From Phycisphaeraceae bacterium (GTDB lineage Bacteria; Planctomycetota; Phycisphaerae; Phycisphaerales; UBA1924): DNA of 64,000 nucleotides. Under the pieces are notes generated by a model. The model saw only the letters and a program-made list of their open reading frames with translations. It ran no database searches and was not told the origin of the DNA. Of the stretch, positions 1-64,000 are shown in pieces. Numbering within the stretch: the stretch's first letter is position 1; every line of letters starts with the position of its first letter. The position numbers were made by a program, and so were the translations under genes. The stretch is from contig JAHCJI010000013.1 of the NCBI GenBank assembly GCA_026126305.1, positions 1-64,000 on the forward strand, written 5' to 3'.

Positions 1-540
1 TTGTTCGATAACAATTACTGGTTCCCGTTCCAAGAGCCGGCATCGGAGCTCAATAAGCGCTGGCCTTACAGCTCGAGTTACCAGGTGGTGCCAGCGTCTT
101 ATGACGCGGGTCGGGTCGGGGCTCGCATCACACAGGGCGGCTCGCACCGCTTCTATGGCGTGCCCGGTGCTGGCCAGGGCGGCAAGGTGGGCGGCCTGCG
201 GATCACGGCCGTCGAGCACCCGGCCCAGAAGGTGTTCATGCATGACAACGTCGATCGGTACTCGCTCAAGGAGAACTACTACGCGTTTCCGGACGCCATC
301 GTGGCGATGCTGATGTACGACTTCTCTGCGTCGCGTCGTCTGACCGATGATGCCAACAAGGGCTGGCTACCGAACTCTCCAACTTCGACGGCGGCCACCA
401 CGTTCTTGTACAATCCCGGTGGATGGGAGCCCCAGAGCCGCTCGGGCGAGACGGTGACGGGGTACTACCGCTGGTCTCGTGGCGGCTTGCAAGCCGTGGA
501 CTATGGCGGCACGGAGATCAATACCGGCCAGATGCGGTAG
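1..540 (+). CDS. Pseudopilin-like protein, copy 1 (C-terminal part; 5' end outside window)
   Basis: This is the C-terminal 179 codons of a type II secretion/type IV pilus-like pseudopilin. The N-terminal GFTLIE methylation motif would lie left of the window. It aligns without gaps to the last 179 residues of the complete gene at 894-1955, with roughly 80-85% of residues identical and the same ending (EINTGQMR). Shared blocks include [25 protein letters not shown] and [14 protein letters not shown]. The two genes are therefore a tandem duplication. The window's first codon (TTG) corresponds to an internal Leu of copy 2, so it should not be taken as the start. Such pseudopilins with large globular C-termini are abundant in Planctomycetota; the role is unknown beyond export and envelope assembly. 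Confidence 0.85.
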   Translation: MFDNNYWFPFQEPASELNKRWPYSSSYQVVPASYDAGRVGARITQGGSHRFYGVPGAGQGGKVGGLRITAVEHPAQKVFMHDNVDRYSLKENYYAFPDAIVAMLMYDFSASRRLTDDANKGWLPNSPTSTAATTFLYNPGGWEPQSRSGETVTGYYRWSRGGLQAVDYGGTEINTGQMR

Positions 541-893
541 ATGATTCTGTTAGGTTCAAGGCAGGTTTCCGATCTGATTGCCCGTTTCGCCGACCCCGAG
601 AGATGGGGGTTGGCGTGAAGGGCCTTTTCGTCCTATAAAAACTACCGTGCCGTGATCGCTTGCTGAATTGTCGCGATTTGAACAATGTTTGCTTTTTGTT
701 CTGTATTTGTGGCCAATAACTTGCGAAATCACTGGATCCGCTATCAGAGAACTGTCGAATGGATGTATTGCGAGCCGTTCTGTTTGCGAGTTTTGCACAA
801 GATCTTTGCATACCGTACGGCCCGTGACCTCGTGCGTGGTGGTTTGGCAAGAACCAGACAGCCGCTCTTCGCCCTTGTGGCACCAAGGAGACC
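541..893. other. Intergenic spacer between the tandem pseudopilins
   Basis: No credible gene lies in these 353 bases. The left part holds a terminator-like hairpin for the upstream copy. A weak sigma70-like pair TTGAAC (678-683) and TGTATT (702-707) with an 18-nt spacer could drive the second copy. Its AT content is visibly higher than that of the flanking genes. Confidence 0.5.
588..628 (+). terminator. Probable intrinsic terminator after pseudopilin copy 1
   Basis: Arms CGCCGACCCC (588-597) and GGGGTTGGCG (606-615) pair over 10 bp with one G-T pair and an 8-nt loop. An imperfect T-tract (CCTTTTC) follows about 8 nt later. The weak T-tract lowers confidence. Confidence 0.5.
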
Positions 894-1955
894 ATGATGA
901 CCATGAAGATGTTTGGAGTATCGCGAAAGGGTTCTCGCGATGATCGTCCCGGCTTCACGCTGATCGAGTTGCTGGTGGTGATCGCGATCATCGCGTTGCT
1001 GATCAGCGTGCTGCTGCCGGCCTTGAGCGAGGCCCGCAAGAGCGCTCGCCTGGCCATCGACCTGGGCAACCTGAAGCAGTTCGGCTTTGCCCAGGGCACT
1101 TATGCGGCGGACTATCAAGACCGCATCTTCGCGTTCACTTGGAACACCCAGAACGACATCAACCAGTTCCGCAAGAGCAAGGGCGGTGGCGCGCTGACGG
1201 CCCCCAACCCCACCGGAGCCGCTGCGGCCCAGGCCACGGACATCATCCGCTTCCGGGCCAACCGGGACGACTTCAACCAACCCGGTTTGTGGATCCCCAA
1301 CGTGCTGTATACGCACCTGGTGGTGAACGACTACCTGGCCCAGAAGCTGCCCGAGCGGATGGTGGTCTCGCCGATGGACCGCCACCGCCTGAACTGGCAG
1401 CAAGACCCCAAGGGCCTGTTCGATAACAATTACTGGTTCCCGTTCCAGGAGCCGGCATCGAACCCCAACATCCGCTGGCCATACAGCTCGAGCTACCAGG
1501 TGGTGCCGGCGTCGTATGATGGAGGCCGGGTCGGGGCACGTATTACGCAGGCGGGCGTGCATCGTTCGTACGCTGTGCCCGGCGCTGGGATGGGCGGCAA
1601 GATTGGCGGCCTTCGGATCACGGCCGTGGAGCACCCGTCTCAGAAGGTCTTCATGCATGACAACGTTGACCGGTACTCGCTGAAGGAGATTTACTTCGGC
1701 TTCCCCGACGCCAACGTCGCCATGCTGATGTACGACTTCTCGGCGTCCCGCCGCCTGACCGACGATGCCAACCGTGGCTGGTTGCCGAACACCCCGACCT
1801 CGCCGGCGGCTACGACGTACCAATACGTTCCCGGTGCGTGGGAACCGCAAACCCGTGCGAACGAGATCGTGACGGGGTACTACCGCTGGTCTCGCGGTGG
1901 CCTGCAAGCCGTGGACTTCGGCGGCACGGAGATCAACACCGGCCAGATGCGGTAA
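894..1955 (+). CDS. Pseudopilin with prepilin-type N-terminal methylation motif, copy 2
   Basis: A 353-residue secreted pseudopilin. About 20 residues in, the motif [25 protein letters not shown] marks prepilin peptidase cleavage between Gly and Phe, followed by the hydrophobic helix that packs into the pilus or pseudopilus. The remaining ~300 residues are a globular domain with no enzyme motif I recognise. The shine-dalgarno AAGGAG (885-890) allows ATG at 894, 897 or 903; 897 or 903 has the better spacing. It is a tandem duplicate of the gene at 1-540. An intrinsic terminator follows immediately, so it is probably monocistronic. Confidence 0.9.
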
Positions 1956-1980
1956 CGCGACCGGCTCAGACTCTGGATTG

Positions 1981-2009
1981 ACGGCCCGCCGGGATCGGTG
2001 GGCCGTTTT
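1981..2009 (+). terminator. Intrinsic terminator after pseudopilin copy 2
   Basis: Ten-bp stem ACGGCCCGCC / GGTGGGCCGT (1981-1990, 1997-2006) with one wobble and a 6-nt loop, then TTTT. It lies 25 bp after the stop codon. Confidence 0.8.
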
Positions 2010-2088
2010 CATTGGCAGCGCGCTATTGTTGTGTGGACGCCCGAAGCGGCCCTGGTTGGGTCTGCCTTTCGGGCGGGAGGTGCGCCCC

Positions 2089-3072
2089 GTGCGAGTGCTG
2101 ATTGCCGACAAGTTCGAGGATTCGGGTATTTCTGCCCTGAAGGCCGCCGGCTGCGAGGTCTTGGTTGAACCTGGGCTTGGGCCCGAGACCCTTCCCGAGG
2201 CTCTTGGGCGTTTGCGTCCCGAGGTCTTGATCGTTCGCTCGACGAAGGTCCCCTCGGCCGTGATCTCGGGGCAGGATTCGCTAAAGGGGATCATCCGTGC
2301 GGGCGCGGGCCACGACAACATCGATTCGTCCGCGGCGAGTTCGAAGGGTGTGGCGGTGTGCAACTGCCCCGGGATGAACGCGGTGGCGGTGGCGGAATTG
2401 ACGATGGGACACATCATCAACTGCGACCGCCGACTGCCGGCACAAGACGCCGAGTTGCGTGGTGGTCACTGGAACAAGAAGGAATATGCCAAGGCGAAGG
2501 GCCTGAAGGGCCTGACGTTGTTGCTGGTGGGCATGGGGGCGATCGGCCGTGAAGTGGCCCGGCGTGCATCGGCATTTGAGATGGACGTTGTTGGGTGGTC
2601 TCGCAGCCTGACGCCCGCGAGTGCGCGGGAGTACGGCGTTCGGTTTGGCGGGAGCACGCCTGAGGATCTGATGCGACTGCTTGGTGAGTCGGACGTGGTG
2701 AGCGTGCACGTGGCCGCTGCGCCGCAGACCAAGGGGATGTGCAACGCATCCTTCTTTGGTGCGATGCGTGATGGCGCGTACTTCATCAACACGGCACGTG
2801 GGACATTGGTGGACGAGGCGGCACTGCTGGAAGCGGTTCGGAGCAAGGGCCTGCGTGTTGGCACGGACGTGTACCAGAACCAACCCGGCACTCCCGAGGA
2901 GGCCTTCCAGACACCTCTGGCGCAGAACGGCTCGGTGTTCTGTTCGCACCATTGCGGGGCATCGACCGATCAGGCGCAGCAGGCTGTGGCCGACGAGACG
3001 GTGCGGATCGTCACGGAGTTTCTCAAGACCGGGCGTTTCATCAACATGGTCAACGATTTGCAACCGGCCTGA
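2089..3072 (+). CDS. D-3-phosphoglycerate dehydrogenase-type 2-hydroxyacid dehydrogenase
   Basis: A 327-residue NAD-dependent D-2-hydroxyacid dehydrogenase, probably oxidising 3-phosphoglycerate in the first step of serine synthesis. The GTG start at 2089 is chosen because GGGCGGGAGG lies 8 nt upstream and the protein then begins directly at the first beta strand (VRVLIADKF). The Rossmann motif is LVGMGAIGREVA near residue 150. The catalytic Arg lies in NTARGTLVDEAAL, and the catalytic His in SHHCGAST, a variant of the usual PHLGAST. There is no C-terminal ACT domain, so allosteric serine control is unlikely. Directly upstream of serC in the same direction (86-bp gap), which supports the serine assignment over other hydroxyacid substrates. 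Confidence 0.85.
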   Translation: MRVLIADKFEDSGISALKAAGCEVLVEPGLGPETLPEALGRLRPEVLIVRSTKVPSAVISGQDSLKGIIRAGAGHDNIDSSAASSKGVAVCNCPGMNAVAVAELTMGHIINCDRRLPAQDAELRGGHWNKKEYAKAKGLKGLTLLLVGMGAIGREVARRASAFEMDVVGWSRSLTPASAREYGVRFGGSTPEDLMRLLGESDVVSVHVAAAPQTKGMCNASFFGAMRDGAYFINTARGTLVDEAALLEAVRSKGLRVGTDVYQNQPGTPEEAFQTPLAQNGSVFCSHHCGASTDQAQQAVADETVRIVTEFLKTGRFINMVNDLQPA

Positions 3073-3158
3073 CGCAAGGTCGGGCGTGGTGGCGTCTCAG
3101 GGAAGTCGATTCACTCGTACAGGGCTTGGATGTGGGTTTGCAACAGGAGGCAGCAGCG

Positions 3159-4280
3159 ATGACGGCAGCGGCAACTCGCGGCACTTTGGCGGGCGGAGAG
3201 CACACCCGCGGCGTGTACAACTTCTCGGCCGGTCCGGCGGTGCTCCCCGAGGCGGTGATCCGCCGTGTGCAGCAGGACATCTGGGACATGGACGGGAGCG
3301 GCATCGGGATCATGGAGCACAGCCACCGCGGCCCGGTGATCGACGCGATGTGGACTCGGACCGAAGCGGCATGCCGGAAACTGGCGGGCATCCCCGACGA
3401 TTATGCGGTGATCTATCTCCAGGGCGGCGCGTCGACGCAGTTTTCGATGGTGCCGGCCAACCTGCTGCCCGAGGGCGCGACGGCGGACTACATCAACACG
3501 GGCGTGTGGTCTCAGAAGGCCATCAAGGAAGCCAAGTTGTACGGGTCGGTCCACGAGGCGGCCAGCAGCGAGGGGAGCAACTTCGACCACATCCCCACGG
3601 AGATTCGCTGCTCGCCGAAGCCGGCGTATCTGCACTTCACGAGCAACAACACGATCTTCGGGACGGAGTTTTCGGCCGAGCCGGCGTGCCCGGCTGGCTC
3701 GTTCCTGGTGTGCGATGCTTCGAGCGACATCTTCAGCCGGCCGATCGACGTGAAGAAGTACGGCATGATCTATGCGGGTGCGCAGAAGAACCTCGGCCCC
3801 AGCGGCGTCACGCTGGTGATCATGCGCAAGGATCTGGTCGAGCGGTGCGAGCGGAAGTTGCCCACGATGGGCATGTACAAGACGCATGCCGAGAACGACA
3901 GCCGGTACAACACGCCCCCGGTCTTCGGCGTGTACGTCATGGGCGTTGTGTTTGAGTGGATCCTGGAGAATGGCGGGCTGGAGGGCATGGCACGCCGGAA
4001 CAGCGAGAAGGCTCGGGCGATTTATGACGCTCTGGACGCGGGCTTTTACAAGCCTCATGCCAAGGCGGACAGCCGGTCGCTGATGAATATCACGTTTAAC
4101 TGCCCGAGCGATGATCTGAACAAGGCTTTCCTGAAGGAGGCTCAGGCCCGCGGCTTCGACGGGCTCAAGGGCCACCGCTCGGTGGGCGGCATCCGGGCGA
4201 GTGTGTATAACGCCTTCCCGGTGGAAGGCTGCCACGCGCTTGCGGAGTTCATGCGAGACTTCGCGCGGCGGAACGGCTGA
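3159..4280 (+). CDS. serC: Phosphoserine aminotransferase
   Basis: A 373-residue fold-type I PLP enzyme that transaminates 3-phosphohydroxypyruvate with glutamate to phosphoserine, the second step of serine synthesis; it can also serve pyridoxal phosphate synthesis. It opens with the family signature YNFSAGPAVLPEAV. The PLP lysine lies in YAGAQKNLGPSG, and the phosphate-binding tail is GHRSVGGIRASVYNAFP. ATG 3159 has AGGAGG 8 nt upstream. It forms a two-gene unit with the dehydrogenase before it. Its last 32 bp overlap the 3' end of the convergent glycosyltransferase gene. Confidence 0.96.
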   Translation: MTAAATRGTLAGGEHTRGVYNFSAGPAVLPEAVIRRVQQDIWDMDGSGIGIMEHSHRGPVIDAMWTRTEAACRKLAGIPDDYAVIYLQGGASTQFSMVPANLLPEGATADYINTGVWSQKAIKEAKLYGSVHEAASSEGSNFDHIPTEIRCSPKPAYLHFTSNNTIFGTEFSAEPACPAGSFLVCDASSDIFSRPIDVKKYGMIYAGAQKNLGPSGVTLVIMRKDLVERCERKLPTMGMYKTHAENDSRYNTPPVFGVYVMGVVFEWILENGGLEGMARRNSEKARAIYDALDAGFYKPHAKADSRSLMNITFNCPSDDLNKAFLKEAQARGFDGLKGHRSVGGIRASVYNAFPVEGCHALAEFMRDFARRNG

Positions 4281-5331
4281 GCCTCGTCAGAACAGCCCCG
4301 ATGACCTCTTCGGCCTCGATGGCCCGCATCATGCGGCCATTCGAGGCGTTCTTGTGTGCGCTGGCATGGGCCGGGCCCTCGTGCTGGATTGCGTCGGCTT
4401 CCCGCTTGTAGGGGCCCACCAGGTGCGTCAGCGTGGGACCGAAGAGCGCCACCAGCGGCCGATCGAACCCGACGGCCATGTGCAGGACCGCCGAGTCGTT
4501 GGCGACGGTGAGGGCGGAAGCCTGGACAATGGCCATGAGGTGATCGATGGCGGTGTTGCCCACGAGGTCTGCCACGCGCTGGTGTTCGTTGGCCAGGGCG
4601 CGCGTCTGCGGGCACTGGGCTTGCTCGCCGGGACCGCCGACGATGGCGATGGCGGCGTCGGTCTGTTCGAGCAGAGCCCGGGCGAGAGTGGCGAATCGCT
4701 CGTCGGGCCAGCGTTTTGCTGGCCATCGGCTGGTTGGTGCCAGCACGACAACTGGAGCTCCCTGTGCAAATGCAAGGCTGTGGAGAGCCTTGGCGCGGGC
4801 GTCCGCGGTGGTGTAGAGGCGCATGTCCGGGGCGTCGATGGGCTCGGCAGCGCCGAAGGTGTCGATGGCGGCCTGGGCCAGTGCCATCATGCGATCGACC
4901 GCGTGCATGTCGGCGCTCGCGGGCACGCGTCGGGTGTAGGCCAGGGGTGCCAGTTCGCGGGCATCGGCGGCACCCAAACGGATGCGGGCACCGGTGGCCA
5001 GGGTCATCACGCCGCTGCGCATGAGCCCCTGGCAATCGATGGCAAGGTCGTATCGTCGGCGTCGCAATTCATTTCCCCAGCGCAGGGCGGCCAGCAGCTT
5101 GTCCGGGCGGGCCAAGGGCGAAAGGGCCCGGCGGGGAAAGGCCACCACCTCGCTCAGGGCCGGGTGGGCCGCGATGGCGGGGGCGAAGGCGTCCTGCACC
5201 AGCCAGTCGATGGCGGCGCTGGGCCAACGGGCCCGCAGGGCGGCCAGGACCGGGACACTCCGGCATACATCTCCCAGGGCGCTGGGGCGGATGATGAGGA
5301 TCCGCTGGGGCTCGTTGGGTGGGTCGGCCAC
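4249..5331 (-). CDS. Glycosyltransferase family 9 (heptosyltransferase-like)
   Basis: A 360-residue GT-B glycosyltransferase related to ADP-heptose:LPS heptosyltransferases WaaC/WaaF. The N-terminus carries RILIIRPSALGDVCRSVPVLAAL, the family acceptor-domain signature. The C-terminal nucleotide-sugar domain shows SRWPAKRWPDERFATLA, then GGPGE and the conserved NDSAVLHMAVGFDRPLVALFGPT. The likely role is adding a heptose-type sugar to an outer-membrane glycolipid core. The start is GTG at 5331; no other in-frame start exists before the upstream stop codon. The 3' end overlaps serC by 32 bp. The sugar donor cannot be read from sequence. Confidence 0.88.
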   Translation of the reverse strand: MADPPNEPQRILIIRPSALGDVCRSVPVLAALRARWPSAAIDWLVQDAFAPAIAAHPALSEVVAFPRRALSPLARPDKLLAALRWGNELRRRRYDLAIDCQGLMRSGVMTLATGARIRLGAADARELAPLAYTRRVPASADMHAVDRMMALAQAAIDTFGAAEPIDAPDMRLYTTADARAKALHSLAFAQGAPVVVLAPTSRWPAKRWPDERFATLARALLEQTDAAIAIVGGPGEQAQCPQTRALANEHQRVADLVGNTAIDHLMAIVQASALTVANDSAVLHMAVGFDRPLVALFGPTLTHLVGPYKREADAIQHEGPAHASAHKNASNGRMMRAIEAEEVIGAVLTRLSRSAARSLA

Positions 5332-5391
5332 GTGGCAGTGTATCGGCGGTTGGGGCCGCTTGGCTGTGCGTCAGGGTTCTATGCTGGTGGC

Positions 5392-6516
5392 ATGATGCGA
5401 TTGGCGTTGCTGGCGTGTGTCTGGGCCTTGGCATTCCCATGCTGGGCGCGAGGACAGGAGCGGACAGCTGAACCCCCACCACCGCTGGCTGGTGTGATCG
5501 TACACGGGCAAGGAGTGGCGGATGCTGCCCTTGTCCGCGATGCGCTCGCCGCCTTGGATAGCTTTACGAGTCTGAACTCCGGGTCGAGCGTTGCCGGATT
5601 GGTCCGCGTGATGCTCGAGACGACATGCGGCCCCGGATCTCGGCTCGTGCTGCTAGGCATGAGCGAAGGCAAGCCCAGCGTCTTGGTTCGGGTGGCCGGG
5701 CAGTTGGACCCCGATATCGAGCCTTCTGGCCCGGTGCGTTGGTGGAACGGCGACGGTGTCGTGTATCTGGGAATCGGGCCTGAGGCCCTGGCCCTTGGCA
5801 GCGCCGCACGGGGGGCATTGGCGTTCGAAGCGCTGGACAAGGCGTTTGCGGACCATCGCCGGGCCGAGACGGCCGGTGTCGAACTCATGGTCGATCTGGA
5901 GGGCCTTCGTCGCGCATGGCCCGAGTCGCTGGCCGATGGACCGGCCCGGCGCGTGGTTGCCGTGACCGGGCTGGCCAATGCCCGCAAGATCCACGTGCAT
6001 ATCCCCGAGCAGGGCGTGGTACGTCTGGCAACTTCGAGCCGTGCCGAGCCGGCGGATCGCGTGACGGTGCGGATGGGGCCCGAGGTTTCTGGGAATGGCT
6101 CGGTCGGAGCGCGGGTACCGGTGCTCTTCGACGCGGGGCTGCGGGCGTACGCGGTGGCGCTGGAAGATGCCCCGCGGGCCGCTTTTGGCCGACGTTTCCA
6201 GGATTGGATGGGCGTGCACGGAGGTCGATTACGCGGATTGATCCAGGCGACCGAGGCCCAGGTGCGATGGTCGGTGACGCGCACGCAGACGGGGTTGCGC
6301 ACAACGCTGGAGATCCCGGTGCGGGCTGGTATCGATACACCCCGCCTGGTCGACGCGGCAATGGCCACGATGCGCGGTACGGGCTTCGATGTGCAAGGTC
6401 AGCGCGGCACGCTGACGCTGCCCGAGGCGTTGGCACGGGCGATGGGCGGGGGTCGTTTATCGGTCGAAGTGGACACCGCGGGCCAGGTGGCTGTGTATCG
6501 CGTGGTCGTGGAGTAA
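5392..6516 (+). CDS. Secreted protein of unknown function
   Basis: A 374-residue protein with a probable Sec signal peptide (MMRLALLACVWALAFPCWARG; cleavage likely after Ala near residue 19). The mature part alternates predicted strands and helices without a catalytic motif or repeat I recognise. The start is placed at ATG 5392, with a weak GGTGG just upstream, because translation further left would not give a signal peptide. It is divergent from the GT9 gene (60-bp gap) and convergent with gspE (7-bp gap), so probably monocistronic. The open frame extends far upstream only because the GC-rich opposite strand codes for GT9. Confidence 0.65.
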   Translation: MMRLALLACVWALAFPCWARGQERTAEPPPPLAGVIVHGQGVADAALVRDALAALDSFTSLNSGSSVAGLVRVMLETTCGPGSRLVLLGMSEGKPSVLVRVAGQLDPDIEPSGPVRWWNGDGVVYLGIGPEALALGSAARGALAFEALDKAFADHRRAETAGVELMVDLEGLRRAWPESLADGPARRVVAVTGLANARKIHVHIPEQGVVRLATSSRAEPADRVTVRMGPEVSGNGSVGARVPVLFDAGLRAYAVALEDAPRAAFGRRFQDWMGVHGGRLRGLIQATEAQVRWSVTRTQTGLRTTLEIPVRAGIDTPRLVDAAMATMRGTGFDVQGQRGTLTLPEALARAMGGGRLSVEVDTAGQVAVYRVVVE

Positions 6517-6523
6517 GGCCGCC

Positions 6524-8215
6524 TCAGACGGTCAAGACACGCATGACCTCTTCGATGGTGGTCGTGCCGGCTCGGGCCTTGGCAAAGCCGTCTTCACGCA
6601 TGCGGTAGAGCACGCCGTCTTCGAGTGCGTGCCGCGCGATGTCGCCCGCGTTGCGGCCTTGCATGATGTCTTCCCGAAGACGGTCGCTGGATCGCATGAG
6701 TTCGTAGATACCGATGCGACCACGGAAGCCACTCTGTCGGCATTCTCGGCAGCCTTGTCCGCGTGTGAGAGTGCCGTCATCGTTTGGGCTGAAGCCCGGG
6801 GGAAGGTCCTTGGTATCGGGCGAGTACGGTTTCGCGCAGTGTTTGCAGATGCGCCGGACGAGGCGTTGGGCCAGGATGCCCTCGACGCTGCTGGAGACAA
6901 GGAAGGGCTCAACGCCCATGTCGAGCAGGCGTGTGATGGCGCCCGGTGCGTCGTTGGTGTGCAAGGTGCTGAAGACGAGGTGGCCGGTGAGCGATGCCTG
7001 GATGGCGGTCTCGGCGGTTTCCTTATCGCGGATCTCGCCGATCATGACCACGTCCGGGTCGTGGCGGAGGATGGACCGCAGGCCGGCGGCGAAGGTGAGG
7101 CCAACGTGGTTGTTGACCTGGATCTGGTTGACGCCGCCGACGTGGTACTCGACGGGGTCTTCGACGGTGATGGCCTTGATCTCCTCGCTGACAATGCGAT
7201 TGAGCGAGGCGTAGAGGGTGGTGCTCTTGCCCGATCCGGTGGGCCCGGTGACCAGCAGGATGCCGTAGGGACGCTCGATGAGCGCGTTCCATCCGTCCTG
7301 GATCCACTGGGGCATACCCAGGTCGATCAGCTCCATCAGGACGGCGCTCTTGTTGAGGATGCGCAGGACAACACCCTCGCCGAAGAGCATGGGGATGACG
7401 CTGACACGCAGGTCGTATTCCTGGAGTGCCATGCGTCCGCTGGCGTCGGGAGCGCGTTGTTTGAGGGTGATGCGGCCGTCCTGTGGCTTTCGCTTTTCGG
7501 CGATGTTGAGGTTGGCCATGATCTTGAGGCGGCTGATGATGGCGGCGGCGAATCGGTTGATGGTTTCGGGAACGTTGGCACGCTGGAGGACGCCGTCGAT
7601 CCGGTAGCGGACAATCAAACGGTGCTCGTAGGGCTCGATGTGGACGTCGGTGGCTCGCTCGCGGACGGCCTCGATGAGGATATCGTTGACGAGTTTGATG
7701 ACGCTGGCTTCCTGGGCCTGCTCGATCTCGTCTTCGTCGCCTTTGACCTTGACTTGGGCACCTGCCTCGGCCGACAGGGCGTCGAGCGTGTCCGATCCGA
7801 CGCCGTAGTTGGCACGGATGAAACGCTGGAGGCCTTCCTCATCGGCCAGGACGAGCTCGATGGCCTGCCCGGTGAGCAGGCGCAGCTCGTCGAGGACACT
7901 CAACTCGAACGGATCGCTGGTGGCGACCGTCAGGGTGCCGTTGATGCTCGAGATCGGCACGCATCGCTGCTTGTGGACAAGGCTTGCGGGCAGCGCCTGG
8001 AGCACCTTGGGCTCGACGACGATGGCGTCAAGGTCGACCACGTCGAGGTGGAACTGGTCGCCGATGGTCTGGAGGACCTGATCGGCCGAAACCACGCCCA
8101 TGCGGACGAGGACCTTATCGAGTCGTTCACCGGAGGCCCTCTGGAGGGCCAAGGCCTCGTCGAGCTGGTCGGGGCTGATGACGCCCCGGTCGAGAAGTAC
8201 GGTGCCGATGCCCAT
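6524..8215 (-). CDS. Type II secretion/type IV pilus assembly ATPase (GspE/PilB family)
   Basis: A 563-residue hexameric motor ATPase powering pseudopilus or pilus assembly at the inner membrane. The N-terminal ~150 residues are a MshEN-type domain starting GIGTVLLDRGVISPDQLDEAL. Walker A is GPTGSGKST near residue 325, followed by an Asp box and Walker B VVMIGEIRDKETAETA. A zinc-binding tetracysteine CKHC...CREC lies near 450-490, and the family sequence GFRGRIGIYELM follows. The ATG at 8215 is chosen because the MshEN domain begins there, although no strong ribosome site precedes it. It would serve the three pseudopilins in this window, but no GspF/PilC platform gene is beside it. Confidence 0.93.
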   Translation of the reverse strand: MGIGTVLLDRGVISPDQLDEALALQRASGERLDKVLVRMGVVSADQVLQTIGDQFHLDVVDLDAIVVEPKVLQALPASLVHKQRCVPISSINGTLTVATSDPFELSVLDELRLLTGQAIELVLADEEGLQRFIRANYGVGSDTLDALSAEAGAQVKVKGDEDEIEQAQEASVIKLVNDILIEAVRERATDVHIEPYEHRLIVRYRIDGVLQRANVPETINRFAAAIISRLKIMANLNIAEKRKPQDGRITLKQRAPDASGRMALQEYDLRVSVIPMLFGEGVVLRILNKSAVLMELIDLGMPQWIQDGWNALIERPYGILLVTGPTGSGKSTTLYASLNRIVSEEIKAITVEDPVEYHVGGVNQIQVNNHVGLTFAAGLRSILRHDPDVVMIGEIRDKETAETAIQASLTGHLVFSTLHTNDAPGAITRLLDMGVEPFLVSSSVEGILAQRLVRRICKHCAKPYSPDTKDLPPGFSPNDDGTLTRGQGCRECRQSGFRGRIGIYELMRSSDRLREDIMQGRNAGDIARHALEDGVLYRMREDGFAKARAGTTTIEEVMRVLTV

Positions 8216-8304
8216 GGCTACACGGAGTGTATTGCCTGTGCTGTCTGTCGGAAGGAATCGGCGTGCATGGAGAACAAAATTCGTGTTATGGGGTTTGATT
8301 GGCG

Positions 8305-8335
8305 TTGACTTACCCCAGTCATATGTTACCATATG
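8305..8335 (+). promoter_or_regulatory. Promoter with CATATG-N4-CATATG palindrome, candidate ArsR operator
   Basis: A -35 like TTGACT (8305-8310) is spaced 16 nt from TACCAT (8327-8332). Over the -10 lies CATATG TTAC CATATG (8320-8335), two palindromic hexamers four bases apart. ArsR/SmtB repressors typically bind AT-rich imperfect dyads over their own promoters, and the second gene of this operon encodes one. Autoregulation is inferred. A ribosome site AAAGGA (8345-8350) follows before the ATG at 8359. Confidence 0.5.
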
Positions 8336-8358
8336 GTCACTTTTAAAGGAGTCTGCCC

Positions 8359-8865
8359 ATGACCGCAACCGCCCTGCGCCCTGATATCCGTTCTGGCATT
8401 GATGCCATCGCCTGGACTCGTTCGCTGCTGAAGGCGATGCTGGACAACACCCCCGACGAGCACTTTTATCGGGCTCCTTGTCCGGGAGGCAACCATGCGG
8501 CCTGGGTCGCCGGGCACATCGCCTATTCGGAGGATGGCATCCGCGTGGCATTAGGCGGTGGAAAGCCGGTGCTCGATGCGTCGTACGAAGACCTGTTCAA
8601 CATGGGCAAGCCCTGCCGCGACGGGGCACAGGGTTATCCCACGCGGCAGGAGCTGATGGACGCTTTGGCTACCGCCCGCGAGGCGACCGTGGCGTGGTTC
8701 TCGAACATGGACGAGGCCGAGGCAGCCAAGACGGTCGAGGGTGGGCTGGCGATGTTGTCCAAGACCCACGGCGGGATGATCCACGCGTACGCGGGGCACG
8801 AGGCCTTCCACGCTGGGCAGGTGAGCATGGCCCGCCGGGCGGCGGGCTTGCCGGCGCTGTTCTGA
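8359..8865 (+). CDS. DinB superfamily protein
   Basis: A 168-residue four-helix-bundle protein of the DinB/YfiT-like metalloenzyme superfamily. Candidate metal-binding histidines are H46 and H53 (GGNHAAWVAGHIAYS) and the C-terminal GHEAFHAGQV. Members act as thiol-dependent transferases or isomerases in stress and detoxification; the substrate here is unknown. First gene of an operon with the ArsR-SRPBCC regulator that starts 16 bp after its stop, downstream of a candidate ArsR operator. Confidence 0.82.
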   Translation: MTATALRPDIRSGIDAIAWTRSLLKAMLDNTPDEHFYRAPCPGGNHAAWVAGHIAYSEDGIRVALGGGKPVLDASYEDLFNMGKPCRDGAQGYPTRQELMDALATAREATVAWFSNMDEAEAAKTVEGGLAMLSKTHGGMIHAYAGHEAFHAGQVSMARRAAGLPALF

Positions 8866-8881
8866 GTTGGCAGGACGAAGC

Positions 8882-9679
8882 ATGGATGCGGGCTTGTGCG
8901 AAGCCGACGCGGTCTGGAAGGCGCTGGGCGATGCGACGCGGCGGGCGATCCTGGATCGCCTGCGCGTCGGCCGGGCGAGCACGGGCGACCTGGCAGCGAT
9001 GTTTCCCGGGCTGAGCCGCTTCGCGGTGATGAAGCACCTTGGTGTGCTCGAGTCGTGCGGGCTGGTGGTGACTCGCAAGGAGGGGCGTACGAAGTGGAAC
9101 TATCTCAACGCCGTGCCCCTGCGTCGGGTGTACGAGCGTTGGGTGGGCATGTACGAAGACCGGTGGGCGGGCTCGCTCATCGGCCTACAAAGGCTCGTAC
9201 AGGAGCCGGAGGGAGCATCGATGCCGGTCGGAACGATCAACATATCCGCGCACGTGGTGCAGACGGAGATCATCATCGCCTCGTCGCCCGAGCGGGTGTA
9301 CGACCTGTTCTTCGATCGAGCGCACGACTGGTTTTATGAGAGCGAGGAGAGCCGCAAGACGCAGAAGACGATCATCGAGCGTCGCATCGGCGGTCTGTTC
9401 TACATGGAGACGGCGCGCGAGGGCGGGGTGAAGGATCAGAACGTGCTGGGCACGATCACGATGCTCAAGCCGGGGCGGAAGATCCGGATGCGTGGCGACT
9501 GCACGATTCCCAGCGCGTTCATCGCGAACATGACCATCGCCTTCGAGGCGGTTGCGGGCGGGACGCGCGTGAGCGTGGAGCACCGGATGGCGGGCGAGTT
9601 CGACGAGGGCCTTCCGGCGGAGTTTGAGGAGGGCTGGCAGGATGGGCTCAAGAAGTTGAAGGTGGTGTGTGAGGGTTGA
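8882..9679 (+). CDS. ArsR-family HTH regulator fused to an SRPBCC (AHSA1-like) domain
   Basis: A 265-residue two-domain protein. Residues ~8-85 are an ArsR winged helix (VWKALGDATRRAILDRL, then MKHLGVLESCGLV and RKEGRTKWNYLN). Residues ~120-260 are an SRPBCC/AHSA1 ligand-binding fold (VVQTEIIIASSPERVYDLF ... GLPAEFEEGWQDGLKKLKVVCEG). No metal-sensing cysteine pair is evident, so the SRPBCC pocket probably binds a hydrophobic ligand to control DNA binding. ATG 8882 is preferred over an upstream TTG. It likely represses its own operon with dinB. Confidence 0.88.
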   Translation: MDAGLCEADAVWKALGDATRRAILDRLRVGRASTGDLAAMFPGLSRFAVMKHLGVLESCGLVVTRKEGRTKWNYLNAVPLRRVYERWVGMYEDRWAGSLIGLQRLVQEPEGASMPVGTINISAHVVQTEIIIASSPERVYDLFFDRAHDWFYESEESRKTQKTIIERRIGGLFYMETAREGGVKDQNVLGTITMLKPGRKIRMRGDCTIPSAFIANMTIAFEAVAGGTRVSVEHRMAGEFDEGLPAEFEEGWQDGLKKLKVVCEG

Positions 9680-9682
9680 TGC

Positions 9683-10948
9683 TCACGCCGCCCGGCGGCG
9701 GGTCTTGGCTTTGGGCAGGGCGGCGATGGCCAGGGCCGTCAGGTCGTCCTGCTGGTGGAGGGAGCCGGCCTGGCAATCGACGCGTTCGGCGAGCCTGCGC
9801 ATGGCGTGGGCCGTGGTGGCTTCGGGCGAGCTGCCGGCCCAGGGGAGATTGGCAAACTCCAAGAGGTAGGCCTGGGTATCGAGTTTTGCCTTCCCCGCGG
9901 CCTTGGTCTGTTGATTGCCGGGAAAAGCCGTCTCGAAACCGTCGCTGTAGAGCAGGAGGGTCTCGCCCGGCCGGAGGATGAATGTTTCCTGCTGGTAGGG
10001 CTCGCCCTCGAAGACGCCCAGGAGCGCGCCGCCCGATTCGATGGCTCGGGATGCCCCACCGCCCAGGATGAGCGCGGGCGGGTGGCCGGCGGTACACAGC
10101 GTGACCTCGAGCGTGTTGATATCGATGGTGCCGCAGACGGCGGTGGCGAAACGAGAGCGCCCTCGCTGGGCACGGACAAGGTCGGCGTTGAGGGCGGTGA
10201 TGGCTTCGGCGGGCGTGCGTGTGCCAGCGCCGGCGCGGAGGCTGCGCGAGATGACCATGGTGAGCAGGGCGGCGGGCACGCCGTGGCCCACGGCGTCGGC
10301 GACGAAGAACCAGAGGCGTCCGTCGTCGGTGCGCGTGGCGTCGTAGATGTCGCCGCTGACGTAGGTGGCGGGGCGGAAGAGCACGCCGCACTCGAGGCCC
10401 GGGGCTTGGGGGAGTTGGGCGGGCAGGAGTTCCTGCTGGATGACTGCGGCGAGGTTGAGTTCTTCGTGCATGCGATCCATTTCCTGTCGCACGCCGCCCT
10501 GGAAGCTGCTGAGGATACGGATCTCACGCTGGAGTTCATGGATGCAATCGGCACGGCCGAAGAGGGCGCGCAGGGCCGTGGCGATTGCCTTTGGCGGATG
10601 GTCGTCGGGCACGCCCACGAGCCCGCCGCCGGTGATCTGTGTTGCCAGGTCTTGCGGCATGTCTGGCATGAAGACGAAGCCATAGGCCAGGGCGTCTCGC
10701 AGGAGGTGGGCCAGCGCAATGGCGGTGGCGCGGGGCGTGTCGGCATCGAGGACCACCACCACCGCTGCGGGAGCGTTGCTGGTGCTGCCTTCGCTCTGGG
10801 CAATCAGCTTGTCGGCCAGGTCTGCGGCATCGATGGGCTGGGCCCTGGGCGGATGCGGGCCCCATGCCGAGGCAATTCGGGCCCAAAGTTCCCGGGCGTG
10901 GTCGCTGGCACCATCGCTGCTGGCCAAGAGGATGGTTGGTGCTTCCAT
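9683..10948 (-). CDS. PP2C/SpoIIE-type serine phosphatase with N-terminal pseudo-receiver
   Basis: A 421-residue regulator. Residues 1-~130 look like a receiver-type alpha/beta domain lacking a convincing phospho-acceptor Asp set. A helical linker (LQREIRILSSFQGGVRQEMDRMHEELNLAAVIQQELLP) follows, then an RsbU/SpoIIE PP2C domain with metal-binding motifs VSGDIYD, DAVGHG, YSDGFETAF and QQDDLTALAI. Such proteins dephosphorylate anti-sigma-factor antagonists in partner-switching pathways. No antagonist or RsbW-like kinase gene lies nearby. ATG 10948 has GGGAG 5-6 nt upstream. Confidence 0.88.
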   Translation of the reverse strand: MEAPTILLASSDGASDHARELWARIASAWGPHPPRAQPIDAADLADKLIAQSEGSTSNAPAAVVVVLDADTPRATAIALAHLLRDALAYGFVFMPDMPQDLATQITGGGLVGVPDDHPPKAIATALRALFGRADCIHELQREIRILSSFQGGVRQEMDRMHEELNLAAVIQQELLPAQLPQAPGLECGVLFRPATYVSGDIYDATRTDDGRLWFFVADAVGHGVPAALLTMVISRSLRAGAGTRTPAEAITALNADLVRAQRGRSRFATAVCGTIDINTLEVTLCTAGHPPALILGGGASRAIESGGALLGVFEGEPYQQETFILRPGETLLLYSDGFETAFPGNQQTKAAGKAKLDTQAYLLEFANLPWAGSSPEATTAHAMRRLAERVDCQAGSLHQQDDLTALAIAALPKAKTRRRAA

Positions 10949-11002
10949 GCCCGCTCCCGCCGGATCGGCTGTTGGAGTTTGCCCGATCCCTTGGGTATCG
11001 GC

Positions 11003-11506
11003 TCAGCGGGCGATGCTCTGGAGGCGGGCTACGTCCAGTTCGACCTTATCGCCTCTTTCCAGGCCGAGTTCTCGGAGCATGCCGGCGCGGAACTCTAATG
11101 CGAACTGGGCGGCGGACCGGCTGGAATAGACCGTCAGGCGGCCCTCATACTCCGACGCGCTCTCGCCCGGCTGCCGAGGTTCGATGGGCATCTCGTGCGT
11201 GGCCACCACGACACCAAACTGGTCGAGGAAGGCGATATCGATGGGCACGAGGCAGTCTCGCATGACAAAGCCCAGCACCCGAGGCCTTGGGAAGACAAAG
11301 AGCATGCCGCCATCGTCCTCGATCAACTCGCGACCACCGAGCCCACGGACCCGGGTCGCGTCGTCGGCGGCGATCTCCATGAAGAAGGTTCGGCCCTTGA
11401 CGCGGACTGTTTCGACGTCGTTGGCAACGGGATCTCCCGGCACGCACGAGGCGGCCAGGAGCACCAAACCCAGCAAGGAAATGATCAGGAACGTCCGAGA
11501 AGCCAT
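11003..11506 (-). CDS. DUF192 family lipoprotein
   Basis: A 167-residue secreted protein. The N-terminus is a lipoprotein signal (SLLGLVLLAASC, lipobox LAASC), so the mature protein is lipid-anchored. The body is a DUF192 domain: FFMEIAADDATRVRGLGGR, then MLFVFPRPRVLGFVMRDCLVPIDIAFLD, ending in FRAGMLRELGLERGDKVEL. The biochemical role of DUF192 is unknown. GGAGGA lies 7 nt before ATG 11506. The gene overlaps the 3' end of gluQ by 22 bp, indicating translational coupling. Confidence 0.9.
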   Translation of the reverse strand: MASRTFLIISLLGLVLLAASCVPGDPVANDVETVRVKGRTFFMEIAADDATRVRGLGGRELIEDDGGMLFVFPRPRVLGFVMRDCLVPIDIAFLDQFGVVVATHEMPIEPRQPGESASEYEGRLTVYSSRSAAQFALEFRAGMLRELGLERGDKVELDVARLQSIAR

Positions 11507-12432
11507 GCGTCATCCTCCGCCGTGCATGTGACCGGCTCGCGGGGCATGGTATCGAGTTGCAGTCGCTGTGCGAACTCTGGCAGATCGATGGGCCTTCGGG
11601 GAAATTCAGGGATGGACCAATGGGCGAGCAAACCCAGCACACGCTCCACGGGGACGCCTTGCTGCTGATACGCCGTCAGACGGGTATCCCCGTGGCGTTT
11701 GGCCAGGCGCCGCCCGTCGGGCCCCAGCACCAGCGGCAGGTGGGTATAGGTCGGTATCGGCCCCAGGCCCAGGGCCTCATAGAGCAAGACCTGGCGGGCA
11801 GCCGAGGGCAACAGGTCGTCGCCTCGGACAACATGGGTGATGCCCTGGCGGGCGTCGTCGACCACGACGGCCAGTTGATACGCCGGGGTGCCTCGCTTGG
11901 TCCAGATAACAAAATCGCCAGCATCTTTGGCGGGGTTGATCGTGACCCTGCCGGCGAAGGTGTCATCGATCCTGATGTCGCGTTCTGGGGTTGCGAAGCG
12001 CCAGTTGGTCTGGCGATCGTCAAACCTCGCGGGCTGGAGCTGGCGTGGACGGGTCGTGATGGGTACCGGTGCATCGCCGGCGTTGGGTGCCGAGGCCGCG
12101 GCGGCAATCTCGGTGCGCGAGAGGTTGCATGGGTAGGCCCAAGCCGACCGCGCGAGTTGGTCCATAGCCTGGGCGTGGGGCTCGAGGTCTTCGCTCTGGA
12201 CGATGGGCCCTCGGTCCCAATCGAGGCCGAGCCAGTCGAGGACATGGAGCGTCTGTTCGAGGGCTTCGGGCTTGACTCGTGGGCCGTCGAGGTCCTCGAT
12301 ACGAAGGAGCACGGACCAGCCGTGGCGTCTGGCCAGGATCCAATTGACCACGAACGTGCGCGCGTTGCCCAAGTGCAAAGCGCCCGTGGGCGAAGGTGCA
12401 AGTCGCGTGGCGTGCGGTGTCGTCGCGGGCAT
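11485..12432 (-). CDS. gluQ: Glutamyl-Q tRNA(Asp) synthetase
   Basis: A 315-residue class I glutamyl-tRNA synthetase paralogue without the anticodon-binding domain, the hallmark of GluQ-RS, which attaches glutamate to queuosine at position 34 of tRNA-Asp. The HIGH-type motif is APSPTGALHLGNART at the N-terminus, and the KMSKS-like loop is GRRLAKRHGDTRLT. The zinc-knuckle region of enterobacterial enzymes (YxCxCxR) is reduced to YPCNLSRTEI with one Cys. First gene of a unit with the DUF192 lipoprotein. Confidence 0.9.
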   Translation of the reverse strand: MPATTPHATRLAPSPTGALHLGNARTFVVNWILARRHGWSVLLRIEDLDGPRVKPEALEQTLHVLDWLGLDWDRGPIVQSEDLEPHAQAMDQLARSAWAYPCNLSRTEIAAAASAPNAGDAPVPITTRPRQLQPARFDDRQTNWRFATPERDIRIDDTFAGRVTINPAKDAGDFVIWTKRGTPAYQLAVVVDDARQGITHVVRGDDLLPSAARQVLLYEALGLGPIPTYTHLPLVLGPDGRRLAKRHGDTRLTAYQQQGVPVERVLGLLAHWSIPEFPRRPIDLPEFAQRLQLDTMPREPVTCTAEDDAWLLGRS

Positions 12433-12567
12433 GGGTCAGTTTTGTAGGGGAGACGATCGGTGCGTGTGGGCGGCCCCGGCTTGGGCGCTACCGTATCAGC
12501 CCGGCGGGCGGGGCTGCGGAGGAGACGCACACGCCCCGAGGAGCCGGATGCGACGGAGCCTGCCACG

Positions 12568-12867
12568 ATGGTGAAGTATTCCGAGGCCGAGGTGAAGGAC
12601 CGCCTGACACACCACCCCGAGTGGACCGAAGTGGGCGGAGAGATCCAACGAACATACGAGTTCGCGGACTTTCGAGCCTCGATGCGTTTTGTGAACGAGG
12701 TGGCCGAGCAGGCCGAACGCGCGCAACACCACCCGGACATCCTGATCCGCTACGCTCGGGTGACGCTGACGGTGTCCACGCACGACGCGGGTGGGATCAC
12801 GGCCAAGGACTTCGACCTGGCGACCGCCGCGGACCAGGCGGCCGAGGCGATCTCGGCGAGCGCTTAG
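12568..12867 (+). CDS. phhB: Pterin-4a-carbinolamine dehydratase
   Basis: A 99-residue small enzyme that dehydrates 4a-hydroxytetrahydropterin in pterin recycling. The family signature is AERAQHHPDILIRYARVTLTVSTHDAGGIT with the catalytic His pair HHPD; Trp (HHPEWTE) and Glu residues precede it. GGAGCC lies 7 nt before ATG 12568. No phenylalanine hydroxylase is adjacent, so the physiological pterin partner is unclear. Its stop codon overlaps the stop of the convergent gene. Confidence 0.9.
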   Translation: MVKYSEAEVKDRLTHHPEWTEVGGEIQRTYEFADFRASMRFVNEVAEQAERAQHHPDILIRYARVTLTVSTHDAGGITAKDFDLATAADQAAEAISASA

Positions 12868-14099
12868 GCAGCGCCGCGGGTGCTGCCCGTCGTCGTCGGA
12901 GCTTCGCATGCGAGGATTCGGCGGACCAGGGAGATGGTTCGGCGAACTTCCGGCGCTGCCTCTTCAAGGGACATGCTGGCGTCCAAGGCTGTGACGGCGG
13001 CCTTGGATGCACTCGTGAGGGGCGCGAAGCCGAAGGTGGTGCCCGTGTCCCGCCAGCGAACGATGTAGTTGCGAACTTTCATAATTTCATCCGCATCCCG
13101 GAACTGGAGGAGTGCTTCCAGTTCTTCTCGAAGTTGTTCGACATAGGCGTTCACAAGTTCTCGGGCTTTTTCATCATGGAGCGATGACTTAATGACCCCG
13201 GGCGTGGATGGTTGGGTTTCCTTCAGGATTGTCTCAATCGAATCTGAAATGAGTTCCTTGGTCGAGGGCCTGGCAACACTGACGACGCGCAGCTCTCCCA
13301 CTTTCATGGATGTTGTGGCATCCTTACCACCTGGGGGCGAAACGACGACCAGGCCCGATCGCAACCCGACCCGGTAGAGACGCATGGCGGCATGTTCGAC
13401 ACCACCGGCCTGTGTGACGGCTTCGTGGTCGACGATCGCCACATCCAGTTCATTGGATGTGGCGTAATCGAGGAGTGACCCGAAGTCTGCAAGGGGATGT
13501 GCTGTTAAGCCAAGCTCGGTCGCGAAGTGTGCGAGGACTCGACCCTCAAGGATGTCCGCACCTAAGACCGCGCAGTGGCCGTGGAGTTTGGTTGGCTGCG
13601 CAACCGCGGGAGCTTGCGGAATCTCTGGCAGAATGACACCCGGAGGGAACATGTCGGTGAGATCTGCGAAACTCTGAAAGATGACAGAGACCGCGTGCAT
13701 GTACCCGCTGAGATGCCAGCAATCGAGGGAACGCCCTTTGACCTCCAAGGTTCCCCCTTCATATTTAGGGAGTTCCAGAAGGATTGGTGAGTCTTTGTGG
13801 ATCATTCCCGGATAAAGGATGCGCGCTCGATTTGGTCTGATGGCATGGAGGATGACACTCGCCCGAACATGTCCCCCGCCGGGGTGTTCAACGGTGGCGT
13901 GGAGAGACTTGCCCCGCAGGGATCGGAGGGCCGCGTGCTGGGCGTCGGCTTCGGCTGGCTTCGCGGCGCGTGCGGGTAAGTCGGGCCATGGATCCGTGTT
14001 TGTATCACACATGTGCAGCAGCGCTTCTCGCGCGGCCTCGCTCATGTCCATGGAGCGGGTGGCCGGGGGGCCAACGGTCGTGTTGAATGGCTTTTCCAC
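12864..14099 (-). CDS. PilZ-like plus receiver-like two-domain protein
   Basis: A 411-residue protein with no exact family I can name. Residues ~55-160 resemble a PilZ beta barrel (SLHATVEHPGGGHVRASVILHAI ... KYEGGTLEVKGRSLDCWHLSGYMHAVSVIF), without a clean RxxxR c-di-GMP motif. Residues ~170-290 resemble a receiver (CAVLGADILEGRVLAHFATELG ... DVAIVDHEAVT), with an Asp at the expected strand-3 end. The last ~110 residues are helical. The start is GTG 14099, with ATG 14051 as an alternative; neither has a good ribosome site. It is divergent from the LuxR-type regulator, suggesting shared control. Confidence 0.55.
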   Translation of the reverse strand: MEKPFNTTVGPPATRSMDMSEAAREALLHMCDTNTDPWPDLPARAAKPAEADAQHAALRSLRGKSLHATVEHPGGGHVRASVILHAIRPNRARILYPGMIHKDSPILLELPKYEGGTLEVKGRSLDCWHLSGYMHAVSVIFQSFADLTDMFPPGVILPEIPQAPAVAQPTKLHGHCAVLGADILEGRVLAHFATELGLTAHPLADFGSLLDYATSNELDVAIVDHEAVTQAGGVEHAAMRLYRVGLRSGLVVVSPPGGKDATTSMKVGELRVVSVARPSTKELISDSIETILKETQPSTPGVIKSSLHDEKARELVNAYVEQLREELEALLQFRDADEIMKVRNYIVRWRDTGTTFGFAPLTSASKAAVTALDASMSLEEAAPEVRRTISLVRRILACEAPTTTGSTRGAA

Positions 14100-14141
14100 A
14101 GGTCGTTCATCGTCGTGGCTTGGACATCGCTGGGCTAAAGT

Positions 14142-14157
14142 TGGCCGCTATCGGCCA
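14142..14157. promoter_or_regulatory. Inverted repeat in the divergent PilZ-Rec/LuxR promoter region
   Basis: Perfect 6-bp arms TGGCCG and CGGCCA around CTAT, between divergent genes (starts 14099 and 14261). A run of T follows on the plus strand, but no upstream plus-strand gene would need termination here. A dyadic operator is the better guess. Confidence 0.35.
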
Positions 14158-14260
14158 TTTTCGGCATATTTACCTACTCAGGACAGCCCGATGAGGGTGC
14201 TACGTAATTCTATGGGTCCAACACGGACCCGCACGCCAGCCAGTGTCCAAGGGCCATGAC

Positions 14261-15031
14261 ATGACGAAGATCACACCATTGTTGGATTCTGGTACATGCG
14301 GACCGGGCGAGCTGCCCAATCGCTACATGCCCGCGGCCCTGCACGGGATGTGGGCGGCAATGAGCGAGGACGCCCGCCTTACCATCTTCGTCTTGGATTG
14401 CAAGTGCCGTGTGCTTGCTCTGAACGCGAAGGCCGCCAGCTTGTTTGGAATGGATTCGGCCCATGCGATTGGCCGTGAGATCTACGACCTCTACCCCGCC
14501 TCGCTTGCGTCGGATCTGCGTGAACAGTTTGAGAACCTGTTGTCCCGAGGCGAATCGTGCGAGAACAGGGATCCGATGCTGAGCACGCACTTGCTCGGGG
14601 GCTACCGATGGTGTTGTTCCATGCGGCTGCTGGACCTGCGAGAAGGGCAACCATCGGCTGTGGAGATCCCTGCACCTTCCGAACCTGAGAAGGAACCCTC
14701 AAACTACGGCATCCTGCGAGTGTGCCGGGTGGCCAACGACCCAGAACACTTGGAAATCCTGATCAAGCGGTTCTCGAATGGCGAAGATCGGGAGACGATG
14801 CTCGGCCCGCTTTCGGTGTTGACGGATCGTGAACTGGAGGTGGCGATGCTGATCGCCACAGGCCTGACAGACGCCGCGATCGCCAAGCATTTGTACCGCA
14901 GCTTGAGGACTGTACACGCCCATCGACGCGCCATCGGCTCAAAGTTGCGCAAGAGACTGGGTGTCCAGAACAGATGCGACCTGATCCGGATCATGACCGA
15001 GCGTGGCATGGTCGCCAAGGTGGATAACTGA
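14261..15031 (+). CDS. LuxR-family transcriptional regulator with PAS domain
   Basis: A 256-residue DNA-binding regulator. Residues ~30-130 form a PAS-like sensor (LTIFVLDCKCRVLALNAKAASLFGM, GREIYDLYP). Residues ~190-250 form the LuxR/GerE helix-turn-helix (LTDRELEVAMLIATGLTDAAIAKHLYRSLRTVHAHRRAI). There is no receiver domain, so activation is probably by ligand or redox sensing. ATG 14261 is preferred over GTG 14243 because AAGGG lies 7 nt upstream. It is divergent from the PilZ-receiver gene and may control it. Confidence 0.85.
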   Translation: MTKITPLLDSGTCGPGELPNRYMPAALHGMWAAMSEDARLTIFVLDCKCRVLALNAKAASLFGMDSAHAIGREIYDLYPASLASDLREQFENLLSRGESCENRDPMLSTHLLGGYRWCCSMRLLDLREGQPSAVEIPAPSEPEKEPSNYGILRVCRVANDPEHLEILIKRFSNGEDRETMLGPLSVLTDRELEVAMLIATGLTDAAIAKHLYRSLRTVHAHRRAIGSKLRKRLGVQNRCDLIRIMTERGMVAKVDN

Positions 15032-15043
15032 ATCTGCCGGGCG

Positions 15044-15442
15044 TCAGTGCGGCACTTCCTTGACGGCGTTGCGGTTCCATGCGGGCACGCGGACGGTGAT
15101 GGGCCCGTTGCCCTCGACTTCGCACTGGCAGCTGAGGCGGCTGTTGATCTGGAGGCCCGGGGCTTCCTCGACGCGGTCTTCCTCGGCTTCGGTGGACTCG
15201 CTGAGTTGGTCCATGCCCTTTTCGATGTACACGTGGCATGTGGAGCAGGCGCAGACGCCGCCGCAGGCGTGCTCGATGTTGATGCCGTTGTCGATGGCGA
15301 CTTCGAGGAGGTGCTCTCCCTTGGCGGCAAGGACCTGCCATTCGGAGCGATTGGTTCCCGTGAGGGAATCGGGGTCTTCGAGGATGAAGGTGACTGGAAC
15401 CTCTTTCGGCCCGTGTTCGTGGTCGCTATGGCGCAGATGCAT
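15044..15442 (-). CDS. [2Fe-2S] ferredoxin, ISC/adrenodoxin type
   Basis: A 132-residue electron carrier. The cluster ligands are seen in ACGGVCACSTCHVYI (C-x5-C-x2-C) and the distal Cys in SRLSCQCEV, as in Fdx of the iron-sulphur cluster system. Acidic helices (DQLSESTEAEEDRVEE) match the partner-docking face of adrenodoxins. About 20 N-terminal residues (MHLRHSDHEHGPKE) precede the fold. No isc genes are adjacent. Confidence 0.9.
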   Translation of the reverse strand: MHLRHSDHEHGPKEVPVTFILEDPDSLTGTNRSEWQVLAAKGEHLLEVAIDNGINIEHACGGVCACSTCHVYIEKGMDQLSESTEAEEDRVEEAPGLQINSRLSCQCEVEGNGPITVRVPAWNRNAVKEVPH

Positions 15443-15502
15443 GGTGACAGGTTAGGCTTGCTGGCCGCGGATTGGAATCATTCCGGGGTATGACTCGTGG
15501 CG

Positions 15503-16192
15503 TCAACATCCCCGCTCGAAGCGGGACTGGAAGGCCAGAAAGTCGAAGATGGTCAGTTCACCATCGAAGTCGAAGTCGGCCATGGGGTCGCCCAGCATGA
15601 AGGCGTTCTGGAAGGCCAGGAAGTCGAAGATGTCCAGCGAGCCGTCGTTGTTGAAGTCTGCCCGGCAAGGGACGATGTGGATGGTGGCGCGGCCTTCGAC
15701 GAGTTCGTCGAGTCGGGACTCGCTGACGCTGGTCTCACGCTCGGCATACACGTGAAAGCGATTCGTTCGCGTCTGGAAGGTGACCTCGGTGGGCTCGGAC
15801 ACATCGGGCGGCGTGTACGAGAAGCTGAAAGCGGGCAGTGGGCTACTTGGATCGGCGTAGATGCCCGCGGCGGGGAAGTTGAGCTGGCCCGCATCGAAAC
15901 CGCAAATCCCAATGTCGCATCGAACCGGATTCCAAGCGCTCGAGATGCTCCATGGCGCAACGCCTGAAAGATCAGAGATGCCCGCACCCATATCCGGGGC
16001 AACAAGATCGAGGTTGACCCCCGCGTTGGCCCAATCGCGCCGCGTGTCGAATGCGGGAGCGAGGAAGACGCGCGCGAACTCACCGGGTTCGAGCACCGGG
16101 CGATCGACCTGGATCTCGATCGTAAATGGCCCGGCCTGGGCGAACGCGGCGGAGGCGGTCGCAATACAGATGGCAGCGGCGGTTAGACGCAT
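15503..16192 (-). CDS. Secreted protein with C-terminal GC-type dockerin-like tail
   Basis: A 229-residue protein with a signal peptide (MRLTAAAICIATASAAFAQA) and a ~150-residue beta-rich ectodomain. The tail has two EF-hand-like loops, DFNNDGSLDIFDFLAF and DFDFDGELTIFDFLAF, and closes on Gly-Cys. Such GC-type dockerin tails are typical of Phycisphaerales exported proteins, presumably for sorting or anchoring. The ectodomain is paralogous to the protein at 47821-48405 (same PVL-PG opening, YT-P block and EG-ATIHI-P ending), which carries a PEP-CTERM-like tail instead. AAGGGG precedes the ATG. Confidence 0.8.
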   Translation of the reverse strand: MRLTAAAICIATASAAFAQAGPFTIEIQVDRPVLEPGEFARVFLAPAFDTRRDWANAGVNLDLVAPDMGAGISDLSGVAPWSISSAWNPVRCDIGICGFDAGQLNFPAAGIYADPSSPLPAFSFSYTPPDVSEPTEVTFQTRTNRFHVYAERETSVSESRLDELVEGRATIHIVPCRADFNNDGSLDIFDFLAFQNAFMLGDPMADFDFDGELTIFDFLAFQSRFERGC

Positions 16193-16245
16193 GGCGGGTT
16201 CCCCTTTGCAACCAATCTACCACAAAAGCCCGTCCGATGCAAGCG

Positions 16246-17361
16246 CTATCGGTCCGACAGTTCAATAAATCTCGCCTGTTCGGCTGTTGTCGGTGCGTGG
16301 CCTCGCCTGGCCATGGCGGCGGTTGCCACCTCGATGAACTTCTCGGGGCGGTAGGGCTTCTGGCCCGCGTCGGTGGCCCAGCGCATGGGGGCGACGCGGC
16401 CGGCGATGGGCGCGGTGGCGGCCCACATGGTGCCCGTGCCCACGACGGCGCCGGTCATGATGCGCGTGGCGATGGCGGTGCGCACGTGGTCTCCCATGAT
16501 GCAGCCCAGGAAGGTCTCGCCCGTGCGCTGGCGGTCGATCGTGACCGGGCCGTAGGTGTTCAGCAGGTTGCTGTTGGTGGTGCCCGCGCCCAGGTTGCAC
16601 CACATGCCAATGTAAGAATCGCCCAGGAACCCGTCGTGGGCCTTGTTGGCGTAGCCCTGGAAGATGGTGCCGCTGACCTCGCCGGCGACCTTGCAATGCG
16701 GGCCGATGGCGGTGTTGGGGCGGATGGTGGCATGTTCGAGCACGGCGGCGTGTGGCCCGACGTAGGCCGGCCCGAGCACGATGGCCAGGTGGCCCACGCG
16801 GGCGTGCTCGTCGACGACGATGGGCCCGGCCGAGGCGTCGAGGATGGCGCTGTCGGCCACACGCGCGGTGGCCTTGACGACCACGCCCTTGTCGGGTGCC
16901 ATGCGGGCCAGGTCGTGGGCGATGCACGCGTCGCGGCCCGTGCGGACGTGCCAGCAGCGGTTGAGCAACAGGGCCTCGTGCTCGCGCGTCTCGAAGGCGT
17001 CGATGGCCAGCGGATCGTGCGCTCCCTCGACCACGTGGGCGGCCAGCAGCGTGCCCTGGTGAGCGAGCGCGTGCCCGGGTTCGAGGGCGGCGATGGTCTC
17101 GGCGTCGCGCGGGGCCAGCGGCCAGCGGCCATTGACAACGAAAGCGCCGCCTGGCACGGGCTGGTTGATGGGCAGCTTCGGATGCCACTGATGGGCGAGG
17201 TCGGCCTGGTGGGCCGGGACGAGCAGCGCGGCGGGCGCGATGCCGATGTCCTGCCAGCGCTCGAGCGTGGTGCGCGCACCGGTGCGGATGTCAAAGGCCG
17301 GCCGCAGGTCGGTGAGCGGGTCGAGCTGGCCTTGCCCGTCGTCGAAGAGGATGAGTTTCAT
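16246..17361 (-). CDS. GlmU-like sugar-1-phosphate nucleotidylyltransferase/acyltransferase
   Basis: A 371-residue protein of the alternative bacterial GlmU type. The short N-terminal part (MKLILFDDGQGQLDPLTDLRPAFDIRTGARTTLER) is a divergent nucleotidyltransferase. The C-terminal half is a left-handed beta helix of hexapeptide repeats (GPIVVDEHARVGHLAIVLGPAYVGPHAAV), with the family block NKAHDGFLGDSYIGMWCNLGAGTTNSNL. The role is probably UDP-N-acetylglucosamine synthesis for peptidoglycan and glycolipids. ATG 17361 is chosen because GGAGG lies 6 nt upstream and the fold starts there. It is 29 bp after mreD, so may share the mre transcript. Confidence 0.85.
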   Translation of the reverse strand: MKLILFDDGQGQLDPLTDLRPAFDIRTGARTTLERWQDIGIAPAALLVPAHQADLAHQWHPKLPINQPVPGGAFVVNGRWPLAPRDAETIAALEPGHALAHQGTLLAAHVVEGAHDPLAIDAFETREHEALLLNRCWHVRTGRDACIAHDLARMAPDKGVVVKATARVADSAILDASAGPIVVDEHARVGHLAIVLGPAYVGPHAAVLEHATIRPNTAIGPHCKVAGEVSGTIFQGYANKAHDGFLGDSYIGMWCNLGAGTTNSNLLNTYGPVTIDRQRTGETFLGCIMGDHVRTAIATRIMTGAVVGTGTMWAATAPIAGRVAPMRWATDAGQKPYRPEKFIEVATAAMARRGHAPTTAEQARFIELSDR

Positions 17362-17390
17362 GGTGGGCCTCCGCTGCGGTGAAGGTAGGC

Positions 17391-17951
17391 CTAAGAGCGT
17401 CGCTGCCACGGACGCGGGCCGTGGCCGGTGAAGCCAAAGAGCGGGGCGGCGGCGATGAGCAGGAAGCCCAGCGGGACGGCCAGCAGCGCCGTATACGCCG
17501 CCGAGCCCGCGCGGACCAGCGACTCCCGGCCGGGCTCGAAGGCCAGGTTATCGCTGGTGAAGGACTGGATCGAGAGCAGGACGACGACCACGACCTGGGC
17601 CGCCAGCACGCCGAAGAAGGTGAGCACGGCCAGGGTGGCCAGGTGGTGGCGCACGAGCTTGCCGCGCAGGGTAAGGATGGTCTGCGCCAGCAGGACGCCG
17701 CCAAGGGCGTAGGGCCCGATGATGGGCTGGGGCGCGCCCGCGTGCATGGGCCACCCGCCGGTGAGGTCCAGGGCCAGGCCCAGGACCAGCCCGGCCCAGA
17801 CCGCGTGCATGGGCGGGGCGCTCAATGCGACGAAGGCGGCCAACGCCAGCAGGAAACTGGGCTGCACGGGCCCGATGGCCAACGCGTCGCGCAGGCCGCG
17901 CTCGAGCCCCAGCAGCAGGTACGCGAAGATGGCAAAGACCGGCCAGTTCAT
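17391..17951 (-). CDS. mreD: Rod shape-determining protein MreD
   Basis: A 186-residue inner-membrane protein of the elongasome with about five hydrophobic segments (WPVFAIFAYLLLGLERGLRD, FLLALAAFVALSAPPMHAVW, GLVLGLALDLTGGWPMHAG). The Leu-Asp-Leu-Thr-Gly-Gly turn is typical of MreD. Its start overlaps the stop of mreC by four bases (ATGA at 17948-17951), so identification rests mainly on operon position plus topology. Confidence 0.82.
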   Translation of the reverse strand: MNWPVFAIFAYLLLGLERGLRDALAIGPVQPSFLLALAAFVALSAPPMHAVWAGLVLGLALDLTGGWPMHAGAPQPIIGPYALGGVLLAQTILTLRGKLVRHHLATLAVLTFFGVLAAQVVVVVLLSIQSFTSDNLAFEPGRESLVRAGSAAYTALLAVPLGFLLIAAAPLFGFTGHGPRPWQRRS

Positions 17952-18844
17952 GGGCCGTCCCCCTCGGCCCGGGCGGGGTCGATGGGCACGCGCAGGACGA
18001 CCTCGCTGACGCGCTGGAGCGGCACGGTGGGCGCGACGGTGACCAGGGTCCTGGTGGGCTCGTCGGGGGCGGGCTCGACGGCCACCACCTCGCCCACGAT
18101 CAGGAACTGGGCGCTGCGAGGCCAGGTCTCGTCGCGCAGGCGCACCACCATGCCCACGGCGACCTCCACCGGGCCCTGCCGGGCGGGCTCGAAGACCCAC
18201 GTGGCCGGGCCCTTGAGCAGGCCGCCGCCGGCCGGTTCGAGGCGGCATGGGATGCCCGCGTCCAAGGATTCGCCGGTCATGATCAGCGCCATGAGCCCGC
18301 CCGAGGACCGGTCGTTGATGGGCCGCACGACGCACCACGCGCTGGCCACGCGCTCGACGCGGCCGAGCAGTTGCAGGCCCTCGACCACGGCCACGGCGTT
18401 CTCGACCACGCCCCGGCCCGCGCCGGCTCGCACCTGGAGGGCGCTGCTGGAGGACTCGGTGAAGCGGCCGATGACCGGGGCGGCGATCTGCCGAACACCC
18501 AGCTCGGGGGTCAGGTCGGCCCCGCGCTGGAGCTCGAAGACCAGCCGCTCGAGCGAACGCACCTTGAGTTCCAGGTCCAGTGCACGCTGGCGCGAGACTT
18601 CCAGCTCCTGGCGGAACTGCTCGGCCAGGGCCGGGTCGGTCGAGCGGCGCAGCGGGCGGGTCAGCGGGTCGGCCACCCATCGCACGGCGTTGCTGACCGG
18701 GGCCGAGACGGTGGCGGCCAGGTCGGCAAAGCCCGCAGTCCACCGCGTGTACCGCATGGGGACGGCCGCGAGGACGAACAGGACCACGAGCGACACGCGG
18801 AGCAGGGCCTTGGCGCTGGGTCGGCGTGCGAGTGGTCCGGCCAT
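17948..18844 (-). CDS. mreC: Rod shape-determining protein MreC
   Basis: A 298-residue bitopic membrane protein that links MreB to the periplasmic cell-wall machinery. There is one N-terminal membrane helix (LRVSLVVLFVLAAVPM) and a periplasmic coiled coil (LAEQFRQELEVSRQRALDLELKVRSLERLVFEL). Two beta domains follow, with GRGVVENAVAVVEGLQLLGRVERV matching the conserved GLVG core in altered form. It lies between mreB (15 bp upstream) and mreD (4-bp overlap). Confidence 0.92.
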   Translation of the reverse strand: MAGPLARRPSAKALLRVSLVVLFVLAAVPMRYTRWTAGFADLAATVSAPVSNAVRWVADPLTRPLRRSTDPALAEQFRQELEVSRQRALDLELKVRSLERLVFELQRGADLTPELGVRQIAAPVIGRFTESSSSALQVRAGAGRGVVENAVAVVEGLQLLGRVERVASAWCVVRPINDRSSGGLMALIMTGESLDAGIPCRLEPAGGGLLKGPATWVFEPARQGPVEVAVGMVVRLRDETWPRSAQFLIVGEVVAVEPAPDEPTRTLVTVAPTVPLQRVSEVVLRVPIDPARAEGDGP

Positions 18845-18859
18845 GGCCTGGTGCCTTAC

Positions 18860-19921
18860 TTAGACGTCGATGTCGTTCTCGAGGGTGGCCTTCCACTCCT
18901 CGATGTGTTCGAGGTAGATCGCCGTGCCGCGGGCGACGCAGGTGAGCGGGTCGTCGGCCAGCTGGCAGTGCAGGCCGGTGGCCTTGCGCAGCACGTCGGG
19001 CAGGCCGCGCAGCAGGGCCCCGCCGCCGGCGAGCATGATGCCGTTCTCGACCAGGTCGGCGGCCAGTTCGGGCTCGACCTTCTCCAGGGTCCGCGTCACG
19101 GTCTCGATGATCTGGCCGATGGGCTCGCTCAGGGCCTCGCGGATCTCCTCGCTGGTGATGGTGGCCTTGCGGGGCAGGCCGCTGATCATGTCGCGGCCGC
19201 GCACCTCGATGGTGGTCTCCTCGCCGACGGGCGCGGCCGAGCCCAGCTCGATCTTGATGCGTTCGGCGGTCTGCTCGCCGATCATCAGGTTGTAGGTGCG
19301 GCGCATGTGGTTGATGATGGCCTCGTCCATGTCGTCGCCGGCCACGCGGACGCTCTCGCACACGGCGATGTCCGCCAGGCTCATGACGGCCACCTCGGTG
19401 GTGCCCCCGCCGATGTCCACGATCATGCTCGCCGTGGGCTCGGCCACGGGCAGGCCCGCGCCGATGGCCGCCGCCACGGGCTCTTCGAGCAGGTACGTGC
19501 GCCTCGCCCCGGCGTGCTCGGCGCTGTCGAAGACCGCCCGCTTCTCCACGGCGGTGATGCCGCTGGGCACGCTGATGACTACCCGAGGGCCGATGAACCC
19601 CCAGTTGCGCGTCAGCTTGTTCACCTTGTTGATGAAGTAGCTGAGCATGGCCTCGGTGATCTGGAAGTCGCTGATGACCCCGTCCTTCAAGGGACGCACC
19701 GCCGAGATCGAGCCGGGGGTCTTGCCCAGCATCTCCTTGGCCATCCAGCCCACGGCCTGGCCGTTCTTGAGCACCTCGTTGGTGCCCTTGCGCACCGCCA
19801 CCACGCTGGGCTCGTTGAGCACGATGCCCTGCCCGCGGACGGCGACGAGGGTGTTGCACGTGCCAAGGTCGATGCCCATATCGACACTGAACAGACTGGT
19901 GATCCGATCTAAGTACCGCAC
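18860..19921 (-). CDS. mreB: Rod shape-determining protein MreB
   Basis: A 353-residue bacterial actin forming membrane-bound filaments that guide wall synthesis. Phosphate-1 motif MGIDLGTCNTLVAV; phosphate-2 MIVDIGGGTTEVAVMSL; adenosine motif GIMLAGGGALLRGLPDVL; connector LEEPVAAAIGAGLPV. The start is taken as GTG 19921 (VRYLDRITSLFSVDMGID) because it includes the amphipathic N-terminus found in MreB and has AGGAGG upstream, though about 11 nt away. ATG 19879 would truncate that segment. First gene of mreBCD. Confidence 0.95.
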   Translation of the reverse strand: MRYLDRITSLFSVDMGIDLGTCNTLVAVRGQGIVLNEPSVVAVRKGTNEVLKNGQAVGWMAKEMLGKTPGSISAVRPLKDGVISDFQITEAMLSYFINKVNKLTRNWGFIGPRVVISVPSGITAVEKRAVFDSAEHAGARRTYLLEEPVAAAIGAGLPVAEPTASMIVDIGGGTTEVAVMSLADIAVCESVRVAGDDMDEAIINHMRRTYNLMIGEQTAERIKIELGSAAPVGEETTIEVRGRDMISGLPRKATITSEEIREALSEPIGQIIETVTRTLEKVEPELAADLVENGIMLAGGGALLRGLPDVLRKATGLHCQLADDPLTCVARGTAIYLEHIEEWKATLENDIDV

Positions 19922-20350
19922 AGCGGCGTCGCCCTCCTGGCCGGCCCCATTCCCCCCCAACGAATCCTCACGAACCCCCACGAACCCACACGATCCCCTC
20001 ACGGGAGCGGTGGCCTCGCTGCGTCGGATGCTCCGCATGGGTGCTTCCATCGGCCCCGGCGGGTGGCAGGCGTGAGATTATAGGAATCAGTCAGCCTCCC
20101 AGCGCGACGCGGCGGCGACTTTGGCACGCCCGCGGCGGTGCCCCGCCGGGGCGGTGGTGGTGGCCAAGGGGCCGCGGGGCCGGGCGTCGGGATTCGGCAT
20201 CCGCCCATCGGCATCCGGCCGTCGGCCATCGGGGAGCCCTCCTTCCCCAACCCCCACGACCCCCACGACCCCCACGACCCCCCCAACCCCCACAACCCCC
20301 ACAACCCCCACAACCCCCACAACCCCCACAACCCCCACAACCCCCACAAC
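19922..20350. other. Upstream region of mreB, mostly low-complexity C-rich DNA
   Basis: No gene is supported. Plus-strand CCCCCACGAA-like runs occur already at 19960-20000. The right quarter is a regular 9-bp tandem array (20251-20349). On the minus strand this is the stretch between the end of the FN3-type gene and the mreB start, so it may be the mreB leader. Confidence 0.5.
20251..20349. repeat. 9-bp tandem array, 11 units (CCCCCACAA / CCCCCACGA)
   Basis: Three CCCCCACGA units, one CCCCCCCAA unit and seven perfect CCCCCACAA units run without interruption. The minus strand reads (TTGTGGGGG)n, five-G tracts every nine bases, fitting the G-quadruplex rule many times over. The array begins one base past the stop codon of the minus-strand gene at 20351-21043 and precedes mreB on the same strand. 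Confidence 0.95.
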
Positions 20351-21043
20351 CTACGACGCCCTGCTGGTGATCCGCGAACGCTCGGGCAACCGCTCCACGA
20401 CCGTCGGGCCGCCTACCGCCCCGAACTGCACGGCGAACTGGGCCACCTCGCCGTCGTGGGTTGTGGTCTGGGCCGTGACGCGGTAGGCCACCTCGGGCGT
20501 GCCCAGGGGGATCGTCGCGTCCTCGAACTTACGTTCCTTCCACGTCCCAAACGGAAGGAAGTTATGTCCCGTGCCGCCCAGGCGGCGCTCCACGCGGTAC
20601 AGCACCGCGCCCACGCGCGGCGGCTTGGGGCAGCGGAAGGTAACCGTCAGCGTGCCGTCGATGGCCAGCGTGTGCCTGAAGCCCGTGGGCGTGCCCGGCG
20701 GGGGCGTGGGCGTGCGCTTGGCCCGGGCGGGCACCAGGGCGGCGCTGTATATACCTTGCGGGTCGGCGGCGTTCCTGGCCGTCGACCGGATGGTGGCGAC
20801 CTGGCCGCCGGCCAGCGTGCGCAGGGCGTCGATGGCGGTGTCGAACGCGGCGACGGAATCCTCGTACACGCCCAGGGCGGCGACCTTGGCCCGCTGGGCC
20901 TGCGCGGCGGCCTCGACGAGAACTTCCAACTCGGCCAGCGCGTTGGGATCTAACTTCAGAAGTTCCGCGTTCGCGGTCCACGGCGCGACGCGGGCCTTGA
21001 TCCAGGCGATGGCGTCGGTGGGCAGGGGCGGGATGGTGGTCAT
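20351..21043 (-). CDS. Hypothetical protein with C-terminal fibronectin type III-like domain
   Basis: A 230-residue protein with no signal peptide. Residues 1-~105 are Ala-rich and helical (LAELEVLVEAAAQAQRAKVAAL). A Pro-rich hinge (RTPTPPPGTP) follows, then ~90 residues with the strand pattern of an FN3 domain (GTLTVTFRCPKPPRVGAVLYRVERR ... EVAYRVTAQTTTHDGEVAQFAVQFG). ATG 21043 has AGGA nine bases upstream; the frame stays open further upstream only because it crosses a 42-bp repeat, a multiple of three. Function unknown. Confidence 0.65.
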   Translation of the reverse strand: MTTIPPLPTDAIAWIKARVAPWTANAELLKLDPNALAELEVLVEAAAQAQRAKVAALGVYEDSVAAFDTAIDALRTLAGGQVATIRSTARNAADPQGIYSAALVPARAKRTPTPPPGTPTGFRHTLAIDGTLTVTFRCPKPPRVGAVLYRVERRLGGTGHNFLPFGTWKERKFEDATIPLGTPEVAYRVTAQTTTHDGEVAQFAVQFGAVGGPTVVERLPERSRITSRAS

Positions 21044-21056
21044 AAGTTTTTTCCTG

Positions 21057-21240
21057 TCGCTTCGCCAGCGGGGCGTGCGCCGCGTGTGTGTTGTCTTCTC
21101 GCTTCGCCAGCGGGGCGTGCGCCGCGTGTGTGTTGTCTTGTCGCTTCGCCAGCGGGGCGTGCGCCGCGTGTGTGTTGTCTTGTCGCTTCGCCAGCGGGGC
21201 CATGCGCCGCGTGCGCGGCGCGTGCTTGTTGTCTTGTCGA
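21057..21240. repeat. 42-bp tandem repeat, about four units
   Basis: Units start at 21057, 21099, 21141 and 21183, each opening TCGCTTCGCCAGCGGGGC and closing near TGTGTTGTCTTG. The last copy has an insertion and a fifth begins at 21237 (TCGATTCGCC). The period is exactly 42 bp, twice the 21-bp period of the neighbouring array. It lies just upstream of the ATG of the gene at 20351-21043. Confidence 0.93.
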
Positions 21241-21470
21241 TTCGCCTTCGGGCACGGGCTCCACCGCCCGGGCCATGCCCCCTCATCGAACCAACCCGGG
21301 CACGACTGGAGCCCGAAACGACCACCAGCACAATTTTTCCTCGCACCGCGCAAACCCTGCGCCACGATCCGCCCCCGCTTGCTCGGCTCATGTTCGGAGA
21401 AACCGCCCCCACGCCCTCGCCAGGCGCCTCCATGGTCCGAAAAGAAGTGCGAAAACTCGCAAAAGAATCC

Positions 21471-21680
21471 ATGGTTTTGACAAAACCATGGATTGTTCTG
21501 GCAGAACCACACATGGTTCTGAGGGAACAACACCTGGTTCTGGCAGGACCTTGGATGGTTTTGGCGAAACCATGCATGGTTCTGGCGGGACCACACGTGG
21601 TCCTGCCGGCATGATGGATGGTTCCGGCGGGACCATCCATCATTCTGGCGGCTCCGGCGATGGTCCGGGTGGCCCGCCCG
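21471..21680. repeat. 21-bp tandem array A, ten units, most with an internal dyad
   Basis: Ten contiguous 21-bp units around the consensus ATGGTTCTGGCGGGACCATGC. Most units contain an inverted repeat of the GGTTYTGGCRRRACC type; several differ by compensatory changes (GGTTTT/AAAACC in unit 1, GGTTT/AAACC in unit 5). The frames read as heptads (for example MVLAGPH), but no start signal or family supports translation. It ends 32 bp before the pentapeptide gene. Confidence 0.92.
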
Positions 21681-21712
21681 GGCCCGGGCAAGCCCCGCTA
21701 CGCTGGACGAGC

Positions 21713-23179
21713 ATGGACACGCCCCCCACGCCCCCCACGCCCCCAGTACCCCCCACGCGCCCCTTCAGCGCCGGCCTGCCCGACGGCCCGCTCGAACGGC
21801 CCAGCGACTATCCCGACTACGACGGCCCGCTGGTGTGCCCCTTCTACGGCCCCGACCATCCAGCACGGCGGGATGAGGAGAGCAAAGAGGCTTTCAACGA
21901 GGCCGTGGCGCGGCTGGCGTTTGGGGATCTCTGGTTGGATTCCATAATCAATGCACAGAATCCGGACGGCAGTCTGGAAGACTTCCGCGGCGACTGGTGG
22001 GCGCTGGCAATGCTGCACGTCGCTCTTTATTGGGCCAAGCTGGACGAGCATAGTGACACCAACCCAGAACGTCTTGAGACATGGTCGTCGCTCGTTGGAT
22101 CGCTATCAATAATCTACGTACCCATCCATCTTGAGAATGCTAACCTTGCCGGAACTAGGCTCCAGTTTTGCAACTTCGAACTGGTCCACATGGAACAGGC
22201 ATGGCTGCATGGCACACATCTCGAGCACGCATATTTTCAGCATGCCCACCTTCGACGAACCCGATTTGGAAAGGCCTATCTTAATCACGCGGATCTGCGA
22301 TACGCAAATATGCAAGGCTCTACCTTGCACAGAGCCAATCTAGAGTATGCAGACCTTCGCAAGGCGCGCCTGAATAGCGCAAGCCTAGTCAGGTCCAATC
22401 TTGCTCATGCGAACCTCCACGACGCAGATCTGGACCATGCCAAAGTTCGGAATGCCCATGGCGTTCGCTTCAACGACACCAAAGTAGAGCGCCTCGATAT
22501 CGAGGGCAACGCCCCTGACCCCTGGTCCACCCTCCGCCGCACCTACACCGGCCCCATGTTCTTCGTCCACCTGCTGCTGCTGGTCGCCTTCGTGCTGCCC
22601 TACGCCGCCAAAGTTCTGACGCTGACGATGACGGCCCGCGGGTACGACGCGCTGCGAGCGTCGCTGGAAGCGGGTGATGGCGCGCCCCCCGGCGGCGAGG
22701 TCGTGCGGGCGTGGCTGGATAACTTTGATGCAACGCATACCCAGACGCACGCGTTGTGGGTCTTGCTCGGCGGCACGCACGCGTGGTGGCCGCTCATGGT
22801 GGGCACCGCGGTGGTCATCCTTCTCTATAACATCCTGCGCGGGCACCTTACGCTGACCGTTGGCGTGCTGCGCGACCAGGCCGACCGCGTGCATCGCACG
22901 CCCACGCTCGAGGAGTATTACGGCGCGTGCCATCCGCTCGCGGGCAAGGACGCGGGTTGGCACCGTGTCACGGCCGTGTGGTGGCGGCGTTGCAAGCAAT
23001 GGCGCAATAGCGAGCGCCGTTGGAAGAACAGGGGCACGCTCAACCCCTTGCCGGTCATCGGCCCTTGGCACTTGCACCGGTTCGCCAGCTGGCTGTTCTG
23101 GATCTCCATCGCCTCGGTCGCTTTACACGCCGGCTGGTGGCTCTGGGACACGACGGTGCCGGTGCCGGTGCCGAGGTAG
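21713..23179 (+). CDS. Pentapeptide-repeat membrane protein
   Basis: A 488-residue protein. A Pro-rich N-terminus (PPTPPTPPVPPTRP) leads to a helical region, then about 25 pentapeptide repeats of the A(D/N)LxxA type (residues ~140-260: ENANLAGTRL, NHADLRYANM, HRANLEYADLRKARL), which form a right-handed beta helix. Three C-terminal membrane segments follow (FFVHLLLLVAFVLPYAAKVL, WPLMVGTAVVILLYNIL, ASWLFWISIASVALHAGWWL). The repeat-coding part (about 22080-22500) is clearly lower in GC than both ends, suggesting a domain of different origin. Function unknown; possibly a cytoplasmic scaffold tethered to the membrane. Confidence 0.82.
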   Translation: MDTPPTPPTPPVPPTRPFSAGLPDGPLERPSDYPDYDGPLVCPFYGPDHPARRDEESKEAFNEAVARLAFGDLWLDSIINAQNPDGSLEDFRGDWWALAMLHVALYWAKLDEHSDTNPERLETWSSLVGSLSIIYVPIHLENANLAGTRLQFCNFELVHMEQAWLHGTHLEHAYFQHAHLRRTRFGKAYLNHADLRYANMQGSTLHRANLEYADLRKARLNSASLVRSNLAHANLHDADLDHAKVRNAHGVRFNDTKVERLDIEGNAPDPWSTLRRTYTGPMFFVHLLLLVAFVLPYAAKVLTLTMTARGYDALRASLEAGDGAPPGGEVVRAWLDNFDATHTQTHALWVLLGGTHAWWPLMVGTAVVILLYNILRGHLTLTVGVLRDQADRVHRTPTLEEYYGACHPLAGKDAGWHRVTAVWWRRCKQWRNSERRWKNRGTLNPLPVIGPWHLHRFASWLFWISIASVALHAGWWLWDTTVPVPVPR

Positions 23180-23250
23180 GGCCGCGTGCGGCCTGATGTG
23201 CCCCGGGGTGAGACGGGCGGTACGGGCGTAGACTGTGCCGGCAAGAAGCC

Positions 23251-23291
23251 CCGGACGAGACGCGCCGTACCCGGTCACGACAAGACGACGC
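23251..23291 (+). promoter_or_regulatory. Guanidine-III (ykkC-III) riboswitch
   Basis: A 41-nt stretch reads CCGGACGAG, then ACGCGCCGTACCCGGTCA, then CGACAAGACGACGC. From memory, the Thermobifida fusca guanidine-III aptamer differs from this at only four positions. P1 (CCGG with CCGG) is intact. The pseudoknot strand GCGCCGT pairs with ACGACGC except for one C-A mismatch. The downstream gene is a SugE/Gdx-type exporter starting 82 nt later, exactly the guanidine-linked class expected. The expression platform is probably translational. Confidence 0.9.
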
Positions 23292-23304
23292 CCGCTGGTT
23301 CCGC

Positions 23305-23358
23305 TGGGCCCCTGGAGCCCGTTGGGCCCCTGGAGCCCGCAAGGCCCCTGGAACCTGG
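23305..23358. repeat. 18-bp direct repeat, three units, between riboswitch and gdx start
   Basis: Units at 23305, 23323 and 23341 share GGCCCCTGGA. Each contains complementary pieces (GGGCCCC, CCTGG) that could pair locally, so the stretch may form or replace the riboswitch expression platform. It ends two nt before the GGGAGG ribosome site region (23361-23366). Confidence 0.85.
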
Positions 23359-23372
23359 AAGGGAGGCTTGTC

Positions 23373-23747
23373 GTGCCGTGGTTTCTGTTGTTCGTTGCCG
23401 GCCTTCTGGAGGTGGTCTGGGCCGTGGGGCTCAAGCACACGCAGGGCTTCACCCGCCCGCTGGCCAGCGTGGTGACCCTGGCCGCCCTGGCCGCCAGCAT
23501 GGGCCTGTTGGCCCTGGCCGTGCGGCACCTGCCCCTGGGCACGGCCTACGCGGTGTGGGTGGGCATCGGCGTCCTGGGCACCACGGCGGTGGGCGTGCTG
23601 GCGCTGGGCGAGGGGCTCTCGCCGGCCCGGGCCGTGTGCGTGGGGCTGCTGGTGGTGGCCATCGCGGGCCTGAAGCTGACCACGCCGCGGGCACCAACAC
23701 CGCCCCCGACGGCCATCGACAACACCCCCGCCGCCGTCGCCCGCTGA
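23373..23747 (+). CDS. gdx: SugE/Gdx-type small multidrug resistance protein, probable guanidinium exporter
   Basis: A 124-residue four-helix inner-membrane exporter of the SMR family. Helix 1 carries the essential Glu in VPWFLLFVAGLLEVVWAVGLKHTQGF; the Gly-Leu-Lys-His after the helix is typical of the SugE/Gdx subtype rather than EmrE. Helices 2-4 follow (SVVTLAALAASMGLLALAVR, GTAYAVWVGIGVLGTTAVGVLALGE, ARAVCVGLLVVAIAGLKL). The start is GTG 23373 with GGGAGG six nt upstream; longer frames run through the riboswitch and are wrong. Guanidinium/proton antiport is inferred from subtype plus the guanidine-III riboswitch. Confidence 0.9.
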   Translation: MPWFLLFVAGLLEVVWAVGLKHTQGFTRPLASVVTLAALAASMGLLALAVRHLPLGTAYAVWVGIGVLGTTAVGVLALGEGLSPARAVCVGLLVVAIAGLKLTTPRAPTPPPTAIDNTPAAVAR

Positions 23748-23847
23748 CCGCCCCCGTGACGCCCGCTGGAGCGGCCGGGTGGGCATGGGGCGCTGCCTTA
23801 TAAAGGGAAGGCAGAGCCGTGCAAACGTCAGGCGGAGCCGTGCGGGT

Positions 23848-25359
23848 TCAATTGAGGTCGATCACCACCACGCCGCGGCCCTCTTGCGATGGGTGGGCCG
23901 CGCTGACGTGGACCCTCAGGTCTCCCTGGGCCAGGGCCAGGGCCCCGCGTCCATCGGCCAGGACCAGGTGCCGCACGCTGGTGTCGGCCCGCAGCGGGCG
24001 GCCCACGAGGCAGGCGACCAGCTCGGCGTGGTCTCGCAGCCAGCTGGAGGCGACCACCAGGTCTCTGACGGCCGGTGGGGCGCTCTCGCTGTCGTTGGCC
24101 CACGCGATGGCGTGCGGGACGCTCTGGGCATCGACGCCCAGGCCCACCGACCGCGCGTAGGGGCAGGTCACCTCAAGCGGCTGGACACCCTTGGGCATCG
24201 GCCGGTCGGTGTCGGCGGCGATGGGCCCGTTGGCGTCGGCGATGGGCCCTTTGGCGAGCGCTGGGGCGGGTGCCGGGGCCCGGCGCGGCTCGAGCGTTTC
24301 GCCAGCGCCCCCGGCTATGGCCACCGGCTCGGGCTCGGGCGGGCGGGTGGCGACGGGCGGCGCTGGGGCTGGGGCGGGCTCGGCCCGGCGCTCCGCCCGG
24401 CGCTCGGAGGCGCTCGCCCGGGCGGCGGCCAGCAGTTCGGGCACGTCGGCCCACGCCGGTGCGGCGCCGTGGTAGAGCTCCATCGACACGCCCGCGTCGA
24501 TCTGGGCGATGGCCGGCTCGACGCCCACGGGCAGGCCCAGGAATCGCTCGGCCGCGAGTGTGAGCTTGGCCGCCGACTCGCCAGCGCGCGGCTCGGGGCA
24601 GCCGGCGATGGTGACCAGGACCCGCGGGCGATGGGACTGCATGGCACCGCCGGGCAGGTCCTGGATGATGGCCTTGAGGCTCTGGTAAGCCGCCACGATC
24701 GCTGGATCATCGGCGCCGGTGAGGATGGCCAGGTGGCCGGCCCCGCACTGCCCGGCGATCCAGCCGGCCTCGCTCTCGGGCAGGCGGACGATCAGGTCTG
24801 CCCCCAGGTGGGCGACATGGGCCAGGGCCCGGTCGAGGCGGTCGGCCAGCATGGAGCCCGGGCCCACGCCGCCGAAGACCTCCAGCCGCGCCGATTCATC
24901 GCTGAGGCTCAGCAGGCCCAACGGCCGGCCCGAGGCCTTGGCCCGCGACCGCGCGTACTGGCTGGCCCATGCCCCGGCGTACACCGGCAGGTTGCCCAGG
25001 ACCAGCAGCGTCAGCTCCGGGCGGTGGCCGGTGACCAGGGGCTTGGCCTCGGCCTGGCTGGAAGCCTGGCCGCGGGCGTGCGCGGTCTGGGTCTGTCCCG
25101 TTCCATCGTCGGTGCCGGGGCCGACCCCCTGGCCCAGATCTCCCAGGAACAGCGCCGCCAGCGCGTCGGGCACACTCGCGTGGGCGTCAAAGCCCGGGGG
25201 CAGGTCGCCCCGGGCACCGTTGGCAAGGGCGCCGTGGTCGTCCCACGGGGCCCGCGGGCGCGGGGCGTGCGTGCCGTTGGTGGTGGCATCGGGCCCCAAT
25301 GGCTGGGTCGTTGGGAACTCGGGAGTCGTGTGGGGCGTGTGGGGCGTGTGGGGGGCCAT
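23848..25359 (-). CDS. ParA/MinD-like protein lacking the P-loop
   Basis: A 503-residue protein. Residues 1-~110 are Pro/Thr/Gly-rich. Residues ~115-320 follow the MinD/FlhG fold, but Walker A is replaced by VLGNLPVYAGAWASQYA, so ATP binding is unlikely. ILTGADDPAIVAAYQSLKAII mirrors the MinD TTPE-AI-DAY helix, and PRVLVTIAGCPEP-AAERFLGLPVG mirrors the late strand and switch region. A Pro/Ala linker (~330-400) and a ~95-residue unknown C-terminal domain follow. ATG 25359 is chosen for the upstream GGAG. It lies 165 bp downstream of the ParA-CBM gene on the same strand, suggesting active and inactive partners. Confidence 0.6.
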   Translation of the reverse strand: MAPHTPHTPHTTPEFPTTQPLGPDATTNGTHAPRPRAPWDDHGALANGARGDLPPGFDAHASVPDALAALFLGDLGQGVGPGTDDGTGQTQTAHARGQASSQAEAKPLVTGHRPELTLLVLGNLPVYAGAWASQYARSRAKASGRPLGLLSLSDESARLEVFGGVGPGSMLADRLDRALAHVAHLGADLIVRLPESEAGWIAGQCGAGHLAILTGADDPAIVAAYQSLKAIIQDLPGGAMQSHRPRVLVTIAGCPEPRAGESAAKLTLAAERFLGLPVGVEPAIAQIDAGVSMELYHGAAPAWADVPELLAAARASASERRAERRAEPAPAPAPPVATRPPEPEPVAIAGGAGETLEPRRAPAPAPALAKGPIADANGPIAADTDRPMPKGVQPLEVTCPYARSVGLGVDAQSVPHAIAWANDSESAPPAVRDLVVASSWLRDHAELVACLVGRPLRADTSVRHLVLADGRGALALAQGDLRVHVSAAHPSQEGRGVVVIDLN

Positions 25360-25524
25360 GGGGTGCGCTCCGTCGCTTGCTACTTGCCCGGCATCCTCCG
25401 GGTCATGCGGGTCATGGTTCTCGATCCAACGCTTGCGGCACGGGCTCATTCGTTCGATTCGCCGCTGCGGTCGCCGCTCATGGCCCGTCTGAGGCCCCGC
25501 AAGAGGCCCCGCAAGAGGCCCCGC

Positions 25525-27033
25525 CTAAGACGCCAGCGATGCGCCCTGCCCACCGGGCATCGCGGCGGCCGCCGCGGGCAGGGCCTCGGCGATGCTGTTG
25601 GGCTCGCCGAAGGGATTGCTCACCGCCACCGGATTGAACGGGTCGGCGGTCCAGACACCATCGACCACCAACCGGTACGCGTGCCGGCCAGCGGGCAGTT
25701 CGAGCCGAAGGGCATGGACGCCCAAGTTTGGATATCGGCAGAATCGGTGGCTCTGGGCCGACCAATGGTTGAACTCTCCGGCTACGGCGACGCTCGAGCC
25801 CAAGCCGATGGGCTGCACCAGCCACACTCCCCCGCGTACCGGGTGGGCCCCGAAGGCCTCCGACCCGCGCTTGGGCAGCAGCAGACGCTCCAGTTCCATC
25901 GCCCCCGGGGCCGATGGCTGCGTGGATGTGGTTGGGGGTGTTGGCGTGAAGGCCGTCGGCGGCAAATCGGCCTGAGGACCTCGAGCCGAGGTCGCCAGCG
26001 GTGCCGGTGGCGTGTCCAGCTCCATCGCCCGGCGGGCACGCTCGGCCACCTGTGCGACGGACTGCTCGCGGCTTGGCACGGCGGCATCCCAAGGATTCGC
26101 TGGGCCCAACGGCGAGCTGCCGGGCAAGGCGGCTGGTGGGGCCGTGCATTGGGCAGTGGGCATGGGTTCTGTCAAGGAGGGTGCTGGGCTGCCAGCGGCT
26201 CGCACGCCTCCTGGAAGCGACGACATACCCGTTGTGGCGGCACCACCGGCCCCTTGCAAGGCCTCGGACTCGGCCAGCAACCACTGGGCGAGTTCGGCAT
26301 AGTCGCGGGCGGCCTGGGACTGCGGCGCGTACTCGCCCACAGGCCGGCCGAAGGTGGCCGCTTCCTTGACCTTGTCGTCCTTGTGGATCACCGTCTGGCA
26401 GACCTGCGAGCCAAACCTCGTCCGCAACTGGTCGAGCAGCTCACACGGCAGGGCGGCATCGGGCTCGTGGATGGTCGGCACGATCCAATGCCTGGCGCGA
26501 CGGCCCAGTCGTTGGCCCAGGCTGGCCAGCGTGGCCACCTGCCTGGCCGCCCCTTGCTGGGCAAAGTAACTCATCTCCACCGGGATGAGCACCTCGTCGG
26601 CCGCACACAGCGCGTTGTAGGTCAACAGCCCGATCGAGGGCGAGCAATCGATGATCGCCAGGTCGTATCCTGAGAGCGCCCGCAAGACCTTGGCCAGCCT
26701 CTGGTCCTTGTCCTCGAGCGTGGCCAGGCCACCTCGGCTGGCTTCCAGGCCCGCCAGTTTCATGCGGCTGGGCAGCAGGTCCAGATTCCGACCGATCCGC
26801 CAGATGAGCTTGTTCAGATCGAGTTTCGACGGGTCGCTGGCGAGCATCGCGTCGCCCACGTCTTGTTCGATATGGCCTTCGGGAATCGCCAGGCCTGCGG
26901 CACAATGTGACTGCGGGTCCATGTCGACCAGCAGGACTCGCTGGCCCAGAGTGGCAAGTGCCCCAGAGAGGCTGATCGCCGTGGTCGTCTTGCCACAGCC
27001 GCCCTTCTGATTGACGATGGCGATCGTGCGCAT
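25525..27033 (-). CDS. ParA-family ATPase fused to a CBM48/glycogen-binding-like domain
   Basis: A 502-residue protein. Residues 1-~255 are a ParA/Soj ATPase: deviant Walker A KGGCGKTT (10-17), LLVDMDPQSH, Walker B-like YDLAIIDCSPSIGLLTYNAL, and VLIPVEMSYFAQQGA. A ~140-residue Pro/Ala/Ser linker follows. Residues ~402-481 resemble an AMPK-beta/isoamylase-N (CBM48, E-set) domain: VAVAGEFNHWS, then LRLELPAGRHAYRLVVDGVWTADPFNP and a closing FGEPNSI. No ParB or parS is near, so a chromosome-partition role is doubtful; positioning of a carbohydrate body or enzyme is one option. ATG 27033 chosen; TTG 27042 also possible. Confidence 0.85.
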   Translation of the reverse strand: MRTIAIVNQKGGCGKTTTAISLSGALATLGQRVLLVDMDPQSHCAAGLAIPEGHIEQDVGDAMLASDPSKLDLNKLIWRIGRNLDLLPSRMKLAGLEASRGGLATLEDKDQRLAKVLRALSGYDLAIIDCSPSIGLLTYNALCAADEVLIPVEMSYFAQQGAARQVATLASLGQRLGRRARHWIVPTIHEPDAALPCELLDQLRTRFGSQVCQTVIHKDDKVKEAATFGRPVGEYAPQSQAARDYAELAQWLLAESEALQGAGGAATTGMSSLPGGVRAAGSPAPSLTEPMPTAQCTAPPAALPGSSPLGPANPWDAAVPSREQSVAQVAERARRAMELDTPPAPLATSARGPQADLPPTAFTPTPPTTSTQPSAPGAMELERLLLPKRGSEAFGAHPVRGGVWLVQPIGLGSSVAVAGEFNHWSAQSHRFCRYPNLGVHALRLELPAGRHAYRLVVDGVWTADPFNPVAVSNPFGEPNSIAEALPAAAAAMPGGQGASLAS

Positions 27034-27217
27034 GGGCCCCAATCCAACCGGTCCAATGGCTCAACACCCGACGGCAACGTCTGCCGAACACACCTCCCTC
27101 TGTCAACCCTTCCGGGAACCGTTATCGGGATGTTCGCCCGAACGGCTGCAATAATGGCGACCCAACTTCGCAGGATTCTCCATTTTCCCAGCAAAATCGT
27201 GCAAAAGCGACAGCGAA

Positions 27218-28384
27218 CTACCGGCCTCGGACGTGCCGCCATGCGCCCGCCAACGCCGAATCTCCGGGATCATCCAGCATCGAGACCCCTTCCCGCGTGG
27301 GCACGACAAGCCGCAAGACCCCGCCGCTGGACTTCTTGTCCTGTCGCATGGCCGACATCAGGTCGCCAATATCAGGCACCTCGACCAGGTGGACGGGCAG
27401 GCCCGCTCGAGCCACCACCGCCTGGATCTTGTCGGCCAGCCCAGGCGGTGTGAGTCCGACGGCTTCGCCCAGCCGAGCCGAGGCGATCAGGCCAATCCCC
27501 ACGGCCTCACCATGTGAGGGGTGTACGAGACGGCCTTCGATTTCAACACGCACCCCTTCGCACCCCTCAATCGCATGGGCGAAGGTGTGGCCCAGATTCA
27601 GAGCCCGCCGGCCCGGGGCCGCACCTTGGGCCAATTCCTGTTCGTCGCCGGCCACCACCGCCGCCTTGAGTCCGATGTTTTCGCGGACCAGTGACACCAA
27701 GCGTTCGGCGTCGGTGGTTGGACCCATCGGTAAGCAAGAGGAGAGGGCATCAAGGTCGAGCATCCCCCCCGTTTCGGTACCCGCGATCACCGCGTGCTTG
27801 ATGCACTCGGCCAAGCCGCACCGAAATGCTCTATCTGGAAGTGACACCAAGGTCTCGACATCGGCCACGACCAGACTTGGCTGGTGGAACATCCCGACGG
27901 CGTTCTTGAGCAGGACCCGCGTCGGATCAGCCAAGACCGCCAGATTGACCCCTGTCTTGCCACCCACCGATGCATCGACCATCGAAAGCAGGGTCGTTGG
28001 GCACTGGACCACCCCTACACCCCGCCGATGCAGGCCGGCGGCCAAACCCGCGACATCCCCCAAAATGCCCCCGCCAACGACCACGGCCAGATCGCCTCGC
28101 TCAAGCCCGGCTGAAGCAAGGTCTTGCAACATCCGCTCGAGCGATGCCATGGACTTGGTCGCTTCATCCAGGCCGTACTCGGTACGTGTGAGGCGGGCAT
28201 CGATGGAACTCGCGGCCACGTCTCGCAGGGCCTTCGGCACACCGACATCCTCGAACAGGTGGATGCGCCGGAACTGGCCAAGCCTTGTGAGCAGCCCCCC
28301 CAGGCCAGTCAACAGGCCTCGGCCGACGAGCACGTCATGGCCGCCATTGGCCAGCGCGACTCGCACGCGGGCCGGCCCGATCAT
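27218..28384 (-). CDS. aroB: 3-dehydroquinate synthase
   Basis: A 388-residue NAD- and metal-dependent enzyme converting DAHP to 3-dehydroquinate, step two of the shikimate pathway. Motifs: the NAD-binding region VVGGGILGDVAGLAAGLHRRG; the substrate block PTTLLSMVDASVGGKTGVN; GLAECIKHAVI; and metal-binding NLGHTFAHAIE and PSHGEAVGIG. The start codon overlaps the stop of rsfS by four bases (ATGA, 28381-28384), so the two are co-translated. Confidence 0.96.
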   Translation of the reverse strand: MIGPARVRVALANGGHDVLVGRGLLTGLGGLLTRLGQFRRIHLFEDVGVPKALRDVAASSIDARLTRTEYGLDEATKSMASLERMLQDLASAGLERGDLAVVVGGGILGDVAGLAAGLHRRGVGVVQCPTTLLSMVDASVGGKTGVNLAVLADPTRVLLKNAVGMFHQPSLVVADVETLVSLPDRAFRCGLAECIKHAVIAGTETGGMLDLDALSSCLPMGPTTDAERLVSLVRENIGLKAAVVAGDEQELAQGAAPGRRALNLGHTFAHAIEGCEGVRVEIEGRLVHPSHGEAVGIGLIASARLGEAVGLTPPGLADKIQAVVARAGLPVHLVEVPDIGDLMSAMRQDKKSSGGVLRLVVPTREGVSMLDDPGDSALAGAWRHVRGR

Positions 28385-28872
28385 TGCGGAAACTTCTCGT
28401 CGGGGCGCAAACCGGCCCGGTTTCGATCGACCTGATCGGGCCTGGCCCAGGCTACGTCTTTTGCGTCGGGAAACAGGCTCTCCACGTCGTAGTGGGCCCG
28501 CGTGTTTGGCTCAAACAGGTGCAGGACCACGTCCACGAAGTCGGCCAGGAGCCAGGTGCTGTTCTCGTCGCGGGCCTGCCGGACGGCGGGCATGCCCGAC
28601 TCGGTCGCCAGTTCCATCGCATGGTCGAGCACCGAGTTCATCTGCCGATCGCTGGTGCCCGACGCGATGATGATGTAGTCGGTCACGGGGCTGAGGCCGG
28701 CCACGTCGAGGACATGGATCCGCTCACACTTGTCATCGGCCAGCATCCGGGCCAGATCGATAGCCATGGCGCGGGCCTGTTGGTTGTTCGCCCGCCTCGT
28801 GAGAGACTGCGTGTCGAGCTTGATGGGCCCGTCCTGGGCGTCGGAGTGTGGCATGGGCTTGGGTGGATCCAT
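28381..28872 (-). CDS. rsfS: Ribosome silencing factor RsfS
   Basis: A 163-residue protein that binds ribosomal protein L14 and blocks subunit joining in slow growth. Core motifs: ERIHVLDVAGLSPVTDYIIIASGTSDRQ, then STWLLADFVDVVLHLFEPNTRAHYDVESLFPDA, the conserved family ending. About 30 N-terminal residues precede the fold, so a later start is possible (Met7). First gene of the rsfS-aroB pair. Confidence 0.94.
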   Translation of the reverse strand: MDPPKPMPHSDAQDGPIKLDTQSLTRRANNQQARAMAIDLARMLADDKCERIHVLDVAGLSPVTDYIIIASGTSDRQMNSVLDHAMELATESGMPAVRQARDENSTWLLADFVDVVLHLFEPNTRAHYDVESLFPDAKDVAWARPDQVDRNRAGLRPDEKFPQ

Positions 28873-28975
28873 TGTTCGAGGATAGGGACGCTGTGCGGTT
28901 GGCGTCGTGCTGTTTGTCTGGATTGATCGAGGACGGTGCGAGTGTAATGGAAGGCTTGGTGGAGAGAAATTTGGT

Positions 28976-29012
28976 GGAGAAAAGAAAACGGCCCGGATTG
29001 CTCCGGGCCGTC
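28976..29012 (-). terminator. Intrinsic terminator of the 16S rRNA unit
   Basis: A perfect 10-bp stem ACGGCCCGGA (28989-28998) and TCCGGGCCGT (29003-29012), loop TTGC. On the minus strand it is followed by TTTTCTTTTCTC. It lies about 185 nt beyond the 16S 3' end with no tRNA or 23S between, so it ends the rRNA transcript. Confidence 0.9.
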
Positions 29013-29191
29013 TCGTGTTCGAAGCGGTCGAGATATTCCTCGCCGACCGTCACCGGCCGGCTCGTCGCGTCGTCCTGGCTTTCGCCTGACATTGCGAACG
29101 AGAGTGTACTGACGATTGATGATCCTCGCTGGAGTTCGCACTCCGTGGGGCAACGTGGTCAATTGTGTTGCCCCGCGAGTCTAAGGAAATC

Positions 29192-30671
<1,480 letters not shown>

Positions 30672-31063
30672 AAGCGACAACCAGCCTTTCGGCTGGCCGC
30701 CGACAATATCAGATGATCCGTTGTAACCGCCACAACCTCTTGCGAGGCGATGGCAGCCGGTCATTCCCGCCCCCTTCACTTGCGATCCAGGGAACGGTCC
30801 GTCGTCGGCAAAGACGACGGTCTTGTTGGCGTACTCAAATTCATCACGAGAGTGCGCCAACGGGCAGGATCTGTGAAAATCCTACCCACCGGTTTGACCG
30901 GCCTTGCCGACCCCTGGTCGGGGTTCGCGGGTGATGATCCGCGTGGCAAGGCCTCACACTCTCGAGGGCATCTCGACCGCTTTGATTTCAAAGAGCGTGA
31001 ACGGCGATTCGCATCCGCTGGCCGTCGTTCGTCCGCCTCAGGCCTTGGCCCAAAGCGGTTGAG
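30672..31063 (-). other. Leader region of the 16S rRNA transcript
   Basis: No protein gene is credible here. The minus-strand leader carries hairpins that could guide processing or antitermination: CCAGCC-GGCTGG just upstream of the 16S 5' end (around 30683-30696), CCTC-TTGC-GAGG near 30736, and a perfect 8-bp stem CCGTCGTC/GACGACGG near 30799-30820. Confidence 0.55.
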
Positions 31064-31091
31064 ATCATACACGCAACCCATTGTCCGTCAA
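31064..31091 (-). promoter_or_regulatory. Sigma70-type promoter for the 16S rRNA unit
   Basis: On the minus strand TTGACG (31086-31091) is separated by exactly 16 nt from TATGAT (31064-31069). It starts 21 bp after the comF stop codon and points to the 16S gene, giving a leader of about 385 nt. Confidence 0.72.
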
Positions 31092-31111
31092 GCCCACCAA
31101 CAACGAATCCT

Positions 31112-31960
31112 TCAATTTTTTTCGACCAACACCCCGCCTGGCACCTCCACAATGGGCTGCATCAATCCCTCCGACCCAGACGAAGGACGACGGCGGGGAT
31201 CGGTCACCCCAACACAAGCCACAAGCACACGTGCGGTCTGGTTGATATTCGGGATGCCACGCAGTGCCCGACAAGCCTCCATCAGTGTCGAGCCCGTCGT
31301 GGACACGTCGTCCACAAGCACGAATACCCGAACATGATCCAGTCCGGATGTGTCGCCGGCAGCAATCATGGCCCCCTTGAGGTTCTTTCGCCGGGCCGGA
31401 CCCGAGAGCCCCGTCTGGGCGGGCCGGTGTCGCCGACGCAGCAGCCGTCGCATCGGCAGGCCTGCCCCACTCGCGACCGCGCCCGCAAGCACGCTCGCAT
31501 GGTCGATCCCGCGGCTCGAACGCCTCCATGCACTCATCGGCACCGGCACCACCACCGATCGATTCAGCACCGCCGATTCGGGCTCTTGGGCCTGACGTGC
31601 AACCAGCCGGAGCCGTTCGGCAACCGCGGCCCCAAGGGCCCGTCCCAGGTGCTCACCCACGGTGTGCCAGCGGTTGAATTTGAAATCATGGATGGCTTCT
31701 CGCAGCGGGCCGTCGTAGGTGCCCAGTCGCACGAAGCCCCCCCACGGCAGACGCTGGTTGTGGCAGGCGGCACATCGATCTTCCTTGATCTCGTGTGGCC
31801 CCACGCCCTTACCACAGCGAGGGCAGTAATCGCCGTGCTCGTCGGCCTTGTATCCGCTCTGGATGAATGCTTCGAGCGGGCTGGGTTGATCGGACAGCAA
31901 CGCGCGCTCGACGCCCACGAGTGTCCGACGCAATCCTTGGAAAAGCCCATCCCCAGCCAT
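31112..31960 (-). CDS. comF: ComF family phosphoribosyltransferase-like protein
   Basis: A 282-residue protein of the ComF/GntX family. An N-terminal zinc finger CPRC...CAAC (residues ~46-70) is followed by the family block GFVRLGTYDGPLREAIHDFKFN. VVPVPMSAWRRSSRGIDHASVLA follows, and the PRPP-loop VFVLVDDVSTTGSTLMEA. ComF proteins support DNA uptake and recombination in competent bacteria, with the enzymatic role unsettled. Four bp downstream of mcsB, hence the third gene of mcsA-mcsB-comF. Confidence 0.9.
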   Translation of the reverse strand: MAGDGLFQGLRRTLVGVERALLSDQPSPLEAFIQSGYKADEHGDYCPRCGKGVGPHEIKEDRCAACHNQRLPWGGFVRLGTYDGPLREAIHDFKFNRWHTVGEHLGRALGAAVAERLRLVARQAQEPESAVLNRSVVVPVPMSAWRRSSRGIDHASVLAGAVASGAGLPMRRLLRRRHRPAQTGLSGPARRKNLKGAMIAAGDTSGLDHVRVFVLVDDVSTTGSTLMEACRALRGIPNINQTARVLVACVGVTDPRRRPSSGSEGLMQPIVEVPGGVLVEKN

Positions 31961-31964
31961 GGTC

Positions 31965-33143
31965 TTACCCGCCTGTATCCGGGTCGGGGTTGGGTCGATT
32001 GCTCGGCCCAGCGGGAGGCTCTGGCTCCTCGGGCATGTCCGGGCGGATCAATCTGGCCGGGCGGCCCCGCGCGAAGGCTTCGCCCAGGCGTGTCCGCAAC
32101 AACGTCGCCCGAGCCTCGCGGCGCTGGTCTTGGGTCAGTTCCTGCCCGATGGCGGCCTGGATATGCGCGGGTTGGACGGCCACGAGCATGTGATTGACCA
32201 GGGACAGCGACAGGTTGGGCACCAGGTCCAAGGCGATGCCAAGCCGAAGCCGGCTCAGCAGATTCGTCGCCTCTTCGGTGCTCAGCAGCCTCGCGTGCAG
32301 CAGCACCCCGACGGCTCTCCAGACCTGATCCTCCAAGCCGCGGCGTCCACCGCGGACCAGGCGCTCTCGTGCCGATCGCTCGTACTGGATCACCTGTGGG
32401 ATGATCTCGTGTTCCATCTCTCGGAGCAGGACGACTTCGCTCTTTCCGATGGTGGTCTGATTGCTGATCTGGTAGAAATCGCCCGTGGCCTCGCTGCCTT
32501 CGCCGTACGACCCTCGCACGGTCAGGCCCAGATCGTCGGCGGCCCGTTTGACTTTCTCGATCTCACGAGTGATCTTCAGCGCGGGCAGGTGCAGCATGAC
32601 GCTCAGCCGCACACCGGTGCCCACGTTCGTCGGACAGGCGGTCAGGTAGCCGAACCGGGGGCTATAGGCGTAGTCGATGCGGGACTCGATGGCATCATCG
32701 GCACGGTCGGCCTCGGCCATCGCGCCCGACAAGTCAAAACCACCGCGGATCACCTGGAGCCGCAAGTGGTCCTCCTCGTTGACCATGATCGACAAACGTC
32801 GATCGGGCAGCCCGATGGCCACCGCCCGAGCGTGCATGGGCTCTCCCGGCTTGCCCGAGGCGTGTTGCCGGCTGATCAAGCGCTCTTCGACCAGCAGCGA
32901 CCGGTGGCCCGAGGTCGTCGAACTGAGGTCGACCCATTCCAACTGATGGCACAGCCGGGACCCCAGCACCACGGGCTTGAGTCTGGCCAGGATCGCGCTG
33001 CGCTCGCTCGCCGGGGCGCGATTGGGAAACCGGAACCCCGCCAGGTTCCTTGCAAAGCGAACCCGGCTGGACACAACCACGTCACCCGATCGACCGGTGT
33101 CGGCAAGCCAGCCACCCGAACCACCCCGGCCCATCGGGTTCAT
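31965..33143 (-). CDS. mcsB: Protein-arginine kinase McsB
   Basis: A 392-residue guanidino-kinase-fold enzyme that phosphorylates arginine side chains on proteins, marking them for ClpCP degradation in Firmicutes. Motifs: VVSSRVRFARNLAGFRFP, the substrate loop IMVNEEDHLRLQVIRGG, the catalytic CPTNVGTGVRLSVMLHLP with the essential Cys, and GSYGEGSEATGDFYQISNQTTIGKSE. The C-terminal ~40 residues are Pro-rich and extra. It overlaps mcsA by four bases (33140-33143). No ctsR or clpC is adjacent. Confidence 0.94.
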   Translation of the reverse strand: MNPMGRGGSGGWLADTGRSGDVVVSSRVRFARNLAGFRFPNRAPASERSAILARLKPVVLGSRLCHQLEWVDLSSTTSGHRSLLVEERLISRQHASGKPGEPMHARAVAIGLPDRRLSIMVNEEDHLRLQVIRGGFDLSGAMAEADRADDAIESRIDYAYSPRFGYLTACPTNVGTGVRLSVMLHLPALKITREIEKVKRAADDLGLTVRGSYGEGSEATGDFYQISNQTTIGKSEVVLLREMEHEIIPQVIQYERSARERLVRGGRRGLEDQVWRAVGVLLHARLLSTEEATNLLSRLRLGIALDLVPNLSLSLVNHMLVAVQPAHIQAAIGQELTQDQRREARATLLRTRLGEAFARGRPARLIRPDMPEEPEPPAGPSNRPNPDPDTGG

Positions 33144-33724
33144 GCTCGACCGCCTTGCGGTTCGCCCGGCTCATCGCTTTGCCCGGAAGTTTGGGCTTCG
33201 AATCGGCGAAGTTCGTCGCGCAACGCCGCCGCTCGTTCGTATTGCTCGAGCGCCAACGACTCTTCCAACTGCTTGCGGAGCAAGGCCAGGCGTTCGGCAC
33301 GCTCCCGGGCATCGCCCAGCACTCGCTCCAAGGCCCGAGGATCGCCGCCCTGAGCCTCAGCCAACAACCGCTTTGGAGACTTACCGATGTGGTGCGTGCC
33401 GCCCTGATGGGCACGCTCGATGAGCGGCGTGAGTTTGTCCTCGAAGGACTCGTAGCACGAGGGGCAGCCCAGTAACCCATGCTGGCGGAATGCCGCAAAG
33501 GAAAGGCCGCAGGTATCGCACTTCAGCGTTGGCGTGGCGGGGCGGGCCATGAGCACGACCGATGCCGAGCCGGGGGGGTGGGGCAGTGTCACGCCATGTG
33601 CCGTGATGCCCACTTCGGCGGCGTGCCGTTCGCACAGGCGGCGCACCACGACCTGCCCATGGACGACCTGGGTCTCATGGACGGTCGCTTCGGCATCGCA
33701 GAGGTCGCACTTCACGCTTGGCAC
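33140..33724 (-). CDS. mcsA: McsA, zinc-finger activator of McsB
   Basis: A 194-residue protein. Two treble-clef-type zinc sites are seen: CDLC...LCERHA (residues 6-35) and CDTC...CPSC (68-90). A C-terminal UVR motif follows (ESLALEQYERAAALRDELRRFEAQ). In Firmicutes McsA activates the arginine kinase McsB. The start is GTG 33724. First gene of the mcsA-mcsB-comF operon. Confidence 0.92.
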   Translation of the reverse strand: MPSVKCDLCDAEATVHETQVVHGQVVVRRLCERHAAEVGITAHGVTLPHPPGSASVVLMARPATPTLKCDTCGLSFAAFRQHGLLGCPSCYESFEDKLTPLIERAHQGGTHHIGKSPKRLLAEAQGGDPRALERVLGDARERAERLALLRKQLEESLALEQYERAAALRDELRRFEAQTSGQSDEPGEPQGGRA

Positions 33725-33829
33725 CCCGGCCCTAGGGCCTCCGATTGGATTCTACGGGCTCGCGTGCGTGCTGTTGCGTTGAAGCACCAAGGGCCATGCA
33801 TCACAAGCCCCCGGCGAGGACAAACCGAC

Positions 33830-34108
33830 TCAGTGGCCGGCCTGTTCCTTCTGCTGGCGGGTGTACCCGTACTTGCGCTTCAGGGGCTTGACCACCAGAC
33901 CGCTCTTGATGGCCCGGGTCGAAGCCAGAATGCGGGTGGGCTTGCCTTCGATGATGGCCGTGACCTTCTGGAGATTAGGGCGGAAGCTGCGGCGGGTGAT
34001 GCCGGTAGTCTTCAGACCGAAGCCGCCCTTGGAGATCTTGGCACCACCGTAGGTCTTGGTCTTGCCAAAGGTGGTCTTGCGTCCGGTAAAGTGGCACACG
34101 TAAGGCAT
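33830..34108 (-). CDS. rpmB: Large ribosomal subunit protein bL28
   Basis: A 92-residue ribosomal protein. It starts MPYVCHFTGRKTTFGKTKTYGG and contains RRSFRPNLQKVTAIIEGKPTRILASTRAIKSGLV, the standard L28 core. The Cys at position 5 sits where many L28 have the first Cys of the zinc ribbon, but a full CxxC pair is absent, so this is the zinc-independent form. It stands alone, without rpmG beside it. Confidence 0.95.
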   Translation of the reverse strand: MPYVCHFTGRKTTFGKTKTYGGAKISKGGFGLKTTGITRRSFRPNLQKVTAIIEGKPTRILASTRAIKSGLVVKPLKRKYGYTRQQKEQAGH

Positions 34109-34209
34109 CGGTTCAATCCTCGGGCAATATTCAACAGTGCCCCAAAGGCCTCACCTCAGGCCGCTGGGTCGAGATGGTAGGCGGCCCAAATCTCCCGGGA
34201 AATGCCCAA

Positions 34210-35421
34210 TCACCCCCGCGCCAGGTTCTCCCGGGTCAGCATCAGGCTCAGGGTCTGCGCCACCATGTCGATATCCCGTTCGGTCAGGTGGTTGTGGAAG
34301 GGCAATGCGATCGTCCGGTCCGAGACGCTCTCGGCGATGGGGAACGACCCACGTTCGTAGCCGAATCGACGGACGTACTCGGGCATGAGATGGATACAGG
34401 GGAAATACGGAGCGCATCCAACGTCGTGGTTGCGCAGGCCTTGGATTACTCGGTCGCGCTCCTCGGACGTATATCCACGCTCCAGACGCACCGTGAACAC
34501 GAACCAACTCATGCTCGTGCCGCTCTCGATGGTCGGCAGGATGATGCCGGGGATGTCCATCAGGCGGTTGAGGTACTCCACGGCCACGCGTCGGCGTGCG
34601 TCGATGATCCGGTCCAGCCGTCGCATCTGGGCCACGCCCAAGGCGCAGGCGATCTCGCTGAGTCGGTAGTTGTATCCAAGCCGCTCGTGGGCCAGCCACA
34701 CGCCCAGCCCGGTGGCGCCCGCTGTCGTTGTGGCCGGGTCGGCGGGCATGGGTCGGCCTTGATTGCGCAGGCTTCGGCACATGTCGGCCAGGTGTGGATC
34801 GTCGGTAACGATCATGCCCCCTTCGCCGGTGGTAATTTGTTTGTTTGGGTAGAAACCAAAGACGCCCACACGGCCGAAACTTCCGCACTTTCTGCCATTA
34901 TAGGACGTTCCGAGCGCCTCGCAGCAATCCTCCACGAGGTGGATTTCATGCTTGGCCGCGATGGCAGCGTAGCGGTCCATGTGGGTCGGGTTTCCGAGGG
35001 CTTCGACGGCCAGGATGGCCTTGGTTCGCGGGCCGATAGCCCGCTCGACCTTCTCGGGGTCCATGTTGAGGCTTCGCGGGCAGATGTCCACGAACTTGGG
35101 CGTTGCGCCCACATAGAGGATCGCGTTGGCGCTGGCCACGAAACTGAACGGCGTGGTGATAACCTCGTCGCCCGGCCCGATGCCCAGCGCCAGCAATGCC
35201 AGGTGCAGCCCGCATGTCCCGCTGCTGACGGCGACCCCATGGTCGCAGCCGGCCGCCTCGCTGACCAAGGCCTCGAAGGCCTCCTGCATGGGCCCGATGC
35301 TCAAACGCCCGGATCGCAGGACCCGGACCACTGCCTCGATTTCAAGATCGGTGATGTCCGGCCCGCTCAGGGTGATCTCTGGGCCGGCGCTCGGGCTGCT
35401 TGAATAGTCGTTCGTTGGCAC
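34210..35421 (-). CDS. DegT/DnrJ/EryC1/StrS family sugar aminotransferase
   Basis: A 403-residue PLP enzyme that transaminates nucleotide-linked keto-sugars for surface polysaccharides. Motifs: AVSSGTCGLHLALLALGIGPGDEVITTPFSFVASANAI, the aspartate block HLVEDCCEALGTSYNGRKCGSFG, and the PLP lysine in FGFYPNKQITTGEGGMIVTDD. GYNYRLSEIACALGVAQ matches the family core. Start is GTG 35421 with GGGAG six nt upstream. The neighbour upstream is dnaA, so it is not in an obvious polysaccharide cluster. Confidence 0.93.
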   Translation of the reverse strand: MPTNDYSSSPSAGPEITLSGPDITDLEIEAVVRVLRSGRLSIGPMQEAFEALVSEAAGCDHGVAVSSGTCGLHLALLALGIGPGDEVITTPFSFVASANAILYVGATPKFVDICPRSLNMDPEKVERAIGPRTKAILAVEALGNPTHMDRYAAIAAKHEIHLVEDCCEALGTSYNGRKCGSFGRVGVFGFYPNKQITTGEGGMIVTDDPHLADMCRSLRNQGRPMPADPATTTAGATGLGVWLAHERLGYNYRLSEIACALGVAQMRRLDRIIDARRRVAVEYLNRLMDIPGIILPTIESGTSMSWFVFTVRLERGYTSEERDRVIQGLRNHDVGCAPYFPCIHLMPEYVRRFGYERGSFPIAESVSDRTIALPFHNHLTERDIDMVAQTLSLMLTRENLARG

Positions 35422-35472
35422 GCGGGCTCCCGGTTCGGTCCTCGAACCACCACTATCGGCACTTGGGGGAGT

Positions 35473-37251
35473 CTATCGCATGTTCGTGCGGATCCGAGTG
35501 GCCAGGGCGCGGGCCAGTTCGGCGATGGTCTGCCCATCGGCCTCACAACCCACCTCGACCCGATCCTCGTCATGGATCTGTTTCTCGATCCGCCGGTGCG
35601 CGGTGATGATCGAGGAATGGTTGGGTCGGCCCATGGCCGAAGCGATCTCGGGGTAACTGGCCGTCGTGAGTTGACGGGAGATGTGCGAGACCAGTGCCCG
35701 GGCCAGCACGACGCGTTTGTGGCGGCCGCGCCCCACGAACTCGGCGTGCCCGACCCCTATCGACTTGCAAACCACCTCGATGACGGTTTCCACGCGGATC
35801 GGACCGGCCTTGTTCGAGGACGCTTCGGGACGCAGGCCCAGCGCCTGGATGACGGTGCTCAGGCTCACGCCACCGGCCGGGGACGCACCTCCCACACGCC
35901 CCAGCAGGTTATGGAACGCATCGACTCGTGCCAGGGCCCCCTCGATGTCCCGGAAAGATCCCCCACCCTCGCCGGCGTTGCGGATGACCGCGTCGGCGAT
36001 TGACGTCACGACTTGATCGTCCAAGCCAAGGCCGCGGCGGGCGGCCAATCGCCGGACCATCTGTTCTTGCAGCTCCCGATCGGGCGTGCCCAGCTCAATA
36101 GTCAGTCCCCCCAGCAGGCGAGAGACCAATTGCTTTCCGAGCCCCTGCACGTGCCTTGGGTGTTCGTCGCTGGCCAACGCCAGACGGCAGCCGCTCTGGA
36201 GGATCTGGTCGAGGGTGTGGAGCAGTTCGGCCTTGGTGGCTTCCTTGGTCGCAAGGAAGTGCACGTCGTCCAGGCACAAGAGTTCGACCCCGCGATATTG
36301 CTCTCGGAAGCGGTCGGTCGTGCTCGTGCGCAAAGCCGACAGGAAGCCGTTGGTGAAGTGCTCGGCGGTGACGTATCGGGCCTTGCCTCCCGAGCCGCGG
36401 AGGCGGTTGTAGTTGTGTGCCATGCCCCGCAGCAGGTGGGTCTTGCCAAGGCCGCAACCGCCGTAGAGCACGAGCATGTTGCCCGCACGCGGTGTCGTCG
36501 ATGGATCGCTCAAGGACATGGCCGCCGCGTGGGCCAGACGATTGCTCTGGCCGACAACGAAGTCGTCCAGGCGCAAGGTCCGGTCGCGCAAAGGTGGGTG
36601 GGGCTTGGGTGCCAGGGCCTGGGGCTTGGTCCGGGTGCTCACCTTGGCCGACTTACTGGACTTCGGCTCGGCGAATACCTCGGGCCTTTCGACGAACCGA
36701 ACGGGCTTGCCCTCGGCAAGGCTGGACAGTTCGGACCCGAACCGGCGTTCGAGGATCGGTGCGAGAAAACTCGAAGCCACCCCGACCACCAGTGCCGCGT
36801 CCGTTCGCTCCAGGACGGCTTGGCTGGCGAAGTAGCGATCGAACAGGTGCTGACCGATCAGGTGCTTGAGAGCGGCCTCAAGCCCAGGCCCGTCGGGCTG
36901 CTCGGTGGACACGGAGCTATTGCCGCCAAAGGGGGGCATGGGCGGCGTGGCCCGGCCCGGATGGACCAGTCGCACCCGGCTCCCGTGGGCATCGGCATCT
37001 CGACCCGGCAACCGAACCGGCGTCCGGATGGCCGAGCCATTTCCATGGACGGGCACGACGGACGTGGTCGGGTCTTGGCTCAGAGCGGCCGATCCGGCTC
37101 TTGAGCGATCGAATTGTCCCTGGTCATCACGCTCGATCCTGGCTGGCAACGCCTGCTGGAGTCCTTGCTGCCCATCGATGTCGAAAGCTCCGTTGCCCAC
37201 GTCCCTGCTGGTCGCTGCCATCGCGCGCCCTTCTGGCCGAACCCAGGCCAT
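35473..37251 (-). CDS. dnaA: Chromosomal replication initiator DnaA
   Basis: About 592 residues. AAA+ core: Walker A VLYGGCGLGKTHLLRGMAHNY (near residue 265), Walker B LLCLDDVHFLATKEATKAELLHTLD, then LASDEHPRHVQGLGKQLVSRLLGG. The C-terminal DNA-binding signature is RALVSHISRQLTTASYPEIASAMGRPNHSSIITAHRR. Domain I appears only at residue ~122 (GLEAALKHLIGQHLFDRYF), so the N-terminus is unusually long or the start lies downstream (ATG 36939). ATG 37251 is used because GGGGGG precedes it; ATG 37221 is a rival. No dnaN or gyrB is adjacent. Confidence 0.92.
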   Translation of the reverse strand: MAWVRPEGRAMAATSRDVGNGAFDIDGQQGLQQALPARIERDDQGQFDRSRAGSAALSQDPTTSVVPVHGNGSAIRTPVRLPGRDADAHGSRVRLVHPGRATPPMPPFGGNSSVSTEQPDGPGLEAALKHLIGQHLFDRYFASQAVLERTDAALVVGVASSFLAPILERRFGSELSSLAEGKPVRFVERPEVFAEPKSSKSAKVSTRTKPQALAPKPHPPLRDRTLRLDDFVVGQSNRLAHAAAMSLSDPSTTPRAGNMLVLYGGCGLGKTHLLRGMAHNYNRLRGSGGKARYVTAEHFTNGFLSALRTSTTDRFREQYRGVELLCLDDVHFLATKEATKAELLHTLDQILQSGCRLALASDEHPRHVQGLGKQLVSRLLGGLTIELGTPDRELQEQMVRRLAARRGLGLDDQVVTSIADAVIRNAGEGGGSFRDIEGALARVDAFHNLLGRVGGASPAGGVSLSTVIQALGLRPEASSNKAGPIRVETVIEVVCKSIGVGHAEFVGRGRHKRVVLARALVSHISRQLTTASYPEIASAMGRPNHSSIITAHRRIEKQIHDEDRVEVGCEADGQTIAELARALATRIRTNMR

Positions 37252-37708
37252 ACGAACACCCCCCACGGCTTCCTGTCGGATGCCGTGCGCTCGTTGATCC
37301 CGGAATCCATTCCCCGTGCTTCGAAAGGCCTCGACCGCGCGATCCTCGCGTCTGTTCGCACGCCCGCCTGCCGCTCGTGGATCGTCGCCGATGTTCTATG
37401 AGGCCGGCACACCAAGGCCTCGAAGCATCGGTCTGACGTGTTCGGCTCGCGTGCTGTGGTCGTTGGCCCCCCGATGCGACGCCGATCCTTCGACGCCACA
37501 CCAAGGTATCCGGCTCATCGCTCGAACGCTACTCAATTTTCGTGGCCGTCCTGTGATTCGCGCTCCAAACCCGCGAGAATACATGGGTTACGCCTTCAAG
37601 ATTTCTTTATACACAGGGGCGACGCAAAGCATCAACATCGCCGGTGGATACCGCGTGGACAGAAGGCCGTGGGCACGCCCAGAATCGGCCTGGAATCGGG
37701 GTTTTGTC
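37252..37708. other. Non-coding region upstream of dnaA
   Basis: No convincing gene. It is AT-richer than its neighbours between 37520 and 37740. One perfect DnaA-box match TTATACACA lies at 37607-37615. I found no second box, so this looks like possible autoregulation of dnaA rather than an origin cluster. Confidence 0.45.
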
Positions 37709-38734
37709 TCACGGATTCGATCGTGTACAATCGAAGACACAGGCCACGCGATGGTCGAATGGGATGAACCCCAGTCGTTGGTAGAGTTGCATCGCGGGCG
37801 TGTTTGCGGTATCGACTGCGCAGGTCAGCGACCATCCCGATCTGTGGCCACCTTGTCGCAAACGCGACGCCAATTGCGCGATCGCGCTACGCAACAGCAG
37901 TTCGCCCAAGCCTCGGCCCCGCAGGCTCGGCCCCAGACCGAGGTACACCAGCTCGTAGCAGCGTTGCTCGACCATGCAGGAGAGGAGCAACGCCCCGGCG
38001 GGCACGCCCTCGTGTCGGATCAGCGACCAGAGGGCCAGTTCGGGCCGACCGATGGCCGCATGGGATGCGATGATGTCCTGGGTGTCCCTCATACCACAGA
38101 GGCCGGGGCAGTCGAGCGTGTCGATGTAGGTCTGTTCGAGCGCGTATCGCAGGTCGTCGTGGGCGGGCGTGCCCGGCGTGGGCGGGGCAATCGATTCACA
38201 ATCCACGTCGCCGGGCAGGTTCCAGTCAAGGGCTTTGGGTCGCAGGAATCCGGTCCTGGGGGCATCTTCTGGGACTAGCGGCCTGCGGAGGTAGGCCAAC
38301 TGGCCTACGACGGTCCAGCCGGCCTGCTGGTGGGCCAGGACCGACCAGTGTTCGGACCTTGCTGGCAGGGCCTGGGCGACGTGGAATGGTCGTCCCGGCA
38401 AGTTGGACAGGTGGTTGCCCAACGCCCGGATGCACGCGACGCGTTCTTGGGGCCGGTCTTCACCAGGCTCGGGGCGGCTGATGAAGACAAGGACGCTGCG
38501 CCCGGGCGCGGGCAGGGCGATGGCGATCTCGCGGACACGCCCTTGGGGGATATCGACCGTGGCCATGGCGTGATCGAAGGAAAACCCGCTGGCCGGTCCC
38601 GCGTCGATGATGCCCTTGGCGGCCCGCCTGGCGGCCGACCCGGCACCCTCGACCAGCCGCACGGCGGCTTCGAGTCGGAGCGAGTCGGGCAATGGCCTGG
38701 GTTGGAAACCATGGGCATCCATGCGCGTATCCAT
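37709..38734 (-). CDS. GNAT family N-acetyltransferase
   Basis: About 341 residues. The C-terminal half is a GNAT domain: PELALWSLIRHEGVPAGALLLSC, then the acetyl-CoA pyrophosphate loop YLGLGPSLRGRGLGELLLRSAIAQLA, and VDTANTPAMQLYQRLGFIPFDHRVA. The N-terminal half may be a second, decayed GNAT domain (SVLVFISRPEPGEDRPQERVACIRALGNHL, AGWTVVGQLAYLRRP). Substrate unknown. The ATG at 38734 is a choice among weak starts (38722 also possible). It lies about 460 bp upstream of dnaA on the same strand. Confidence 0.8.
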   Translation of the reverse strand: MDTRMDAHGFQPRPLPDSLRLEAAVRLVEGAGSAARRAAKGIIDAGPASGFSFDHAMATVDIPQGRVREIAIALPAPGRSVLVFISRPEPGEDRPQERVACIRALGNHLSNLPGRPFHVAQALPARSEHWSVLAHQQAGWTVVGQLAYLRRPLVPEDAPRTGFLRPKALDWNLPGDVDCESIAPPTPGTPAHDDLRYALEQTYIDTLDCPGLCGMRDTQDIIASHAAIGRPELALWSLIRHEGVPAGALLLSCMVEQRCYELVYLGLGPSLRGRGLGELLLRSAIAQLASRLRQGGHRSGWSLTCAVDTANTPAMQLYQRLGFIPFDHRVACVFDCTRSNP

Positions 38735-38916
38735 CGGCTTTGCGGGTGCGACCGGGCCTTGGTTGGCCCCTGGCGTCAGATTCCTTGGCCGCCGATCCGA
38801 CGCGGGCGGGGAAACGAATATAGACTGTCCGGGCGTATGGTCGGCGTGTGCCTCCCGCCGAAGACCGGTCAATCGAGATTGGCCACGCTCGCACGATGAA
38901 CGCCTCGGAGATGCCC

Positions 38917-39561
38917 ATGGCTTTGCAGTTTGTGCCCCGTCGAGTTCTTGTCCTTGTGCTGATGGCGCTTGCGAGCGTTGGCCTGACGGCTTCGAGTGTC
39001 GCGATGGCACCCGAACCCAACCCGATCCCCGTGCGTTGGCAGTTGGACCTGGACGTGGGCCCCTTGCGGGTTGCCTCGGTGGATACCCCCGGTCTGGGCC
39101 CGATGCTCTACTTCTACCTGACCTACACCGTCACCAACAACACCGACGAGGACATCCTGCTGGCCCCCAGCTTCGACCTGAGCACCGAGACGGGCATCAA
39201 CGTCGTGGCCGGCCAGGGCGTGCCCGCCAGCGTGACCCGGGAGATCCTGGGCCGGCTCAACAACCCGCTGCTCAACGACCAGGTCAACATGATCGGCGTG
39301 CTTCGGCGGGGCGTGGCCCATGCCCGCGAGGGGCTGGTCGTGTGGCCGGTCCGCGATGTCACGGCCGACGAGGTCCGCGTGTACATGGCGGGTTTCAGCG
39401 GCGAGACGGCCCGCATTCAGGTGATCGATCGGCAGAGCGGTAACCCGCGCGACGTGGTGCTCCGCAAGACCCTGATGGCCATCCATCGGACGCCGGGCAA
39501 CATCGACGGCGTGGGCAGCCAGCCGCTCGGCCGGGCCGAGGCCCGCTGGATCATGCGGTAG
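38917..39561 (+). CDS. Secreted protein of unknown function
   Basis: A 214-residue protein with a Sec signal ([31 protein letters not shown]). The mature domain is beta-rich ([47 protein letters not shown]) and resembles an immunoglobulin-like extracellular module, with no motif I can name. ATG 38917 is chosen because GGAG lies six nt upstream; ATG 38896 would add seven residues. It precedes rpmA by 66 bp in the same direction. Confidence 0.68.
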
Positions 39562-39627
39562 ACCCCACCTACGATCGTGGCCCCCGTGCCAAACGAGTGG
39601 CTCGGGCAGACTCGGGAGATATCCGCC

Positions 39628-39930
39628 ATGGCGCACAAGAAGGGCCAGGGTTCGTCCAAGAACGGCCGCGACTCCAACCCCAAGTACCTCGGGGTCAAGC
39701 TCTACGGCGGGCAGTTGGCCCAGCCGGGCAACGTCCTGATCCGCCAGTGCGGCACGAAGTTCCTGCCGGGCTTCGGCGTCCGCCGGGGCAAGGACGACAC
39801 GCTCTTTAGCGTCAGCACGGGCAAGGTGGTGTTCCAGGGCCGCCGCGTGCACGTCGACCCGGTCGAGGACGCGGCCCCGCGCCCGCGCTGGCTGACGCAG
39901 TATCGCGCGGCCAGGGCGAGCGCGAACTGA
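39628..39930 (+). CDS. rpmA: Large ribosomal subunit protein bL27
   Basis: A 100-residue ribosomal protein whose N-terminus reaches the peptidyl-transferase centre. The start [29 protein letters not shown] is the L27 signature without the cleavable N-terminal extension of Firmicutes. [27 protein letters not shown] follows. Usually paired with rplU, which is absent here. A terminator follows. Confidence 0.96.
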
Positions 39931-39961
39931 GACGATCCGGGATCGGGTCCGTGCGAGAGAG

Positions 39962-39983
39962 CGCCCGCGGATGGGCGTTTTTT
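39962..39983 (+). terminator. Intrinsic terminator after rpmA
   Basis: Stem CGCCC/GGGCG (39962-39966, 39973-39977), six-nt loop, then TTTTTT. It starts 31 bp after the rpmA stop. Confidence 0.85.
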
Positions 39984-40053
39984 CTTGCGTGCCCTCCGTG
40001 TGCCACGACAAGGACCCGGGCTCGGGCCCGGGCCCCGTTGGGGGCCGCTCTGC

Positions 40054-40818
40054 TCAGCGCTTGGAGGCCGGCTCCATCGCCTTGCGGGCCTCTTCGCTCA
40101 GGTAAAGGATGGCCCCCGACTGGGGGTCCATGGTCAGGCGGCCGTGGCTGAGCAGGGCGCTGACGGTCTCGACGGGGACCGACAACATGCTGGTGCCGCA
40201 GATGAACTCGTGCCGCTTGGCGTCGACGACCTCGACGGGGGCCATGGCCTCGTCGCCCAGCTGGCCCCGCACGCGCAGGTAGTGGGTCAGGGTGTGCTCG
40301 GGCACCTCGGCGATGATGGTCTGCCGCTCGCGCTTGAGCTCCTCGAGCTTGTCGGCGATCTCGGACTGCCGCTCGTCGCGCTGCTTGAGGGCAACGGCCC
40401 GGACGCCCTCGCGCTCCTCGCGTGCCCTGGCCAGCTCGGCGGCGGTGGCCGAGAGCGTCTCGACGCGGCCGAGGAACTCCAGGGCGACGCTCTCCTGCTG
40501 GTCCTTGTGCTCCTTGAAGGTCGCGATCTCGGTGAGGTAGGCCTGGTACTCCTTGTTGGAGGCGGCGCTGTTCATCTTCTCGCGGAGCTGGGCGATGTGG
40601 GCTTCGAGGCGCCTGGACTCGCCCTCGGCGTTGGCCGCGGCGGCCCTGGTGCGCTTCAGTTCGGCGTCGTTGGCCTGCTGCTGGGCGAGGATGGCGGCCA
40701 GCTGGCGTTCCTGCTCGGCCAGGAACCGCTCGGCGGCGCGGAGCCTTCCCTGCAACCCGTCGATGCTGTTATCGACCCTGAAAACCCTGAGCAACCGATC
40801 GGTTTCGGTCAATGTCAT
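40054..40818 (-). CDS. Coiled-coil protein of the C4-zinc-ribbon (DUF164) type with decayed ribbon
   Basis: A 254-residue protein. About 170 residues are a long antiparallel coiled coil (LQGRLRAAERFLAEQERQLAAIL; NSAASNKEYQAYLTEIATFKEHK, a family hallmark). The C-terminal domain normally holds four zinc Cys (CxxC...CxxC). Here it reads FICGTSM... MDPQSGAILYLSEEAR, so only one Cys remains and zinc binding is lost. Homologues are implicated in nucleic-acid or translation-related roles, without firm function. ATG 40818 has GGGAG ten nt upstream. Confidence 0.8.
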   Translation of the reverse strand: MTLTETDRLLRVFRVDNSIDGLQGRLRAAERFLAEQERQLAAILAQQQANDAELKRTRAAAANAEGESRRLEAHIAQLREKMNSAASNKEYQAYLTEIATFKEHKDQQESVALEFLGRVETLSATAAELARAREEREGVRAVALKQRDERQSEIADKLEELKRERQTIIAEVPEHTLTHYLRVRGQLGDEAMAPVEVVDAKRHEFICGTSMLSVPVETVSALLSHGRLTMDPQSGAILYLSEEARKAMEPASKR

Positions 40819-40974
40819 GTACGCTGCGCTCCCTGGTCCTGCACGAGAGTGTAGCGTGGTCGCGGGCGTCGGGTCGGCCCGCGGGCGTCCAGCGGCGTTC
40901 CAGCGCGCCAAACGAAGCGGCCCTTGGCCGGGCCGGGCCGATGCGTCACCGCGTGCGGCCCCCCGGGGTGCGCG

Positions 40975-41883
40975 TCAGGTCCACAGCGCCAGGGTCCAGT
41001 ACGCCAGCGGCGCGACGAGGATGGGCGAGTCGATGAGGTCCAGGACGCCGCCAAAGCCCGGCAGCAGCTTGCCAGCGTCCTTGATGCCCGCGTCGCGTTT
41101 CATCATGGAGGCCATCAGGTCTCCCAGCTGGCCGGCCACGCCCATGCACGCGCCGCCGACGCCCCCGGCGATGGCCGTGGCCACGATCGACACGCCGGGA
41201 TCGATGACGCCGCGGGCCGTGAGCAGCGCCAGCCCCGCGCCCCCGACCACGGCCGAGCCGACCACGCCGCCGACGAGCCCCTCCCAGGTCTTGCCCGGGC
41301 TCAGCCAGGCGATGAGCTTGCGGCGGCCGATGACCTTGCCGGTGAAGTAGGCGAAGATGTCGCAGGCCTTGACCGTCGCCAGCACCCAGACCAGCACCCA
41401 CGCGCTGTGCTCCATGCGGATGCGCAGCAGGAAGCCGAAGGTCAGCCCCAGGTACACGAACGCGAACAGCACGGCCCCGATGCTGAGCATGGCCCCCTGG
41501 CTGTTCTTGGTGCGGGCGTGGTGGAGGATGCCAAGCAGGACCATGGCGGCGGCGGCCGAGGCCAGGCCCGCGGCCCCGTCGCCGCGGAGGAGGTTGGCAA
41601 ACAGCGGGGTCGAGGCGAGCAGGCCGATCCCCGCCGCCAGGGCCATCGTCGGCCGCGAGGCGTGGACGCCCTTGGCCTTGAGCATCAGGGCCAGCTCCAC
41701 CGCGCCCAGGATGGCGATGGCCAGCATGGCCGGCAGGATGACCACGCCCGGCGGCGCGGCCCCGTCCAGCCCCAGCATGGGCACGCGCAGCGGCCAGGGC
41801 GTGCCCTCCAGGGCCTGGTCGAGCCAGATGCCCCCCAGCAGCAACGCGATCAGGATGGGCCCGAGCAGCAGCCTGGCACGCAT
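40975..41883 (-). CDS. cdsA: Phosphatidate cytidylyltransferase
   Basis: A 302-residue polytopic membrane enzyme making CDP-diacylglycerol from phosphatidate and CTP for phospholipid synthesis. About eight hydrophobic segments. The family signature is C-terminal: SPGKTWEGLVGGVVGSA, then GQLGDLMASMMKRDAGIKDAGKLLPGFGGVLDLIDS. ATG 41883 is chosen; the upstream open frame runs into a repetitive intergenic island. No uppS, dxr or rseP neighbours, unlike the common arrangement. Confidence 0.94.
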   Translation of the reverse strand: MRARLLLGPILIALLLGGIWLDQALEGTPWPLRVPMLGLDGAAPPGVVILPAMLAIAILGAVELALMLKAKGVHASRPTMALAAGIGLLASTPLFANLLRGDGAAGLASAAAAMVLLGILHHARTKNSQGAMLSIGAVLFAFVYLGLTFGFLLRIRMEHSAWVLVWVLATVKACDIFAYFTGKVIGRRKLIAWLSPGKTWEGLVGGVVGSAVVGGAGLALLTARGVIDPGVSIVATAIAGGVGGACMGVAGQLGDLMASMMKRDAGIKDAGKLLPGFGGVLDLIDSPILVAPLAYWTLALWT

Positions 41884-41908
41884 GGGGGCGAGTGTATCGG
41901 GGGATGAG

Positions 41909-42010
41909 GCATTGGGAAGTGGGAAGAAGGCAATGGGCAGTGGGCAATAGGCATTGGGAAGAGGGAAGAAGGCATTGGGCATTGGGAACTAGGCATTGGG
42001 CATTGGGAAG
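41909..42010. repeat. Left arm of a long inverted repeat (GGCATTGGGAAG motif)
   Basis: Made of variants of GGCATTGGG, GGGAAGAAGG and GGGCAATAGG. The complement of 42556-42647 follows the same order of modules with few changes. A partial direct copy also lies at about 42188-42216. Confidence 0.85.
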
Positions 42011-42011
42011 T

Positions 42012-42184
42012 TCTGAACAAACACCCATGAGACCAATGCCCTCCGGCTCCCTCTCCCCGTCTTCGGGGAGAGGGCGGGGGTGAGGGGTCTTCGAGTACCA
42101 CGGGCGCCCGCAAGACCCCACACCCCAACCCTCTCCCCGCGGACGGGGAGAGGGGGCAAGAAGGGCCTCGGGCCTTTGTTCAGA
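42012..42184. mobile_element. MITE/REPIN-like non-coding element
   Basis: Terminal inverted repeats TCTGAACAAA (42012-42021) and TTTGTTCAGA (42175-42184) enclose two REP-type palindromes in opposite orientation, about 42045-42090 and 42112-42165. Each centres on CCCTCTCCCCG...CGGGGAGAGGG followed by a GGGGTGNGGGGTC flank. No transposase is inside. No clear target-site duplication was found, so mobility is inferred from structure. Confidence 0.7.
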
Positions 42185-42324
42185 TGCTCCATTGGGCAAT
42201 AGGCATTGGGAAGGGGTTGCGGGCCCTGGGCCCCGGGCCCATATCGGACCCGACCGGCCGGGTCCGCGGGCACCCCGCCCGAGCACCCGCATAGAATGCG
42301 AAAAGGCGGGATCGGGCGGCAAAG

Positions 42325-42507
42325 CCGCGTGATTGGGAAAGAAAATCGCGTGATGGCGCTCTCCAATCACGCGTTGGCGCTCTCCAATCACGCGTTTGCG
42401 CTCCCCAATCACGCGTTGGCGCTCTCCGATCACGCGATTGTGCTCTCCAATCACGCGATGGCGCTCCCCGATCACGCGATTGTGTTCCCCGATCACGCGT
42501 TGGCAAC
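42325..42507. repeat. 21-bp tandem array B, about nine units
   Basis: Units start at 42325, 42346, 42367, 42388, 42409, 42430, 42451, 42472 and 42493 with consensus TCACGCGWTKGCGCTCYCCRA. Several junctions form CCAA-N7-TTGG dyads. The core is inverted in the first two units (CGCGTGAT). On the minus strand the units read as heptads such as RVIGERQ. Confidence 0.93.
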
Positions 42508-42555
42508 GCGGGCCCATGGTCCCAGAACCCCCCGCCCCATGGTCCCTTCCGACCG

Positions 42556-42647
42556 ATGCCCAGTGCCCAGTGCCCAATGCCTTCTTCCTCCTTCCCAATG
42601 CCTATTGCCCAATGCCCAATGCCTACTTCCCTCTTCCCAATGCCCAA
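42556..42647. repeat. Right arm of the long inverted repeat
   Basis: Reverse complement of the left-arm module order (CCCAATGCC, CTTCTTCC, CCTATTGCCC). The arms are separated by about 545 bp containing the MITE-like element and array B. Confidence 0.85.
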
Positions 42648-42731
42648 GGGCCGATGGCTTTGGGCGGTTTTGGTCCCAACAATGACCCTCTGGTGGCCGT
42701 CGCGGGCCGCCGGTCGTTGTGGCCCGCCCCA

Positions 42732-42804
42732 GGGGGTGTAGCTCAGTTGGTAGAGCATCGGACTTTTAATCCGCTGGTCCAGGGTTCGAGTCCCTGCGCC
42801 CCCA
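42732..42804 (+). tRNA. tRNA-Lys (anticodon TTT)
   Basis: Acceptor GGGGGTG (42732-42738) pairs with CGCCCCC (42797-42803); D arm GCTCAGTTGGTAGAGC; anticodon loop CTTTTAA; T arm CAGGG-TTCGAGT-CCCTG; discriminator A. The first anticodon-stem pair is a T-C mismatch. The terminal CCA is not encoded. Confidence 0.97.
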
Positions 42805-42832
42805 TTCCTGGATCCTTGGGTGTGAGGTTGGC

Positions 42833-45800
42833 ATGGTGAGCAGCCCCGCCCGTCGCCGCCCGGCCTGCCTGCACGCGGCCTGGACCGCCGGCCGGCTGTG
42901 GCTGTGGGCCGAGGCGCCGCCCTCGCCGGTGGGCGTGGCGGGCGATTGGATCGGGCCCGCGGAGCTGCTCGATCGTCTGTGCCGGGCCCTGGGTCCCGAA
43001 CTGGCCGGCCGGGCCGAGGCGGGCGTGGTGCGGCTGCGGCTGCCCGGCGGCGGGCGTACGCCCAGCCCGGCGATGGCCCGGGCGGCGGGCGTGGTGGAGC
43101 GGGCCGCGGATGGGCGCGGGCCCGATGGGGCGGGCGGGGCGCTGGGGGCGGCCGAGGCGCCCGGCGTGTCGTTCTCGCCCCAGGACACGCCGCTGGTGCT
43201 CGACGCCATCGGCGACCTGGCCTCCGGCGGCACGCCGGGCGGGTTGGGCGAGGGGCGCTTCGAGCTGGTCGGGTCGCCCGATGGTGGTGCGGGCCGGGTG
43301 GCCGGTGGCGCCCGGGGGGGGCCGCCGACCACGGTGCAGGTGGGCCCGACGGTGCGGTACTGGATGCTCGCGCTGTCGCTGGTGCGGCAGCTGGTCATCC
43401 AGCAGCGGTACGTGCCCAGCCTGCGGCAGCACCCCGACGGCCGGCTGCTGGGCTGCTGGCAGCCGTGGCTGGCCGACGAGCACACGTCCCGCTCGACCAG
43501 TGCGCTGCTGGGGGCCATGCCGCTGGCGGCGTGCGCGGGCGTGGACGACCTGGAGCACGACCCCTGGCTGGTGCTCAGCGACTATCTGATGCTGGTGCTC
43601 GACGGGCTGGTGCGTCGGGCGTGCACGCGCGAGGGCCTGGCCGGGGCCATCGGGGGCAAGCGGGCGGACACGCACGTGGCCTGGCTGTCGGGGCTGCTCG
43701 ACGGCCGGCCCGAGTCGGGGATCGCCCCCGCCGAGCGGACGGACTCGGCCCGCGGGGTGCGTCGCTGGCTGGCCCGGCTGGAAGAGCGCGGGGCCAGCGC
43801 GCTGTGGCGGCTGTGCCTGAAGCTGCACGAGCCGATCAACGCCGACCAGCTGCCCGACCTCCAGCCCCCGCCGGGCGAGGTGAAGTGGACGCTCTCGTTC
43901 CACCTGCGCGCGGTGGGCACCGAGCACGTGGAGGTGGACGCGCCCGAGGTCTGGAGCCTGACGGGCCGGGGCGTGACCATCGAGGGCCGCCAGCTCGACG
44001 AGCCCCAGCAGCTGCTGCTCAGCGAGCTGGGCCGGGCCTCGCGCCTCTACGACAAGCTGGAGGCCGCCCTGCGGCAGAGCGAGCCCACGCAGCTGGAGCT
44101 GAACACCAAGCAGGCGTACCAGTTCCTGCGCGACACGGCGCCCATCCTCGGCGAGCAGGGCATCACCGTGGTCGCCCCCCCGTGGTGGGACTCGCCCAGC
44201 ATCCGCGTGGGGGCGACGCTGCGGCTGGACAGCGACCCGCTGGAGAGCCTGGCCGGCGACGCGAGTGGCTGGGGCGAGGTCGGCGGCGATGGCCAGCACG
44301 CCCCCGGCTCGCCGCACGCCCACCGCAGCCAGCTCGGCCTCCAGACGCTGGTGCGCTACTCGTGGGAGATCTCCCTGGGCGGGCTCAAGCTGACGCTCGC
44401 CGAGTTCGAGAAGCTGGCCAAGGACGGCTCGACGCCGCTGGTGCGCGTGGGCGGGCAGTGGGCCGAGGTGCGGGCCGAGGACGTGAAGGCGGCGGCCAAG
44501 TTCATCCGCGAGCACCCCGGCGGCGAGATGACCGTGCTCGAGGCCATCCGCATGGCCCACGGCTCGATGGACGAGGACGGCGCGGCGTTGCCCATCGTGG
44601 GCATCGAGACCAGCGGCTGGCTGGGGGCGGTGTTCGGCTCGAGCGACCAGTCGCAGAGCCTGCCCGAGATCGTGGCCCCCCCGACGTTCCGGGGCCAGCT
44701 GCGACCCTACCAGCTGCGGGGCGTGTCGTGGATGGCCTTCCTCGAGCGTTTCGGCTTCGGGGCGTGCCTGGCCGACGACATGGGCCTGGGCAAGACGATC
44801 CAGGTGCTGGCGCTGCTGGCCCGCGAGCGGCACCTGCACGCGCAGGGGCCTTACGCCCAAGCGCCCATCCCCCCCACGCTGGCGGTGGTGCCCATGAGCG
44901 TGCTGGGCAACTGGGAGCACGAGGCCAGGCGCTTCTGCCCCAGCCTGCACGTGATGGTGCATCACGGGGCCGAGCGGCACCAGGGCGAGGCGTTCATCGA
45001 GCGCGCCGGCAGGAGCGACATGGTGCTGACCACCTACGCCCTGGCCCACCGCGACCAGGAACTGCTGGCGCAGATGCCCTGGCGGCGGATCATCCTCGAC
45101 GAGGCCCAGAACATCAAGAACCCCGCCGCCAAGCAGGCCCAGAGCGTGCGGCAGCTGCACGCCGACCACCGCCTGGCGCTCACCGGCACGCCGGTGGAAA
45201 ACCGCCTGAGCGAGCTGTGGTCGATCATCGACTTCTGCAACCCCGGGTACCTGGGCACGATCGGCAACTTCCGCCGGCGCTTCAGCCTGCCCATCGAGCG
45301 CTACAGCGACAAGGGGCGGCGCGAGCAGCTGCGGCGATTGGTGCGTCCCTTCATCCTGCGGCGCTTGAAGACCGACGAGGGCGTGGCCGGCGACTTGCCC
45401 GAAAAGGTCGAGAGCCGCGAGTACTGCCACCTGACCAGCGAGCAGGCGTCCTTGTACGAGGCCACGGTCAACGCGATGCTGCGTGACATCGACCGCGTGG
45501 AGGGCATGCACCGGCGGGGCATGGTGCTGGGCACGCTGATCCGACTCAAGCAGATCTGCAACCACCCGGCCCAGATGCTCAAGGACCACGACTTCGGGCA
45601 ACCCGGAGCCCCCGACGCCAGCCGCAGCGGCAAGTGCGTTCGTCTGCTGGAGATGCTCCAGGAAGTGCTGGCCTCGGGCGAGCAGGCGCTCTTGTTCACG
45701 CAGTTCCGCCAGATGGGCAAGCTGCTGGTGGCGCTGCTGCAACAGGAACTGGGCCGGACCGTGCTGTTCCTGCACGGCGGGACGACGCAGAAGCAGCGTC

Positions 45801-46180
45801 AGGACCTGATCGAGAAGTTCCAGAAGGCCGACGGCACCGCGCCCTTGCTGATCCTGAGCCTCAAGGCCGGCGGCGTGGGCCTGAACCTGACCGCCGCCAC
45901 GCACGTGTTCCACTTCGACCGCTGGTGGAACCCGGCCGTGGAGAACCAGGCCACCGACCGCGCCTACCGCATCGGGCAGATGCGCCGCGTGCAGGTACAC
46001 AAGTTCGTGGTCCGCGGCACGCTGGAGGAACGCATCGACGCCATGATCGAGCAGAAGACCGAACTGGCCGAGCAGATCGTGGGCGCGGGCGAGCGCTGGC
46101 TCACCGAACTGGACACCAGCCAGCTGCGAGACCTGCTGACGCTTCGCGGGGACGCGGTGGGCGATGATGAGGTGGCGTGA
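42833..46180 (+). CDS. SNF2-family DNA-dependent ATPase/helicase
   Basis: A 1,115-residue protein. Residues ~1-600 are the SNF2-associated N-terminal region seen in bacterial members. The two-lobe motor follows: motif I CLADDMGLGKTIQVLALLA (near 646), II IILDEAQNIKN (near 754), III ALTGTPVENRLSELWSI, then SGEQALLFTQFRQMGKLL, V SLKAGGVGLNLTAATHVFHFDRWWNPAVENQATDRAYRIGQ. These proteins translocate on DNA to remodel nucleoprotein, including stalled RNA polymerase in the RapA group. The downstream SWIM-type gene (147 bp) is the customary partner. It starts 29 bp after tRNA-Lys. Confidence 0.94.
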   Translation: MVSSPARRRPACLHAAWTAGRLWLWAEAPPSPVGVAGDWIGPAELLDRLCRALGPELAGRAEAGVVRLRLPGGGRTPSPAMARAAGVVERAADGRGPDGAGGALGAAEAPGVSFSPQDTPLVLDAIGDLASGGTPGGLGEGRFELVGSPDGGAGRVAGGARGGPPTTVQVGPTVRYWMLALSLVRQLVIQQRYVPSLRQHPDGRLLGCWQPWLADEHTSRSTSALLGAMPLAACAGVDDLEHDPWLVLSDYLMLVLDGLVRRACTREGLAGAIGGKRADTHVAWLSGLLDGRPESGIAPAERTDSARGVRRWLARLEERGASALWRLCLKLHEPINADQLPDLQPPPGEVKWTLSFHLRAVGTEHVEVDAPEVWSLTGRGVTIEGRQLDEPQQLLLSELGRASRLYDKLEAALRQSEPTQLELNTKQAYQFLRDTAPILGEQGITVVAPPWWDSPSIRVGATLRLDSDPLESLAGDASGWGEVGGDGQHAPGSPHAHRSQLGLQTLVRYSWEISLGGLKLTLAEFEKLAKDGSTPLVRVGGQWAEVRAEDVKAAAKFIREHPGGEMTVLEAIRMAHGSMDEDGAALPIVGIETSGWLGAVFGSSDQSQSLPEIVAPPTFRGQLRPYQLRGVSWMAFLERFGFGACLADDMGLGKTIQVLALLARERHLHAQGPYAQAPIPPTLAVVPMSVLGNWEHEARRFCPSLHVMVHHGAERHQGEAFIERAGRSDMVLTTYALAHRDQELLAQMPWRRIILDEAQNIKNPAAKQAQSVRQLHADHRLALTGTPVENRLSELWSIIDFCNPGYLGTIGNFRRRFSLPIERYSDKGRREQLRRLVRPFILRRLKTDEGVAGDLPEKVESREYCHLTSEQASLYEATVNAMLRDIDRVEGMHRRGMVLGTLIRLKQICNHPAQMLKDHDFGQPGAPDASRSGKCVRLLEMLQEVLASGEQALLFTQFRQMGKLLVALLQQELGRTVLFLHGGTTQKQRQDLIEKFQKADGTAPLLILSLKAGGVGLNLTAATHVFHFDRWWNPAVENQATDRAYRIGQMRRVQVHKFVVRGTLEERIDAMIEQKTELAEQIVGAGERWLTELDTSQLRDLLTLRGDAVGDDEVA

Positions 46181-46207
46181 GATGGGGCGAGTGAGGTGGC
46201 AAGAGAG

Positions 46208-46306
46208 GTGGCAATTGGCAATTGGCAATTGGCAATTGGGCGGAAAAAAGCGCACGCCGGATCGCACATCCGAAACAATTGCCAATTCCCAATTGCCAAT
46301 TGCCAC
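46208..46306. repeat. Inverted 7-bp tandem array (GGCAATT)4 / (AATTGCC)4
   Basis: Left arm has four GGCAATT units (46210-46237). Right arm has AATTGCC, AATTCCC, AATTGCC, AATTGCC (46277-46304). With flanking GT/AC the arms are 30 nt with one mismatch around a 39-nt loop, between the SNF2 and SWIM-type genes. Confidence 0.93.
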
Positions 46307-46326
46307 GAACACCGGAACGCCATCCC

Positions 46327-47463
46327 ATGGCTGACACGCGCCCGAACAACGAGGAGCCGGCCAAGCCCGACCCCACCGAGAAGGCCGTGCGGGAGCTGCG
46401 CGACAGCCTGACCAGGCCCAACGTGCCGCTGCGGCCTCACCCGCGCCCGTTGCCCACCAAGCCCCGGCGCGTGTCCGGCGGCGTGCGTCTGAAGCGCAAG
46501 GAGGGCGAGGAGCCCCAGAGCGCGGCGGAGCGAAGGCTGCTGCAACTGCTCGAGCGCAGCGCCTCGCCGCAGTCCATCGCCGAAGGGTTCGAGTACGCCC
46601 GGTCGGGGCAGACTCGGACGCTGGTGGTCGAGCCCGGGCTGGTGCGTGCCAGCGTGCAGGGCCGCCGCCCGCGTGCCTACGACGTGCAGCTGCGCGTGGA
46701 CGTGTTCACGCCCGAGCAATGGGACGCCATCGCCGACCAGTTCAACGAGCAGCCGCAGATCGCTGCCGAGGTGCTCGGGGGCCGGCTGCCGGTCAACGTC
46801 GAGGAGGCCTTCGCGCCACTGGGCCTGAGCCTGCTGCCCGCCTCTCCCGACGCGGTGACCCTGTCGAGCACCTGCCCCGACACGCCGGGCGGTTTCGCCG
46901 AGATCGACGGCAAGCGGTCCGGCTGGAGCAGGCACGTCTGCTGCGTGGTGATGCTGCTGGCCGAGCGCATCGCGGCGGATCCGGCGGTGGCCTTCCACCT
47001 GCGCGGGCTGCCCGACGGCGCGCTGGCCGACCGCATGGGCCACCGCCGACTGCTGCGCGCGGGCGGCGCGAACCCCAGGCCCATCTACCAGCCGCGCGTC
47101 GAGGGGGCCAGCGACGCGGCCCTGCCCGACGAGCGTGCAACCATCGAACGCTTCTGGGAGAGCCCGGTCGACCTGGAAACCCTGGACCTCTCGCTCGAGC
47201 CCCCGCCCGTGCCCACGCCCATGCTGCGACGGCTGGGCCCCAGCCCCTTCGAGGACGCCAGGTTCCCGCTCGTTGGCCTGCTGGCCACCTGCTACGAGGT
47301 GGCCCGCGAGCGGCTCTTGAAGGAAGAAAGCGGCGAACCCGACGCACCTGCGCCGGCCGAAGAACCGCCCGCCGAGGAAACGGTCAGCCGCCCCAAGACC
47401 GCCGAGGAACGGGCCGCTGCGATCAAGGCCAAGATGCTGGGCAAGGCCAAGGGGCGCTCGTAA
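46327..47463 (+). CDS. SWIM-like domain protein with Ser substitutions, SNF2 partner
   Basis: A 378-residue protein. The N-terminal ~60 residues are charged and Pro-rich. LLERSASPQSIAEGFEYARSGQTRTLVVEPGLVRASVQG matches the strand region before SWIM zinc fingers in SNF2-partner proteins. The finger itself (residues ~176-205) reads SSTCPD ... SRHVCCVVMLLAERI. The canonical CxC...CxH has become SxC...SxH, so zinc binding is doubtful. The tail is Glu/Lys-rich (EERAAAIKAKMLGKAKGRS). Its position after the SNF2 helicase supports a joint complex. Confidence 0.72.
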   Translation: MADTRPNNEEPAKPDPTEKAVRELRDSLTRPNVPLRPHPRPLPTKPRRVSGGVRLKRKEGEEPQSAAERRLLQLLERSASPQSIAEGFEYARSGQTRTLVVEPGLVRASVQGRRPRAYDVQLRVDVFTPEQWDAIADQFNEQPQIAAEVLGGRLPVNVEEAFAPLGLSLLPASPDAVTLSSTCPDTPGGFAEIDGKRSGWSRHVCCVVMLLAERIAADPAVAFHLRGLPDGALADRMGHRRLLRAGGANPRPIYQPRVEGASDAALPDERATIERFWESPVDLETLDLSLEPPPVPTPMLRRLGPSPFEDARFPLVGLLATCYEVARERLLKEESGEPDAPAPAEEPPAEETVSRPKTAEERAAAIKAKMLGKAKGRS

Positions 47464-47820
47464 CGTCCCCCACACCCCCCACCACCCTCACTACTGAACT
47501 TCTACCGCCAGCAACCCCGAGTTGATGATCGTCCCGACATCGCTCCCAAAACGCCCGGCAACGCCCCCGTGCCCCCCGGCATCGCTTCACCGCCCGTGGC
47601 AACGGCCCGCAGCCCCGTGGCAACGGCCCGATGGCCCGTGTCAGCGGACCAATGACGCGTGTCAACGGACCGTTGACACGGGTCCGCCGTGCCGTGACAC
47701 GGGGCAGCGGACCCGTGCCACGGGGCTGCGGGCCGGTGACGGGATGGCACGGGATGGGTGGTGGGTGTGAGGGGGGGGTGGGGAAGGCCGGGGGGCGCAC
47801 GATGTTGGGAAGCCGTCCGC
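47464..47820. other. Intergenic region holding 21-bp array C
   Basis: No gene is supported. Array C (47592-47759) fills its centre; the rest is GC-rich and unremarkable. The flanking genes converge here, so no promoter is expected. Confidence 0.6.
47592..47759. repeat. 21-bp tandem array C, eight units
   Basis: Eight 21-bp units from 47592, diverged but in phase, mostly with a short CCGT-N3-4-ACGG dyad (CCGTTGACACGG, CCCGTGCCACGGG). A large palindrome CGTGTCAACGG-ACCGTTGACACG spans the middle. Minus-strand heptads (TRVIGPL) share the RVIG core with array B (RVIGERQ). Confidence 0.85.
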
Positions 47821-48405
47821 TTACCGCCTGCGTCGACCGGCCACCAGCACGCCAAACCCAAGCACCACCGCCCCCGCGGGCGCGGGGATGATGTGGATGG
47901 TGGCTTGGCCTTCGGTGAGGGTGGAGAGGTACGAACGCGTATCAGGCCTGCGGCTTTCAATGTATACGTCAAACTGGCTGGTGAGAGTTGACAGGTGTAC
48001 ATCAAAAGACGATCCAACATCAGTTGGTGCGGTATACCTGGCACGCCAGAACGCAATCGGGTTGTCTTGCAATGCACCAGTCACCGGACTGTTAATCTGC
48101 CCCGCAACAATGCCATCGATACCGAATGATGTCAAAGAACCGGGCGTCGATCCGGGGCGATTCATCGGCGGCAACAATTCAAGATGGCTCCAGCTCTCAA
48201 TGTCGACTGACGTAAGGAGATCAAGCGCCACCTGAGCCATCGCATATTCACGCGCCGGAAACGCTGCCCACAAAGTCACCGTCGTGCTCTGGCCGGGCAT
48301 CAGCACGGGATCTGCCACGTCGATGATGATCGAGGACTGGGCGAGGGCGGTGCTGGAAATGGCCAGTGACGCGGCCGCCGCGAACCGGGACGTGCTTGGT
48401 TTCAT
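47821..48405 (-). CDS. Secreted protein with PEP-CTERM-like sorting tail
   Basis: A 194-residue protein: signal peptide MKPSTSRFAAAASLAISSTALAQ, a ~145-residue beta-rich ectodomain, and the tail PAPAGAVVLGFGVLVAGRRRR. The tail has the Pro box, hydrophobic helix and Arg cluster of PEP-CTERM-type sorting signals processed by exosortases. The ectodomain is paralogous to the dockerin-tailed protein at 15503-16192 (YTAPTDVGSSFDVHLST, EGQATIHIIP). ATG 48405 has AGGGGG about eight nt upstream. No exosortase gene is in the window. Confidence 0.8.
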   Translation of the reverse strand: MKPSTSRFAAAASLAISSTALAQSSIIIDVADPVLMPGQSTTVTLWAAFPAREYAMAQVALDLLTSVDIESWSHLELLPPMNRPGSTPGSLTSFGIDGIVAGQINSPVTGALQDNPIAFWRARYTAPTDVGSSFDVHLSTLTSQFDVYIESRRPDTRSYLSTLTEGQATIHIIPAPAGAVVLGFGVLVAGRRRR

Positions 48406-48640
48406 GGCGCTGACCCCCTGTGGCTTTGCCTCCCTGCCCCTTCGCACGCGGGGGCATAGCGGTTCCCCGCGCTCGCGGCGGGCGGTTCCGGTTCAGTCTA
48501 CCACGGATCGCGCGGTGTCTGACATGTTTTTCGTGAATCTTCGGGGGGTGGGCGGGGCCAGCCAGATCGCGTGGGGCACCGTTCCTTCGCGAGCCTGCAA
48601 GCAGCCCCTTAGCCATCTTGGGGCCGACCTTCCAGGGCAG

Positions 48641-49162
48641 TCAGTGGCCCATCTGCCCGGTTTGCTCGGAGTTGTTCGCTGCCATGCGTTGGTTTGGCGC
48701 TGCCATCAGCACGATGCCCGTGGCGATGAAGGCGATGGCGATGATCTTGCGCACGGTCAACGGCTCGCCCAGCAGGAGGGCACCCACGAACACCGCCGTG
48801 ACCGGGGCGACGGCGAAGGCGATGGGCTTGACCACCGAGACCTGGCCCAGGCTCAGGGCGGCATAAAAGAACACCAGCGCCAACGCCGCCGCCAGCAGGC
48901 CCGAGCCCAGCAGCAGCCGAAGCCAGTTGGCCGTCGAGAGGTTCGCCCGCCAGCCTGGGACCTCGCTGGTCAGCAGCCCCGAGTGGGCGGCGGCGAGGTA
49001 GGCCAGGGCGATCAGCGGCAGGGCCACCAAGGTGCGCACGAGCAGGGCGGCGAAGGGGCCGATCTCCTTGCTGTGCAGCACCTGGCGGGTGAAGACCTCG
49101 CCGATGCCCCAGCACAGGCCGGCACCAACGGCAAGGACAACGGCGAGCGTGGCGGGCTTCAT
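48641..49162 (-). CDS. EamA-type transporter, single EamA domain
   Basis: A 173-residue membrane protein with about five hydrophobic segments (LAVVLAVGAGLCWGIGEVF, LRLLLGSGLLAAALALVFFYAAL, KPIAFAVAPVTAVFVGALLLGEPLTVRKIIAIAFIATGIVLM). The GEPLT and final GIVL helix are typical of the drug/metabolite transporter superfamily. It has only one EamA repeat, so it should dimerise. ATG 49162 is chosen; the frame further upstream lies over the divergent gene. Substrate unknown. Confidence 0.82.
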   Translation of the reverse strand: MKPATLAVVLAVGAGLCWGIGEVFTRQVLHSKEIGPFAALLVRTLVALPLIALAYLAAAHSGLLTSEVPGWRANLSTANWLRLLLGSGLLAAALALVFFYAALSLGQVSVVKPIAFAVAPVTAVFVGALLLGEPLTVRKIIAIAFIATGIVLMAAPNQRMAANNSEQTGQMGH

Positions 49163-49229
49163 GGCCCAAGCGTACCGGGGACGCACGCGGGTAGCATTGG
49201 CCCCGCCCCTTGCAGGAGCACCGCGCATC

Positions 49230-49934
49230 GTGCCAAGAAGCCAAGGCCGTTCCATCGGCGTTCCGCTGCGCCCCTCGCTGGCCATGGCCGGGGGTGCGTT
49301 GCTTGCGATGGTGGCCGGGTATGTCGACGCGGTGGTGGTGGCCCGTGCGGGCCGCGCGGTGACGCACGTCACCGGCTCGGTGGCGGGCATGGGGGCCGAA
49401 CTGGCCGGCGGGAGTTGGCGGGCGGCGTTGGCGGCGGTGTCGGTTGTGGCGGCCTTCGTGCTGGGAGCGTGCGTGTGCGGGCTGATCATCCACGGCCCGC
49501 AGTTGCGGCTGGGCCGCCACTACGGCGTGGCCATGATGGTGCAGGGCGTGCTGCTGGCCCTGGCGGCGGGCGTGGGCACGCTGGGGGGCGGGCGCTGGCT
49601 GCTGTTGTGCGCCGCGCTGGCGGCTGTGGCGGCGGGCCTCCAGAACGCGATGGCCTCGACGTACATGGGCCTGATCGTGCGCACCACCCACCTGACGGGC
49701 GTGGCCACCGACCTGGGCTATTTGTTGGGTGCCCGGCTACGGGGCCAGACGGTCGAGCCCTGGCGGTTCGTGCTGCTGGTGCTGCTGCTGGCGGGCTTCC
49801 TCGCGGGCGTCACGCTCGGGGCCATGGCCGCCCAGCGCCTGGGCCTGGCAGCGCTGTGGGCGGCGGCGGGGCCGGTGGGGGCGGCGGGCCTGGCGTATTA
49901 CATCTGGCGCGTGCGGGGGAAGGGGATGGCTTGA
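49230..49934 (+). CDS. DUF1275 (YoaK) family membrane protein
   Basis: A 234-residue protein with about six membrane segments. The first block AGGALLAMVAGYVDAVVVARAGRAVTHVTGSVAGMGAELA matches the DUF1275 start (G-VDA ... F-SHMTGN) and the later AAGLQNAMASTYMGLIVRTTHLTGVATDLG its second repeat. Function unknown. The start is GTG 49230 with CAGGAG upstream. It is divergent from the EamA gene across 67 bp. Confidence 0.87.
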   Translation: MPRSQGRSIGVPLRPSLAMAGGALLAMVAGYVDAVVVARAGRAVTHVTGSVAGMGAELAGGSWRAALAAVSVVAAFVLGACVCGLIIHGPQLRLGRHYGVAMMVQGVLLALAAGVGTLGGGRWLLLCAALAAVAAGLQNAMASTYMGLIVRTTHLTGVATDLGYLLGARLRGQTVEPWRFVLLVLLLAGFLAGVTLGAMAAQRLGLAALWAAAGPVGAAGLAYYIWRVRGKGMA

Positions 49935-49976
49935 GTGGTTTTTTGTGGTACTTGCACGTCCAACGACACATCAGAC

Positions 49977-50753
49977 TTACTCGATGTCACGCCCCACGGC
50001 TCCATGCATCGTGTGAAGCACGGGCCAACCGAGGGGCTGGGTCTTTCGGCCCGGGTAGTCACCCTCGCCGGTGCGCATCCAAGGTAGAAAGTCTCGGAGA
50101 ACGATCGTCCGGGCCGAGCCGTCGACAAAGGCGGTCTCTTGCAGCATGTCGTCGGGGAAACTATACGTATACAACCTTCCCGGCACTGGAACCTTACCCG
50201 CCCAACTCGTCAGCAGACCCTTCGCAGAGGGGTACGCCGTCAATGCCGCTGGCACGGCCCTCCATTGCTGGCGACCGGTGCGTGTCTCGGGGGCCCAAAA
50301 ATCGGAAGTTGCAAGGTAACTCTCGGTGTACTTAAATGGCGAGCTATCACCGTGGTAACCGGGTGGAAACAGCGAGGGATGCCCGATGCGGCCGTCGTAG
50401 TATTGTTCGGCCAGGGCGAAGACCCATTGGAATTCGGCGTGCCAGTAATGCAAATCGAACTCACGACCGCCGACTCGGATCGTCGTGGGCCGGTCGGGGT
50501 GGCCGATGACCGGGAAGAAACCCGCGTAGTCGGCCGAATACATTTGCAGGATCTGCCCATGCCCACGGATGAGCGAGAGCCCGCTCACCTCGCGGGCCTT
50601 GTCACGGGCCCCTGCTAGATATGGCAGCGTCAGCCCGATCAGGATGCCGATGAGGGCGATGACCAGCAGGGTTTCGATGAGTGTGAAGCCGGGGTACTTG
50701 TACCGTTTACAATACCGCATCGGATGATAACCTAGTTGGTAATGTTTCTTCAT
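49977..50753 (-). CDS. Pseudopilin with prepilin-type N-terminal methylation motif
   Basis: A 258-residue protein. YKYPGFTLIETLLVIALIGILIGLTLPYLAGARDKAR near residue 20 is the prepilin cleavage site and helix. The globular part is unlike the two copies at the left end, except for a shared layout (YSADYAGFFPVIG; AFVDGSART). Its start overlaps the stop of the upstream gene by four bases (50750-50753), so it is translationally coupled to it. Confidence 0.9.
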   Translation of the reverse strand: MKKHYQLGYHPMRYCKRYKYPGFTLIETLLVIALIGILIGLTLPYLAGARDKAREVSGLSLIRGHGQILQMYSADYAGFFPVIGHPDRPTTIRVGGREFDLHYWHAEFQWVFALAEQYYDGRIGHPSLFPPGYHGDSSPFKYTESYLATSDFWAPETRTGRQQWRAVPAALTAYPSAKGLLTSWAGKVPVPGRLYTYSFPDDMLQETAFVDGSARTIVLRDFLPWMRTGEGDYPGRKTQPLGWPVLHTMHGAVGRDIE

Positions 50754-51895
50754 CGCCGCACGCGCATCCAGATCAGCACGACCACGATCGCCACCGCCGC
50801 GACGATGCCCACGATCCGCAGCACCGGCGAGGATGGCGGCGGCGGAGCAATCCGATTGGTCTCAGCCACACGCCCGGCCTCGTCGATCCGGCGGACCACG
50901 CCCTGGCCCACGTCCTGCTCGAACCCGGAAGCAATCACGCCGCGGATGGCGTCATTCTTCCCAACGGCCGGTACGCGAAGCAGCGCCGCCATGTGGCTCT
51001 TGTCCACCTCGTGTACGCCAACCAGTACATGCTCCATTCGAGATTGCTCGGGCCCCTCGCCGGTCCGGTAGTCCACGCGGGTGGCGACCCAGCGTGAAAG
51101 CACGGGGTCAACCTCGTACGGCCCGAAGTCCCAAACCCTCGCGGACGAATCTCTCGCGGCGGGGCGTTCCTCGACGCGGCGCACGAAACCACGTTCAAGC
51201 TCCGAGTCCCACCAGCCCTCGTACGTCCAAGACCAGCCATTGTCGTTGGCCGCCTCGATCGTCCACGATGTTCCTGTGATCTCCAAACTGTTGATCTTGC
51301 CGGAGCGGCCGCGGTGCAATCCGCCGTGCAGGAACAAGGCCATCACGTTCTTCAGACCGGCAATCTCTCCAATTACCGAGGGCGAACCGGGCTTCTCGAG
51401 CACGACGGTATCCTCGAACAGCCGCCAGTGTTGGTCTCCGCGCTGGCCGATATCACCGAAGGCAACCACGCCGGGTGTCGGCCGGCTGGGCTCGAGATTC
51501 TGGCGCCATGCGTCCGCACCAGGCCGCCAGATGCTGCCAATCGCAACGTCGGGCCCGTCTCTCAGGCGACGCTCAACGACAGGGATCAATTGCCGCTTCG
51601 GATGCTCGGGTCGGCCCTCGACCTCGCGCTTCCACTGCGCGAGCAGTGCGGGCGTCGCATACGCGTGCTCGCGGACCTCGTAATCCAGCCGCACGTTGCC
51701 CAGCGGCGGCGGATCGATCGCCTTGGCCCGTTCGGCCTCGAACCAGGCCAGCAACTTCTCTCTCGTCAGTTCGCCACCTTGCCCCAGCACACCGGCGGGC
51801 CAGCCCACCAGCACGCACGTGGCCAGGACAAAACAAAACCACCGGCGGGCCCCAGTCTGGAGCACCCCGGCACACGCTGGAGCGTCGCTTGGCAT
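50750..51895 (-). CDS. Exported membrane-anchored protein of unknown function
   Basis: A 381-residue protein. N-terminal hydrophobic segment (WFCFVLATCVLVGWPAGVLG) reads as a signal sequence; the C-terminus has one membrane helix and basic stop (VLRIVGIVAAVAIVVVLIWMRVRR). The lumenal part is Trp- and Arg-rich and shows no domain I recognise. Four-base overlap with the pseudopilin gene suggests a two-gene envelope unit. The ATG at 51895 is the only reasonable start for the signal segment. Confidence 0.72.
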   Translation of the reverse strand: MPSDAPACAGVLQTGARRWFCFVLATCVLVGWPAGVLGQGGELTREKLLAWFEAERAKAIDPPPLGNVRLDYEVREHAYATPALLAQWKREVEGRPEHPKRQLIPVVERRLRDGPDVAIGSIWRPGADAWRQNLEPSRPTPGVVAFGDIGQRGDQHWRLFEDTVVLEKPGSPSVIGEIAGLKNVMALFLHGGLHRGRSGKINSLEITGTSWTIEAANDNGWSWTYEGWWDSELERGFVRRVEERPAARDSSARVWDFGPYEVDPVLSRWVATRVDYRTGEGPEQSRMEHVLVGVHEVDKSHMAALLRVPAVGKNDAIRGVIASGFEQDVGQGVVRRIDEAGRVAETNRIAPPPPSSPVLRIVGIVAAVAIVVVLIWMRVRR

Positions 51896-52184
51896 GTCTT
51901 CCGTCCCCCGTACGGCCCCGTGCTATCTGCGGCCGTACAGCATTGCGCCGGGCTGGGAACATATTGCCCGGCAAGGTCAGTATAACGCCCCCCCCCCCGC
52001 AAGTGGCAAGCCAATCTCACAAAAATTTTTTCGTCCGCCAGTACAGGGTTCTGGTAGGGCCTTCTCAAGGCGTTTGCCGGCGTATTGCCCGGCTGGGTGG
52101 CGTTGCCGGGGGTTGGCGCGGGGCCTAGTATCCCTGCTCCCATGGGCCCGGTGGCCCGTTGGGTTTTGGAAGGGGTCGATTGCC

Positions 52185-52475
52185 ATGCCGAAGACCAAGC
52201 CCCACAAGGGCACGCTCAAGCGGATCCGGATCTCCAAGTCGGGCAAGGTGCGCCACCGCTCGGCGAACCACAAGCACTTGAGCTCGCACAAGTCTGGCAA
52301 GCGTCTGCGTCAGCTGCGCAAGGACCGGATCATGGCCAACCCGGACGCCAAGCGTCTGGAGAAGCTGCTTTTCCGCCGCCTGCGCGGGCGGACGCAGCCC
52401 AAGGCGACGATCAAGCGCAGCCCCAGCCCCGAGCAGCGCCGCGCCGCTCAGGAGGCCGCCGCGTCGGAGAACTGA
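52185..52475 (+). CDS. rpmI: Large ribosomal subunit protein bL35, extended C-terminus
   Basis: A 96-residue ribosomal protein starting MPKTKPHKGTLKRIRISKSGKVRHRSANHKHLSSHKSGKRLRQLRK, the L35 core. Usual length is about 65 residues; here ~30 basic residues are added after the core (RLEKLLFRRLRGRTQPKATIKRSPSPEQRR). GGAAGGGG lies about nine nt before ATG 52185. It precedes rplT as usual, but infC is not upstream. Confidence 0.94.
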   Translation: MPKTKPHKGTLKRIRISKSGKVRHRSANHKHLSSHKSGKRLRQLRKDRIMANPDAKRLEKLLFRRLRGRTQPKATIKRSPSPEQRRAAQEAAASEN

Positions 52476-52576
52476 ATCGGCCCCTCGTATTGAGATATTC
52501 ATGAGGCCCCGGCTCGGGCCATAAGCCGGCTGGACAACCCAGCCGCCCCAAAGCCGGAGGCAGGAGGTTCTGACCC

Positions 52577-52969
52577 ATGCCACGCGTTCGTATCGGTTCG
52601 GCCCGTAATCGCGCCCGCAAGCGCATCCTCCGCGACGCCCGGGGCTATTACGGCACCCGCGGCAACCACCGCTACTTGGCCAAGGAGGCGGTCATCCGCG
52701 GCGGGGCGTTTGCTTATGCCCACCGCCGCCTGCGTAAGCGCGACATGCGCAGCCTGTGGATCACCCGAGTCACCGCCGCCTGCAAGATGCGTGGCACGCG
52801 CTACAGCGTGGTGGTCAACGGGCTGAAGATGGCCGGCATCACGCTCAACCGCAAGATGCTCAGCCAGGTAGCCATCGAGGATCCCAAGCTGTTCGATACG
52901 CTGGTGGAGACCGCATTGAAGCACACCACCTCGGGCAACCCCGGGCAGTTCAAGCCCGCGACGGTCTGA
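52577..52969 (+). CDS. rplT: Large ribosomal subunit protein bL20
   Basis: A 130-residue 23S-binding assembly protein starting MPRVRIGSARNRARKRILRDARGYYGTRGNHRYLAKEAVIRGGAFAYAHRRLRKRDMRSLWITR, the canonical L20 core. The 101-nt gap after rpmI contains GC-rich inverted segments (AAGCCGG, CCGGCT) that could be an L20-responsive leader, not proved. GGAGG precedes the ATG. A terminator follows. Confidence 0.97.
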   Translation: MPRVRIGSARNRARKRILRDARGYYGTRGNHRYLAKEAVIRGGAFAYAHRRLRKRDMRSLWITRVTAACKMRGTRYSVVVNGLKMAGITLNRKMLSQVAIEDPKLFDTLVETALKHTTSGNPGQFKPATV

Positions 52970-52993
52970 GATTCGAGCATGATATCTACGAGG

Positions 52994-53018
52994 CCCGGGC
53001 GCGGAGCCCGGGTTTTTT
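52994..53018 (+). terminator. Intrinsic terminator after rplT
   Basis: Stem CCCGGGC (52994-53000) and GCCCGGG (53006-53012), loop GCGGA, then TTTTTT (53013-53018). It starts 25 bp after the rplT stop. Confidence 0.95.
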
Positions 53019-53039
53019 GTGCGCCGGGAGGGAAGTACA

Positions 53040-53067
53040 CCCGGGCTTGCGCCCGGGCCTCGTTTTT
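53040..53067 (+). terminator. Second terminator-like hairpin after rplT
   Basis: Stem CCCGGGC/GCCCGGG (53040-53046, 53051-53057), loop TTGC, then CCTCG and TTTTT. The T-run starts five nt from the stem, so it is weaker. It repeats the stem of the first terminator and abuts the stop codon of the convergent response-regulator gene. Confidence 0.55.
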
Positions 53068-53561
53068 CAGTCTTCTCGCATGAACTTGCGTAATTGGGCC
53101 TGGGCCTTGTCCAGGTCTTGCTGGAGCTGGCGCACCCGCAGCAGCGATCGGACGCGCGTGAGCAACTCGAGCTTGTTTACGGGCTTGGTCAGGAAGTCGT
53201 CGGCACCGCAGGCTACGGCCCGCTCCACGTCGCCCACCTCGCCCAGGGCGGTGACCATGATGATGGGGATCCCCTTGGTCTTGGGATCTTTCTTGAGCCG
53301 CTCGGTGGCCTGATACCCGCTCATGCGCGGCATCATGATGTCCATGAGGATGAGGTCTGGCGGGTTGGCCGCCGCCGCGTCGAGGGCGGCCTGTCCGTCG
53401 TGGGCGATGGCCACCTCGACCCCTAAGTCGTCGAGGTAAGCCTCGAGCAGCTCGGCATTCTGTGCGTTGTCGTCCACCACGAGCACCAGCCCGGAGACCT
53501 CGCCCAGTTCGGGGATTCCCATTGTCGGATCGGGGTCGGGCTGGCTCGACAGGCTGGACAT
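53067..53561 (-). CDS. Single-domain response regulator
   Basis: A 164-residue receiver protein. Acidic pocket VVDDN, phospho-acceptor Asp in ILMDIMMPRMSG, Thr in IIMVTALGE, and Lys in DDFLTKPVN are all intact. A short helix (LQQDLDKAQAQLRKF) is the only output part. Its kinase is not in the window. ATG 53561 has GGAGG six to seven nt upstream. Confidence 0.94.
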   Translation of the reverse strand: MSSLSSQPDPDPTMGIPELGEVSGLVLVVDDNAQNAELLEAYLDDLGVEVAIAHDGQAALDAAAANPPDLILMDIMMPRMSGYQATERLKKDPKTKGIPIIMVTALGEVGDVERAVACGADDFLTKPVNKLELLTRVRSLLRVRQLQQDLDKAQAQLRKFMRED

Positions 53562-53713
53562 ATGGGACCTCCGCTGTTCGCCGACGGTCTTGTGGCAAGA
53601 GGATAGGCTGGCCTGGGCAAGACGCTTTGGGCCTGTGGACTCTGGCGAGCCGATGCAGTGCCAGAGTGTTTGCAGATCGCGCAAGGGTATCTCGTTCGGG
53701 CAGGGAGGCATGC

Positions 53714-55285
53714 ATGCGGGCAGCCAGGATCGGTCGGCAATGGTCGGATCATGTTCAGTCGGGTCGGCTTGCGGGCATCATCGGCTGCCTGGCGCTGGTA
53801 CTGCTTGCCCTACCGGCGCTGGGCGACCTCCAGCGGGAGATCGACCGGGCCATCGCCGAGGCGAGCCTTGAAGGCATGTCCATCGGCGTGAGCGTGGTCG
53901 ACCTGCGGACAGGCCGACGCCTTGCGGAAGTGCGGGCGTATGAGCCTCTGATTCCGGCATCGAACATGAAACTGCTGACGAGCGCTGCGGCGCTGATGAC
54001 CCTGGGCGAGGGCTTCCTCTTCGAGACCCGTTTCGTGCTGGCCGGCGATCGCCTTGTGGTCGTGGGATCGGGCGATCCGGGGCTGGGAGATCCGGCGTTG
54101 CTTTCTGCCTTGCCCGAGCCGATGGATGTCGAGAAGCTGCTGGATTTCATCGCCGAGACGATCGTGCAGGCCGGGCCCGGCGCGATCCGTGAGGTTGTGA
54201 TCGACGACCGGGTCTTCGAGCGGCCCTCGGTCCATGAGAGTTGGCCTCGTGACCAGTTGCAGCATTACTACTGCGCCGAGGTGGGCGGACTGAATTTTCA
54301 CCTGAACATCGTGAACGTGTTTGCCAGGCCAACATCGCTGAACCAGCCCGCGCGGGTCGCCATCGAGCCCATGGCCAGCGGCGTGGAGATCGACAACACG
54401 ACGCGCACCGTCGCCACGCAGACCAGCGCGGGCCGACCGCACACCAGCGCGCTCGCGGTTCTCCGCGATGACGCCGGCAACCGCCTGCGCGTTTCCGGGG
54501 CGATCTCCCGGTCCATCGCCGTGCCCACCGCCGTCCGAGATGGCGCGATGCTCTTTGGTGAGATGCTTGCCGAACGACTGGATCAGAAAGGGCTGACCAT
54601 CGGCCAGGCCCATCAGTTGCCGCGTGGCGCGGTGCGACGTGCGGCCGACGGCGAACGATTCGAAGGCCGGACGTTGCTGTTCATCAAGACGCCGCTGCCC
54701 GAGGTGCTCCGCCGGTGCAACACCGACAGTTACAACCTCCATGCCGATGCCCTGTTCAAGCGTCTGGGCCATGACTTAACGCGCGAGCCGGGGAGTTGGG
54801 CCTTGGGTTCGGCGGCCGTGCGGACGGTGCTGATCGACACGATCGGCCCGGGCTCGCTGGACGGCCTGCGGATCGCCGATGGCAGCGGCATGAGCCGGCA
54901 CAACCGCGTGAGCCCGGCAACGCTCAGCGCGCTGCTGGCTCACATGAACCTGCATGGTGGCCACTCGACGCGCGTGCTCTACCGAGAGTCGCTGGCCCGC
55001 TCCGGCCAGGGCACCTTGCGCAACAATTTTCTCAGCGAGCGTGAACTGCGACACGACGTGCTGGCCAAGACGGGCTTTCTGAACGGCGTGCGGTCGATCT
55101 CGGGGTACATCGCCCCCAAGGGTGGTGGCGAGCCGGTCGTCGCGTTTTCCATCCTCATGAACAACTTCAAGCCCACCGACAGCCTGCGCAGCCGGGAACT
55201 GCGCAACGAACTCGTTCGGCTGATCGACCGTGAGGCCGCCACGCTGCGTACCGGCTCGCTGGTCACCGAGCCAAGCACGCCTTGA
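53714..55285 (+). CDS. dacB: D-alanyl-D-alanine carboxypeptidase/endopeptidase, PBP4 (DacB) family
   Basis: A 523-residue periplasmic peptidase of family S13 that trims or cuts peptidoglycan cross-links. A signal region (IIGCLALVLLALPALG) is followed by the SxxK motif in PASNMK (S83-K86), the SxN motif in TDSYNLHADAL, and the KTG motif in LAKTGFLNGV. The mid insert between SxxK and SxN is of PBP4 type. GGGAGG lies five nt before ATG 53714. Together with mreBCD it shows the organism builds peptidoglycan. Confidence 0.93.
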   Translation: MRAARIGRQWSDHVQSGRLAGIIGCLALVLLALPALGDLQREIDRAIAEASLEGMSIGVSVVDLRTGRRLAEVRAYEPLIPASNMKLLTSAAALMTLGEGFLFETRFVLAGDRLVVVGSGDPGLGDPALLSALPEPMDVEKLLDFIAETIVQAGPGAIREVVIDDRVFERPSVHESWPRDQLQHYYCAEVGGLNFHLNIVNVFARPTSLNQPARVAIEPMASGVEIDNTTRTVATQTSAGRPHTSALAVLRDDAGNRLRVSGAISRSIAVPTAVRDGAMLFGEMLAERLDQKGLTIGQAHQLPRGAVRRAADGERFEGRTLLFIKTPLPEVLRRCNTDSYNLHADALFKRLGHDLTREPGSWALGSAAVRTVLIDTIGPGSLDGLRIADGSGMSRHNRVSPATLSALLAHMNLHGGHSTRVLYRESLARSGQGTLRNNFLSERELRHDVLAKTGFLNGVRSISGYIAPKGGGEPVVAFSILMNNFKPTDSLRSRELRNELVRLIDREAATLRTGSLVTEPSTP

Positions 55286-55294
55286 ACCTCCGCT

Positions 55295-57346
55295 TCAGCC
55301 CGGGCCGACAACCTCGCGCGTGTCTGCGAAACGAGACGCGGTCGATCGCACGCGCTCGGCTGATTGGTCGTCGCCGCGGATGACGGGAGGCCACGCCCGC
55401 ACGCCCATGCCTCGCAGCGTGCCGGTGGTCTTGGGCGTGGCGTCCCAGGCGCGGACGCGCTGGCCCTCGCGCACCGGCAGCGCGTCGCGGCCCGGGTCGC
55501 TGTTGGCCAGGAAATGGAACATCGCCTCGTCGGCATTGGCTGCGTTCACATGCTCGCCAAGGAAGACGACGTAGGGCACAGCCTGGCCGAGCGCCGCCAG
55601 CACGCGCTCCCAGAGTGCTTCGACATCGCCGCCTCGCGCGTCGGTGGCGATGAACAGCCAGCCGGGCACGGGCATGGCCGCGCCATCCACGCCCGAAACC
55701 ACACTGGCCGGATCGGGCAGGCTTCTGGGCGGTGGGTCGTCGGTCAGGCGGTCGCCGGGCATCTTGCGGGTGCAGTCGAAGCCGATCTTGGTGCCCGCGC
55801 CGAGCGCCGGGGCGGCGTGGTCGAGGATGTCCAAGGGGCCCTGGGTGAGCACCACGTCGGCGATGGGGTCGCAGCGCTCGGCGGCGAGGCGCAGTACGGC
55901 GTGGGCGTCGTGGACGTCCACGTCTTCGTCGACGATGAAAAGGCACTTGGTCCAGGCCATCTGCCCCGCCCCCCAGATGCTGGCCATCACACGCCGGCCC
56001 TGCATGGCGTAGGCCTTCTTGATCTTGACCATCGCGCAATTGTGGAAAGCGCCGAACAGCGGCAGGTCGTAGTCCTCGATGTCGTGGACGATGGTCTTGA
56101 GCAACGGCAGGAACAGCCGCTCGGTGGCCTTGCCCAGGAAGTAATCTTCCTGCGGCGGCAGGCCCACGACGGTGGTTGGGTAGATCGCGTTCTCGCGGTG
56201 GGTGAAGGCCGTGACCTTGACGATGGGGTATCGGTCGGGCATGGAGTAGAAGCCCGTGTGGTCGCCGAAGGGGCCCTCGAAGACCGCGCCCGGGCCGAGG
56301 GGCTCGTCGGTCTCACGCGGATCCCAACCGGGTAAGCCGGCCTCGGTACTGACCAATCCCTCGATGATCATCTCCGCGTCGGCCGGCACCCACAGCGGTA
56401 CGGTCTTGGCCCGGCACATGCGGATGCCCTTGCCATTGAGGAAGCCGGCCATGAGCAGCTCGCTGATGCCCGGCGGCAGCGGCGCGGTGGCGGCGTAGGG
56501 CAGCACGCTGGGCCCGCCCAGCGCGATGGCCACGGGCATGGGCTCGCCCAGCTTCTTCCAGCTCCGCCAGTGGCTCGCGCCGTCGTGGTGCAGGTGCCAG
56601 TGCATGGCCACGCGGTTCTTGCCCAGCAGTTGCACGCGGTACATGCCGATGTTGTGGCTCGCGGGCCTCTTCTCGTGGCGGTCGTCGGCGTGTATGGTGT
56701 GGATGCCGGCCAGCGTGATGTACCGGCCGCGGTACTTCGCGCTCCACTCGCCGTCTGGAATGTCAGGATGGCCAAGACCTTCGATCCCGTCGTTGATGCC
56801 CGCCGGGTAGCCCACGGCCTCGAAGTCTCCATCCAACGGCCAGCAGCGGAGGATGGGCAGGCGGGTGAGGTCGATGTCGTTGCCGGTGCGCACGACCTGC
56901 TGGCATGGGCCGGTGCCTTTGAGGCGCTTGGGGCCGATCTTCAGGAGCGGGGCGAATTGTTTGGCCTTCGCGATGGCCTCACTTAGAGAACGTGGGGGCT
57001 GGGGCTTGGTCAGTTCTCCGATGAGCGAGGCGATGGCTTCGAGGCCGCCTTGGCCGGCGCGGTGGCCCAGGGCCAACTCCATGCGCCGGTAACTGCCAAA
57101 GGCGTTGATGAGCACCGGGAAGTCGCTGCCTTGGACGTTGGTGAACAGCAGCGCCGGCCCACCCCGGTCGTGGAAGCGCGGGTCGTTGGCTTGCGTCGCG
57201 GCGGCGCAGGGGCTTGGGGCTTTGGCCTTGCTGGCAATGCTCGCCAGGTGGGCGATGTCGAGCACGGGCGACACGGGGTCGGCCACTTCCAGAAGTTCGC
57301 CCGCTTGTCGCAGGGCATCCACGAATCCACGCAGGTCTCCATACAT
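55295..57346 (-). CDS. ubiD: UbiD family prenylated-FMN-dependent decarboxylase
   Basis: A 683-residue (de)carboxylase. It starts MYGDLRGFVDALRQAGELLEV, the UbiD N-domain, and continues with LLFTNVQGSDFPVLINAFGS, HNIGMYRVQLLGKNRVAMHWH, and LPPGISELLMAGFLNG. HREDA-like terms near FTHRENAIYPTTVVGLPPQEDYF match the UbiD core. Larger than most UbiD (~490 residues), with ~190 extra residues at the C-terminus including DGAAMPVPGWLFIATDA. The substrate could be the octaprenyl-4-hydroxybenzoate/menaquinone precursor. No ubiX flavin prenyltransferase is adjacent. ATG 57346 lies 12 bp from a divergent start. Confidence 0.92.
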   Translation of the reverse strand: MYGDLRGFVDALRQAGELLEVADPVSPVLDIAHLASIASKAKAPSPCAAATQANDPRFHDRGGPALLFTNVQGSDFPVLINAFGSYRRMELALGHRAGQGGLEAIASLIGELTKPQPPRSLSEAIAKAKQFAPLLKIGPKRLKGTGPCQQVVRTGNDIDLTRLPILRCWPLDGDFEAVGYPAGINDGIEGLGHPDIPDGEWSAKYRGRYITLAGIHTIHADDRHEKRPASHNIGMYRVQLLGKNRVAMHWHLHHDGASHWRSWKKLGEPMPVAIALGGPSVLPYAATAPLPPGISELLMAGFLNGKGIRMCRAKTVPLWVPADAEMIIEGLVSTEAGLPGWDPRETDEPLGPGAVFEGPFGDHTGFYSMPDRYPIVKVTAFTHRENAIYPTTVVGLPPQEDYFLGKATERLFLPLLKTIVHDIEDYDLPLFGAFHNCAMVKIKKAYAMQGRRVMASIWGAGQMAWTKCLFIVDEDVDVHDAHAVLRLAAERCDPIADVVLTQGPLDILDHAAPALGAGTKIGFDCTRKMPGDRLTDDPPPRSLPDPASVVSGVDGAAMPVPGWLFIATDARGGDVEALWERVLAALGQAVPYVVFLGEHVNAANADEAMFHFLANSDPGRDALPVREGQRVRAWDATPKTTGTLRGMGVRAWPPVIRGDDQSAERVRSTASRFADTREVVGPG

Positions 57347-57358
57347 ACCCTCAACCCT

Positions 57359-58117
57359 ATGACCGACACCGCCCCCGGCACCGACGAGCATGGGAAGCCC
57401 CCAGCGGCCCACCCCTGGGACGAATTGGCCCGGATGGAAAGCCCGCCGTCGGCTTTCGCCTGCGCCGTCACGCGCGACTGGCCGGGTTACTTCAAGGCCG
57501 TGGCGGGCAAGGAGCCGCGCGAGACATTGGTCAAAGCCCTGGAGTTCATCGAGAAGCCGGGCCTGGCCATCGACCTGGGCTGCGGCGAAGGCCGCGACAC
57601 GGTCGAGTTGCTCGCCCGCGGCTGGCGGGTGCTGGCCATCGACGGGCACGAGATGGCCTTGGACCTCACTCGGCACCACCCCAGGCTGCCGACGGGGGCG
57701 CTGGCGCGCCTCGAAGTGGTCCACGAAGAGATGGAAGCCGCACGCCTGCCCACGTGCGACCTGCTCAACGCCAGCTTCAGCCTGCCCTTCTGCCGGCCCG
57801 AAGCCTTCGATGGTCTTTGGGAACGCATCCACGCGGCCGTTCGACCCGGGGGCCTCTTCGCCGGCCAACTCTTCGGCGACCGCGACACGTGGGCTTCGCT
57901 GCCCGACCGCAGCCACCATACCCGCCGCCGTGTGGGCGAATTGTTCCGAGGCCGGTACCGGCTCGAACACTTCCAGGAAGACGAGCGCGACGGGCAGGAC
58001 GCTCGGGGCAACGCCAAGCACTGGCACGTGTTCCACTTCGTTGCCCGCCGATGCCCGGACGCTGCAATCCCGGGCGGCCCAAGCCCAACAAACATGCCCA
58101 AGGGGGCCTGCCCATGA
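57359..58117 (+). CDS. SAM-dependent methyltransferase
   Basis: A 252-residue class I methyltransferase. The SAM-binding motif is LAIDLGCGEGRDTVELLARGWRVLAIDGHEMAL; motif II is CDLLNASFSLPFCR and motif III is RPGGLFAGQLFGDRDTW. The acceptor cannot be read. No ribosome site precedes ATG 57359, which lies 13 bp from the divergent ubiD start, so translation may be leaderless. Its stop overlaps the ABC ATPase start (ATGA, 58114-58117). Confidence 0.88.
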   Translation: MTDTAPGTDEHGKPPAAHPWDELARMESPPSAFACAVTRDWPGYFKAVAGKEPRETLVKALEFIEKPGLAIDLGCGEGRDTVELLARGWRVLAIDGHEMALDLTRHHPRLPTGALARLEVVHEEMEAARLPTCDLLNASFSLPFCRPEAFDGLWERIHAAVRPGGLFAGQLFGDRDTWASLPDRSHHTRRRVGELFRGRYRLEHFQEDERDGQDARGNAKHWHVFHFVARRCPDAAIPGGPSPTNMPKGACP

Positions 58118-59133
58118 GTGATATGGTCGTGTCGGTCCAGAATCTCGAGAAGCGTTATGGCGGCATGGGCCGCAAGGTCCACGCCCTGCGCGGCGTCACG
58201 ATGGACGTGCCGCGGGGGTCGATCTTCGGGCTGCTGGGCCCCAACGGCGCGGGCAAGAGCACGCTGGTCAAGATCCTCATCACCGCCGTCAAACGCAGCG
58301 GCGGCGGCGGCACGGTGCTGGGCCGGCCCATCGGCAACAAGGACGCCCTGCGCAAGGTGGGGTATCTGCCCGAGCACCACAACCTGCCCAAGCACCTGAC
58401 CGGGCGGCAGGTCATCGAGTTCTTCGGCGCCATGAGCAACATGCCCCGGGCCGAACGCAAGCGCCGCGCCGACGAGTTGCTCGACCTGGTCAAGATGCGC
58501 GACTGGCATAAGAAAAAGGTTGGCGGCTACTCCAAGGGCATGCGCCAGCGCATCGGCATCGCCCAGGCGCTGGTGAGCGATCCGGACCTGGTCATCCTCG
58601 ACGAGCCCACCGACGGCGTGGATCCCGCGGGCCGGCGCGACATCCGCGTCATGCTCCAGCGGATGCGCGACGATGGGCGGACGGTCTTCATCAACAGCCA
58701 CCTGCTTGGCGAGCTGGAACTGGTGTGCGACACGGTGGCCATCATGCACAAGGGCAACGTCGTTTCCATGGGAACGATCGAACAACTCACCCGCGGCATG
58801 CAACGCTACGAGGTCGAGGTCGATCGACCCGATCCGATGTCGCTGGTGGAGACGATCGTCCAACGAGCCCCTCGCGCGAGCGAGGGGGATGCGCCTTCGC
58901 GAACGCGCGTGCTGGCCACCGGCGAGACCATCGAGGCACGGGAGAACCGCCTGTTCGTGGGCACCACCGACGCGCAGGCCATCCAGCCCGTGCTCGACGC
59001 CATCCGCGCCAAGGGCGGGGTCATCAAGGAAGTCCGCACGCACCGGCCCTCGCTCGAGGACCTGTTCATGCAAGCCGTCGAGCAAGACGACAGCCCCGGC
59101 GCGGCCCGCGGCAAGGATGGGGGTCGCCCGTGA
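58114..59133 (+). CDS. ABC transporter ATP-binding protein
   Basis: A 339-residue ATPase of the type found with ABC-2-like export or Gld-type systems. Walker A is LLGPNGAGKSTLVKIL, Q-loop VGYLPEHHNLPKHLTG, signature GGYSKGMRQRIGIAQAL, Walker B LVILDEPTDGVDPAG, H-loop INSHLLGE. The C-terminal ~110 residues form a regulatory extension (ARENRLFVGTTDAQAIQPVLDAI). Four-base overlaps on both sides make it the middle gene of methyltransferase-ATPase-permease. Confidence 0.94.
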   Translation: MSDMVVSVQNLEKRYGGMGRKVHALRGVTMDVPRGSIFGLLGPNGAGKSTLVKILITAVKRSGGGGTVLGRPIGNKDALRKVGYLPEHHNLPKHLTGRQVIEFFGAMSNMPRAERKRRADELLDLVKMRDWHKKKVGGYSKGMRQRIGIAQALVSDPDLVILDEPTDGVDPAGRRDIRVMLQRMRDDGRTVFINSHLLGELELVCDTVAIMHKGNVVSMGTIEQLTRGMQRYEVEVDRPDPMSLVETIVQRAPRASEGDAPSRTRVLATGETIEARENRLFVGTTDAQAIQPVLDAIRAKGGVIKEVRTHRPSLEDLFMQAVEQDDSPGAARGKDGGRP

Positions 59134-60290
59134 TCACGCAGACGCTGGCCTTGCTCGTCGACGCTTACCGCGAACTGTGCGCCAAGAAGCTCTTCTGGAT
59201 CACCATGGGCCTCAGCGGCCTGGTCGTGCTGGCCTTTGCCATGGTGGGCATCAACGAGCAGGGCATCACGCTGCTGTGGTTCCAGCTGCCCGCCGAGGCC
59301 TTTGGCGCCCGCATGACCAGCGAGACGCTGCCCCCCGGCCTGCTGTACCGCTTCATGTTCTCGAGCCTGGCGGTGCCCATCTGGCTCAGTTGGGTGGCCG
59401 TCATCCTGGGGCTCGTCTCCACCGCCGGCATGATCCCCGACCTCATCCAGGGTGGCACCATCGAGGCCGTGCTCAGCCGGCCCATCGGCCGCGTCCGGCT
59501 GCTGCTGACCAAGTTCGTGGGCGGGCTGCTGTTCATGGCCCTCCAGGTGGGCGTGTTCAGCGCGTTGGTCTTCATCGTCATCGGGCTGCGTGGTGGCTCG
59601 TGGGCGCCCGAGGTCTTCCTGGCGGTGCCCATCGTCGTGGCGATGTTCAGTTACCTGTTCGCCGTGTGCGTGCTGCTGGGGCTCCTGACGCGTTCCACCG
59701 TCGCCGCCTTGTTGCTGACGATGCTGTTCTGGATGGTCGTGTTCGTCGTGAACACCGGCGACAACATCGCCGTCAGCATGCACGAGCAGATCAAGGCCGA
59801 CCTTCGCCTCCAGCAGAGCCGCCTCGAACGCATGGAACGCAACGCCACACAGGCGATCCTTGCCGAACGCAACGAGCAGCGGGCCGAGCAGGGCCTGGAA
59901 CCACTGGCCGAGATCCGGCCCACCGACGACGATCTGATCGCCCGCGACCCGCGCATCCCTTCCCGGCGCGACACCATCCGATCCGCCCAGTCCAGCGAGC
60001 GACTGGCCAGCCGCTGGCGGCAGGGCATCTACATCGGCAAGAGCGTCTTCCCCAAGACCCAGGAGACCATCGGCCTGCTCGAGCGCTGGACGGTCGATCG
60101 CGAGGCCCTGGCCCAGCTCGGGATCATGCCCGAGGACGACGACAAGATGCTCGCGCAGCGGCAAGGGCAACAGGCCACCGCCGAGGCCCTCCACGCGCGA
60201 TCGCTCTGGTGGGTGCTGGGCACGAGCTTCGTGTTCATGGCCGTGGTGCTGGGTGTCTCGGCGGTCATCTTTCAACGCCGGGACTTCTAG
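59130..60290 (+). CDS. ABC transporter permease (ABC-2 type)
   Basis: A 386-residue membrane protein. About six membrane helices (LFWITMGLSGLVVLAFAMVG, VPIWLSWVAVILGLVSTAGMI, LLTKFVGGLLFMALQVGVFSALVFIVIGL, VAMFSYLFAVCVLLGLLTRSTVAALLLTMLFWMVVFVV and a last one near the C-terminus). The GGTIEAVLSRPIGRVRLLLTKF block resembles ABC-2 permeases. A ~140-residue cytoplasmic or periplasmic loop with coiled-coil features separates the last helix. Start is GTG 59130, overlapping the ATPase stop by four bases. Substrate unknown. Confidence 0.88.
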   Translation: MITQTLALLVDAYRELCAKKLFWITMGLSGLVVLAFAMVGINEQGITLLWFQLPAEAFGARMTSETLPPGLLYRFMFSSLAVPIWLSWVAVILGLVSTAGMIPDLIQGGTIEAVLSRPIGRVRLLLTKFVGGLLFMALQVGVFSALVFIVIGLRGGSWAPEVFLAVPIVVAMFSYLFAVCVLLGLLTRSTVAALLLTMLFWMVVFVVNTGDNIAVSMHEQIKADLRLQQSRLERMERNATQAILAERNEQRAEQGLEPLAEIRPTDDDLIARDPRIPSRRDTIRSAQSSERLASRWRQGIYIGKSVFPKTQETIGLLERWTVDREALAQLGIMPEDDDKMLAQRQGQQATAEALHARSLWWVLGTSFVFMAVVLGVSAVIFQRRDF

Positions 60291-60296
60291 CCACGC

Positions 60297-61853
60297 TCAT
60301 CCGAGCCAGGCGTCCTCGAAGGCCATGCCCGGGGCCACCACCGCCGCGTCGCCGCGCTCGAGCATGCCCGCCACCGGGTAGGCGCAGTAGTCCAGCGCGA
60401 AAGCGCCCGCGGGCCGATGGTTGCCGCTGGTGCCCAGCCCGCCAAAGGGCAGCTTGCTGCTGGCCCCCGCCGTGGCGCAGTTGAGGTTCACGCAGCCCGC
60501 GCGGGCGTCGGCCAGAAAGTCCGCGATGGTCTTTTCATCTTTCGTGAAGATGCTCGCGGCCAGGCCGTAGCGCGTGGCGTTGACCTGCTCGATGCCCTCT
60601 TCGTACGACGATACCGTGGCGATGCGCAGCATGGGGCCGAAGACCTCCACGTCGCAGCCGGCATCATCGCCTTCGCCCGCGGTGAAGCGATCGACGCGGA
60701 CCACGCCGGGGGTGACATAGGAGCCATCGGGCAGCGAGGACGGGGCGGTAGCCGGCATCAGGATCTCGCCGCCGCGTTCGGCCGCGCGGGCCTGGAAGCC
60801 CAGCACCGCGTCGCGGGCGTGGTCGTCGATGATCGGGCCCATGAAGATGGGGGCCTCGCTGCCGGGCGGGCCCACGACCATCGACGCGGCGGCCTTGAGG
60901 ATCGCCGGGATGAGCCGGCCCGCCACGGCCTCGTGGACGATCAGTCGCCGCCCGCAGGTGCAGCGCTGGCCCGTGGTGACGAACGCGCCGCGGGCGACCT
61001 CGATGGCCGCCTGCCGCAGGTCGGCGTCGGGCATCACCAGCACGCCGTTGTTGCCGCCCATCTCCAGCGCGACGATGCGCCCGGGGCGGTCGAGGTTCTG
61101 TTCGAGGATCTTTCGCCCCACGGGCCAGGAGCCGGTGAACGCGATGCCGTCGATGCCCGGGTGGTTCACCAGGCGCTGGGCCACGTCGGCCTTGCCCTGC
61201 ACCAGGTTCAGCACGCCTTTGGGCGCACCGGCCTCGTCCAGGGCCTGCTGGAGCAATTCGACGATGAGCTGCCCCACCGCCGGCGCTTTGTCGCTGGGCT
61301 TGAGCACCACGGTGTTGCCCATCAAGAGCGCGGGCACGATGTGGCCGTTGGGCAGGTGCGCGGGGAAGTTGAACGGGCCCACCACCGCCATCACCCCGTG
61401 CGGGCGGAACCAGCAGCGGCCCTCCCTGGCCTGGCCCAGGTCCAGCGAGAAGCCGCTGACGCGCTGGCGGCCCGTGTGCGGGCCGGTCTCCAGCGTGATG
61501 TCCACCTTGCCGGCCAGGGCGGCGGCCTCCTGCTTGCAGTCCCACATCGCCTTGCCCACTTCCCGGGCGATCAGCTCGGCGATGCTCCCGGCACGCTCGG
61601 TCGCCAGCGCCTTGTACCGCAGCAGCACGCCCGCGCGCTGCTCGAGGCTCCAGCGGCTCCACTGGCGCAGGGCCCCCCGTGCGGCCTCCACAGCCGCGTC
61701 GACGTGCTCGGGCACGGGCGAGCCCGACCACACCACGCGGCCGCGCTGCGAGGGGTCCAGCGACACCAGCGCGTCGCCGGCGATGGGCTCGAATCGGCCG
61801 CCAACGAGGTTGCTGGGCGGGTTGGACAGGATCTCTTGGGCGGCGGCGGTCAT
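60297..61853 (-). CDS. astD: N-succinylglutamate-5-semialdehyde dehydrogenase
   Basis: A 518-residue NAD-dependent aldehyde dehydrogenase of the AstD group, oxidising succinylglutamate semialdehyde in arginine succinyltransferase catabolism. Catalytic Cys is in TTGQRCTCGRR, general-base Glu in VALEMGGNNG, and the NAD site in PFNFPAHLPNGHIVPALLMGNTVVLKPSD. GGAGGA lies nine to ten nt before ATG 61853. Four-base overlap with astA upstream supports the specific assignment over other aldehyde dehydrogenases. Confidence 0.9.
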   Translation of the reverse strand: MTAAAQEILSNPPSNLVGGRFEPIAGDALVSLDPSQRGRVVWSGSPVPEHVDAAVEAARGALRQWSRWSLEQRAGVLLRYKALATERAGSIAELIAREVGKAMWDCKQEAAALAGKVDITLETGPHTGRQRVSGFSLDLGQAREGRCWFRPHGVMAVVGPFNFPAHLPNGHIVPALLMGNTVVLKPSDKAPAVGQLIVELLQQALDEAGAPKGVLNLVQGKADVAQRLVNHPGIDGIAFTGSWPVGRKILEQNLDRPGRIVALEMGGNNGVLVMPDADLRQAAIEVARGAFVTTGQRCTCGRRLIVHEAVAGRLIPAILKAAASMVVGPPGSEAPIFMGPIIDDHARDAVLGFQARAAERGGEILMPATAPSSLPDGSYVTPGVVRVDRFTAGEGDDAGCDVEVFGPMLRIATVSSYEEGIEQVNATRYGLAASIFTKDEKTIADFLADARAGCVNLNCATAGASSKLPFGGLGTSGNHRPAGAFALDYCAYPVAGMLERGDAAVVAPGMAFEDAWLG

Positions 61854-63037
61854 CCGGCGTTCTTCCTCCGTGGCTTGCTGGTCTTCCTGGTTGTCTTCTT
61901 GTGGGTGGGTCGCTTCGTGTTCGTCTCGGGCCCCTGGGGCTCGAGCGTGGGCATGGGGTCGATCACGGTGATGGCCACCTCGTCGCCCTCGCCGGCACCC
62001 AGCAGCTGCATCGCGTCCTTGGGGATGCCCACGGTCTCGCCGCGGTGCGCCAGGGGGGTCTGGATGGCCGTGTACTCGCCCTCGCCGTCGAGCACGCTCA
62101 GGATCGCCAGCCCCTTGCACGCCGACGCGGGCGCGGCCTTGCCCAGGCGCACCGTCCGCGTGGTGCGCACCAGGGGGATCTGGTCGGTGGCGGCCTGGAG
62201 GTGGGGCCCGCCGTCGAAGGGGTCGATGATGCCCCGGTAGCGAAAGCCCAGCTTCTCGAGCATCTTCCGCGCGGGCACGGTGTCCTTGCCCACCTGGCCC
62301 ACGCCCTGGCGGGCCTTGGGGGGCAGCAGCGTCAGGTAGATGTCCTCGCGTGGCAGCATCGCGAACATGAACTCACGCGAGTACTGGCAGAAGCGGTCGG
62401 CCTCGTCGTAGCTGAGGTTGATGAACCGCCGCCCCAGGGCGTCCCAGAACTGGTTGTCGCCCGAGTCGCTGATGGGGGCCATCATCTCGGCCAGCACGTG
62501 GTCGGCAAAGTGCTGGCGGTACAGCCCCATGAAGTGGAACCGCACGAAGCTCAGCAGCCGCCCCAGGCGGGCCTTGTGGGCGCGATAGGCCGGCTGGAGG
62601 ATCAGCCCGCCGATCTCGGTGGGGCCGCTCTCGTCCAGGTGCAGCGTGGCCACGGTGTGGGTCATGCCCGTGTGCAGGCTCTCGCTGAAGAAGCGCCGCT
62701 CGGAGATCTTGAACCCCACGTTGGGGTTGCCCGGCCCGCCCATCGAGCTCACCAGCTGGCTCGAGCCCAGCACCGCGCCGGTCTCGGTGTCTTCGAGCAC
62801 GAACACGAACAGCTCGCTCTCGCTGAGGGTCTTCTTGAGCCCCTGGGGCCGTTGGGCGTGGGGCGTGTTCTTCAGGGGCGGCAGGCCCCGGGCCACGTGC
62901 TTGAAGCAGTCGCGGCTGCGGAGGATCTTCTCGGTGATGATCTCGCGGTCGGGCGGCAGGTTGATGAAGTGGACCATCTTCGACAGCTTCAGCAGCGTGT
63001 CCACGTCCTCGATCTTGGCGCGGCGGATGATGTGCAT
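61850..63037 (-). CDS. astA: Arginine N-succinyltransferase
   Basis: A 395-residue enzyme that succinylates arginine, entry step of the AST catabolic route. Family features: MHIIRRAKIEDVDTLLKLSKMV at the start; GFKISERRFFSESLHTGMTHTVATLHLDESGPTEIGGLIL; and SDSGDNQFWDALGRRFINLSYDEADRFC. The last ~20 residues are Lys/Arg/Thr-rich (TKRPTHKKTTRKTSKPRRK), an extension not expected for this family. It sits between the aminotransferase (24 bp) and astD (4-bp overlap). Confidence 0.93.
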   Translation of the reverse strand: MHIIRRAKIEDVDTLLKLSKMVHFINLPPDREIITEKILRSRDCFKHVARGLPPLKNTPHAQRPQGLKKTLSESELFVFVLEDTETGAVLGSSQLVSSMGGPGNPNVGFKISERRFFSESLHTGMTHTVATLHLDESGPTEIGGLILQPAYRAHKARLGRLLSFVRFHFMGLYRQHFADHVLAEMMAPISDSGDNQFWDALGRRFINLSYDEADRFCQYSREFMFAMLPREDIYLTLLPPKARQGVGQVGKDTVPARKMLEKLGFRYRGIIDPFDGGPHLQAATDQIPLVRTTRTVRLGKAAPASACKGLAILSVLDGEGEYTAIQTPLAHRGETVGIPKDAMQLLGAGEGDEVAITVIDPMPTLEPQGPETNTKRPTHKKTTRKTSKPRRKNAG

Positions 63038-63061
63038 ATATGGCCTTGTCTCAGAACCGGA

Positions 63062-64000
63062 TCACCCCGCCACCCTGGTCAGCGCCTTCTCCACCACCGC
63101 GAACACCCGCGGCCAGTCCTCGAGCTTCATCACGCCGATGGGCGGCAGCATGCGGACGTGGTATGGGCCGTGCCCGCACCAGAAGAGGATGACCCCCTCC
63201 TCGAAGCAGGCCTTGCACGTGGCCATCACCCTGGCCTTATCGCCGCCAAAGGGCGTGAAGCGCATCATGCCGCCCTCGCCGCCCACCAGTTCCTTGCAGA
63301 AGGGCGCGGGCGGGAACCAGCCCGGGTGCTTATCCATGAGCGCCTTGACCTGCTCGCGGAAGGCCGCGTGGTGCTTGGCGATCAACCCATCATCGCCGTA
63401 ATACGGCTGGCCGCCGGTCCCCTCGTCGAGCATCTCCAGGATGCGTGTGCCCACGGCAAAGTCCGTCCCGCTTCCCGTGAACGTGCCGCTGAGCAGGCCG
63501 GGTTTGGGCTTGTACTCTTGCGTCCACATCGTGGCGCAGGCCTGGGTCATCTTGCCCACGCAGAAGACATCGACATAGTCGCCCAGGTCGTAGGTCTCGT
63601 AGGCGAACATCTTCCGCGTGCGGCCAAAGCTCTGGATCTCGTCGTCCCAGATGGCGATGCCCTTGCTCCGGCACACGTCCATCAGGGCCTTGAAGAACTC
63701 CCGGGGCGCGGTATTGAACCCGCCCTCGCCCTGGACCAATTCAAAAATGAAGCACGCGTGCTGGTTGGGGTAGCGCTCAATATACTGGTCCAGGCGCCAC
63801 ACGCAGTGGTCGATGAACCGCCTCTTGCCGCCCACCTCGTCCACGGCCTGCTCGTTCCAGAAGGGCATGTAGTCCACCTGCGTGGTCAGCGGGATGCCTT
63901 CCCGGCCCGCGTGCGAGTCGCCGATCTGCGCCATCGTGACCGAGCGGCCCATGAAGCAGTTCTTGAAGGCCAGCACGCGGCCGGCGGGGTGGTTCTTCTG
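63062..64000 (-). CDS. Class III aminotransferase, probable AST-pathway transaminase (5' end outside window)
   Basis: At least 313 C-terminal codons of a fold-type I PLP aminotransferase; the frame stays open to base 64000. PLP-binding features: FIFELVQGEGGFN, WDDEIQSFGRTRKMFAYE with the conserved Asp, and the lysine candidate in FCVGKMTQ. The tail shows MRFTPFGGDKARVMATCKACFEEGVILFWCGHGPYHVRMLPPIGV. Position before astA and astD suggests succinylornithine transamination (astC role), but this sequence is divergent from typical AstC/ArgD and may be a lysine-type aminotransferase. Confidence 0.82.
   Translation of the reverse strand, partial: QKNHPAGRVLAFKNCFMGRSVTMAQIGDSHAGREGIPLTTQVDYMPFWNEQAVDEVGGKRRFIDHCVWRLDQYIERYPNQHACFIFELVQGEGGFNTAPREFFKALMDVCRSKGIAIWDDEIQSFGRTRKMFAYETYDLGDYVDVFCVGKMTQACATMWTQEYKPKPGLLSGTFTGSGTDFAVGTRILEMLDEGTGGQPYYGDDGLIAKHHAAFREQVKALMDKHPGWFPPAPFCKELVGGEGGMMRFTPFGGDKARVMATCKACFEEGVILFWCGHGPYHVRMLPPIGVMKLEDWPRVFAVVEKALTRVAG

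Follow-up and report, generated by a model that had tools for sequence, protein, structure and literature searches.

A Conserved ParA-Type ATPase with a C-Terminal AMPK-β-Type Carbohydrate-Binding Module in Phycisphaerae

Introduction

ParA ATPases place chromosomes, plasmids, carboxysomes, and chemosensory arrays, and the positioning ParAs that are known reach their cargo through a separate adaptor or ATPase activator. ParA/MinD ATPases position many non-DNA cargos; in carboxysome positioning, a separate protein, McdB, is bound to the cargo (PMC10241942). The protein described here differs from these cargo-positioning systems in that a cargo-type binding module, a carbohydrate-binding module (CBM), is fused to the ATPase itself. 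It is encoded in a 64,000-nucleotide stretch of a Phycisphaeraceae bacterium genome (contig JAHCJI010000013.1), hereafter the window. The original prediction knew of no described ParA-CBM48 system. Likewise, the open-licence papers that we searched contained no description of the architecture and, as far as they show, of any ParA with its own carbohydrate-binding module. The ParA-CBM domain architecture is real and conserved and, within the limits of our searches, not described before among ParA/MinD ATPases; its function is what we infer below.

Results and Discussion

Architecture of the ParA-CBM Protein

The open reading frame at 25525–27033 proved real, with the gene on the minus strand; the plus strand over the same interval carries in-frame stops. 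All motifs quoted earlier (KGGCGKTT, DMDPQSH, IIDCSPSIG, VAGEFNHWS, and LPAGRHAYRLVVDGVWTADPFNP) were found in the protein, which is organized as follows.

25525–27033, minus strand: parA-CBM gene (P0001), 502 aa, ATG start at 27033, stop at 25525–25527, orthologues known.
26260–27033, minus strand: ParA/Soj ATPase domain, residues 1–258, with the deviant Walker A KGGCGKTT, signature Lys10, D37/D39, and Walker B D129.
25855–26259, minus strand: linker, residues 259–393, disordered over most of its length, a short helix being predicted at 327–339.
25579–25854, minus strand: AMPK-β-type CBM (PF16561/CBM48), residues 394–485, from a profile match and an AlphaFold model.

In the AlphaFold model (74 orthologues), the ParA domain and the CBM are both of high confidence and are separated by a disordered linker, which ranges from 77 to 272 residues across relatives (median about 118). 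The Pfam families AAA_31 and AMPK1_CBM were each matched by 74 of 74 aligned relatives, ruling out chance or an assembly artefact as the source of the fusion.

The first half had been read as an intact ParA/Soj ATPase, and every nucleotide-site motif is indeed present. AAA_31 matched residues 1–174 with E=1.4e-41, and N8-Q9-K10-G11-G12, G14-K15-T16-T17, D37, D39, and D129 are invariant in the 74 aligned members. The best Soj structural match to the model had Z 35.5 over 249 aligned residues at an rmsd of 1.8 Å, and the solved Thermus-type Soj/ParA structures gave 36–40% identity and Z 33.5–35.5. Over the whole domain, the fusion protein shares the fold of Soj/ParA proteins (Thermus Soj 1WCV/2BEK, H. 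pylori Soj 8JMJ, and ParA 8RAY) at 31–40% identity, together with the deviant Walker A with its signature lysine and Walker A' and B. It differs from them in lacking a linked parB, in keeping the DNA-binding arginine positions only partly, and in its long linker and C-terminal CBM. McdA (match at Z 28.7), PpfA/ParC, PomZ, and MipZ belong to the same ATPase superfamily, and a likeness to them in positioning non-DNA cargo is proposed for the fusion. Membership in BcsQ, the ParA-like protein of cellulose synthesis, was rejected, as TIGR03371 scored 102 bits against the NCBIfam equivalog cut-off of 157.85.

Among the basic residues of Caulobacter ParA, the most widely shared are R195 and R224 (PMC7229837). 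By our own mapping from alignments, R195 falls in the DxR loop, where the window protein has D192 and 41% of the family has K/R. The R224 equivalent is K221 in the window protein and K/R in 69% of the family, and K/R223 is invariant in the fusion family. Nucleoid binding by ParA-CBM is plausible from this alignment, with the DNA-binding basic residues mixed.

Other ParA and ParB Proteins of the Genome

Linkage to parB is not strictly required of a chromosomal ParA. The window genome has a second ParA, on contig 7, and one clear ParB, on contig 1, with an RRLGRGL N-terminus; this ParB gene is linked to neither ParA. No parB was found among the conserved neighbours of the fusion gene, a lack that the original prediction had taken as evidence for cargo other than DNA. 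That argument did not hold, since the ordinary ParA of contig 7 also has no adjacent parB. The missing parB thus says little about the cargo.

ParA-CBM might then be a chromosomal ParA working with ParB in segregation, with the CBM as a modulator or an ornament. Among proteins of solved structure, the chromosomal Soj proteins are nearest to it, and because the canonical ParB is unlinked to either ParA, linkage does not reveal which of them it serves. However, none of the 61 related genomes has fewer than two ParA matches, and where the fusion protein reads IHKDDKVKEAAT, the ParA of contig 7 retains the canonical Soj motif IRRNIKLAEAPS. We regard the segregation role as improbable.

The C-Terminal Glycogen-Binding-Type Module

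The tail had been assigned to the AMPK-β/isoamylase-N type, and the profiles confirmed a CBM specifically of the AMPK-β type, the kind with which human AMPK holds glycogen. Pfam PF16561 (AMPK1_CBM) matched with E=7.7e-9 and 36.1 bits, above the curated cut-off of 26.8. When the tail alone was searched against the PDB with phmmer, rat AMPK β-1 was the best match (E=5.6e-9). AlphaFold gave a confident β-rich domain at 390–490, with a CBM pLDDT of 93–97 and a CBM-like fold. The assignment rests on these profiles and on model confidence, the list from the full-model structural search having been filled by ParA matches.

In AMPK β-1, residues W100, K126, W133, L146, and T148 contact sugar, and their mutation cuts glycogen binding (PMC2642990). 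With AMPK numbering counted by us from chain residue 68 in the tail alignment, W424, R454, W461, F475, and N479 of the window protein align with W100, K126, W133, L146, and N150. The T148 position, which is not a Pfam-family-defining residue, is E477 in the window protein and mostly E, D, or G across the family. In this alignment, four of the five mutationally tested glycogen-contact positions are retained or conservatively changed, and T148 is not. Relative to the AMPK β glycogen-binding domain (PF16561; 1Z0N, 4YEF), which is the best PDB match of the tail, the module differs in its acidic T148 position and in sitting on a ParA ATPase instead of a kinase scaffold subunit.

Conservation of these residues was counted among 91 non-redundant relatives, of which 90 keep W424, 88 keep W461, 88 have R/K454, 78 have F/Y475, and 80 have N479. 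Both binding-type tryptophans are retained in about 97% of the members, with domain identity down to 33%. We consider it likely, on these retained contacts, that the CBM binds intracellular α-glucan. Two sister fusion proteins, L107 (L107:1876–3165) and L109 (L109:6001–7281), carry a CBM without W461, R454, and N479 and retain the ParA part; as read from their residues, they are natural binding-site mutants. AMPK-type CBMs also occur on their own, in small ORFs of about 100–150 aa that are widespread in Planctomycetota (G350, G372, and others).

Distribution and History of the Fusion

The domain pair is kept across the class, which the original prediction had named as support for it: of 61 related genomes, at least 50 had ParA and CBM aligned at a single locus, and the fusion is present through most of Phycisphaerae. 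Beyond the class, the pair was also seen in a single genome (G116, locus L120). Shorter ParA orthologues, in ORFs of 334–388 aa without a detected CBM there, occur in several genomes (e.g., G022, G029, G042, G048, and G054), so the tail was probably lost more than once. The ParA orthologue L031 (L031:1498–2487) has lost the CBM completely, with no remnant in six frames.

We scanned 84,980 species genomes with query peptides, a method insensitive to distant relatives. The best 80 loci were all labelled Planctomycetota except for one record, Leptolyngbya sp. PLA1, which is probably a mislabelled draft genome. Given the insensitivity of the scan, confinement of the fusion to Planctomycetota is not proven.

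In an unrooted maximum-likelihood tree of 55 ParA domains, in which L119 and L120 form long branches, the presence or absence of the CBM requires two changes. The first separates the CBM-bearing proteins from ordinary ParAs (branch 100/98), with the 22 other CBM-less ParAs on one side, and the second is a single loss at L031. This tree is most simply read as one ancient fusion event followed by vertical inheritance, ancestral to most of Phycisphaerae.

Gene Neighborhood and an FlhG/FleN-like Neighbour

The gene order rsfS-aroB-parA-CBM-partner is conserved in Phycisphaerales, the partner being an FlhG/FleN-like protein. In the window, the genes and partner domains are placed as follows.

28381–28872, minus strand: rsfS (ribosome silencing factor), upstream of aroB, present in 24 loci.
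27218–28384, minus strand: aroB (3-dehydroquinate synthase), the upstream neighbour, in 45 of 91 non-redundant loci, many of them short.
23848–25449, minus strand: partner gene, 533 aa, conserved and downstream, with no Pfam match; the true start may lie further downstream.
25144–25173, minus strand: conserved N-terminal helix of the partner, DALAALFLG (DALADLFLG in the family consensus), with disorder in the rest of the region.
24424–25026, minus strand: FlhG/FleN-like SIMIBI domain of the partner, residues 142–342, without a Walker A lysine motif.
23851–24162, minus strand: C-terminal α/β domain of the partner, residues 430–533, from the model.

In about 80 loci, the gene directly downstream of the fusion, in the same orientation, is the partner. 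In 15 loci, clpX lies about 3 kb downstream, and the flanks available for other loci did not show the mreB that the window carries. Upstream of mreB, positions 20087–20350 hold a short-period repeat that reads GVVGVVGVV or NPHNPHDPH depending on the frame. Elsewhere in the window are an ORF with pentapeptide repeats (21086–23179, plus strand), whose repetitive low-complexity N-terminal part may be non-coding, and an ATP:guanido phosphotransferase (31965–33143, minus strand), a McsB-like protein arginine kinase with E=1.9e-58.

Pfam and NCBIfam searches gave no family for the partner. The top structural match to its model was FlhG (Z 12.1 over 158 residues, rmsd 3.2), and the profile match to FleN was weak (E=0.0015). 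Its P-loop region reads GNLPVYAGAWASQYA, with the family consensus GHLPVxASAWVxQYA, and the Walker A for ATP binding is absent. It thus differs from FlhG/FleN, the MinD-like flagellar regulators, in having no Walker A lysine motif, a long disordered N-terminus with one conserved helix, and an extra C-terminal domain, for which profile and structural searches found no relative. Homology of the partner to ParA was considered and discarded, as a clean partner profile shows no similarity to the fusion protein.

The sister fusions with a degraded CBM site, L107 and L109, still have the partner. It also adjoins the L031 ParA that lost its CBM, and therefore follows the ATPase and not the CBM. In distant members of the Sedimentisphaerales type, the partner is generally not adjacent and no other conserved neighbour was seen; L084, with a weak partner homologue, is the exception. 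A linked partner is therefore probably not essential for the fusion protein to act. McdAB-type systems pair a ParA-type ATPase with a cargo-bound protein that stimulates it; the conserved neighbour of the fusion in Phycisphaerales is FlhG-like and is unlinked in most distant members. The FlhG/FleN-like neighbour is a candidate partner of ParA-CBM, for the part that McdB plays, in the order Phycisphaerales only.

Glycogen Metabolism in the Genome and Its Relatives

On contig 21 (L176:3154–13889), the window genome has a glycogen gene cluster encoding a GT3 glycogen synthase (PF05693, E=2.4e-168), an α-glucan phosphorylase, GlgB, GH77, and a GH57/DUF3536 protein. The GT3 type of glycogen synthase is best known from eukaryotes, and a control search matched it in only one of 14 reference genomes. 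Among the 61 relatives, GT3 was found in 37, phosphorylase in 47, and GH57 in 54. No glycogen genes were seen near the fusion locus in any lineage looked at.

Two draft genomes, G036 (93% complete) and G014 (88%), gave no match to GT3, GT5, GlgB, GH13, GH57, or phosphorylase. Their fusions keep both tryptophans, with N479 replaced by T and I, respectively, which weakens a strict reading of glycogen as the cargo. Conversely, the L109 genome has GH13 and GH57, yet its CBM lacks W461 and N479. We considered whether changes in the CBM site track the absence of α-glucan genes: N479 is altered in six of 28, and these six include G036 and G014. The comparison is suggestive, post hoc, and of small sample, and the L109 genome contradicts it. 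These genomes do not show a tight dependence of the fusion on glycogen metabolism.

Such cases lend some weight to a CBM that serves as a protein dock. Some CBM48 domains are E-sets without known sugar binding, and the domain of ParA-CBM could likewise no longer bind sugar in vivo and instead recruit a protein cargo or the FlhG-like partner. The two sister sequences that lost W461, R454, and N479 keep both ParA and the partner, and G036 and G014 keep the domain. Nevertheless, both tryptophans persist in nearly all members despite the divergence of the domain, and persistence of the partner at the CBM-less L031 indicates that it does not depend on the CBM. We judge docking of a protein rather unlikely.

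A Proposed Positioning Switch or Glucan Sensor

Our preferred reading, held tentatively, is that ParA-CBM is a positioning ATP switch whose tail grips α-glucan, the placing or sharing out of glycogen being the likeliest purpose. The protein would be a chromosomally encoded ParA/MinD-family ATPase switch, distinct from the ordinary ParA, bearing an α-glucan module on a long flexible linker. The CBM would grip intracellular α-glucan, and ATP-dependent dimerisation and nucleoid binding would let the protein spread this cargo, most likely glycogen granules or enzymes bound to glycogen, over the length of the nucleoid or share it out to the daughter cells. In Phycisphaerales, the FlhG/FleN-like neighbour may act as an adaptor or ATPase regulator.

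This mechanism is supported by the intact ATPase motifs, the retained CBM contacts, the ancestral fusion, the extra ParA in every genome, the glycogen cluster of the same genome, the adjacent same-strand partner, and the known non-DNA cargos of ParA/MinD proteins. Against it stand the absence of glycogen genes near the locus, the glutamate at the T148 position, and the mixed DNA-binding basic residues. The CBM kept in G036 and G014 without glucan genes, the degraded L109 site despite GH13 and GH57, the placement of the cargo binder on the ATPase itself, and the unlinked partner of most distant members also count against it. In its fullest form, the proposal is of an undescribed class-wide system whose ParA, with its own glucan-binding module, both positions and segregates granules of glycogen on the nucleoid, joined in Phycisphaerales by an FlhG-like pseudo-ATPase partner; this form is unlikely.

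The main rival is a glucan sensor, in which the CBM reads glycogen amount or branching and alters the ParA switch, and through it segregation or division-site choice, without moving granules. The AMPK CBM is itself a regulatory glycogen sensor (PMC2642990). Sensing explains better than positioning why the gene sits among housekeeping genes (aroB, rsfS, and clpX) and not glycogen genes, and a glucan binder on the ATPase itself fits regulation better than a classical ratchet. Phycisphaerales divide by binary fission and have no FtsZ (PMC5147048), so other positioning cues are needed. On the other hand, the long and variable linker makes rigid coupling less obvious, the allostery that it presumes is hypothetical, and the CBM is kept in the two genomes without detected glycogen genes. 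Sensing by this protein appears somewhat unlikely.

Conclusions

Should the CBM bind glycogen, ParA-CBM would be a dedicated bacterial system for glycogen placement and inheritance or, alternatively, a sensor of reserves like AMPK, coupled to the machinery of cell organisation. Positioning with a pseudo-ATPase partner, if true, would make it the first machine known to be dedicated to positioning a carbohydrate store in bacteria. The lineage in which the protein occurs divides without FtsZ. That ParA with a CBM has been passed on within most of the class suggests that carbon reserves and the internal organisation of the cell are linked in a way not yet described.
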